The notes under the pieces were generated by a model that was not told the DNA's origin, made no database searches, and worked only from the letters and a program-made list of their open reading frames with translations. A DNA stretch of 36,395 nt from Eubacteriales bacterium (GTDB taxonomy: Bacteria > Bacillota > Clostridia > Lachnospirales > Lachnospiraceae): NCBI GenBank assembly GCA_030536755.1, contig JAUNPJ010000039.1:1-36395 (forward strand), given 5' to 3'. The stretch's first letter is position 1. Each line of letters begins with the position of its first letter. The position numbers and the translations under genes are program-made. This document shows positions 1-36,395 of this stretch, piece by piece.

Positions 1-36
1 CCTCCACACCTGTCCCCTTGTCCTCCCCCGTCCTGA

Positions 37-450
37 TCATAGCACCATAATCAATGTTCCTGCACCAATGAGAATACATCCGACCAGTGACTTTGCCGTG
101 AATTTTTCATGCAGAAAAACAAAAGCAAAAACCAGCGTAATCACTACACTCAGTTTATCAATCGGTACAACTTTAGATGCATCTCCCGTCTGCAGTGCCC
201 GATAATAGCATAGCCAGGATGCTCCGGTAGCAAGGCCGGACAGAATCAGAAATATCCAGCTTTTTTTACTGATTTCCGACATTCCTGACTGCGCATGAGT
301 CAAAAATACCATTCCCCAGGACAGAAACACTACCACAACTGTTCTAATTGCTGTCGCAAGATTTGAGTTCACACCATCTATACCAACCTTCGCCAGTATA
401 GAAGTAAGTGCCGCAAATACTGCGGAAAGTAACGCAAATATCATCCACAT
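37..450 (-). CDS. EamA-family (DMT superfamily) small membrane transporter
   Basis: A 137-residue, very hydrophobic protein with about four to five membrane helices (roughly residues 1-20, 33-52, 65-85, 93-112, 118-137). It matches one EamA repeat of the drug/metabolite transporter superfamily, with the typical motifs SWLCYYRALQTGDASKVVPI and a conserved TFFLxE-like segment (VFLHEK). Usual EamA proteins have two such repeats (about 300 residues), so this one-domain form probably works as a homo- or hetero-oligomer in the membrane. The substrate cannot be told. The ATG at 450 follows a GGAGGGG ribosome binding site. It is the last gene of a same-strand group with the HEPN/MNT pair and the flavodoxin-like gene upstream. 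I see nothing coding in bases 1-36. Confidence 0.8.
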   Translation of the reverse strand: MWMIFALLSAVFAALTSILAKVGIDGVNSNLATAIRTVVVVFLSWGMVFLTHAQSGMSEISKKSWIFLILSGLATGASWLCYYRALQTGDASKVVPIDKLSVVITLVFAFVFLHEKFTAKSLVGCILIGAGTLIMVL

Positions 451-486
451 ACCTTATCCCCTCCGTGTCAGTATTTTCCTTTCAAT

Positions 487-891
487 TTATAAATCATCAA
501 GAATATCCCGATATTCTTTTTCGATTTCTTCTTTTATACAGCAAAAAGTCGGAATATAAATTTCAAGAATTCGTTTTACCAGTTCTTTCGCCTCTGTCCC
601 ATCATAAATATGAGTCATACTATTTCGATCTTTTAACATAGAAAGCCATGTTTTCTCCTCTAAAAAATCATAGACCTGATACGCAGTTTTTATAATTTCT
701 CTCGGCGAGCCTGTGTTGGCTGTATTCCTGCCTTCATATCGAAGCAATTCTTTCAATACTTTCCACGATAACTCAAACTGAATAAAAAATTTATCAATAA
801 TTCCGCTGACAATAAATTCATTACTCAGATCTTCCTTATACGCTCTTGAAAGAACTTCCAGATTTGATTTGAAATTATCAAACTTTTTCAT
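487..891 (-). CDS. HEPN-domain protein, HepT-like toxin (nucleotidyltransferase substrate-binding protein)
   Basis: A 134-residue all-helical protein of the HI0074/HepT HEPN family. Near residues 89-96 it carries R-N-S-M-T-H-x-Y, which fits the HEPN RNase motif Rx4-6H followed by the tyrosine (Y96) that partner MNT enzymes AMPylate in characterised HepT/MntA systems. The start (ATG at 891) lies 14 bases inside the end of the upstream nucleotidyltransferase gene, the usual translational coupling of such pairs. In the known systems HepT is an RNA-cutting toxin neutralised by MntA; that role here is inferred from family and pairing. The alternative is an uncharacterised substrate-binding partner of the nucleotidyltransferase. 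Confidence 0.82.
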   Translation of the reverse strand: MKKFDNFKSNLEVLSRAYKEDLSNEFIVSGIIDKFFIQFELSWKVLKELLRYEGRNTANTGSPREIIKTAYQVYDFLEEKTWLSMLKDRNSMTHIYDGTEAKELVKRILEIYIPTFCCIKEEIEKEYRDILDDL

Positions 892-1168
892 AAATCACCA
901 TTCCTTCCGTTTCTATTGCCTTCTCAAAATTTTTTTGATGTTTCTTTCCCATATCCACAACGTCATACATCAAAAGCGTGGAGGTATCTTCTTCTACATC
1001 CAAAGCAAATTCTGCAATGTTTCCTCCATATACAGCCAGATCAATATCGCTTGCCCTATGATAATCCCCTCTTGCTCTGGAACCAAATAAAATAACTTTT
1101 TTCACACCATGTTTTTGCGCTAATTGCACGATTTCTTCTAAAACCTGTTCCTTTATACCTGTATCCAT
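878..1168 (-). CDS. MNT-type minimal nucleotidyltransferase, MntA-like antitoxin
   Basis: A 96-residue protein of the minimal DNA polymerase-beta-like nucleotidyltransferase family (HI0073/MntA). The active-site signature GSRARGDYHRASDIDLAVYG is intact: G29-S30 of the GSRARG loop and the metal-binding pair D41/D43, with a third acidic residue at D69 or D72. Known MntA enzymes add AMP to the tyrosine of the partner HepT toxin. I chose the ATG at 1168 over an upstream in-frame TTG at 1198 because AGGA lies 7 bases before it and the residues before MDTGIKEQ match nothing in the family. It overlaps the downstream HEPN gene by 14 bases, forming a two-gene toxin-antitoxin-like cassette. Confidence 0.82.
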   Translation of the reverse strand: MDTGIKEQVLEEIVQLAQKHGVKKVILFGSRARGDYHRASDIDLAVYGGNIAEFALDVEEDTSTLLMYDVVDMGKKHQKNFEKAIETEGMVIYEKV

Positions 1169-1204
1169 TCTCTCACATCCTATTTCCACATGGACCAATT
1201 CTCG

Positions 1205-1738
1205 TTAAATCGAATATCCCATGTCATAAGCTTCACGGAAAACATCCTGATCTGCTGCCAGACCTGCATCCATTACGTTCGTTGCATACACTCTTCCTGC
1301 AATCCTGTACTCCTCCAGATGTTCTACAAATCCATCCAAATCACCCAGGGAACGCTCTACAATTTCTTTCCCCAAGCCTGCTGATACAATATAATAAACA
1401 TCTTTTTTACCAAGATTTTGCCAGATTGGATATGTCCTGTCTATAAATGTTTTCATCTGGGCACTGATTCCATAAAAATAAACCGGCGTCGCAAGAACCA
1501 GTACATCTGCCTTTTTATACAGTTCTAATACCTCTTTCATGTCATCCTTTAATATACATTGCCCTCCATTTTTCATACACGCATCACAAGCCCGGCAAAA
1601 ACCAATATCCAAATCCATCAAACGAACCAGTGTCACCTGATGCCCTTTCGCTTCTGCACCTTTTTTAAATTGTTCACAAAGAATTTGTGAATTCCCCTTC
1701 TTTCTTGGAGAACTGGAAATAATCAATACATTTTTCAT
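1205..1738 (-). CDS. Flavodoxin-fold NAD(P)H-dependent oxidoreductase (FMN reductase family)
   Basis: A 177-residue flavoprotein of the NADPH-dependent FMN reductase / iron-sulfur flavoprotein group. The N-terminal beta strand and phosphate loop LIISSSPRKKGNS bind FMN, and ATPVYFYGISAQMKTFIDR is the second flavin-binding loop. A C-x2-C-x2-C-x5-C cluster (CRACDACMKNGGQC, about residues 50-63) resembles the cysteine motif of iron-sulfur flavoproteins, so an Fe-S centre is possible but not proven. Three ATGs run in a row at the start (1744, 1741, 1738); the third is best spaced from AGAGG. It may be the first gene of a group leading to the MNT/HEPN pair 36 bases downstream. The substrate is unknown. 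Confidence 0.85.
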   Translation of the reverse strand: MKNVLIISSSPRKKGNSQILCEQFKKGAEAKGHQVTLVRLMDLDIGFCRACDACMKNGGQCILKDDMKEVLELYKKADVLVLATPVYFYGISAQMKTFIDRTYPIWQNLGKKDVYYIVSAGLGKEIVERSLGDLDGFVEHLEEYRIAGRVYATNVMDAGLAADQDVFREAYDMGYSI

Positions 1739-1788
1739 CATCATTCCTCTTTCTATCCGAATTTTTATTTATCACGCACGTTTTAATC

Positions 1789-1817
1789 ATTATACCATCA
1801 AGCGAATATAGTTGCCA
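1789..1817 (-). promoter_or_regulatory. Possible sigma-A promoter of the flavodoxin-like gene
   Basis: Minus strand: a TATAAT -10 (bases 1789-1794) lies 17 bp from a weak -35, TGGCAA (1812-1817). It falls at the 3' end of the GH42 remnant and about 45 bases before the flavodoxin-like start. The -10 is perfect and the -35 poor. Confidence 0.4.
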
Positions 1818-1995
1818 TACATCTGAGAAATCAATTCACTCCATATATTTTTTCTGCCTCTGGCAGCACAAAGGGACGGTTCTTTCTTTGCCAGCCACGC
1901 CGGTATCGTCGCAGTCGGTGTACCCATGATCGCTTTCAATCCCTTTTCCTGTGCCTTCGCAATCACATGATCAAAAAATGAAAAATCATAACACC
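1790..1995 (-). pseudogene. Remnant of a GH42 beta-galactosidase (N-terminal part only)
   Basis: About 50 residues are recognisable as the N-terminal TIM-barrel part of a family-42 beta-galactosidase: YDFSFFDHVIAKAQEKG followed by GTPTATIPAWLAKKEPSL, matching the usual YDFSxLDxVIxLxxxxGIxVxLGTPTATPPxWL. The rest of the roughly 650-residue enzyme, including both catalytic glutamates, is missing. The reading frame is fused at its 5' side to a piece of a sugar symporter (junction about 1990-1997). The last part, after RGRKN, matches nothing I recognise. It is not expected to make a working enzyme. Confidence 0.75.
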
Positions 1996-2285
1996 CAAAG
2001 AATGTAAAATACAGAACACCATACCAGATATGCATTGCCGCTCATACCATTATCTAAAAACAATAATACAAGAACAATTGCATTCATTACAGTACCAATC
2101 ATAATCCATGGTCTAAATTTTCCCCATTTGGAACGTGTATTGTCTACAACCATTCCCATAAAAGGATCGTTAAATGCATCCCTATAACACAAATTTTTAC
2201 TTATTTTTTTACTACCAATTTTATCTCTTAACCATACAAGAGAACATCTCAGACGGTCTTTCCTATAAAATAAAAAAAGACGCAT
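1986..2285 (-). pseudogene. Remnant of a GPH-family (MFS) sugar:cation symporter
   Basis: Within this stretch, RDAFNDPFMGMVVDNTRSKW and GKFRPWIMIGTVMNAIVLVL match the conserved early region of glycoside-pentoside-hexuronide symporters (usual form RxWDAFNDPxMGxxxDxTRxxxGKFRPW). About 70 residues are recognisable out of the usual 450-500. The N-terminal part before RDAF is scrambled, so another deletion probably lies near 2180. At 1990-1997 the frame passes into GH42 sequence. Symporter followed by GH42 enzyme, downstream of a LacI regulator, is the usual order of a beta-galactoside operon, so this is a decayed operon. Confidence 0.75.
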
Positions 2286-2304
2286 GTTCTTTTCAGATAC
2301 ATGC
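2272..2304 (-). terminator. Possible terminator of the LacI gene
   Basis: Minus strand: a short stem GCATGT/ACATGC (2299-2304 with 2282-2287, 11-base loop) followed closely by a run of seven T (2272-2278). The stem is only 6 bp, so efficiency is doubtful. Confidence 0.4.
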
Positions 2305-2324
2305 CTCTCTCTCCATCCTGTTTC

Positions 2325-3389
<1,065 letters not shown>

Positions 3390-3431
3390 TCACAAATGTT
3401 TGTAAATCTAAAATATCTGCTTTTACTAAAA

Positions 3432-3460
3432 ATAATAGCATTTTTACTTATAAATGTAAA
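3432..3460 (-). promoter_or_regulatory. Promoter of the LacI-family gene
   Basis: Minus strand: -35 TTTACA (3455-3460), 17-bp spacer, -10 TATTAT (3432-3437), about 50 bases before the start codon. The A/T-rich stretch TTTAC...GTAAA across the -35 and spacer is partly palindromic and could hold an auto-regulatory operator. Confidence 0.6.
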
Positions 3461-3495
3461 GAGTGGCACTGTCTATAATACCATAATCAATGTAC

Positions 3496-3652
3496 ATGCA
3501 TGTTACTGTTCACACGGCACTATTCCGCGAGGTGTTTTGGCATGAATATGCCAAAATCCCGAGACATACAAGCCAAAATTCCATTGCCGAAGGCAATCTG
3601 GAATGAATTTTGGCTAAGTTGCTGTGAACGGAGTGAACAGTAACACATGCAT
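3496..3652. repeat. 157-bp hairpin-rich inverted-repeat element
   Basis: This 157-bp block fills most of the gap between the LacI and LRR genes. Its ends are inverted copies: 3496-3513 pairs with 3633-3652, differing only by two extra bases. Inside are two further hairpins: a perfect 9-bp stem (3535-3543 with 3548-3556, loop GAAT) and a long stem 3571-3583 with about 3600-3615 that carries an inner TTGCC/GGCAA hairpin. A 24-base stretch of it (3556-3579) recurs exactly at 11454-11477 in the linker of the composite repeat. No reading frame fits. It could be a MITE-like element, a structured RNA or a terminator-like element. Confidence 0.75.
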
Positions 3653-3669
3653 CGCTTCGATTACACATC

Positions 3670-3698
3670 TTGCGCTTTTGCTGCAAAACGATTATGAT
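3670..3698 (+). promoter_or_regulatory. Likely promoter of the LRR-protein gene
   Basis: -35 TTGCGC (3670-3675), 17-bp spacer, -10 TATGAT (3693-3698), 35 bases before the start codon. It lies just outside the inverted-repeat element. Confidence 0.5.
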
Positions 3699-3733
3699 AA
3701 AACAAGAGATTTTACAAGAAGGAGAGCCGACTT

Positions 3734-4507
3734 ATGTTTGAATATGAAAGAAAAAACGATTCCATCTACATTACCAAATACACCGATTCTCAGCCACAGG
3801 TGGAAGTACCAGAGGAAATTGACGGGATGAACGTATCTGAAATCGGCGATTATGCCTTCGCCAACACAGAGATCACACACTTAACCCTCCCATCCTCTAT
3901 CCAGCGCCTGGGAAGATATGCACTGTACAACTGCAGTCATTTGACCGACTTTTCTTTTCCAGGCTCCATCCGTGATATTGGTGCGGGGGCGTTCACCGGC
4001 TGCCATCATATTCAAAAGCTCTGCGTTACCACCGCAGAAGACAGTCCCTCCTGCCTGCGTGAAATTCTGATGGAAATACCGGAGGAATTGTCTGTGGAGT
4101 ATATCTGCCCGGAGGGAACTGCCAGCCTGATCTTCCCGGAGTTTTTTGAGGAGAGCATTGAGAATACTCCTGCCCGGATCATCTCCATCCAGACTCACGG
4201 AAGCGGCATTCAATTTCGAAATTGCTTTCTGCACAAGAAATTTCAGTTCGCAGAATACGACAAATGCTTCTCTTTCGCTCTTGTCCAGGAACGCTTTGAA
4301 TTTCTGATTCAGCTCGTACTAAAAAGGCTGCGCTATCCTCTTCACCTGTCTGAACAGGCCAAAGATGCTTACACAGCCTATGTGAATGATCATTTTGATG
4401 AAGCCATCTCCTATTTTACAAAAAAACAGGATTTGGAGACGATCAGCTATCTGATGAACTTCCGTCATCAGCATATAGCTCCGAAAACTCTGGATTTTGA
4501 ACTGTAA
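3734..4507 (+). CDS. BspA-like leucine-rich-repeat protein (LRR_5), cytoplasmic
   Basis: A 257-residue protein. Residues about 20-100 hold three BspA/TpLRR-type repeats (IGDYAFANTEITHLTLPSSI, LGRYALYNCSHLTDFSFPGS, IGAGAFTGCHHIQKLCV). The remaining 150 residues show no repeat I recognise and look helical toward the C-terminus. Unlike most BspA-type proteins it has no signal peptide, membrane segment or wall anchor, so it should stay in the cytoplasm; such repeats usually bind other proteins. The start is well supported by AGAAGGAGAG 8 bases upstream. It has its own promoter and is followed by a separate prfC promoter. The function is unknown. Confidence 0.8.
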   Translation: MFEYERKNDSIYITKYTDSQPQVEVPEEIDGMNVSEIGDYAFANTEITHLTLPSSIQRLGRYALYNCSHLTDFSFPGSIRDIGAGAFTGCHHIQKLCVTTAEDSPSCLREILMEIPEELSVEYICPEGTASLIFPEFFEESIENTPARIISIQTHGSGIQFRNCFLHKKFQFAEYDKCFSFALVQERFEFLIQLVLKRLRYPLHLSEQAKDAYTAYVNDHFDEAISYFTKKQDLETISYLMNFRHQHIAPKTLDFEL

Positions 4508-4532
4508 AAACCGCCAACTGGCACGCTTTCCC

Positions 4533-4562
4533 TTGACAGCCGCCCTCTTCCTATACTAAAAT
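4533..4562 (+). promoter_or_regulatory. Likely promoter of prfC
   Basis: -35 TTGACA (4533-4538), 18-bp spacer, -10 TAAAAT (4557-4562). It starts 25 bases after the LRR gene's stop codon and lies about 55 bases before the GTG start of prfC. Confidence 0.55.
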
Positions 4563-4618
4563 AGGGGCGTTGCATAAAATTTATATAAAAATAAGAAATG
4601 AAATTCAGGAGGCCGACT

Positions 4619-6211
4619 GTGGCAAACTATACAAAGGAAATTGAAAAACGACGCACTTTTGCGATTATCTCTCACCCCGATGCAGGTAAGACAACCCTGA
4701 CCGAGAAATTCCTGCTCTACGGCGGTGCGATCAATCTGGCTGGTTCTGTAAAGGGTAAGGCGACTGCCCGCCATGCCGTATCTGACTGGATGGAAATTGA
4801 AAAAGAAAGAGGTATTTCCGTTACCTCTTCCGTACTGCAGTTCCACTATGACAATTACTGTATCAACATTCTGGACACCCCGGGACATCAGGACTTCTCC
4901 GAGGATACCTACCGTACCCTGATGGCAGCCGATTCTGCCGTCATGGTCATTGACGGTTCCAAAGGTGTCGAGGCACAGACACGTAAACTGTTTAAAGTAT
5001 GTGTTATGCGCCACATTCCGATTTTTACTTTTATCAATAAAATGGACCGCGATGCCAACGATACCTTCGATCTTCTTGATGAGATTGAGAAAGAGCTCGG
5101 CATTGCGACATGTCCGGTAAACTGGCCGATTGGTTCCGGTAAGCAGTTCCGCGGTGTTTACGACAGAAATACGAAAAAAGTGCTGACCTTCTCCGATACC
5201 CAGAAGGGTACCAAAGAGGGAATCGAGGAGACCATCGATGTGGACGATCCGCACCTGCTTGATGTGGTCAGCGAAGAACAGCGCGATACTCTGCTTGAAG
5301 AGATCGAACTTCTCGACGGTGCCAGTGCTGAATTTGATCAGGAACTGGTCAGCAAGGGAGAACTTTCTCCTGTCTTCTTCGGTTCCGCGCTCACTAACTT
5401 CGGTGTAGAGACATTCCTGAAACACTTCCTCAAGATGACAACTTCTCCTCTGCCCCGCAAGGCAGACTGTGGAGAGATCAATCCAATGAGCGAGGATTTC
5501 TCTGCCTTTGTCTTTAAGATTCAGGCAAACATGAACAAGGCACATCGCGACCGAATTGCTTTTATGCGTATCTGTTCCGGCAAATTTGATGCCGCAAAAG
5601 AGGTTTATCACGTGCAGGGCAACCGCAAAATGCGCCTGTCCCAGCCTCAGCAGATGATGGCAGAATCCCGCCACGTCGTCGATGAGGCATATGCCGGTGA
5701 CATTATCGGTGTGTTCGACCCGGGCATTTTCTCCATTGGCGATACGCTGTGCGCTCCTGGCAAAAAGTTTGCCTACGAGGGAATCCCAACTTTTGCACCA
5801 GAGCATTTTGCCAGAGTTACCCAGATGGATACCATGAAGAGAAAACAGTTTATCAAGGGAATCAACCAGATTGCACAGGAAGGTGCCATCCAGATTTTCC
5901 AGGAGCTGAATACCGGTATGGAAGAGATTATCGTCGGTGTAGTCGGCGTCCTGCAGTTTGATGTACTAAAATACCGTCTGGAAAATGAATACAATGTAGA
6001 AATCCGTCTGGATAAATTGCCGTACGAGCATATCCGCTGGATTGAGAACAAAGACGAAATTGATGTGAAGAAGATTGTGGGAACCTCCGATATGAAGAAA
6101 GTAACCGACTTAAAGGGCAACCCGCTTCTGCTGTTCGTCAACGCATGGAGCGTCGGCATGACGCTGGACCGCAACGACGGTCTGATCTTATCCGAGTTTA
6201 GCCGTTCTTAA
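4619..6211 (+). CDS. prfC: Peptide chain release factor 3 (RF3)
   Basis: A 530-residue translational GTPase that recycles RF1/RF2 from the ribosome after termination. The G domain is complete: G1 SHPDAGKTT (about residues 18-26), G3 DTPGHQDF, G4 NKMDR. Domains II and III follow at normal length for RF3 (E. coli 529). The most upstream ATG (4598) is not the likely start: an exact AGGAGG (4607-4612) lies 6 bases before a GTG at 4619, which gives the typical RF3 beginning MANYTKEIEKRRTFAIISHP. Using the ATG would place the Shine-Dalgarno inside the coding region and add MKFRRPT. The gene is a single transcription unit with promoter and terminator. Confidence 0.96.
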   Translation: MANYTKEIEKRRTFAIISHPDAGKTTLTEKFLLYGGAINLAGSVKGKATARHAVSDWMEIEKERGISVTSSVLQFHYDNYCINILDTPGHQDFSEDTYRTLMAADSAVMVIDGSKGVEAQTRKLFKVCVMRHIPIFTFINKMDRDANDTFDLLDEIEKELGIATCPVNWPIGSGKQFRGVYDRNTKKVLTFSDTQKGTKEGIEETIDVDDPHLLDVVSEEQRDTLLEEIELLDGASAEFDQELVSKGELSPVFFGSALTNFGVETFLKHFLKMTTSPLPRKADCGEINPMSEDFSAFVFKIQANMNKAHRDRIAFMRICSGKFDAAKEVYHVQGNRKMRLSQPQQMMAESRHVVDEAYAGDIIGVFDPGIFSIGDTLCAPGKKFAYEGIPTFAPEHFARVTQMDTMKRKQFIKGINQIAQEGAIQIFQELNTGMEEIIVGVVGVLQFDVLKYRLENEYNVEIRLDKLPYEHIRWIENKDEIDVKKIVGTSDMKKVTDLKGNPLLLFVNAWSVGMTLDRNDGLILSEFSRS

Positions 6212-6226
6212 TTTTTTCATAACTAC

Positions 6227-6274
6227 AATCGCCCAATCACAGGCTTTTTATGCCTATGGTCGGGCGATTCTTTT
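6227..6274 (+). terminator. Rho-independent terminator of prfC
   Basis: Stem AATCGCCC (6227-6234) with GGGCGATT (6262-6269), with an inner AGGC/GCCT stem, followed by a T-rich stretch. It lies between the convergent ends of prfC and spoIIIAH. On the minus strand the stem has no clear U-run. Confidence 0.75.
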
Positions 6275-6286
6275 ATGCCAAAATCC

Positions 6287-6949
6287 TTATTCTTCTTCCG
6301 CTGCCTGTTCGAGGGATGTAATCACAATATTTTCTGGGGCTATGTCTGTTTTACGTTTGACGATGTCCTCAATCTGGGCGCGCTTATCATCTGGAATCTC
6401 TGCCATGGGAACCACGACATCTGCAGAATCTCCGGTCAGATTCACTACGGAATTTTCAAATCCTTTCGCTGCCAGCAGAAGCTCCGCTGCCGCTTCTTTT
6501 TCCGCTTTGTCTGTCATATCCACCATCGTAGCAACTGCCTCCTGCTTCTGTTCTTCTGAGATATCCGGATTGTCAATGATATTCTGCAGTTCTTCCCGAT
6601 TCTGAGAACGCACCTGTTCTCTGCTTACTTTCGCCTGAGCGGCAAAGGTAGATGCCCCTGTCAGCACAGCCTCACCGGGAATATCTGTGGAAGTTTTCTG
6701 CGCTTCCTCTAAACCAGACGTGCTGTCTGCATCAGAAGCAGACGCATTTTCCTCCAGCAGCGCTGTCTCATCACTGATGTCATAATCCAGGCTGTCGATA
6801 TCCTCCACAATGGTCCCGGAACTGTCTGTGCTTGCCTCCTTGCTGCCGAATCCGAAATCCGTATCGGAGAAATTCAGGTATCCGGCCACAGCAATCATAA
6901 TGGCCAAAGCAGTAATGATCACCTGGTTTTTCTTAAAAATTCTTTTCAC
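6287..6949 (-). CDS. spoIIIAH: Stage III sporulation protein AH
   Basis: SpoIIIAH is the mother-cell partner of forespore SpoIIQ; the two bridge the two engulfment membranes in the feeding-tube channel. This 220-residue protein has one N-terminal membrane helix (residues about 9-27, QVIITALAIMIAVAGYLNF), an acidic variable linker (about 30-110) and a C-terminal YscJ/FliF-like domain (about 120-215). I chose the GTG at 6949 over the GTG at 6964 because AGGAGAGG lies just before it and MKRIFKKNQVIITALA is the family's usual start. It is the last gene of the spoIIIA operon, 11 bases after spoIIIAG. Confidence 0.92.
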   Translation of the reverse strand: MKRIFKKNQVIITALAIMIAVAGYLNFSDTDFGFGSKEASTDSSGTIVEDIDSLDYDISDETALLEENASASDADSTSGLEEAQKTSTDIPGEAVLTGASTFAAQAKVSREQVRSQNREELQNIIDNPDISEEQKQEAVATMVDMTDKAEKEAAAELLLAAKGFENSVVNLTGDSADVVVPMAEIPDDKRAQIEDIVKRKTDIAPENIVITSLEQAAEEE

Positions 6950-6960
6950 GTTACCTCTCC

Positions 6961-7404
6961 TCACTTCATTTTCATTACTTTAATTTTATGGGCTTCCACC
7001 TGAAATAATGCCATAACTGACTCCTGAATCTTCTGAACGATTACCGGATCATCCGCACCTTCTGCCACAATCAGAACTCCCTGCACACATGCACTTGTCT
7101 CTAAAGAGCTCCAGCTGTTACTCGTATTCGACGGATACAGCATTACCTGCACATTCCCCACGCCTTCAACCTGACCGAGGACCTGCTCCAGCTTTCTCTC
7201 CAGGCGGTCTGACGTCTCCTCATCGCGGCTTTTAGATACGGACAGCCCGGAATCCGCTTCCTCTCCATCCTTTTTGCTCACCGGCATGGCAATGACAGCC
7301 AGCAGCAATCCAAACAAAAGCAGCACCAGCCACTGCTGCTTTCCCATATTTTTCAATGAAAACCCCTGAGATGCATTCGGATGAGGCTCTTCCTGCCAGT
7401 TCAT
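6961..7404 (-). CDS. spoIIIAG: Stage III sporulation protein AG
   Basis: A 147-residue protein with one membrane helix (about residues 24-43, QQWLVLLLFGLLLAVIAMPV) and a C-terminal ring-forming domain, ending with EGADDPVIVQKIQESVMALF and VEAHKIKVMKMK, typical of SpoIIIAG. In B. subtilis it forms a large ring in the intermembrane space; the protein here is clearly shorter than the 229-residue B. subtilis one, mainly in the region between the helix and the ring domain. Its ATG overlaps the spoIIIAF stop codon (ATGA). Confidence 0.92.
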   Translation of the reverse strand: MNWQEEPHPNASQGFSLKNMGKQQWLVLLLFGLLLAVIAMPVSKKDGEEADSGLSVSKSRDEETSDRLERKLEQVLGQVEGVGNVQVMLYPSNTSNSWSSLETSACVQGVLIVAEGADDPVIVQKIQESVMALFQVEAHKIKVMKMK

Positions 7405-7718
7405 TGTGCCGCTCCCTCCTCTCTGGAAATTTCCTGCTTCACATATTCATCCAAAGGCGACTCCTGAACCGTAAAATCCCGCATCTGTAATTCCAGGTTC
7501 TGTTCTTCTTCCGCATATTGCCGGATCAGATTTTCCACCGAAGCCTTCAGGTTCATCAATTCCAGAAGCGGAGATACCAGCATGAGAATCAGAAGAAGCC
7601 CCATAAAAAAACGAATATATTCTTCGTATCTTCCATCTGGAACAAGATGTGTCACAACGGTCAGAAAAATATAAAAAACAGCCAGATTTTTCATCCATTC
7701 ATAAATTTGCTGCCCCAT
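7401..7718 (-). CDS. spoIIIAF: Stage III sporulation protein AF
   Basis: A 105-residue protein with two membrane helices (about residues 8-27 and 36-55) followed by a charged, helical C-terminal half. The frame is open up to 7811, but the ATG at 7718 is the right start: AAGGGAGAG lies just before it, it gives the typical MGQQIYEWMKNLAVFYIFLT beginning, and the extra upstream codons would lie inside spoIIIAE. It starts 11 bases after the spoIIIAE stop codon and overlaps spoIIIAG by 4 bases. Confidence 0.92.
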   Translation of the reverse strand: MGQQIYEWMKNLAVFYIFLTVVTHLVPDGRYEEYIRFFMGLLLILMLVSPLLELMNLKASVENLIRQYAEEEQNLELQMRDFTVQESPLDEYVKQEISREEGAAQ

Positions 7719-7729
7719 TTGCTCTCCCT

Positions 7730-8914
7730 TTACCGCGCTCCGGCAACTACGATTACCGTCAGCATACAAAGCACTTCCGAGGTAAACAGAATCTTCATTA
7801 ATAACAAACAACCCTCTCCCATCGTATTAATGCAGCCTACGATTCGTTTGTCCGAAACAGGCTGTGCGGCCGCTGCCAGAAGTTTGTACAAAATCCCGCT
7901 GACTCCGTACCGCAGAATCGGCGTCAGTCCCCACATTAGAAATGCCGCAAGAAACACAACCCCAAGACTGTTGCGGATCAACACCGCACTTGTAAGAATG
8001 ATCTCTGTCACAGAATTGATGACATTACCCACGCCGGGAATCGCCCCTGCTGTTTTTCCTATGGCGCTTCGCTTCAGCCTATCCATCACCGGTGCCACAA
8101 GTCCCTGAATCACCTGCATCCCAACCAACACACCGAGCATGGTTTTCAAAGACCATTCCACGAGCATTTTTAAAAGTTCTGACAGCCTGGACAGCATTTC
8201 TTCTCTCGATAGATGATTGACAAGTTCCAACAAAACATACAGATTAACGCACGGAAGAAGCAGACTGACTGCAGCGATTTGAATCATCAGAATCAAAATC
8301 AGCACAATCTGGTAAAACAACGACGCAGTTGTCACCCCTACGGAAGCTGCCACGGCCAGATAATAAGCCGGAGCTGCCGCCTTCATCAGGGATGCCAGAA
8401 GAGAAAGATTTTTTTCAAGATTATGACTCATACTCCCAAATAGATTCATAAGAAATGCAAACAAAATCAGATAAATAACATAAAAGCTGATTTCTCCCAC
8501 TTGACTTTTTTCAAATGCTTTTGCAAAATTTGCAAAAAAGGCGGCGGCGAAAACCAGCAATACTATCTGAAAAATACTCTGCCTTTGCCTGTCAATTTCC
8601 CCAAAAACAGCCTCGTATACAATTTCCAGAAACATGTCTTTGGAAAATGGCTGTTCTCCGCTGATAATCTGTCTGATTGCCTCTCCCAGATGAAACGATT
8701 TGTCTCCCATCAATTCGTCCATCATATTCTGTATCTCATCCAGTTCCATTTTTTCCAGAAGTTCACCGCTGTAATCCTCATAGTCTTTCTCAGGAATCAT
8801 CTCCACCGTTTTATTTTCTTCGGCCTTTGCCTGTGCAAAATCAGTACAAAAAAAGAAGATACTGCACAAAATCCAAAAGAGGATTCTTCTGCCGTATCTT
8901 TTCCATTTTTTCAT
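7730..8914 (-). CDS. spoIIIAE: Stage III sporulation protein AE
   Basis: The largest membrane protein of the SpoIIIA complex, here 394 residues. It begins with a signal peptide (ILFWILCSIFFFCTDFAQAKA), followed by a soluble segment (about 25-105) and then a polytopic region with about seven to eight helices, including the conserved AIGKTAGAIPGVGNVINSVTE loop. An in-frame GTG at 8923 overlaps the spoIIIAD stop codon (GTGA), but the ATG at 8914 is better placed behind GGGGTG. It is presumed to form the channel base with SpoIIIAB-AD. Confidence 0.94.
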   Translation of the reverse strand: MKKWKRYGRRILFWILCSIFFFCTDFAQAKAEENKTVEMIPEKDYEDYSGELLEKMELDEIQNMMDELMGDKSFHLGEAIRQIISGEQPFSKDMFLEIVYEAVFGEIDRQRQSIFQIVLLVFAAAFFANFAKAFEKSQVGEISFYVIYLILFAFLMNLFGSMSHNLEKNLSLLASLMKAAAPAYYLAVAASVGVTTASLFYQIVLILILMIQIAAVSLLLPCVNLYVLLELVNHLSREEMLSRLSELLKMLVEWSLKTMLGVLVGMQVIQGLVAPVMDRLKRSAIGKTAGAIPGVGNVINSVTEIILTSAVLIRNSLGVVFLAAFLMWGLTPILRYGVSGILYKLLAAAAQPVSDKRIVGCINTMGEGCLLLMKILFTSEVLCMLTVIVVAGAR

Positions 8915-8919
8915 ACTCT

Positions 8920-9306
8920 TCACCCCAAAAAGCTAGAGACTGCTTCCAAAAGCCCCAGCAAGATTGGCATACTTACAGTCATAACAGCAAGCTTTCCAAA
9001 CAGCTCAATCTGATTCCCGATATTTCCGTATCCGGCATCCTTGCATATACCGGAGGTAAATTGTCCGATATAAGAAATACCAAGCATTTTTAAAATAGCC
9101 GTCATATAACTGCTGTCAATCGGCAGATTGGACTGTATTTTTTTCAGGGAATCACAAAGATATTCCAGCCTGGAGACAGCAGCCATCAAAATCAAAATCC
9201 CAACACCAAAGCTAACGTAAAAAGCATACTCCGGCCTTGTTCCTTTCAGCATAAAGCCAAACAGCACTCCTGCTATTCCCAGCATGGAAATCTTCACAAT
9301 GTCCAT
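8920..9306 (-). CDS. spoIIIAD: Stage III sporulation protein AD
   Basis: A 128-residue membrane protein of normal family length with about four hydrophobic segments and the conserved ISYIGQFTSGICKDAGYGNI motif followed by QIELFGKLAVMTVSMPILL. The start has TAGGAGAG upstream. It lies 11 bases after spoIIIAC and touches spoIIIAE. Confidence 0.95.
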   Translation of the reverse strand: MDIVKISMLGIAGVLFGFMLKGTRPEYAFYVSFGVGILILMAAVSRLEYLCDSLKKIQSNLPIDSSYMTAILKMLGISYIGQFTSGICKDAGYGNIGNQIELFGKLAVMTVSMPILLGLLEAVSSFLG

Positions 9307-9317
9307 CGCAGTCTCTC

Positions 9318-9512
9318 CTACAGCATAAACAGATTTTTGATGGTTTCGAAAAGGTCATAAATATAAGGAAGGATCCAGAAAAGCACAATGATCAAGCCCG
9401 CCAGACTCACCAGAAATGCCTGTTCTTCCCGACCGCTGTGTTTGAGCACCTGACTTAGAACCGATACCAGTATGCCCACAGCCGCAATCTTAAAAATAAT
9501 GCTGACTTCCAC
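9318..9512 (-). CDS. spoIIIAC: Stage III sporulation protein AC
   Basis: A 64-residue protein with two membrane helices, typical of SpoIIIAC (AAVGILVSVLSQVLKHSGRE, then a second helix LVSLAGLIIVLFWILPYIYD). The start is a GTG at 9512 behind AAAAGGGGGAGG. It lies 13 bases after spoIIIAB. Confidence 0.95.
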   Translation of the reverse strand: MEVSIIFKIAAVGILVSVLSQVLKHSGREEQAFLVSLAGLIIVLFWILPYIYDLFETIKNLFML

Positions 9513-9525
9513 AACCCTCCCCCTT

Positions 9526-10050
9526 TTACAAAAACAAAATCACCAGGAACAGACCTCCCATAATTCCCAGTGTCTGGTATAATTTCTGCCTGCCCGGCAT
9601 AACTTCATAAGCGGTCATCACTTCCTGCTTCAGTTCCGTCTCATAAAGCTGCAGTGTCCGAAGCTGCATCTGCCGATCGAGGTAACCAAGCGAAGTTCCC
9701 ATATGACACAGCATCTCCAAATCTTTTTTCTCAAGACTGCTCGCTCCCAGACAGCGATATACACTCTGCTCAAAAAGCTCCGCAAATGTCCTGGACGGAA
9801 ATTTCATCATCTCTTTTACAAGTTCCTCCAAAAAAGAGGCAAACGGTTCTTCCATTCTCTGTGCTGTATGCTTCAATGCCTCTGGAAGAGGTGTATTTGC
9901 GTATGTAATTTCTCCCATGAGGAAGGCGGCCATACGCTGCAGTGCCTGCAGCTGACGATATCGCCGCCCCACCTGCACACTCATGGAATAGCCCACCCCC
10001 GCTCCCCCTGCAATCATGCATATTAAACCTGCGATTTTCAGCACAGACAT
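9526..10050 (-). CDS. spoIIIAB: Stage III sporulation protein AB
   Basis: A 174-residue protein with an N-terminal membrane helix (IAGLICMIAGGAGVGYSMSV), a helical middle that resembles the cytoplasmic domain of type II secretion/pilus GspF proteins, and a C-terminal membrane helix (LGIMGGLFLVILFL). Length is normal. Its ATG at 10050 lies 13 bases inside the end of spoIIIAA, so the two are translationally coupled. Confidence 0.95.
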   Translation of the reverse strand: MSVLKIAGLICMIAGGAGVGYSMSVQVGRRYRQLQALQRMAAFLMGEITYANTPLPEALKHTAQRMEEPFASFLEELVKEMMKFPSRTFAELFEQSVYRCLGASSLEKKDLEMLCHMGTSLGYLDRQMQLRTLQLYETELKQEVMTAYEVMPGRQKLYQTLGIMGGLFLVILFL

Positions 10051-11000
10051 ACTTTTTCCTGATAGAGGCAGGTCCCTCTCTCATCAAAAATCGCCTGTAC
10101 CACACCTGCTTTTGTCTGTTTTGCAAGCAGTATGTAACGCTCAAAGACCCGTTCATCCATCAATCTCTGGAGCAAAGGTTTTTGCTTGATTTCATCAATG
10201 GAGCCTCCGTGAACCGTCGCCATCAGTGTACATCCGCAATGTATAACGGACTCAATCGCACGGATATCCTCATAATCACCAATCTCATCCACAGCCACCA
10301 CGCTGGGTGACATGGAACGAATCAGCATCATCATACCTTCCGCCTTCGGACAACAGTCCAGCACATCCGTCCGGATTCCCAGATCATTCTGAGGAACTCC
10401 CTGATAACAGCCGGCAATCTCGGAACGTTCGTCCACGACGCCGACTGTACATCCTGGATGTCCGCCAAAACCATTGGAAATCTGGCGGATCACATCGCGA
10501 AGAAGCGTCGTCTTTCCGCAGCGCGGCGGAGAAATAATCAGTGTGTGACAAACGCGATTGTCCTGATACAGATAAGGCATCACGAAGTCGGCACAGCCGG
10601 TCACCTGATGGGCAAGCCTTACATTAATATAGGAAATATGCTTGACCCCTTTTACCTTCTCACCGTCCAGAATTGTTTTTCCCGCAATTCCTACACGATG
10701 ACCTCCCTGTACCGTCAGAAATCCCTGCCGTATCTCATCTTCATACGCATACAGCGAATAGCCTGCGATATGCTCCAGACTCTCCTGAATATCTCCTGGT
10801 GTTACATAATAAGCCTGTCTTTCTTCCCGGCACAATTTTCCATCGTTTCCCAGAAAAAATTCCTCTCCCCTGTACACAAGCAGCAAAGGTCCCTGAATCC
10901 GCAGTCGGATTTCATATAGATTCGAAAAATCTATGGATAACTGAGACAGCCGTTTTCTTATGGGAGGGGAAAACAGACAGATGATTTGATTTCGATCCAT
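10038..11000 (-). CDS. spoIIIAA: Stage III sporulation protein AA, ATPase
   Basis: The ATPase of the SpoIIIA-SpoIIQ channel, related to type II/IV secretion ATPases; 320 residues. The Walker A motif is SPPRCGKTT (residues 157-165) and Walker B is VVAVDEIGD with D238/E239. The conserved DERSEIAGCYQGVPQNDLG segment (about 190-208) is intact. The ATG at 11000 has AAAGGGGTG 6 bases upstream. It is the first gene of spoIIIAA-AH, and its upstream region carries a sigma-E-like promoter, as expected for a mother-cell operon. Confidence 0.96.
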   Translation of the reverse strand: MDRNQIICLFSPPIRKRLSQLSIDFSNLYEIRLRIQGPLLLVYRGEEFFLGNDGKLCREERQAYYVTPGDIQESLEHIAGYSLYAYEDEIRQGFLTVQGGHRVGIAGKTILDGEKVKGVKHISYINVRLAHQVTGCADFVMPYLYQDNRVCHTLIISPPRCGKTTLLRDVIRQISNGFGGHPGCTVGVVDERSEIAGCYQGVPQNDLGIRTDVLDCCPKAEGMMMLIRSMSPSVVAVDEIGDYEDIRAIESVIHCGCTLMATVHGGSIDEIKQKPLLQRLMDERVFERYILLAKQTKAGVVQAIFDERGTCLYQEKVCLC

Positions 11001-11019
11001 ACTCTCACCCCTTTGTTAG

Positions 11020-11047
11020 AATATATGTGAGAAGCTTCGGATTATGC
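11020..11047 (-). promoter_or_regulatory. Sigma-E-like promoter of the spoIIIA operon
   Basis: Minus strand: GCATAAT (11041-11047), 13-bp spacer, CATATATT (11020-11027). Compared with the Bacillus sigma-E consensus (-35 KMATATT, -10 CATACAHT), each box has one mismatch. It lies about 20 bases before the spoIIIAA start. The composite repeat begins 30 bp further upstream, leaving the promoter intact. Confidence 0.6.
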
Positions 11048-11077
11048 CTGCGAAATTTATTTTTTCTATTTTCCTGA

Positions 11078-11893
11078 AATTCCTGTTTGGCGGGGTGGTC
11101 GTATGTGCACCGCTTTCCTGGTCAACGGAACACTTCCCAACGGCAAAGTTTTCGGGTCGTTTACTTCCGGAGTTTTTCTACATGACCTGCACTCGCCCGG
11201 GAGGGATACCACCGCCCAGGCATGTCGATTTTCTTGCTTTTTCTGCGCCGCTTATGGATTGCTCTTGCCGCGAACTCGCGCTTTGCGCTCAAACAGTGCG
11301 TCGCGAGCAATCGCTATGCTCGAAAAATCTGCGAAAATTTCTCCAAATGCCTGGGCGGTGGTATCCCTCCCGGACAAGCACGGTCATGCGGAAAACTCCT
11401 ACATTTTCGCAAATGATGCAGATTTTGAAAAAACGTAACTGTTCAGCAGGTAATATCCCGAGACATACAAGCCAAAATCCATGAAATTGCATATGTTCTT
11501 CTGTCTGGTACACCTTTCAATAAAAGGCATTGTCGACAAAGTAGAACAGCCATTTGCACAGATTGATCACCTTCCAGAATCAAAGTGCAGATCTCTCCGC
11601 TTGTGCGGGCAGACCTTTGGCAGATTTTCGCAGGTTTGGCGAGCATAGCGATTGCTTTGAAAACACTGTTTGAGCGCAGGGCGCGAGTTCGTTTGAAAAG
11701 CAATCCATAGGCGGCGCAGCCAAACCAAGAAAATCAACAGGTTGCCTGCACAAGCGGAGAAATCGCACTTGATGTGGAAAGTCCTCCCTGTGCAAATGGC
11801 TGTTCGGAAGCCCAAAGCCAAACCCTGCCGTTGGGAAGTGTTCCGTTGACCAGGAAAGTGGTGCACATACGACCGACTCAACAAACAGGAAAT
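11078..11893. repeat. Composite palindromic repeat element, copy A (816 bp)
   Basis: This non-coding block lies between spoIIIAA and the helicase gene. Its two ends are inverted copies: AATTCCTGTTTG plus GTCGTATGTGCACC and some 40 further bases read inward from both 11078 and 11893. Each half is also paralogous to the other in inverted orientation (core ATGGATTGCT...GCGCTCAAACAGTG...AGCAATCGCTATGCTCG at about 11255-11320 and 11650-11715). Each half folds on itself: in the left half about 11196-11224 pairs with 11345-11375, and in the right half about 11575-11612 pairs with 11755-11780. The linker (11430-11500) holds a 24-base match to the element at 3.5 kb. Several short frames cross it, but none looks like a gene. 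Confidence 0.88.
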
Positions 11894-11904
11894 TTTCGGG
11901 AACA

Positions 11905-13731
11905 TTACATTCCGATTTCATCCAGGAAGCGGGATTTTTCCATCTTTTTGTCATACTGTTGATAGACATAGCAAAGCCACAGTTCTTTCCGTGCACGTGT
12001 CATGCCGACATAGAACAGTCTTCGTTCTTCCTCCAGCTGAGACTCCAGCTGTGCCTTGCGGTAGGGGATGACTTCCTCGTTTACATTGATGATCCATACT
12101 TTGTCAAATTCCAAGCCTTTAGAACTGTGAAGTGTCGCAATCGTAACTCCTTCCCGTTTCTCATTCTGCTCTCGCTGCTGGCGGTCGGACTCCTCTTTGT
12201 AACGGCGGATATGCTCCTTCCATTCTTCCAGAGTCTTGTATTCTCTGGCACTTTCCTGCAGACGGTTCAGAATCTCATACAGTTCCTCCGGCTTGATTTT
12301 ACGATACAAAGCATATTCCCGCAGATACTCCTCATACCCGATCGCATGACGAATGTAATTCATTCCCGCATAAGGAGACATCCGTTTGAGACGTTTCATA
12401 TGTGCCTCCATCTCATCAATGCGGTCACACATCCAGTCTCTGTCCTCATAAAAAATGCGCAGAGTTTCAAAAGACACCGTCGGCTCATAGACAGCCTCCC
12501 TGGAAATATAACGATTTGGCCGATTCATCACGGAGAGAAAATTACTGCGGCTCATATCTCCCTGTGCCATAGAAAGGTATGCCAGCATATTTTGGGCAAT
12601 CCAATGCTCATACAGATTCGGAAGGCGGTCTCGCATCGTAAATGGAATCTGATATTCCATCAGTTTTTCCACAAGGATTGCTGCCTCAATATTGGTGCGC
12701 GACAGTACCGCTGTATCCTGCAGATCGTCCCCATTCTGTTTCAGCTTTGCCAGTTCACGGCATATGGCATCTGCCTCTTTGTAGGGATTTTGATATGCCT
12801 GTACAGTTACTGCGGACCCTTTTTTGTTTGGCGTAGATAGTTTTTTCGCAAATCGCTTTTCGTTGTGCCCGATTAACAGTCCTGCTTTCTGCAGGATTGC
12901 TTCTGTACTGCGGTAATTCACGTTCAGTACGACTGTCTGTGCATCGGGATAGTCTTTCTGAAAGTTCAGCATGATCTCCGGCCTTGCTCCACGAAAATGA
13001 TAAATGGACTGGTCATCATCGCCAACAATAAACAGATTGTTCTGCGGCCTTGCCAACATCCGCACAATATCATACTGAAGCTGATTGATATCCTGAAACT
13101 CATCCACCAGAATATACTGAAATTTCCGCTGCCATCCACCCAAAATGTCCTCGCGATGCACAAGCAGTTCATAACACTTGACCAGCATATCGTCAAAGTC
13201 CAGCAGGCGCTCCTGTTCGCAGCGCTTTACATAGCCTCTGTAGATCTGACGAAATTCCTGATCCGGACAATTGACAGAGTAATAATGTTCCAGATCAATC
13301 TGGCTGCCTTTTACAAGACTGATTTCTCCCTCCAAATCTTCCAGAAAATCTTTTTCCTCTCTCATATCCGGACAATAACGGCTCACCAGTTCCCTCAAAA
13401 AATGGCGTTTCTGTTCCGGTCGAATAATATTCGAGGCATCGAGGTGATAAGCGAGCTTGAGAATTCCATAAAATACACTGTGAAAAGTTCCAAAAGTAAC
13501 ACCGCTTCTCGTGGTTCCATGTTTTTTCAGAAAACGTTCCTTCATCTCTCTGGCTGCTGCCCTGGAAAAAGTCACAACAAGAATAGAGGATTCTGTAGCC
13601 CCATAATGTCTGATCAAATATTCAGTTCTATCCACAATCACGGAGGTTTTCCCCGAACCGGGGCCCGCCAGAACCATCATAGGTCCTGACAGGTGGGCGA
13701 TCGCCCGTTTTTGAGATTCGTTTCTTTTCAT
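11905..13731 (-). CDS. UvrD/PcrA-family superfamily 1 DNA helicase
   Basis: A 608-residue ATP-dependent 3'-5' DNA helicase. The motifs are complete: Walker A AGPGSGKT (residues 22-29), motif II VDEFQDIN, motif III DDDQSIYHFRGARPE, motif V TLHSSKGLEFDKVW, motif VI RRLFYVGMTRARKEL. It is shorter than PcrA/UvrD (about 720-750), lacking the C-terminal tail, and ends soon after motif VI, as some clostridial UvrD-like proteins do. Its role is probably DNA repair or replication-conflict processing; I cannot separate it from other UvrD-like paralogues, so no symbol is given. It starts 5 bases after gltX and is probably co-transcribed. Its stop codon lies 11 bases from the composite repeat. Confidence 0.92.
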   Translation of the reverse strand: MKRNESQKRAIAHLSGPMMVLAGPGSGKTSVIVDRTEYLIRHYGATESSILVVTFSRAAAREMKERFLKKHGTTRSGVTFGTFHSVFYGILKLAYHLDASNIIRPEQKRHFLRELVSRYCPDMREEKDFLEDLEGEISLVKGSQIDLEHYYSVNCPDQEFRQIYRGYVKRCEQERLLDFDDMLVKCYELLVHREDILGGWQRKFQYILVDEFQDINQLQYDIVRMLARPQNNLFIVGDDDQSIYHFRGARPEIMLNFQKDYPDAQTVVLNVNYRSTEAILQKAGLLIGHNEKRFAKKLSTPNKKGSAVTVQAYQNPYKEADAICRELAKLKQNGDDLQDTAVLSRTNIEAAILVEKLMEYQIPFTMRDRLPNLYEHWIAQNMLAYLSMAQGDMSRSNFLSVMNRPNRYISREAVYEPTVSFETLRIFYEDRDWMCDRIDEMEAHMKRLKRMSPYAGMNYIRHAIGYEEYLREYALYRKIKPEELYEILNRLQESAREYKTLEEWKEHIRRYKEESDRQQREQNEKREGVTIATLHSSKGLEFDKVWIINVNEEVIPYRKAQLESQLEEERRLFYVGMTRARKELWLCYVYQQYDKKMEKSRFLDEIGM

Positions 13732-13736
13732 AAAAT

Positions 13737-15188
13737 TTATCCGTTAATCTTCTCAATGGCAGCCTGGATACGTTTGATTGTCTCCTCTTTGCCAATGACT
13801 TCCATAATTTCTGTCGCACCTGCAGGTGTCATCTGCTTTCCGGACAAAGCAGTACGAAGCGGCCACATAATGTAACCTGTCTTATAACCCTTCTCTTTTC
13901 CAAAAGCAGAAAGAGCAGCAAACAGTGCATCATTGCTGTAATCTTCCTGAGCCTCCAGAAGAGGTAACGCCTCTGTCAGTACCTGCAGAGAAGTCTCTGC
14001 ATTGGTCTTCATCTTCTTATGTGTGTACATGGACACCTCGTATTCCTGTACTTCCTCGAAGAAATCAACCATCTCAGGAATATCCGGAAAGACTTCAATA
14101 CGTGTCTTGACCATATTGGCAATCTTCTTAAAGTCATACTCCTTCTTCAGAACCTGTTTCATATACGGCAGTGCCATTTCATAGAACTTGTCAAAATCCA
14201 TTGCCTTGATGTACTCACCGTTCATCCATTTCAGCTTCACCATGTCAAATACAGCCGGTGATTTGCTGATGTGATGATAATCGAACGCCTCTACCAGTTC
14301 CTCCAGAGAATAAATCTCTCTGTTTTCCTGCGGACTCCAGCCAAGAAGTGCTACAAAGTTTACAATCGCCTCTGTCAAAAATCCCTGATCCACCAGATCC
14401 TCATAGGAAGAGTGGCCGGAACGTTTGGAAAGTTTCTGATGCTCCTCATTTGTAATCAGCGGACAGTGCACATAAGTCGGTACTTCCCATCCAAAGGCCT
14501 CATAAAGACGGTTGTATTTCGGTGCAGAAGACAGATACTCATTTCCACGCACAACATGTGTGATGCCCATCAAATGGTCATCGATTACGTTTGCAAAGTT
14601 GTAAGTCGGATATCCATCTGTCTTAATCAAAATGAAATCCTCCAACTCTGCATTTGGAACCGTGATAGCACCATAAATGTCATCCTGGAACGTAGTCGTT
14701 CCCTCTGTCGGCATATTGAAGCGGATGACGTGAGGTTCACCTGCTGCCAGCTTTGCCTCAACCTCTTCCTTACTTAATTTCAGACAATGCTTATCATAAA
14801 TGCGGATTTCCTTGCCGTTGATGTTGCTGACCAGTGTATCCAGTCTCTCCTGGTCACAGAAGCAATAGTACGCATCCCCGCTCTCAATCAGCTTTTTGGC
14901 ATACTCCAGATAAAGACCGGATTCGTTTCGCTCACTCTGTACATAAGGACCTACACCTCCGTCCTTATCCGGACCCTCGTCATGAAGCAATCCTGTCTTC
15001 TCCAGCGTTCTGTATATAATATCAACAGCACCTTCCACGTAACGTTCCTGATCGGTATCTTCAATACGAAGGATAAAATCTCCTTTGTCATGTTTTGCGA
15101 TCAGGTAAGCATACAATGCTGTTCTCAAATTTCCTACATGCATACGTCCGGTAGGACTTGGTGCAAATCTTGTTCTTACTTTACTCAT
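13737..15188 (-). CDS. gltX: Glutamate-tRNA ligase
   Basis: A 483-residue class I aminoacyl-tRNA synthetase that charges tRNA-Glu (in many Firmicutes also tRNA-Gln, later amidated). The HIGH-type signature is in [17 protein letters not shown] (about residues 10-26) and the KMSKS loop is [11 protein letters not shown]. Length is normal for bacterial GluRS. The frame opens at 15203, but the ATG at 15188 has GAGGGAGA 5 bases upstream and gives the usual [14 protein letters not shown] start. It is the first gene of a two-gene unit with the UvrD-like helicase. A promoter is visible about 95 bases upstream. Confidence 0.96.
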
Positions 15189-15281
15189 AATAATCTCCCT
15201 CATTGCCAGTGTGCTGACTATTACCAGATGTCAACACAGTATTCTATCTGTTATTGTATAGCTAATTTTAACCTAACCATG

Positions 15282-15311
15282 ATTATACAACAGAAAGCAA
15301 TGCATTGTCCA
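15282..15311 (-). promoter_or_regulatory. Promoter of gltX, with a leader dyad
   Basis: Minus strand: -35 TGGACA (15306-15311), 18-bp spacer, -10 TATAAT (15282-15287). The roughly 85-base leader contains a near-palindrome, GTGTTGAC and GTCAGCAC 11 bases apart, close to the RBS, which could be an operator or a small hairpin. I see no T-box features. Confidence 0.6.
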
Positions 15312-15367
15312 TAGAAATCAAGTAAGCAAAAATAATAATTGCTTCCTCCCCCTATCATATCTCAATA

Positions 15368-16093
15368 TCACGGCACGATCTGCGGCAATACTTCACTTGG
15401 TTTTCCATGAATCACAATATCCGCCCGTCCATCGCTGTAATGTTCTCGCTCATGAATGAGAATGACTTTATTTCCAGTAAAATATTTTACCATGGAAGCA
15501 AGATTATCCACCATATTACATCCCACGATCAACAGCACATCTGCACGGCTCACATAGGAGGCAGCTCTTGTGAGCACGCTGTTGTCAATCATCTCTCCCA
15601 CAAGGCGCACACCCGGTCTTACCGGAACGCGGCATTTTTCACACAAAGGTACCCCTTTGCTTTCTTTGATGTAATCAATAGAATATTCTCTATGGCAGCG
15701 TGGGCAGAAATAGTGATACAGATTTCCATGAAGTTCCTCTACATTCTTGCATCCGGCACGCACAGCCAGGTGATATTGTTCTCTGGTCACAATTGCCTGC
15801 AGATAACCTTTGTCCTCCATCTCCTTTAAGGCACGAATTCCAGGACCTACCTCTCCCAAATCTCCGATCATATCACTCTTAAAATAATCATAAAACTGCT
15901 CAATTCTCGTGCTGTAAAAGCTGGCATTGAACATTTCCTCCGGAGAGTAACCATATTTTTCTTCAATTTCATAAGCTTTGTTTCGGTCCCGGTACCCCTT
16001 ACATCCACACTCCAGGCTGGTACCAATTCCCTGCAGGCATACCAGATACTTACTGTTTTGTATTTCTCTTTTTACCAAACTGATCTTATCCAT
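15368..16093 (-). CDS. Divergent Sir2-like (sirtuin fold) protein
   Basis: A 241-residue protein with sirtuin architecture and four zinc cysteines (C130, C133, C151, C154). The putative catalytic His sits in LHGN (H122), and RPGVRLVGE matches the usual RPxVVxFGE. The NAD-site motifs are changed: GAGxSxxSGIPxFR is here GIGTSLECGCKGYRD (residues 22-36), and TQNxDxLH is TREQYHLAV (103-111), losing the conserved Asn and Asp that contact nicotinamide and ribose. It may not be a standard deacylase; other NAD- or ADP-ribose-linked chemistry, or ligand binding, are possible. It has a strong AGGAGGG site. No promoter is visible in the 53 bases after the fabK terminator, so readthrough from the FAS operon is likely. 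Confidence 0.8.
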   Translation of the reverse strand: MDKISLVKREIQNSKYLVCLQGIGTSLECGCKGYRDRNKAYEIEEKYGYSPEEMFNASFYSTRIEQFYDYFKSDMIGDLGEVGPGIRALKEMEDKGYLQAIVTREQYHLAVRAGCKNVEELHGNLYHYFCPRCHREYSIDYIKESKGVPLCEKCRVPVRPGVRLVGEMIDNSVLTRAASYVSRADVLLIVGCNMVDNLASMVKYFTGNKVILIHEREHYSDGRADIVIHGKPSEVLPQIVP

Positions 16094-16145
16094 AAGTTAC
16101 CCTCCTAACCATTGCTGACACCATTGTCAGACATTCTTTTTTATG

Positions 16146-16179
16146 AAAAAAGGTACCAGAAGGATGTCCTTCTGATACC
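16146..16179 (-). terminator. Terminator of the FAS operon, downstream of fabK
   Basis: A 12-bp stem with one mismatch (16152-16163 with 16168-16179, loop about 4 bases), followed on the minus strand by a run of six T (16146-16151). The other strand also shows T-rich sequence after the stem, so it may work both ways. Confidence 0.85.
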
Positions 16180-16219
16180 TCTTCTTTTATCTGTATTATA
16201 CTATGATTTATCGTGTATT

Positions 16220-17278
16220 TCAAGAAAATTCCAACATAATATCAGATACCTTTTCTATTTTCTCACAACGCCACACATTGTCTCCACAAAAGATCAAACC
16301 GTTATCCACATTGCCTTCCACCGCCTGCACCAAAGCATTTGTGATGCAATAAGGAATCTGTGCCGGTTTGCACACGGAAATACAATGGTAACAATGCTGA
16401 ATCGGAAGTTTTTCCCGTAAAGTCTTTTCCACAAAAGCATTGCGGATGGCTCTTCCTGGCATTCCCACAGGACTTTTCACAATGCAGATGTCTTCTTTTT
16501 GGGCCTGAATATAAGCCTGCTTGAACGCATCACTTGCATCGCACTCTTCTGTCGTCACAAATCGGGTGGCCATCTGTACAGCATCGGCTCCCAGTTCCAG
16601 CGCATGGTCCATATCGCAGCGGTCGAAAATACCGCCTGCCACTGCTACCGGAATCGTACAATCATATTTCTGTTCATAGTTCTTTACTTCGCCGATGATG
16701 TCACGGATGACCTCATCATAAATCTGCGGTGTAAAGCTCTCCAGTTCTTCTTTGGAAAATCCCAGATGACCGCCTGCCTTTGGTCCTTCGATTACTACAA
16801 GATCAGGCATGCGATGATATCTTCGGTCCCACATCTTGCAGATGACCTTCAGCGATTTCAGCGAAGATACGATCGGTGCGATTTTTGTCTTTGTCCCCTC
16901 CACATATTTCGGCAGATCCACAGGGAGACCGGCTCCGGAAATAATCAGGTCAATTCCCGCCTCCACAGCCTTTTTGACATATTCCTCGTATCTCTGTGTC
17001 GCCACCATAATATTGACTGCCAGAATTCCGGCTCCTTTGGCAATTTCCCTTGCTTTTTGGATTTCTTTTCCAATCGCGCGAAAATTTGCCTCCATGGGAT
17101 TTTTGTAAAAATCAGGTTCTCTCCATCCGATCTGTGCAGTAGAAATCACTCCGACACCACCGCAGGATGCCACATTTCCAGCCAGACGGGAAAGGCTTAC
17201 GCCCACGCCCATACCGCCTTGTATCACCGGAATCTTTGCAATCAGATTGCCTATTTTCAATGGTTTTCTCTCTATCAT
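16220..17278 (-). CDS. fabK: FMN-dependent enoyl-ACP reductase II, FabK-type (nitronate monooxygenase family)
   Basis: A 352-residue TIM-barrel flavoprotein. Motifs are GGMGVGVSLSRLAGNVASCGG at the start (FMN/substrate loop), VIEGPKAGGHLGF in the middle (matching the conserved AEGxEAGGHxG) and AVAGGIFDRCDMDHALELGA with QMATRFV. FabK reduces the enoyl-ACP intermediate in each elongation cycle. By sequence alone nitronate monooxygenase is the alternative, but the gene ends the FAS operon, 12 bases after accDA, and no other enoyl reductase (FabI, FabL or FabV) is in the cluster. The C-terminal 70 residues are cysteine-rich (CYHCISVCKPAQIPYC), unlike the 324-residue streptococcal FabK. A metal or Fe-S site there is possible. 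Confidence 0.78.
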   Translation of the reverse strand: MIERKPLKIGNLIAKIPVIQGGMGVGVSLSRLAGNVASCGGVGVISTAQIGWREPDFYKNPMEANFRAIGKEIQKAREIAKGAGILAVNIMVATQRYEEYVKKAVEAGIDLIISGAGLPVDLPKYVEGTKTKIAPIVSSLKSLKVICKMWDRRYHRMPDLVVIEGPKAGGHLGFSKEELESFTPQIYDEVIRDIIGEVKNYEQKYDCTIPVAVAGGIFDRCDMDHALELGADAVQMATRFVTTEECDASDAFKQAYIQAQKEDICIVKSPVGMPGRAIRNAFVEKTLREKLPIQHCYHCISVCKPAQIPYCITNALVQAVEGNVDNGLIFCGDNVWRCEKIEKVSDIMLEFS

Positions 17279-17290
17279 GTCCTTCTCCTG

Positions 17291-19000
17291 CTACATTCTT
17301 CTAAAACGTTCGTATCTCTCTGCGGCAATTTCCTCCGGCATTTTCCCTTCCTGACGGCGCAAAAACTGCTTCATGCTGATTTTCATATACTCAGCCAGTT
17401 CCTCCAGATTTTCCTCACTGGCAGGATGCTCTTCCGGAATCACTTTCTCGATAATTTTCAGTTCTTTTAAGTCCGCCGCTGTAATTTTCATAACTTCCGC
17501 TGCCTGCTTCGCTTTCTTACTGTCCTTCCAGAGAATCGACGCAAAGCCTTCCGGTGACAAAATGGAATAGGTGGCATTTTCCATCATCCACACTTCGTTT
17601 CCAACAGCCAGGGCCAGCGCACCGCCGCTTCCACCTTCTCCGATCACAATACTAAGCACAGGAACTGTCAAATCAGACATTTCCATCAGATTGCGGGCGA
17701 TCGCCTCGCCCTGTCCGCGCTCCTCAGCCTCAATCCCGCAAAACGCACCCGGTGTATCTACAAAATTAATGATCGGACGGCCGAATTTCTCCGCCTGCTT
17801 CATCAAGCGCAAAGCCTTGCGATATCCTTCCGGCGATGGCATACCAAAATTACATTTCAGATTTTCCTTTGTATTTTTTCCCTTCTGGATGCCAATGACA
17901 GTCACCGGCTGTCCGTCCAGAACAGCTACACCGCCTACGATCGCGCCATCATCACGAAACGCTCTGTCTCCATGAAGTTCCATAAAATCATCAAAAATCG
18001 CATGAATATAATCCAGGCTGGAAGGACGATGGCTGTCTCTTGCCACCTTCACACGCTCCCACGCAGACATCGACTCTGCTGCTTTTTTCTTCTTTTTTTT
18101 CTTATAAAAATCAAACGCAGCTGCAGGATTCTCGTCGGTAAAAGCAGCATAACTATCTCTTCCTGCATGAAGCTTCACTAAAAATGCAAGCGTCTCTTTC
18201 TGATTTTCGCGTTCTACGATTCCATCGATGATTCCATGCTCCACCAGGAATTCTGCTCTCTGGAATCCTTCCGGCAGCTTCTGTCCGATGGTCTGCTCAA
18301 TGACTCTCGGTCCGGCAAAGCCGATCAGTGCCCCCGGTTCTGCCAGAATGATATCACCAAGCATGGCAAAGCTTGCTGTCACACCGCCGGTCGTCGGGTC
18401 TGTCAACACAGGAATATACAAAAGACCTTCTTTGGAATGTTTCTTGATCGCAGATGCTGTCTTTGCCATCTGCATCAGAGAAACCATGCCCTCCTGCATT
18501 CTGGCACCGCCGGAACAGCAGTACAAAATTACCGGCAGGCGGCGCTTTGTCGCCTCCTCGAAAGCACTGGTAATCTTCTCACCTACCACATAGCCCATAC
18601 TTGCCATCAAAAAACGGGCATCGCAGACACCGAGCACCACCGGCTGACCACAAACAGTCGCTTCTCCGATACAGATTGCCTCATCCAGATGCGTTTTCTC
18701 CTGAAGCTGCACAATTTTTTCCGGATATTCCGGATAATCCAGCGGATTGACGGTCTCCATTCCGCGAAACCATTCCTGAAAAGAATCCCGATCCGCAATC
18801 TGACGGATTCTCGTCTTTGCCTTCATTCGGAAAAATCCATGGCATTTCGGGCAGACATAGGAATTCGCCACTACATCCTCTTTGTAAACAGTCTCCCCGC
18901 ATTTCGGACACTTGATCCACAGACCTTCCGGCACAGAGACTGGCTTCGCAGGCTCCTCCCGTCGATTCGGTTTTTTAAAAAATTTCTTTAAATCTGCCAT
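17291..19000 (-). CDS. accDA: Fused acetyl-CoA carboxylase carboxyltransferase, beta-alpha (AccD-AccA)
   Basis: One 569-residue protein holds both carboxyltransferase subunits, which transfer CO2 from carboxybiotin to acetyl-CoA. Residues 1-299 are AccD, with its zinc finger (C31, C34, C50, C53) and [11 protein letters not shown] motif. Residues about 310-569 are AccA, starting at [20 protein letters not shown] and including [20 protein letters not shown] and [12 protein letters not shown]. AccA's usual N-terminal helical segment of about 50-60 residues is missing. The junction is seven lysines (300-306) encoded by an A-rich run (18083-18103). Separate accD and accA genes are the more common arrangement. 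It is 37 bases from accC. Confidence 0.95.
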
Positions 19001-19037
19001 GTTTTTCCTCCTGAAATCTCTTTAAGCCTTTCCGGAA

Positions 19038-20387
19038 TCACTCCATATCTTCATAATGTTCCGGAATAAAATGTGTCGTAATATTTCCAGACTGAAAATC
19101 TTCATTATTTAAGATCTCATACTGAAAATCAATGTTTGTCTTTACTCCTTCAATCACCAGCTCTCCCAGTGTACTGATCATCTTATCAATCGCACTTTTT
19201 CTGTCTCTGTCATGTACGATAATCTTCATGATCATCGAATCATAGTACGGCGGTATCATATAGCCATTGTACACGGCCGTATCCACCCGCACACCATTTC
19301 CACCCGGAATATGAATGTTTTCAATCGTTCCGGGACATGGCATAAAATGACGGTCTGCATCTTCGGCATTGATGCGGCACTCGATCGCATGTCCCATGAT
19401 TCGAATCTCTTCCTGGCTGACACTCAGCGGCATTCCTGCTGCCACACGGATCTGTTCTTTGATCAGATCCACACCAGAAACCCACTCCGTTACGGGATGT
19501 TCTACCTGAATTCTTGTATTCATCTCCATGAAAAAGAATTCACCGGATTTGTCCAGCAAAAACTCAATCGTTCCGGCGTTCTCATAGCCAACCGCCTTTG
19601 CAGCACGCACAGCTGTCTCTCCCATTTTCTGACGCAATTCCTCAGAAATCGCGCAGCAGGGAGATTCCTCGATCATTTTCTGATGGCGTCTCTGAATAGA
19701 ACAGTCACGTTCTCCCAGATGTACGACATTGCCGAATTTGTCCGCCATAATCTGCACTTCCACATGGCGCGGACGCTGTACATAACGTTCCAGATACATC
19801 GTATCATCTGCAAACGCATTGACTGACTCACTCTGTGCCATCTGAAAGTTATCGATGAAATCTTCCTCTCTCTCTGAAACACGCATACCTTTTCCGCCGC
19901 CTCCTGAGGAAGCTTTGATCATAACCGGAAAACCGATTTCTTTTGCTTTTTCCAGAGCTGCCTGCGCTTCGTGCACCGGTTCTTTTGTACCTGGTACCAC
20001 CGGGATGCCGGCCTCGATCATCGTTTTTCTGGCCTCTGATTTGTTTCCCATCTTCTGAATCAGATCGGCCGATGGCCCGATAAACGCTACGCCACATTTC
20101 TGGCACATCTCTACAAATTTGCTATTTTCTGACAAAAAGCCAAAACCGGGATGGATTGCCTCAGCATGAGATGCAATCGTCGCACTCAGAATGCGCTCCA
20201 TATTCAGATAGCTATCTTTGGATGATGCCGGTCCAATGCAGATTGCCTCATCTGCAAGCTGGGCGTGAAGTGCGTCCCTGTCTGCCTCTGAATAAACAGC
20301 AACCGTTTCAATTCCCATCTCACGGCAGGCACGGATAATCCGAATGGCAATCTCTCCCCTGTTGGCAATTAAAATCTTATGAAACAT
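19038..20387 (-). CDS. accC: Acetyl-CoA carboxylase, biotin carboxylase subunit
   Basis: A 449-residue ATP-grasp enzyme that carboxylates the biotin on AccB. It shows the N-terminal LIANRGEIAIRIIRACREMG motif, the glycine-rich ATP loop ASSGGGGKGMRV, EMNTRIQVEHPVTE, and the C-terminal biotin carboxylase domain with GHAIECRINAEDA. Length matches E. coli AccC (449). It lies between fabZ (9 bases upstream) and accDA. Confidence 0.97.
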   Translation of the reverse strand: MFHKILIANRGEIAIRIIRACREMGIETVAVYSEADRDALHAQLADEAICIGPASSKDSYLNMERILSATIASHAEAIHPGFGFLSENSKFVEMCQKCGVAFIGPSADLIQKMGNKSEARKTMIEAGIPVVPGTKEPVHEAQAALEKAKEIGFPVMIKASSGGGGKGMRVSEREEDFIDNFQMAQSESVNAFADDTMYLERYVQRPRHVEVQIMADKFGNVVHLGERDCSIQRRHQKMIEESPCCAISEELRQKMGETAVRAAKAVGYENAGTIEFLLDKSGEFFFMEMNTRIQVEHPVTEWVSGVDLIKEQIRVAAGMPLSVSQEEIRIMGHAIECRINAEDADRHFMPCPGTIENIHIPGGNGVRVDTAVYNGYMIPPYYDSMIMKIIVHDRDRKSAIDKMISTLGELVIEGVKTNIDFQYEILNNEDFQSGNITTHFIPEHYEDME

Positions 20388-20396
20388 AGTCTACTC

Positions 20397-20825
20397 CTAA
20401 CCAATTGCAAAAGTCAGTTCTGCGATGACTGCCACATCACCGTTATCCTTCTTTGCTACTGCTTTGCCCACACCAATCGGACCTTTCTGCTTGATAATTT
20501 CTACTTCCAGAGTCAGTACATCTCCCGGAACGACTTTATTTTTAAATTTTGCACTGTTGATCGCTGCAAAATAAGCCGTTTTTCCTTTAAAGTTTTCCTG
20601 GCATAAGATGGCAACTGCACCTGTCTGTGCCAGCGCTTCAATCTGAAGAACACCAGGCATCACCGGCTCACCCGGAAAATGTCCTGCAAAATATGGCTCA
20701 TTGTAAGAAACACATTTTTTTGCCACAGCACGCACACCAGGTTCCAGTTCTTCGATCGTATCAATCAATAAAAAAGGCTGTCTGTGTGGAATAATCTCCA
20801 TAATTTCCTTTGTCGATAATTTCAT
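20397..20825 (-). CDS. fabZ: 3-hydroxyacyl-ACP dehydratase FabZ
   Basis: A 142-residue hot-dog-fold dehydratase of the fatty acid elongation cycle. The active-site His is in [20 protein letters not shown] (H49), with the partner Glu at E63. The N-terminal [12 protein letters not shown] motif is also present. Length is normal. It starts 14 bases after accB and precedes accC. Confidence 0.97.
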
Positions 20826-20839
20826 GTTTTCTCCTTTTT

Positions 20840-21283
20840 CTATGCAATCACAAACATCGGCTGACCGTATTCGATCATATCCTCATTTTTCACAAGAATT
20901 TCTTTTACAGTACCGTCGTATTCCGATTCAATCTCATTCATCAGTTTCATGGCTTCGATAATACCAAGTGTCTGTCCTTTTTTCACGGTATCACCTACCT
21001 GCACAAACGGCTCTGCATCCGGAGATGCCGCCGCATAATAAGTTCCTACGAGAGGTGCTGTTACCACATTGCCGCTCACCTGCTTTGGTGCTGGTTCTGC
21101 CGCTGGTTCCACTGCAGCCGGAACAACGGTCTGAATACCAGCCGCTTCCACGACAACCGGCTTTCCTTTATCGCCTTTGTCTGTTTTCATAGCAAGCTTT
21201 ATGTTGCCCTCTTCCATCTTAAATTCTGTCAGAGAAGATTCGCTGACAGCCTGGATCAATTCGATAATCTTTTCTAATTCCAT
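20840..21283 (-). CDS. accB: Biotin carboxyl carrier protein of acetyl-CoA carboxylase
   Basis: A 147-residue carrier. The biotin is attached at K113 in [10 protein letters not shown]. The C-terminal 75 residues are the biotinyl domain ([19 protein letters not shown] onward). The middle (about 45-70) is an Ala/Pro/Val-rich flexible linker. The frame opens at 21307, but the ATG at 21283 sits behind a perfect AGGAGG and gives the usual [10 protein letters not shown] start; the extra codons overlap the end of fabF. Confidence 0.96.
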
Positions 21284-21296
21284 GATATCCTCCTGA

Positions 21297-22532
21297 TTAA
21301 TCCTCAAATTTCTTTACAAGAAGAGTTGCATTGTGTCCGCCAAAGCCAAGAGAGTTGGACAATGCATATTTTACATCCATCTCAAGCGGTCCTTCTGTTA
21401 CATAATCAAGATCACATTCCTCATCCGGAACCTGATATCCAACTGTCTGATGAACAAAACCTTCCTGAATAGATTTTACGCAGGTGATAAACTCTACTGC
21501 ACCGGCTGCACCGAGCAGATGTCCGATCATAGACTTCGTAGAATTCACCTTCACATCTTTTGCCTGTTCCCCAAATACTTTTTTGATCGCAACCGTCTCA
21601 AACAAATCGTTGTGATGTGTGCTGGTTCCATGTGCATTGATGTATGCCACATCTTTTGGCTCAATTCCTGCCTCTTTGATTGCATTTTCCATCGCTCTTG
21701 CAGCTCCGGATCCGTCCTCAATCGGAGAAGTGATGTGGTATGCATCCGCAGTTGCACCGTATCCCACGACTTCAGCGAGAATATTCGCGCCTCTTGCTTT
21801 TGCATGCTCGAGTTCTTCCAGAACAACAACGCCTGCACCTTCACCCAGAACAAAGCCGTCTCTTTCCTTATCAAAAGGAATGGAACATCTCTTTGGATCT
21901 GTGGAAGTGGAAAGTGCTGTCAGCGCCGCAAAACCACCAACACCGATTGGAGTGACGGCAGCCTCTGTACCTCCTGCAAACATCACATCTGCATCGCCGC
22001 ACTGGATGCTTCGGTAAGCCTCACCAATGCTGTGTGTTCCTGTCGCACAGGCTGTCACAACATTGATGTTTTTTCCTCTGAGGCCAAGCTGAATGGACAC
22101 ATTTCCTGCTGCCATGTTGGAAATCATCATCGGCACCATCAGAGGTCCCATGCGGTTCGGTCCCTTATTCAGATATTTCTCATGCTCACGCTCGATCGTC
22201 TGAAGGCTTCCGATACCGGAACCGATGGAACATCCCACTGCAAAGGGATCTTCTTTTTCCATATCAAGACCGGACTGCTCCATCGCCTCTTTTGCCGCTG
22301 CCACTGCATACTGGCAAAACAGTTCCATTCTTCTTGCATCCTTCGGACTCATATATTCTTTTGGCTGAAAACCTTTCACTTCCGCAGCCAGATGTACTTT
22401 AAAATCAGAGGAATCAAAATGTGTGATCTCTCCAAACCCTGTTCTGCCTTCTTTCAGTCCATTCCAAAATTCCTCTACATTCAAACCGATGGGAGTAATA
22501 GCTCCCATTCCTGTTACAACTACTCTTCTCAT
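21297..22532 (-). CDS. fabF: Beta-ketoacyl-ACP synthase II
   Basis: A 411-residue condensing enzyme that elongates acyl-ACP with malonyl-ACP. The Cys-His-His triad is complete: C162 in ACATGTHSIG, H301 in NAHGTSTHHND, H338 in KSMIGHLLGAAGAVE. Length is normal (E. coli 413). It starts 9 bases after fabG. No fabH is in the operon, so chain initiation must use a KAS III coded elsewhere. Confidence 0.97.
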   Translation of the reverse strand: MRRVVVTGMGAITPIGLNVEEFWNGLKEGRTGFGEITHFDSSDFKVHLAAEVKGFQPKEYMSPKDARRMELFCQYAVAAAKEAMEQSGLDMEKEDPFAVGCSIGSGIGSLQTIEREHEKYLNKGPNRMGPLMVPMMISNMAAGNVSIQLGLRGKNINVVTACATGTHSIGEAYRSIQCGDADVMFAGGTEAAVTPIGVGGFAALTALSTSTDPKRCSIPFDKERDGFVLGEGAGVVVLEELEHAKARGANILAEVVGYGATADAYHITSPIEDGSGAARAMENAIKEAGIEPKDVAYINAHGTSTHHNDLFETVAIKKVFGEQAKDVKVNSTKSMIGHLLGAAGAVEFITCVKSIQEGFVHQTVGYQVPDEECDLDYVTEGPLEMDVKYALSNSLGFGGHNATLLVKKFED

Positions 22533-22541
22533 GCTTTCCTC

Positions 22542-23282
22542 CTACATGTTCATACCGCCGTCCACGCTGATCACCTGGCCGGTAATATAATCTCCAGTTT
22601 CATCTGCCAAAAATGCTGCCATCTGTGCAATATCCTTTGCCTGTCCGAATCTTCCAAGCGGAATCTGTTTGCAGGCAGCTTCTTTCACGCTGTCAGAAAG
22701 CACTTCTGTCATTTCGGTATCTACAAATCCCGGCGCGATTGCGTTGCAGGTAATGCCTCTGCTTGCCAGCTCTCTCGCCATTGTCTTGGTCAGACCGATC
22801 ACACCTGCCTTAGATGCCGCGTAGTTTGCTTGTCCCGGATTACCGAGAATACCGGATACGGAAGAAATGTTGATAATCTTTCCGCTTCTCTGCTTTAACA
22901 TCTGGCGGGAAATATGATGAATGGTATTAAACGTTCCTTTCAGATTGATATTAAGTACCGCATCAAAATCTTCTTCCTTCATCTTCATGATCAGGTTATC
23001 CTTTGTAATGCCCGCATTGTTAACCAGAATGTCCAGTCTTCCATACTCTTTCACAACATCTTTCATCATCTGTCCACAGGCTTCGAAGTCGCTGACGTTG
23101 CACTGAAAGATAGAAGCTTTTCCGCCTTCCTGTGCAATCTCATCTGCAACTGCCTGTGCTCTTTCTTTGGAACCATTATAGTTAATAATGACTGTGGCAC
23201 CTTTTTTTGCAAGAGTTCTTGCAATCTCTGCGCCGATTCCGCGGCTTGCGCCTGTCACCAATGCAATCTTATCTGTTAACAT
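22542..23282 (-). CDS. fabG: 3-oxoacyl-ACP reductase FabG
   Basis: A 246-residue short-chain dehydrogenase that reduces 3-oxoacyl-ACP with NADPH. It shows the cofactor motif GASRGIG (residues 11-17), NNAGI (88-92) and the catalytic S141, Y154 and K158 in the SSVSGxxGNPGQANYAASK region. Length is normal. It lies between fabD (17 bases) and fabF, with a GAGGAAAG ribosome site. Confidence 0.97.
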   Translation of the reverse strand: MLTDKIALVTGASRGIGAEIARTLAKKGATVIINYNGSKERAQAVADEIAQEGGKASIFQCNVSDFEACGQMMKDVVKEYGRLDILVNNAGITKDNLIMKMKEEDFDAVLNINLKGTFNTIHHISRQMLKQRSGKIINISSVSGILGNPGQANYAASKAGVIGLTKTMARELASRGITCNAIAPGFVDTEMTEVLSDSVKEAACKQIPLGRFGQAKDIAQMAAFLADETGDYITGQVISVDGGMNM

Positions 23283-23299
23283 TTTCTTTCCTCAACTTT

Positions 23300-24226
23300 C
23301 TACTCTGCTTTTAAGCTCTCCACAACCTTATTGAGATCTTCCAGCGTTTGAATATTCATCGCTGTCACACCGCGGTTGATTTTTTTCATAAATCCGGTAA
23401 GTGTTTTTCCCGGTCCAATCTCAATGAACGTATCTACACCGTCTTCAATCATCGTCTCCACACACTGCTGCCATTTTACCGGAGAAGATACCTGACGAAT
23501 CAACAGATCTTTGACTTCATCCGGCTCTGTTACATATGCAGCAGTCACATTTGTCACATAAGGAATTGTAAAATCCTGGATCGTCACATGAGCAAGTTCC
23601 TCACCCAGCTTCTCGCCTGCCCCTTTGAGCATGGCAGAATGGAACGGTCCGCTGACCTTCAAAGGCATCACTCTCCTTGCTCCTGCTTCCTTCAGTGCCT
23701 CGGTGGCTCTCGCAACAGCCCCCTCTTCTCCTGTGATTACAATCTGTCCCGGACAGTTGTAGTTGGCAATTGACACAATTCCTTCTGTCTCCTCACAGAT
23801 TTTTTCAATCACTGCAGCATCCGTTCCGAGAACTGCTGACATAGCGCCTCCTGTTGGAACTGCCTCCTGCATGTAAATTCCACGTTTTCTTACTAATTTA
23901 AAGGCATCTTCCATAGAAATGACACCGGATGCAACCAGTGCACCATACTCGCCCAGGCTTAATCCCGCATTGACGCTGGAAGTAATGCCTCTCTCTTCCA
24001 ATGCTTTCAAAATAGCCACAGATACGCTCAGCATGGCAATCTGTGTATACTCCGTAATGTTGATTTTTTCATTTTCTTCAAAACAAATTTGTTTTATATC
24101 CAAACCAGATGCTTCACAGGCCAGATCCATGACCTGTCTGCACACCGGAATATTTTCGTAAAAATCCTTTCCCATGCCCACATACTGAGCTCCCTGTCCG
24201 GGGAAAATAAATGCAATCTTACCCAT
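23300..24226 (-). CDS. fabD: Malonyl-CoA:ACP transacylase
   Basis: A 308-residue enzyme that loads malonate onto ACP. It begins with FIFPGQGAQYVGMGKD; the active Ser is S90 in GLSLGEY and the catalytic His is H196 in VSGPFHSAML. The GLSLGE form (Leu in place of the usual His) also occurs in other Firmicutes. The frame opens at 24262, but the ATG at 24226 has AAAGGAAA upstream and gives the correct N-terminus. It is 84 bases downstream of acpP. Confidence 0.96.
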   Translation of the reverse strand: MGKIAFIFPGQGAQYVGMGKDFYENIPVCRQVMDLACEASGLDIKQICFEENEKINITEYTQIAMLSVSVAILKALEERGITSSVNAGLSLGEYGALVASGVISMEDAFKLVRKRGIYMQEAVPTGGAMSAVLGTDAAVIEKICEETEGIVSIANYNCPGQIVITGEEGAVARATEALKEAGARRVMPLKVSGPFHSAMLKGAGEKLGEELAHVTIQDFTIPYVTNVTAAYVTEPDEVKDLLIRQVSSPVKWQQCVETMIEDGVDTFIEIGPGKTLTGFMKKINRGVTAMNIQTLEDLNKVVESLKAE

Positions 24227-24310
24227 GTTTTTCCTTTCGCCCTCAAATATTTTGATTAACAAAGTATTTGTCTAAAAAAATTTAAAATCTGATTATTAGA
24301 AAGGTGTGGA

Positions 24311-24544
24311 TTAGTCCTCCACACCCTTATCTTTCAAGTAATTCATAACAGCACCTACTGTTGTCAATGACTCTAACTCCTCTGCTGGAATCTCAACAGA
24401 GTACTCATCTTCCAGAGCCATAACCAATTCAAACAAATCAAGGGAATCTGCTCCCAGATCTTCTTTAAAGGAAGTTTCGCTTGTAATAGAATCTGCATCA
24501 CAGCTTAACTGCTCTGCGATCATTTCTTTCATTTTTTCTAACAT
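24311..24544 (-). CDS. acpP: Acyl carrier protein
   Basis: A 77-residue acidic carrier protein. The phosphopantetheine attachment serine is S34 in GADSLDLFELVMALE. It is the first gene of the FAS operon, with an AAAGGAG site and the operon's promoter/operator immediately upstream. Many related operons start with a MarR-type regulator and fabH before acpP; neither is present here. Confidence 0.97.
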   Translation of the reverse strand: MLEKMKEMIAEQLSCDADSITSETSFKEDLGADSLDLFELVMALEDEYSVEIPAEELESLTTVGAVMNYLKDKGVED

Positions 24545-24559
24545 GTTTATTTCTCCTTT

Positions 24560-24608
24560 GAAACAGTGTATATACTTATTTTGACAATCAAAGTATATAC
24601 ACTGTTTC
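24560..24608. promoter_or_regulatory. Perfect 18-bp inverted repeat over the FAS promoter (operator-like)
   Basis: The arm GAAACAGTGTATATACTT (24560-24577) and its exact reverse complement (24591-24608) are separated by 13 bp. The upstream arm covers the -10 box and part of the spacer; the dyad centre falls at about the expected transcription start. Each arm contains a small palindrome, GTATATAC, so it may be two sites for one dimeric repressor. No U-run follows, which argues against a terminator. The regulator is not in this window. Confidence 0.8.
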
Positions 24609-24620
24609 CCTGTTTGTCAA
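24592..24620 (-). promoter_or_regulatory. Sigma-A promoter of the FAS operon
   Basis: Minus strand: -35 TTGACA (24615-24620, consensus), 17-bp spacer, -10 TATACT (24592-24597). It is only 50-75 bases before acpP and just after the subtilase stop codon. With no clear terminator after the subtilase, some readthrough into the FAS operon is possible. Confidence 0.85.
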
Positions 24621-24634
24621 GTTAATTTTATTTT

Positions 24635-27600
24635 TTATTTTTTGATGATCAAACGTCTTGTATTTTTCTTGCCATTTGCCGTTGTCGCTGTGATATAAAC
24701 GGTCTTTCCGATTCCTGCCTTTTTCGCTGTCACAACGCCCTTGGACGATACCGTCGCATATTTTGTATTGCTGCTCTTCCATGTCACTGTCTTGTCCGTT
24801 GTGTTGGATGGTGTGATCACAGCCTTCAGCTGCAGTGTCTTTCCTGCCTGAATATAACGGCTGCTCTTCTGAATCAGAATAGAAGACGCAAGCACGGGTG
24901 CTTCTTTCACAGGCATATAGGATACTTCCTGATACACCAAATCATCCCTGTTAAACACAACATACAAACGGGTTCCGGCTGTAGTTCCATAGACGAACGT
25001 ATCATTCACACGATTTACCAAGGTATAACCGCTATCTTTCAGTGTATTGGTCTTTGCATTCCAGATGACAGAATCACCATATCCTTCAAAAGCAAGCCCG
25101 CCTATGGCAATTCCCTCCTGGCAGGCACCGACAGCACTCATATAAAGGTAATTACCAGATTGTGCTGTCATTGTGTGCATCATTGGCTCCGGAAGTGTTC
25201 CTGCCTTGCTCCACTTCTTTCCATCATATACATAAATATTGCTGTCAAAACTGTTATCCTCATCCGTTCCCAGAAGCAAATACATCTTTCCATTCCATAC
25301 ACAGGAACCTCTGTATACAGCACCGTTCTTTCCAGGCATTCCATCCTTCACAAGCTCCCACTTTCTTGTTTTGGTGTGATAGATCAACATGTTCGAGCAC
25401 ATTTGACCAGCCTCTGACATTCCGCCCATGTAGTAAATGTCATCGCCAAATGCCTGATTTTTCGCCCAATCCATCGAAACCAGATTGCGCATGGCTGTAC
25501 TCTTGCTCTCCAGCGACCATTTATCCTTCTTCACATCATACTTTCCAAGAACAATCCAGTTCTTATAGCTTCCACGGTATGACACTACCACATAGAGATT
25601 TCCATTAACATAGTCCATGGAAACTACATCACATCCCTGCACATATTCCATAGTATAGTCATCTATACCCGCTGCTTCAGCCAGCATCAGGTAAGGAATT
25701 TCCATCAGATTCTTGCTGGTGGTTCCCTTTACAGCCGTAAGTGTATTTCCATCTGCATAATAAAACGTCTCGCCATCCGTTGCAGTTATTATGTTACAAT
25801 TTTCATTTTTTATGGAATAAAGTTTCGTGTAAGATTTCTTGCCGCTGACAAGATACGTCCGAAATTCTGCTGTTAAACCATCCGCCGTTGTCGCCTTCAG
25901 GTTGAGAATCTGATTGATCCACGACTTGTCCAGTGTGATCTTTACTTCTTTGGAAGACCAGGACAAAACCTTGCCCTGTACGGCTTCTTTTTCACCGACG
26001 GAGATTTCTACTGTACCGGCAGCATCCCCGAGGTTTGTTCCTCCAATCTTGAGCACGGTCTGATTCTGCTCTGTTTGTGCCGTCTCCAGCACCGGTGCCG
26101 GAGTATCAATCATCGACAGGTCCAAAAGTCCATTGCTGGACACCACCTCTCCCAATCCGTTGACATTTCTTGTCATGGAAAGAAGACGTGATTTCAGTTC
26201 CAGAACACTCATATCCGGGTAAATAGCTTTCAAAAGCGCCACAGCACCGACAGCCACAGGCGTTGCCATCGAAGTTCCGGAGTACAGATCGTATTTTCCA
26301 AACTCCTCAACAGGAACCGTCGGGTCACTCAATCCCAGGCTATTGATGGAAACCTGCACATTCGCACTGCCGCTTCCCTTCACATAAAGTCCCACTGCCT
26401 GTTCCAGACCGTTTGAAGATTTCAGATTTCCATTTCCATTCGTGAGAATTGAAGTATAGATTTTCTGATCTACATCTGCCTGAAATTTCTTATACACAGT
26501 CCACTGTCCATTTCTTTTTACAAACTGCACAAAGTACACTAATGTATTTTGCTCCTTTTGATTGTCTGATGTGACATTGTAGACCATATTTGCGTAAGTA
26601 TTCTCATCTGCCTGCTCATCCATCGGAAATACCAGATAATATTCATTTCCAGGCTCTGTACTCAGATTCCAGTTTAGGGTGGCCCTCTGTGTACCAACCT
26701 CATTTTTTGCAGATCCGATATAGTCTTCCGGAAGGATTTCAAGATTTCCATCACTTAAATAGACCTCCGAAAATCCTTTTGCACCATTTACCTGTCCCGC
26801 TGATCCATAGGAAAGAACTGCCTTTTTATAATAATCCTGCTGCGTCGCATATTCCACAGCAGTATCCGCACTGAATTCACGATATTCCTTTACAAAAGAC
26901 GCTCTTTCTTCGCCATACATCCACGGATTAAAAACGTATTCATGAACTGTGGAAAGAATGTTGCTTCCAGGCGCCACAAGATCTACCTCACGCTTTCCAT
27001 AGCAGGAATAGCTTGCCAGTGTTCCGTCTTCGTCAGCAGCTGCTACCGTTACATGATAAGGACTCAAACTGTTATTTGGTGTTCCAGCATACTGATCATT
27101 ATCTTCCCCATCATTTCCGGCCGCTGTTAGAGACAGAACTCCTTTTTCTCCAAGCATTGTCATTGCACGATCAAACAAAAGGCTGATTCCAACTGAGCCC
27201 CAGGAGTTGTTGACTGCGACCAGATTTACCCCGGCATCTACGGCCTCTGCCATGTAATCATATGCCGCCAAAGCAAATGCAATATTGCCTCCTCCATCTT
27301 GTCCCATAAATTTTAATGCCATGACCTGCACATCTGCATCGCCCACCACACCTGCAGTACCATATGCATTGTTAGCCTGTGCAGCAATGATTCCGGCACA
27401 ATGCGTTCCATGTCCGAAATCATCCATCGGATCATCGTCGTGGTTGGCAAAATCGTAGCCATATTCTCCATTCAGGTAAGAAATGTCATTGTGCCACATT
27501 CTGCCTGCCAAGTCGGGATTCGTATAATCCACGCCGGAATCCAGTACCGCTACGACTACCGATTCTTTTTTCTCTTTCTCCCATGCACTCTGTGCATGTA

Positions 27601-28213
27601 CACTGCTGTTATTTTCAGGACTACGGACGCCTTCATTCTCTAACTGCCACAGAAAATCCTTCTGTGTATCATTGAGATTCAGACTAGTAGGATATACGCG
27701 GTAGTTCGGCTCTACAATTTCTACATCGCTCCTTTTTTCCATCATATTCATGATTTGTTCTGTGGAATAGGAATCGGAAGACACACGGGAAATTACAGCC
27801 TCAGAAACTCCTCCCACGCACTCTTCCTCTGCTGTTGCTCCGGAAGGCGTCACATCAAAAACCGTCTCAATCTGCAGTCCGTTTCCCACCTGCTCTTCGC
27901 CCTTTGCAGGGGCATCCTTCCACAGAACAAGAACTTCGCCCTCCTCATACTCTGGCTGTGCCTCTTCGCGGCTCTCCGTTTCCAGTTCAACATCTCCGGA
28001 CGAAAATCCTGTGATTTCTTCCTGTTCGTCGTTCTGCGTTTCCTCTTCCACAGTGACTCCCGTGTCCGCCTGTTCTTCCAATGAAAGATCCTGCACCTCA
28101 TTCTCTTCCAGTGAAATGTCCTCCGCAGCATTGTCCACTGCTGCTGTTGCCGGTACTGTCATCATGTTCACAGATAAAACGCCTGCCAACAGCCATGCTG
28201 TCATTTTCTTCAT
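24635..28213 (-). CDS. Secreted S8 subtilase with TIG, kelch-like and Big_2 domains
   Basis: A 1192-residue exported serine protease. Order: signal peptide (1-25), very acidic low-complexity segment (27-95), S8 propeptide (about 90-175, ending VEIVEPNYRVYP), catalytic domain with D225 (VAVLDSGVDY), H268 (GHGTHCAG), oxyanion N367 (AAGND) and S648 (SGTSMATP). About 220 residues between the Asn and Ser regions (425-640) form an inserted beta-rich domain. Then come a TIG/IPT-like domain (703-790), a kelch-like region (800-1095, with repeated YxxxxxxW segments) and a Big_2 bacterial Ig domain (1108-1192). There is no LPXTG or SLH anchor, so it is probably released or held by the Ig domain. It starts 16 bases after the DUF362 gene. 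The target is unknown. Confidence 0.93.
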   Translation of the reverse strand: MKKMTAWLLAGVLSVNMMTVPATAAVDNAAEDISLEENEVQDLSLEEQADTGVTVEEETQNDEQEEITGFSSGDVELETESREEAQPEYEEGEVLVLWKDAPAKGEEQVGNGLQIETVFDVTPSGATAEEECVGGVSEAVISRVSSDSYSTEQIMNMMEKRSDVEIVEPNYRVYPTSLNLNDTQKDFLWQLENEGVRSPENNSSVHAQSAWEKEKKESVVVAVLDSGVDYTNPDLAGRMWHNDISYLNGEYGYDFANHDDDPMDDFGHGTHCAGIIAAQANNAYGTAGVVGDADVQVMALKFMGQDGGGNIAFALAAYDYMAEAVDAGVNLVAVNNSWGSVGISLLFDRAMTMLGEKGVLSLTAAGNDGEDNDQYAGTPNNSLSPYHVTVAAADEDGTLASYSCYGKREVDLVAPGSNILSTVHEYVFNPWMYGEERASFVKEYREFSADTAVEYATQQDYYKKAVLSYGSAGQVNGAKGFSEVYLSDGNLEILPEDYIGSAKNEVGTQRATLNWNLSTEPGNEYYLVFPMDEQADENTYANMVYNVTSDNQKEQNTLVYFVQFVKRNGQWTVYKKFQADVDQKIYTSILTNGNGNLKSSNGLEQAVGLYVKGSGSANVQVSINSLGLSDPTVPVEEFGKYDLYSGTSMATPVAVGAVALLKAIYPDMSVLELKSRLLSMTRNVNGLGEVVSSNGLLDLSMIDTPAPVLETAQTEQNQTVLKIGGTNLGDAAGTVEISVGEKEAVQGKVLSWSSKEVKITLDKSWINQILNLKATTADGLTAEFRTYLVSGKKSYTKLYSIKNENCNIITATDGETFYYADGNTLTAVKGTTSKNLMEIPYLMLAEAAGIDDYTMEYVQGCDVVSMDYVNGNLYVVVSYRGSYKNWIVLGKYDVKKDKWSLESKSTAMRNLVSMDWAKNQAFGDDIYYMGGMSEAGQMCSNMLIYHTKTRKWELVKDGMPGKNGAVYRGSCVWNGKMYLLLGTDEDNSFDSNIYVYDGKKWSKAGTLPEPMMHTMTAQSGNYLYMSAVGACQEGIAIGGLAFEGYGDSVIWNAKTNTLKDSGYTLVNRVNDTFVYGTTAGTRLYVVFNRDDLVYQEVSYMPVKEAPVLASSILIQKSSRYIQAGKTLQLKAVITPSNTTDKTVTWKSSNTKYATVSSKGVVTAKKAGIGKTVYITATTANGKKNTRRLIIKK

Positions 28214-28229
28214 CGCATTACCTCTTCTC

Positions 28230-29330
28230 TTATTTTTTGTTCATTATGTAATCCTTCAGAAAATGATACATCTCCTCTGGCATGGGTGGGCATCCTTCCA
28301 GCGTATGTGTAAATTTCCTTGTGCAATTACCAATTCCAAGATTTCCCGTTTTTTTGCGAAATCCCTGACCCATACAAATTTTTTCATCCAACTTCTGCAA
28401 AAGTCCCTCTTCCTTCAAACGTGCCAGCTCCGGCACCAGATATCCATAGCAGGCACTGCAGGAATCAACCGCATCTACCGCATCCTGCACCTCTACGACC
28501 TTACGGGGCGTTCCTGTTCTCTGCATATCGGAAAAATCATTGCACGCAACGATACGAAGCTGCTCCAGATCGGCACTTCCTACTCCAAGCGCTTCCGCCA
28601 TCACAACATATGGAACATCCTGCTTTTTATATCCCATCAGGTCACAGACGTACGCATCGCAGAGAACAGGATCTGCTGCTGCCATAATCCGATTCAGCAC
28701 AACGGGATTTCCTCCATCTTCAAAGTCCCAGTCACCACAGATGCTGTCGACTACAATAAAATCCTGATGAATTCCGGCATTTAGATGAGCAATGGGTTTA
28801 TGGAGTCCCATCGAATGAAAATGACGTTTTTCTCTATTCGGAATGAGTCCTTTCATATTTTTCAATGCACAGGTGATTCTCGTCTGGCAATGCCCTTTCA
28901 TAACCGGCACATTGATCAGAAAATCAATTTTTTTTACACTGTCACAGATTTCCAGCTCCATCCCGGCACAGTCGCACTTATGAAAAGTATCTTTCTGGGT
29001 ATCTACAAATTCTACTCCGTACTCTTCCAAAAATTTTGTATAACCGGCGATATCCAGCGTATCCTGTGTTCGCGCTCCAACCCAGGAACCTTCCAGTATC
29101 ACCAGATTTTCATAACCATTTTCTCTGAGATACTCTACAATACCTGCCACAATCTCCGGATGGGTAACTGCCCCCATGGAGGGTTCTGACGGAGATACCA
29201 GGTTCGGTTTTATACCGATCCGGCAGTCTTTGGACGGAATTCGTTCTGCCAAATTGGCTTTCTCAAGGATTTCTTTTGTCATCTCCTTAAACTGAATTCC
29301 CTGTATCAGATAAATTTCATTTTTCTGCAA
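28230..29330 (-). CDS. DUF362-domain protein
   Basis: A 366-residue cytoplasmic protein without signal peptide or membrane helices. It shows the DUF362 signature segments IGIKPNLVSPSEPSMGAVTH (about 38-57), DFLINVPVMKGHCQTRITCA, LKNMKGLIPNREKRHFHSMG and ADPVLCDAYVCDLMGY. The C-terminal part has clustered cysteines (SCSACYGYL, MGQG...GNCTRKF...GCPPMP) but no ferredoxin-type cluster. The family's function is not settled. The start is a TTG at 29330, supported by AGAGGGG 5 bases upstream; the nearby ATG at 29334 is out of frame. A TATAAT at 29372-29377 without a good -35 may be its promoter. It probably forms an operon with the subtilase 16 bases downstream. Confidence 0.85.
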   Translation of the reverse strand: MQKNEIYLIQGIQFKEMTKEILEKANLAERIPSKDCRIGIKPNLVSPSEPSMGAVTHPEIVAGIVEYLRENGYENLVILEGSWVGARTQDTLDIAGYTKFLEEYGVEFVDTQKDTFHKCDCAGMELEICDSVKKIDFLINVPVMKGHCQTRITCALKNMKGLIPNREKRHFHSMGLHKPIAHLNAGIHQDFIVVDSICGDWDFEDGGNPVVLNRIMAAADPVLCDAYVCDLMGYKKQDVPYVVMAEALGVGSADLEQLRIVACNDFSDMQRTGTPRKVVEVQDAVDAVDSCSACYGYLVPELARLKEEGLLQKLDEKICMGQGFRKKTGNLGIGNCTRKFTHTLEGCPPMPEEMYHFLKDYIMNKK

Positions 29331-29380
29331 GCATACCCCTCTTTTCTGTCTCTATTTTCCAAATCATTCTTATTATAGCG

Positions 29381-29425
29381 CAAAACAGAGCGGAAATCTA
29401 TTTTTTTCAATAAATTTCCGCTCTG
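29381..29425 (-). terminator. Terminator of the sulfotransferase gene
   Basis: A perfect 12-bp stem CAGAGCGGAAAT/ATTTCCGCTCTG (29386-29397 with 29414-29425), 16-base A/T-rich loop, followed on the minus strand by TTTTG. It separates the sulfotransferase from the DUF362-subtilase unit. Confidence 0.7.
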
Positions 29426-29441
29426 CCTCTATTTATTTTAT

Positions 29442-32400
29442 TTATTTGATCACAATTGTCTCACCAGTATTATAAAATACATCTTTGTACATTACAAGAA
29501 TCTCATAATCATCCGGTTCCATATCTCCCATCGGCATGACAATGTCCGATTCATAGGTGAAATAGTCTTTCGTCTTTAAAATCTGATTGGTAGAATCATA
29601 TGCGTAAGTATGCTCTTTTCCCTTAAAGATTACCTGGGAAATTCTGTGATCGAGCGTATGCACATATAACACACTGCCCACCATCTTGAAGGAAAGCTCG
29701 TCTTCCAGCATTTTTGAAGGCATCTCAATCTCTTCTTCTACCGATGCCAGAGGCTTTAAGGTACCCTTGATGTAATTCTCATCCAGCTTCATTGGATTTG
29801 CCAGATCCTGGAAATCCACCTGCATCTCTTCCGCTCTGTAGGAAATCTTTCCAAGCGCAAACTGGCTGATAATCTCACCGGTCTCATAATCGTACTCATA
29901 CAGCATACCCTTTGTGTTGTCCTGCGGCTCATAAATCTGACTGCTGTTTGCAAATACATGATTGGAATCTGCATCATAAATCGTATTGGACGTAATATAC
30001 GACAATACTGCCGGATATTCTTTCAGCAGCCGAACCGTCTTATCTGCCTCATTGATGCTGTAAACTTTGGAGTAGGATTCTGTCAGCCCATCAAAAGAAT
30101 CCACCGGACTGTATCCATCCCAATGATTATCAAACATCGTAATCTCTAAGGTATCCGGATTGCCGTCCAGATCCGCACCTGCCTCATAAACCGCATGCTG
30201 CTGATAGTGCCAGTTAAAGTCGCCTTCCGGCTGCAGCACATAATCCTCAAATCCACTGTCCTTCCAGATAGCCGGATCCGACAGGATCCATACCAGCTCA
30301 TGTGTTGTCCAGTTCACTTTCACTGCGGCATGAATGTTTCTTGGACTTAACAAAACAGTATCGTCCTCTGCCTGATAAGAAATCGTATTCAAATGGGCCC
30401 AGTCTACTCTATCCTCAAATTTGCTTCCAAAAATTTCTGACATTTTCAGAGTATTGACAATCTCTCCTGTCGCTCTGTCAATCTCGACCGCAGCCTCTTC
30501 TTCGTGTCCGTCCAGAGAGCTTGTCAGCACGAGAAGATTGCCGCCCGGTTCTTTCTCGATGACATCATGGTGAATACCATTTGCCACATAATACAGATTA
30601 TACGCACGTCCAAGATAATCCATCTCATACATGTTCGTAGTCATCGGTTTTCTCTGTGTCGGTGTATATCCGGTATCATCCTGGAAGATAAAACGGTTGT
30701 TGGACAGATTGAAAATTCCGTAATTTCCGGATTTTCTCTCAATATACCAGCGGATGTCACCCTGAGAATCAATCGCATACGGATACGTTGTGCTCTGTCC
30801 GTAAACCATAGTCAGATCATACGTAGAATCCTTCGACGTCTTCACCGGATCTACGAGATCATCAAAATAATCACTCAGTGGATCTGTCTCGATTTTCAAT
30901 TCCTGACTGTCTGTTACGTTATCATTCTCGTCCAGAAGTTCAAGAAGAACCGTATTTTCTGTTCCTGCATACAATCCAACTACAGGAACTCTATGAGAAG
31001 CTGCAGCAGCCAGTGTTCCGGAAATATCGGTATCCTTTGTTTTTCCTTTTACGGTGACACGCACTTTACAGCTTTCTTCTGTGTCAAATACCACCACAGC
31101 GGTCAGCGGAGAGATCTTGTATGGATTGGTCAATACCATCGGCTTTTCCCAGGTATGTTTTCCATTTTCCACCTCTGTCTGAATCTCATCATCAATCACT
31201 TTACTCTGTGCTACCAGCGTATCTTCTGTCTGTAAAGTAGTCTCTACAGAATCTTTAAAGCTGTCATTCTCCAAAATATTCGTAGTTGCAGAAGGCTCGA
31301 TCGATATATCCGTCACCTGTCTGTAATATCCATAATCTACAGAACCATCCTGGTGGTAAACCGTATCACTCGCGGTAAACTCGGCCTGCTTTCCTGTATC
31401 ATAGGCAACACCATCCAGCACAAGATAAACCTCGAATACCTCACCCGCAAGACCATCTACGGAACACCAGCCCGAAGCACTTACGCTTGTTCCATCTTCT
31501 GAATCTGTACCGGACTGATTGAGCGCATACACCTTTGTCTTGTCTTCATTCGAAAGAACCAGATATCCCTCTTTCAGTTCATTCGCTTTTGTCTGCGTCT
31601 GATACGTACCATTGACTGCAAATTTTAATTCATCCATCAAAAACGTCCAGCCCTCGGTATCCATCTTTTCTGCACTTTCAAGAGATGCCTCGACCTTCTC
31701 GGATTTTGTTTCTCCCAGACTTCCAACCACAGAAGCTGTATCTGAAATAGTCAGGTTCGCAGTTCCCGTGTACATCGGCATACGGAAAGAACGATACGTC
31801 AATGAGGCAGCCTGCTCACCAGAAACCTTCAGTTCGTATACCAGTTCTCCATTTACCACCTGATCCATATGTGTTGTCTTGACCAGTCCCGGAACAAACA
31901 TATCTTTCGGGTAAAAGTCATGTCTGTCCTCTTCCTCACTATATAAATTAGAGCCTGCCGTAATCCAGAGATTATTCTGTGTTCCATCCAGTGATACAGA
32001 ACCGGAAATCCAGTCAGAATACCACTCAGGTCCGCGCTCTTTTCCATACTCAAATACCTGCTCAATCGTCATGTTTTCCGTATCAATGCGATAGACAACT
32101 GCTCTCGAATAAATATCGTCACCTGTTACACGATTTTGGGCATTTTCTCCTTTTACCTTGGCCGTTCCGTTATCAAACATCATAATGTCGCCATTATCCA
32201 GCATCGTTACCTGGTGCTGTGCATACTGCCATTCAAAGTCGTCTCCCTGCGGCGTAAAGAAATACTTTTGATCCACAGTATTCCATCCATCCGGATCTCC
32301 CAGAATCCACGCCAATGTTTTTTCTTTCTTATGAATCGCAATAATTGCATCCTTATGACGCGCAGACAACAGAATCAGATCTTTTTCCTCATCATACCAG

Positions 32401-33824
32401 ACTCCATTGTTGTGGAACCAGTCTACTTCCTCGCTTCCATCGGTTTCAGCAGAAGCAGAAAATCCATCCTCTTTATCCAGAATATCTGCCATGTCCAGTT
32501 CCCACACGACATCACCGTTATCTCCGTCAATTTCTACGATATGGTCTTCCACAGCCGTCAGATCAGAACTGTCTCCTGCTACCAGATAATTGCCATTTTC
32601 CATCTCATAGAAATCATGATGCATACCGCCCGGAATTCCATATTCTTTATAAACTCTTCCGCTTAAGTCAATTTCCTTCAAACCGGATTTATAATAGGTA
32701 GGTTTTACAGTATAACTCGTCGGTACCAGAAGATGACCATTCGAAATCTGATGAACGCCAAGGGTACCTGAATCTTTGTACAGCCATCGGATATCTCCCT
32801 GGCTGTCCACAGCATACAGGCCGCCTCCCGCAGAGCATACAAACGTCAGCTTGGAATAATCATAGGCACTTTCATCCTTCATCTGAGCTGTAATTTCCCC
32901 AAAATTCACTTCCTGCTTCTCGGTAGTGATTTCCAGTTCTTTGCTTCTGCCGTCTTCGAGAGTAAGCACGACTTTCGTCGTCTCTCCATTATATAATCCG
33001 TAAACAGGAATCAGATGGGAATACCCGGTCCGGAAAGTTCCTGTAATGTCATCCTTTTCATTTTTTCCCTTGACCGTGATCGTACCGCTTGTCTTTTCCT
33101 CGGTTGTAAACACGACAACCGCCGTCAAAGGTGAATTGCCATATGGATCTAGAATTACCTTCGGCTCCTCGAACGAATATCCTTTCTTTACTTCGCCTTC
33201 CAGAGATGCCGTGATACTTTTCTGACCTGCATATGTTTCAGAGGTTGTGATCAGGGATTCTTCTTCCGTCTGCTTGCCGGCAGTCTGAAAAGAAACACGA
33301 CACTCATAAGAATCCTCTTCAAATGCATAAGTTAAAGTCAGATCTTCGGCATTCTCATCAATCTCGAATGCGATCCATCCTTCATTCTCACCGAAATTCA
33401 AAGAAGCACTCGGCATCCGCATCATACCAAGATCTGTCAGAAAAGAATCATCGATACGTGTATATTCATTTCCCTTTGCATCTTTGAGAATCAACTTGTC
33501 CCATACAATGTCTTCCGCAGAATCCTTTTTATTCATCTGCATTTTTATCAGACAAAACGTTTTTCCCTGAGAGGCTTCTTTTTTGTAATCGCTCGTCTCC
33601 ACACCAGTATAACCCAAGTCTACACTGACATTCTCCAGGGAATTGTTTTTGATTGCATCTTCCTGTATCAGTTCCCATCCGCCCGCTTCGATCTTCCGGG
33701 AAGCCTGATCCATATTTTCTTCCTGACGGGATGCATCGGAATTAGGTGTACTTTGACATCCCATCATTGCCGAAGCCATAGACAGTGCAAGAAGCGCTGC
33801 CAGAACGGCCTTCCTTTTTTTCAT
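29442..33824 (-). CDS. Lipoprotein with two tandem aryl-sulfate sulfotransferase (ASST) modules
   Basis: A 1460-residue lipoprotein (lipobox AMMGC, lipidated Cys at C23). Residues about 45-185 form a DUF4352-like beta domain. Two ASST modules follow, about 200-830 and 880-1460, each with an N-terminal beta domain (SPLTAVVVF...), a beta-propeller and a C-terminal domain. PAPS-independent ASSTs move sulfate between phenols through a sulfo-histidine. Both modules keep the expected residues: HHD (H402/H403; H1085/H1086), HxN (H471/N473; H1144/N1146), SxR (R489; R1162) and QHxV with the likely sulfated His (H537; H1210). Normal ASSTs have one module of about 600 residues. The start at 33824 has GGAGG upstream. 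A two-component system is transcribed divergently 146 bases away. Confidence 0.88.
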   Translation of the reverse strand: MKKRKAVLAALLALSMASAMMGCQSTPNSDASRQEENMDQASRKIEAGGWELIQEDAIKNNSLENVSVDLGYTGVETSDYKKEASQGKTFCLIKMQMNKKDSAEDIVWDKLILKDAKGNEYTRIDDSFLTDLGMMRMPSASLNFGENEGWIAFEIDENAEDLTLTYAFEEDSYECRVSFQTAGKQTEEESLITTSETYAGQKSITASLEGEVKKGYSFEEPKVILDPYGNSPLTAVVVFTTEEKTSGTITVKGKNEKDDITGTFRTGYSHLIPVYGLYNGETTKVVLTLEDGRSKELEITTEKQEVNFGEITAQMKDESAYDYSKLTFVCSAGGGLYAVDSQGDIRWLYKDSGTLGVHQISNGHLLVPTSYTVKPTYYKSGLKEIDLSGRVYKEYGIPGGMHHDFYEMENGNYLVAGDSSDLTAVEDHIVEIDGDNGDVVWELDMADILDKEDGFSASAETDGSEEVDWFHNNGVWYDEEKDLILLSARHKDAIIAIHKKEKTLAWILGDPDGWNTVDQKYFFTPQGDDFEWQYAQHQVTMLDNGDIMMFDNGTAKVKGENAQNRVTGDDIYSRAVVYRIDTENMTIEQVFEYGKERGPEWYSDWISGSVSLDGTQNNLWITAGSNLYSEEEDRHDFYPKDMFVPGLVKTTHMDQVVNGELVYELKVSGEQAASLTYRSFRMPMYTGTANLTISDTASVVGSLGETKSEKVEASLESAEKMDTEGWTFLMDELKFAVNGTYQTQTKANELKEGYLVLSNEDKTKVYALNQSGTDSEDGTSVSASGWCSVDGLAGEVFEVYLVLDGVAYDTGKQAEFTASDTVYHQDGSVDYGYYRQVTDISIEPSATTNILENDSFKDSVETTLQTEDTLVAQSKVIDDEIQTEVENGKHTWEKPMVLTNPYKISPLTAVVVFDTEESCKVRVTVKGKTKDTDISGTLAAAASHRVPVVGLYAGTENTVLLELLDENDNVTDSQELKIETDPLSDYFDDLVDPVKTSKDSTYDLTMVYGQSTTYPYAIDSQGDIRWYIERKSGNYGIFNLSNNRFIFQDDTGYTPTQRKPMTTNMYEMDYLGRAYNLYYVANGIHHDVIEKEPGGNLLVLTSSLDGHEEEAAVEIDRATGEIVNTLKMSEIFGSKFEDRVDWAHLNTISYQAEDDTVLLSPRNIHAAVKVNWTTHELVWILSDPAIWKDSGFEDYVLQPEGDFNWHYQQHAVYEAGADLDGNPDTLEITMFDNHWDGYSPVDSFDGLTESYSKVYSINEADKTVRLLKEYPAVLSYITSNTIYDADSNHVFANSSQIYEPQDNTKGMLYEYDYETGEIISQFALGKISYRAEEMQVDFQDLANPMKLDENYIKGTLKPLASVEEEIEMPSKMLEDELSFKMVGSVLYVHTLDHRISQVIFKGKEHTYAYDSTNQILKTKDYFTYESDIVMPMGDMEPDDYEILVMYKDVFYNTGETIVIK

Positions 33825-33899
33825 AATATCTTTTCCTCCATTTTACACTTCATGACCTACAGTGTATTTTTTTTACCTTGAAACAAAATTGAAATTTTC

Positions 33900-33929
33900 T
33901 TAACACTTTTGTAATTTTCATGGTATACT
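33900..33929 (+). promoter_or_regulatory. Promoter of the two-component system
   Basis: -35 TTAACA (33900-33905), 18-bp spacer, -10 TATACT (33924-33929), about 40 bases before the regulator start. AATTTTC occurs twice at 20-bp spacing (33893-33899 and 33913-33919), a possible response-regulator site in the 146-bp region shared with the divergent sulfotransferase gene. Confidence 0.6.
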
Positions 33930-33970
33930 GTTTCTATATATTCATATCGCTTATATTGAGGAGGTATACT

Positions 33971-34651
33971 ATGAAGATTTTACTGGTAGAAGATTCCTAT
34001 ATGCTCGCCGATACACTGGCATCGGCATTGAAGCAGGAACACTTCGTAGTGGACGTTGCCGACAATGGTTTGGACGGCTACGATATGGCATCCAGCGGGA
34101 TCTATGATGCGGCAGTGCTCGATCTGATGCTCCCCAAATTAAACGGATACGAGGTCCTGAAAAAACTCCGACAGGACAAAAATCCCATCCCCATCCTTAT
34201 TCTGTCCGCCAAATCGGAATTGGATGATAAGGTTCTCGCTTTTGAATACGGTGCGGATGATTATCTTACGAAACCATTTGAAATAAAAGAGCTTGTGATG
34301 CGTATTCTGGCCATCTCCAGGCGTAAAGGTGAGGTACAGGGAAACATTCTAAGCTGCGGCAATCTGGAGCTGGATCTTCGGACCTGCGCAATCAAAAACA
34401 AAGATACTAACCAGTCTGTTCAGCTTGCCGGAAAAGAATTCCAGCTCATGGAGTACTTCCTGCATAATCAGAATCAGGTGATCAGCAGAGAACAGATCAT
34501 TGAACGCATCTGGGGATTTGATTCAAATTCTGAATATAATAATGTAGAAGTTTATGTATCTTTTCTTCGCAAAAAAATATCCTTTATTCATGCCAATATG
34601 CGGATTCGGGCTGTCCGTGGAATCGGTTATACCGTGGAGGCCGAATCATGA
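33971..34651 (+). CDS. OmpR/PhoB-family response regulator
   Basis: A 226-residue regulator. The receiver domain (1-115) has the acidic pocket E7/D8, the phosphorylated D51 in VLDLMLPKLNG, S79 at the usual Thr/Ser switch position and K101 in LTKPF. The C-terminal winged helix (about 128-224) has LAGKEFQLMEYFLHNQNQVI and RAVRGIGYTVE. The frame opens at 33920, but the ATG at 33971 has GAGGAGG 7 bases upstream and gives MKILLVED. It overlaps the kinase gene by 4 bases (ATGA). The divergent sulfotransferase gene is the most obvious target, by position only. Confidence 0.95.
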   Translation: MKILLVEDSYMLADTLASALKQEHFVVDVADNGLDGYDMASSGIYDAAVLDLMLPKLNGYEVLKKLRQDKNPIPILILSAKSELDDKVLAFEYGADDYLTKPFEIKELVMRILAISRRKGEVQGNILSCGNLELDLRTCAIKNKDTNQSVQLAGKEFQLMEYFLHNQNQVISREQIIERIWGFDSNSEYNNVEVYVSFLRKKISFIHANMRIRAVRGIGYTVEAES

Positions 34652-35844
34652 TCCGTAATTTTCAGCAGCGTCTCATCGTAATCCTTACCATTCTACTGAG
34701 TCTGATTTTTGTCGGAATTCTTGTTGTATTTAATTATATGAATTATCTGGCAAGCATCTCTCAGCAGACCAGAGAATTTCGCCACACGATAGACAAAGTT
34801 GGTTTGTCTGCTTTCTGCTCCGATACATCCGGCGATTCCCGACTGGATGAACTGGAATATGCAGCGGTGGATGTCAGCTATCCGGGGCAGACTCATATTC
34901 TCTCCAACCATCTTTCCAATGTTTCTGCGGCACAGCTGATGAAATATTGCCGAAAGACGGCTGACAACAATCATTTCAGCGGGCGAATTGATTCTCTTAT
35001 CTATGTCAAAAAAATGCAGGATTACAAAAAAATTCTTATTTTCACCGATACTGCAGAAATTATGGAAAACACCTGGCACATGATACTCCGCTCCGTTGCT
35101 ATTGGTATTTTCGTCATCTTTTTTCTGTTTCTTTTGTCTGTATCTCTTTCCCGCTGGCTGACTTCTCCTGTCATTCAGACTCTGGAATCACAGAAACAGT
35201 TTATTTCCGACGCCAGCCACGAGCTGAAAACACCGCTTACGGTCATCAGTTCGAATGTGGATCTTCTTGAAAAAGAAATCGGAAGCAACACAAGATTGCA
35301 GTACATCCGCCAGGAAACAACCCGGATGAATCATCTGGTGCAGGAAATGCTTGCACTCGTGCGCATGGACAATCATAGAAACGTATATCATACCAAGGTT
35401 TCTTTTTCTCTGTCTCGCACGCTGATGGGCATTGCCCTTCCCTTTGAGAGTGTCGCTTTTGAATATGGAATTTCTCTGGACATTCAGATTGAAGAACATT
35501 TGAATTTTCACGGCAGGGAAGAAGAATTTCAGCAGCTGTTGTCAATTCTGATTGACAATGCCATCCGCTACACTCCTGCCGGAGGCACGATCACGATTAC
35601 AGCCCGCCAGCAGCACCGCAAGATTTATCTTTCTGTAGCAAACACAGGCGAACCCATTCCTCCTCAAATACAGGAGAAAATCTTTGACCGTTTCTTCCGG
35701 GCAGATGAGTCCCGCGAAAATCAGGAAGGGCATCACGGACTGGGACTTGCCATCGCACACTCGATTGTTACACAATACCACGGGAAGATTTCTGTGGAAT
35801 GTAAGGATGGCGTGACTACATTTCTCGTGGTATTGCCAGTGTAG
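34648..35844 (+). CDS. Membrane sensor histidine kinase
   Basis: A 398-residue kinase. Two membrane helices (about 8-30 and 147-169) bound an extracytoplasmic sensor segment of some 115 residues that matches no sensor domain I recognise. The HisKA box is SDASHELKTPLTVISSN with phospho-His H191. The ATPase domain has the N box LIDNAIRYTP (N304), a G1-type box in ANTGEPI, the F box IFDRFFRAD and the G2 box HHGLGLAIA. No HAMP domain is obvious between the second helix and HisKA, though a short linker of about 15 residues follows the helix. It is coupled to the response regulator. The composite repeat starts 7 bases after its stop codon. Confidence 0.95.
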   Translation: MIRNFQQRLIVILTILLSLIFVGILVVFNYMNYLASISQQTREFRHTIDKVGLSAFCSDTSGDSRLDELEYAAVDVSYPGQTHILSNHLSNVSAAQLMKYCRKTADNNHFSGRIDSLIYVKKMQDYKKILIFTDTAEIMENTWHMILRSVAIGIFVIFFLFLLSVSLSRWLTSPVIQTLESQKQFISDASHELKTPLTVISSNVDLLEKEIGSNTRLQYIRQETTRMNHLVQEMLALVRMDNHRNVYHTKVSFSLSRTLMGIALPFESVAFEYGISLDIQIEEHLNFHGREEEFQQLLSILIDNAIRYTPAGGTITITARQQHRKIYLSVANTGEPIPPQIQEKIFDRFFRADESRENQEGHHGLGLAIAHSIVTQYHGKISVECKDGVTTFLVVLPV

Positions 35845-35851
35845 ATACGTC

Positions 35852-36395
35852 AATTCCTGTTTGTAGGGTTGTATGTGCACCGCTTTTCCCGTCACCGGAA
35901 CAGACTACCAACGGCAAGGTTGGGCTTGAGGGTTTCCGAACAGCCATTTGCACAGGGAAGGCTTTCCACATCAAGTGCGATTTCTCCGCTTGTGCAGGCA
36001 ACCTGTTGATTTTCTTGTTTGGCTGCGCCGCCTATAGATTGCTTTTCAAACAAACTCGCGCCCTGCGCTCAAACAGTGTTTTCAAAGCAATCGCTATGCT
36101 CGCCAAGCCTGCGAAAATCTGCCAAAGGTCTGCCCTCACAAGCGGAGAAATCTGCACTTTGATTGTGGAAGGTGATTAATCTGTGCAAATTGTCTGTTCT
36201 ATTTTGTTGGCTGCGCCTTTTGTTGAAAGGTGTACCAGACAGAAGAAACGTGCATCTAAATACACTTCAAACCTGTATCATTTGCGAAAACAAAGGAGTT
36301 TTCCACATGACCGCGCTTGTCCGGGAGGGATACCACCGTACAGGCATTTGGAGGAATTTTCGCAGATTTTTCGAGCATAGCGATTGCTCGCGACG
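35852..36395. repeat. Composite palindromic repeat element, copy B (cut by the window end)
   Basis: This is the same element as at 11078-11893, in the opposite orientation: 35852 onward matches the reverse complement of copy A from 11893 down to about 11291. The end AATTCCTGTTTG, the GTATGTGCACCGCTTT segment, the core GCGCTCAAACAGTG...AAAGCAATCGCTATGCTCG (about 36067-36105) and the GTCCGGGAGGGATACCACC segment are all present. About 210 further bases should lie beyond the window. The linker between arms (about 36240-36290) differs from copy A and lacks the 24-base match to the 3.5-kb element. I see no gene in this stretch. Confidence 0.88.

Follow-up and report, generated by a model that had tools for sequence, protein, structure and literature searches.

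A dispersed composite palindrome in a Lachnospiraceae genome and its hairpin apex motif in records from several phyla

Introduction

The usual explanations for dispersed palindromes are a resident Y1 transposase, in the case of REPs, and DDE transposons, in the case of MITEs. According to excerpts of PMC3733652, the REP superfamilies carry a GTAG or CGTC foot tag and have stems of 5-13 bp, and G-T pairing is frequent in the GTAG repeats. REPINs and BIMEs, as they are described in parts of PMC3116915, PMC3733652 and PMC2817692, are inverted doublets of imperfect palindromes in spacers that show compensatory stem changes and a patchy high copy number and that are non-autonomous, and the element that we describe here is like them in all of these respects. 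However, its units are longer, from about 260 bp in genome G440 to 816 bp in the window, and it is conserved at the apex and not at the foot, with one apex motif common to several phyla. The element is REPIN-like in architecture, but because the tag and the stem length do not fit, we have not filed it as a REPIN.

With MITEs the element shares terminal inverted repeats, dispersal and a lack of coding capacity. It differs from them in that the whole unit is a palindrome, the ends are not common between genomes and no partner transposon was found where we looked for one. A further possible analogy is with the ends of IS200/IS605, PATEs and integron attC sites, which are imperfect hairpins with unpaired conserved bases that are recognized as single-stranded DNA (set out in part in PMC6006769 and PMC4853749). 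Unlike these, the element was found without a linked enzyme, and its apex rather than its foot is conserved. In open-access papers, among them PMC2267715, we found neither the motif nor the family described.

Results and Discussion

The window, by which we mean the whole stretch of 36,395 nucleotides that was analysed, contains a composite palindromic element of 816 bp (positions 11078 to 11893), delimited by self-comparison, copies and folding. A sequence-only reading had described it as an inverted repeat at three levels, and self-comparison recovered all of them: the outer arms, the two paralogous halves and a separate stem in each half. The outer arms are terminal inverted repeats of 75 nt, the left one at 11077 to 11151 on the + strand, 88% complementary to the right one at 11820 to 11894 on the - strand, whose end is some 11 nt away from the stop codon of the helicase gene. 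They reach one base beyond 11078-11893 on each side (11077 and 11894), and in many copies the common sequence begins only about 19 bases further in. Hairpin 1, the self-folded left half (11192 to 11378, + strand), was defined by its stem, 11192-11228 with 11342-11378 (89%), and by its folding energy. It contains the conserved 112-nt core that is represented in models R1 and R2 (11227 to 11338, + strand; 1650-1761 of locus L001) and apex motif 1, which reads AACTCGC-n-GCTCAAACA on the + strand at 11273 to 11295 and has the loop AAA on the other strand. A linker at 11379 to 11543, which is variable among the copies, leads to hairpin 2, the self-folded right half (11544 to 11805, - strand), with stems 11544-11561/11788-11805 (100%) and 11590-11611/11743-11764 (91%). 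The core of hairpin 2 (11624 to 11735, - strand; L001 2047-2158, minus) is a copy of core 1 that is inverted and has diverged. Apex motif 2 is at 11667 to 11689 on the - strand, 215 nt after the stop of the upstream helicase gene, which is on the same strand; the other-strand loop of this apex is AGG. The paralogous arms between the halves, 11223-11338 and 11624-11739, are 116 nt long and 82% complementary, and the two core strings that had been named earlier are both present in each half, in inverted orientation. A second copy, cut off by the contig end, lies at 35854 to 36395 on the - strand, with 83% identity to positions 222-814 of the query and an apex motif at 36053-36075 (+).

The palindrome is far beyond chance, as its folding energies of -411 kcal/mol (+ strand) and -438 kcal/mol (- strand) correspond to z values of -19 and -39, respectively, against 20 shuffles each. 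Among the 93 twelve-base inverted seeds of the window that have a partner within 900 bp, 72 are in the element or in the copy at 35854-36395. The element is flanked by two minus-strand genes, spoIIIAA and one for a UvrD/Rep-family helicase that scores under the pcrA cut-off, and it starts about 11 nt past the helicase stop. The view that it holds no plausible gene and no transposase stands: the five ORFs across it gave no Pfam match above the curated cut-off (one weak match had an E value of 0.14), and a transposase was seen neither inside the element nor recurrently nearby.

In the host genome (G000, 145 contigs) there are 123 matches to the element, which we merged by hand to 40 places. Thirty of these 40 places are at contig ends, and the element seems to break the assembly. 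Because a broken copy can appear twice, the true copy number in the host is 25-40. Of the two congeners, G002 has many element matches. In G001, 266 bp separate the matched ends of the two flanking genes, versus 904 bp in the window; its spacer has a different, terminator-like hairpin beside the helicase, judged by eye and by folding, and the genome has no apex matches. At this locus G002 retains the helicase-side half up to a contig end (82% over the gene and half element), and its other side is rearranged. Taking these sequences together, the simplest reading is that the insertion at the window locus would predate the split between G000 and G002. Among the matches listed, named records of the same subfamily are contigs L156 (87%) and L191 (83%) of Lachnospiraceae MAG SUG1049. 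The 816-bp element had no match in plasmid and phage BLAST searches. In an alignment of 13 sequences, the fullest copies begin with AATTCCTGTTTG..TCGTATGTGCACC and end in its inverse, many begin only at TCGTATGTGCACC and several have internal deletions. The outer stems vary on both sides together, for example ACCACCGCCCAGGC versus ATACCAGCGCAGGC, with the partners matching.

The earlier reading had proposed a count of copies in related genomes and a look at paired substitutions in the stems. Model R1, built from ten cores, one of them from another genus (G027), matches 38 of the 299 genomes of the family at an E value of 1e-3 or lower, host included, often with several copies. From 54 loci we took 73 matches (61 distinct) for covariation, and two-sided changes occurred in 34 of 34 pairs in an alignment that was fitted to R1 and hence leans towards the model. 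Further copies thus exist, and their differences preserve the stems. In all, 93.4% of the 1981 cells pair, two-sided cells number 532 versus 117 (sd 10) for shuffled data, the pairing of slid versions is 29-49%, and the one-sided changes summed from the pair table come to 26. Model R2 is broader; at the level of the class it has matches in 22 of 391 genomes, the host among them, and the part that is common to all 32 rows of its alignment, as read by eye, is the apex.

This apex, AAACTCGC-n-GCTCARACAGT, is found at the tip of quasi-palindromes in records of several phyla. A scan of a genome contig collection with the pattern AAACTCGC-(0-14)-GCTCARACAGT gave at least 119 stretches. The listed records include Lachnospiraceae, Clostridium, Selenomonas, Pontibacter, Cellulophaga, Flavobacterium and Bacteroides, as well as Variovorax, Ralstonia, Nitrospirae, Deltaproteobacteria, Leptotrichia, Gastranaerophilales and others. 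Most of the listed matches cap a quasi-palindrome, and beside the motif 711 of 840 cells (seven positions per side, 120 matches listed) are Watson-Crick. Some listed matches without a stem are probably due to chance (e.g., L207 and L270) and some are related copies from one genome; both kinds were kept in the position, stem, G-U and loop counts given here and below, identical-flank duplicates being removed except in the 250-nt position count, and the many-phyla sets for the stem, G-U and loop counts include 7 viral loci. The viral collection has 7 stretches with the apex pattern, which is therefore rare there. In the host's own phylum the exact apex occurs in 15 of 398 genomes, with zero occurrences of the reversed pattern among the matches listed. 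With a looser pattern, the counts for apex versus reversed pattern are 72 versus 0 in G440, 26 versus 0 in G307, 11 versus 0 in G216, 9 versus 0 in G322, 4 versus 0 in G267, 31 versus 4 in G000, 44 versus 10 in G002 and 0 versus 0 in G001. A Ralstonia hairpin and a Bacteroides hairpin found no match in a plasmid BLAST. Both the dispersal and the shared apex are well supported. A class of non-autonomous DNA-hairpin elements is real, with one complete copy of such an element and a second, cut off, in the window.

The apexes also come in doublets. Among close apex pairs (less than 700 bp apart, all fetched loci), 23 are '+-', none is '-+' and 5 are same-strand; when both flanks are well paired the numbers are 19, 0 and 3, respectively. 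Eight of the 23 '+-' pairs belong to the window's own family, 3 to G440, 2 to G216 and 10 to named loci from Clostridium, Lachnospiraceae, Nitrospirae, Gammaproteobacteria, Bacteroides and Variovorax. From these pairs it follows that the composite architecture of the window element is recurrent across genomes, and the earlier suggestion that it was formed by inverted duplication fits this recurrence. A 2.6-kb inverted pair in G216 was considered as an autonomous element and rejected, as its ORFs look ordinary by eye.

We consider it somewhat probable that the window element is a non-autonomous mobile DNA palindrome, with an apex that can fold as single-stranded DNA, and that it is moved in trans by a putative unlinked enzyme. 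The single-stranded DNA apex, with its tandem G.A pairs under a GNA/GNNA-type loop, would nucleate a stable hairpin. A putative trans-acting enzyme, encoded elsewhere, would recognize this hairpin and move the unit into spacers behind stop codons, where the inserted unit could replace the terminator. Because its two hairpins pair inverted, the unit presents the same strand polarity from both sides. Recopying of one arm from the other might keep the two complementary; alternatively, they might stay so if movement is restricted to units that can fold. A wider version, in which there would be a cross-phylum class of mobile single-stranded DNA hairpins with one DNA-specific apex, a dedicated enzyme that is neither Y1 nor a reverse transcriptase and arms that are recopied at each move, is possible, and we put it forward tentatively. 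The apex could serve as a short bait sequence for finding a possible hairpin-recognizing enzyme.

A rather unlikely alternative is that the elements are ordinary MITEs, in which a DDE transposase acts on the terminal inverted repeats as double-stranded DNA and the hairpins and the apex are carried along as passengers or as cargo useful to the host. In its favour are the terminal inverted repeats found in G000, G267 and G440. In G440, a single contig that belongs to another family, TATAGGGTTTGTAATTCC, or a sequence close to it, forms with its inverse the ends of many units, and another subfamily has other ends (by eye). The TATAGGGTTTGTAATTCC-type ends have 193 matches at up to one mismatch. 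In 20 regions (L367-L386) they also flank 15 hairpins that have no apex match: six are 59 bp long, four are 139-140 bp, three are 260-262 bp, and the remaining two are 107 and 124 bp. Movement might therefore not require the apex. On the other hand, ends read by eye differ between genomes while the apex is common to them, the nearest paired ends enclose no ORF of at least 80 amino acids in 20 G440 regions (of the 193 end matches), and there is neither a recurrent transposase-like cluster, among the 40 largest ORF clusters near apexes, nor a consistent target duplication. As to the latter, 9-10 bp direct repeats are present at the ends in 2 of 4 units of G267 (by eye), none is clear in G000, and the TA at the G440 ends could be either repeat or target; no excision product was found either. 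The apex-less hairpins of G440 (59-262 bp) are possibly centre-deleted palindromes.

The search for a mobilizer included 935 ORFs within 4 kb of apexes, and among the 40 largest clusters no recurrent one looked transposase- or recombinase-like; the larger clusters look like ATPases, kinases and housekeeping enzymes. These ORFs, like those near the G216 and G131 pairs and the G440 ends, were judged by eye; the five ORFs across the element, the helicase and the L083 ORFs were judged from scans. A resident reverse transcriptase was rejected as a general mobilizer, since PF00078 has no match in 4 of the 14 bearing genomes (G440, G924, G750 and G1084); the other 10, including G000 and G307, have one or more matches. 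In G131, two inverted core hairpins that are 2.7 kb apart (L083, 1380-4130) have between them small ORFs and an ORF for a tyrosine recombinase (1800-2882). This is one case, and we have not generalized it to a mobilizer of the whole class. In G322 (L101-L111, for example at L106 and L107), inverted-arm sites resembling GTTTCATAAASTATASTTTTTGAAAC lie, by eye, at both ends of hairpin units about 330 bp long, and several of these units adjoin locus-specific arrays of palindromic tandem repeats of about 60 bp; at L106 the GTTTCATAAASTATASTTTTTGAAAC-like site recurs further on, as in a cassette array. We regard the L083 tyrosine recombinase and the recombinase-type bounding sites of G322 as leads only.

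The copies are natural material for the question of how the arms of a palindrome can drift in sequence and still remain complementary. Among the 17 units read of the 26 in G307, also a single contig, the core is common. Their outer arms, read by eye, are complementary in all but L312, although they vary from unit to unit, one related pair excepted. By eye, the units also have GAAAATTTT-like and CAAACACGTT blocks in common. The arms of units L091, L096 and L311-L324 mix such conserved blocks with variable but complementary blocks, which asks for an arm-copying process. The idea that the cores were inserted into pre-existing palindromes was rejected: at two G307 sites the congener spacers are without the unit, and 5 and 9 of these spacers, respectively, show neither the core nor the outer arms, a comparison that is weak, being made by eye at about 70-78% identity.

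The sequence-only reading had left the choice between a non-autonomous mobile element and a large structured RNA. Its mobile half is supported by the 40 host places, the matches in G002 and the unoccupied spacer in G001. The RNA half, according to which the hairpins would act in transcripts, as a 3'-UTR stability element, a 3'-end element or an antisense RNA, is disfavoured, and we consider it improbable. Rfam found nothing on the element or the apex (window, L001, L032 and 18 apex loci). In the stems flanking the motif (165 matches listed), 989 of 1155 positions are Watson-Crick, and with 24 G-T versus 33 A-C combinations (P = 0.29) there is no wobble excess on either strand beside the motif. 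The strand ACTGTYTGAGC-loop-GCGAGTTT allows the apex to form tandem G.A pairs, which in a pyrimidine-GA-purine context are sheared in DNA. Once further pairs are removed, the apical loop is G..A in 84 of 130 listed many-phyla matches, 19 of 45 Clostridia matches and 13 of 15 G307 matches, and a T..C loop is found in 1 of 130, 0 of 45 and 0 of 15, respectively. In the listed many-phyla set, 60 of 83 triloops are GNA and 15 of 26 tetraloops are GNNA, the latter with 10 GNYA versus 5 GNRA. In G440 only 1 of 25 loops is G..A, and the window's own loops, AAA and AGG, are outside the GNA/GNNA rule.

According to PMC4686876, the loop of stable DNA mini-hairpins is GNA or GNNA and sits on two or more G-C pairs; the Tm given for GCGAAGC is 78°C. 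Many of our apexes resemble such d(GCGNAGC) hairpins, as such loops on at least two G-C pairs occur in 75 of 130 listed many-phyla matches, 19 of 45 in Clostridia and 13 of 15 in G307, although the search pattern itself fixes two G-C pairs. They differ in that the mini-hairpins are short fragments, whereas our motif caps long genomic palindromes with tandem G.A flanks. From the composition of stems and loops, with a DNA-rule loop in the majority of the listed many-phyla matches, we favour a DNA-level reading of the hairpins.

Some features are nevertheless compatible with RNA. Tandem G.A pairs and G..A loops also suit RNA, and G-U, with the motif included, is commoner on the G..A strand: 8.3% versus 3.0% in 115 listed many-phyla matches (P = 5e-10) and 5.8% versus 3.6% in 51 Clostridia matches (P = 0.045). 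G-U counts in the folds of G440, which are from related copies, go in the same direction (268 versus 88). This G-U excess might be taken for an RNA signal, as might the better fold of the window element on its - strand. The elements also lean to gene 3' ends with a strand bias, which counts both for the RNA reading and for the mobile DNA palindrome. In the named listed loci, a gene that ends no more than 250 nt upstream shares the strand of the motif in 54 cases, versus 22 cases in which a gene on the opposite strand ends downstream (P = 3e-4). With a 400-nt limit in the listed many-phyla set, 3' ends face the apex in 65 + 38 cases and 5' ends in 35 + 39 (upstream + downstream neighbours), so that 103 of 177 are 3' ends (P = 0.035). 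Position behind a gene is not distinctive alone, since inverted repeats generally peak 50-80 bp behind bacterial stop codons, as reported in PMC13155455. In G440 the motif is on the strand of the upstream ORF in 35 of the 41 units that have one, and in G307 there is no orientation bias (5 versus 6). Judging by the 35 of 41 G440 units, the G..A-loop strand is usually opposite to the upstream gene, whose transcripts would carry the other strand, and this argues against a role in RNA. Replication was rejected as the cause of the orientation in G440, where we took the fork direction from dnaA near 1 kb and a terminus assumed to be opposite. Counted by hand, 12 units run against the fork and 11 of these have an upstream ORF; because 9 of the 11 share its strand, gene direction fits the orientation better than replication does.

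Quite improbable, in our view, is that these are REPINs or BIMEs in the strict sense, that is, hairpins of the REP type that depend for their movement on a REP-associated tyrosine (Y1) transposase in the same genome. The inverted doublets, compensatory changes and patchy high copy number are as for REPINs, in so far as these are covered by excerpts of PMC3116915. However, the Y1 transposase (PF01797) has matches in 14 of 19 core- or apex-bearing genomes versus 11 of 19 apex-negative ones (without a match to R1, to R2 or to the exact apex), G000 having one match, and no match in the single-contig genomes G440 and G307, which are rich in apexes (72 and 26, respectively), so that it was rejected as a general resident mobilizer. 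Moreover, by eye there is no unpaired GTAG or CGTC foot tag at the ends in G000, G440, G267 and G307, and the stems are far longer than the 5-13 bp given for REPs in the excerpts of PMC3733652.

That the elements are retained bidirectional transcription end-points, spread by recombination and kept by selection without transposition, is highly improbable, for although the element starts about 11 nt after the helicase stop, where G001 has its terminator-like hairpin, and the doublets show the same polarity from both sides, a terminator scan gave 3 sites versus 1.3 expected, the two inside the element being 5-pair stems and not the main hairpins, on which no intrinsic terminator (G+C-rich hairpin plus T run) was found, and dispersal with shared ends suggests movement.

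Other palindromes are found within the element and its copies. Those at L019 (G000) and L050 (G002) have a further small palindromic insertion inside the element arms, with ends TACAKCGAATMATAA. In the window itself, a 29-nt piece of the linker (11452-11480) matches a different palindromic repeat of G001 and G029 (L033, L034 and L037), which has ends like TAACTGTTCAG; this match suggests that unrelated palindromes are nested in one another.
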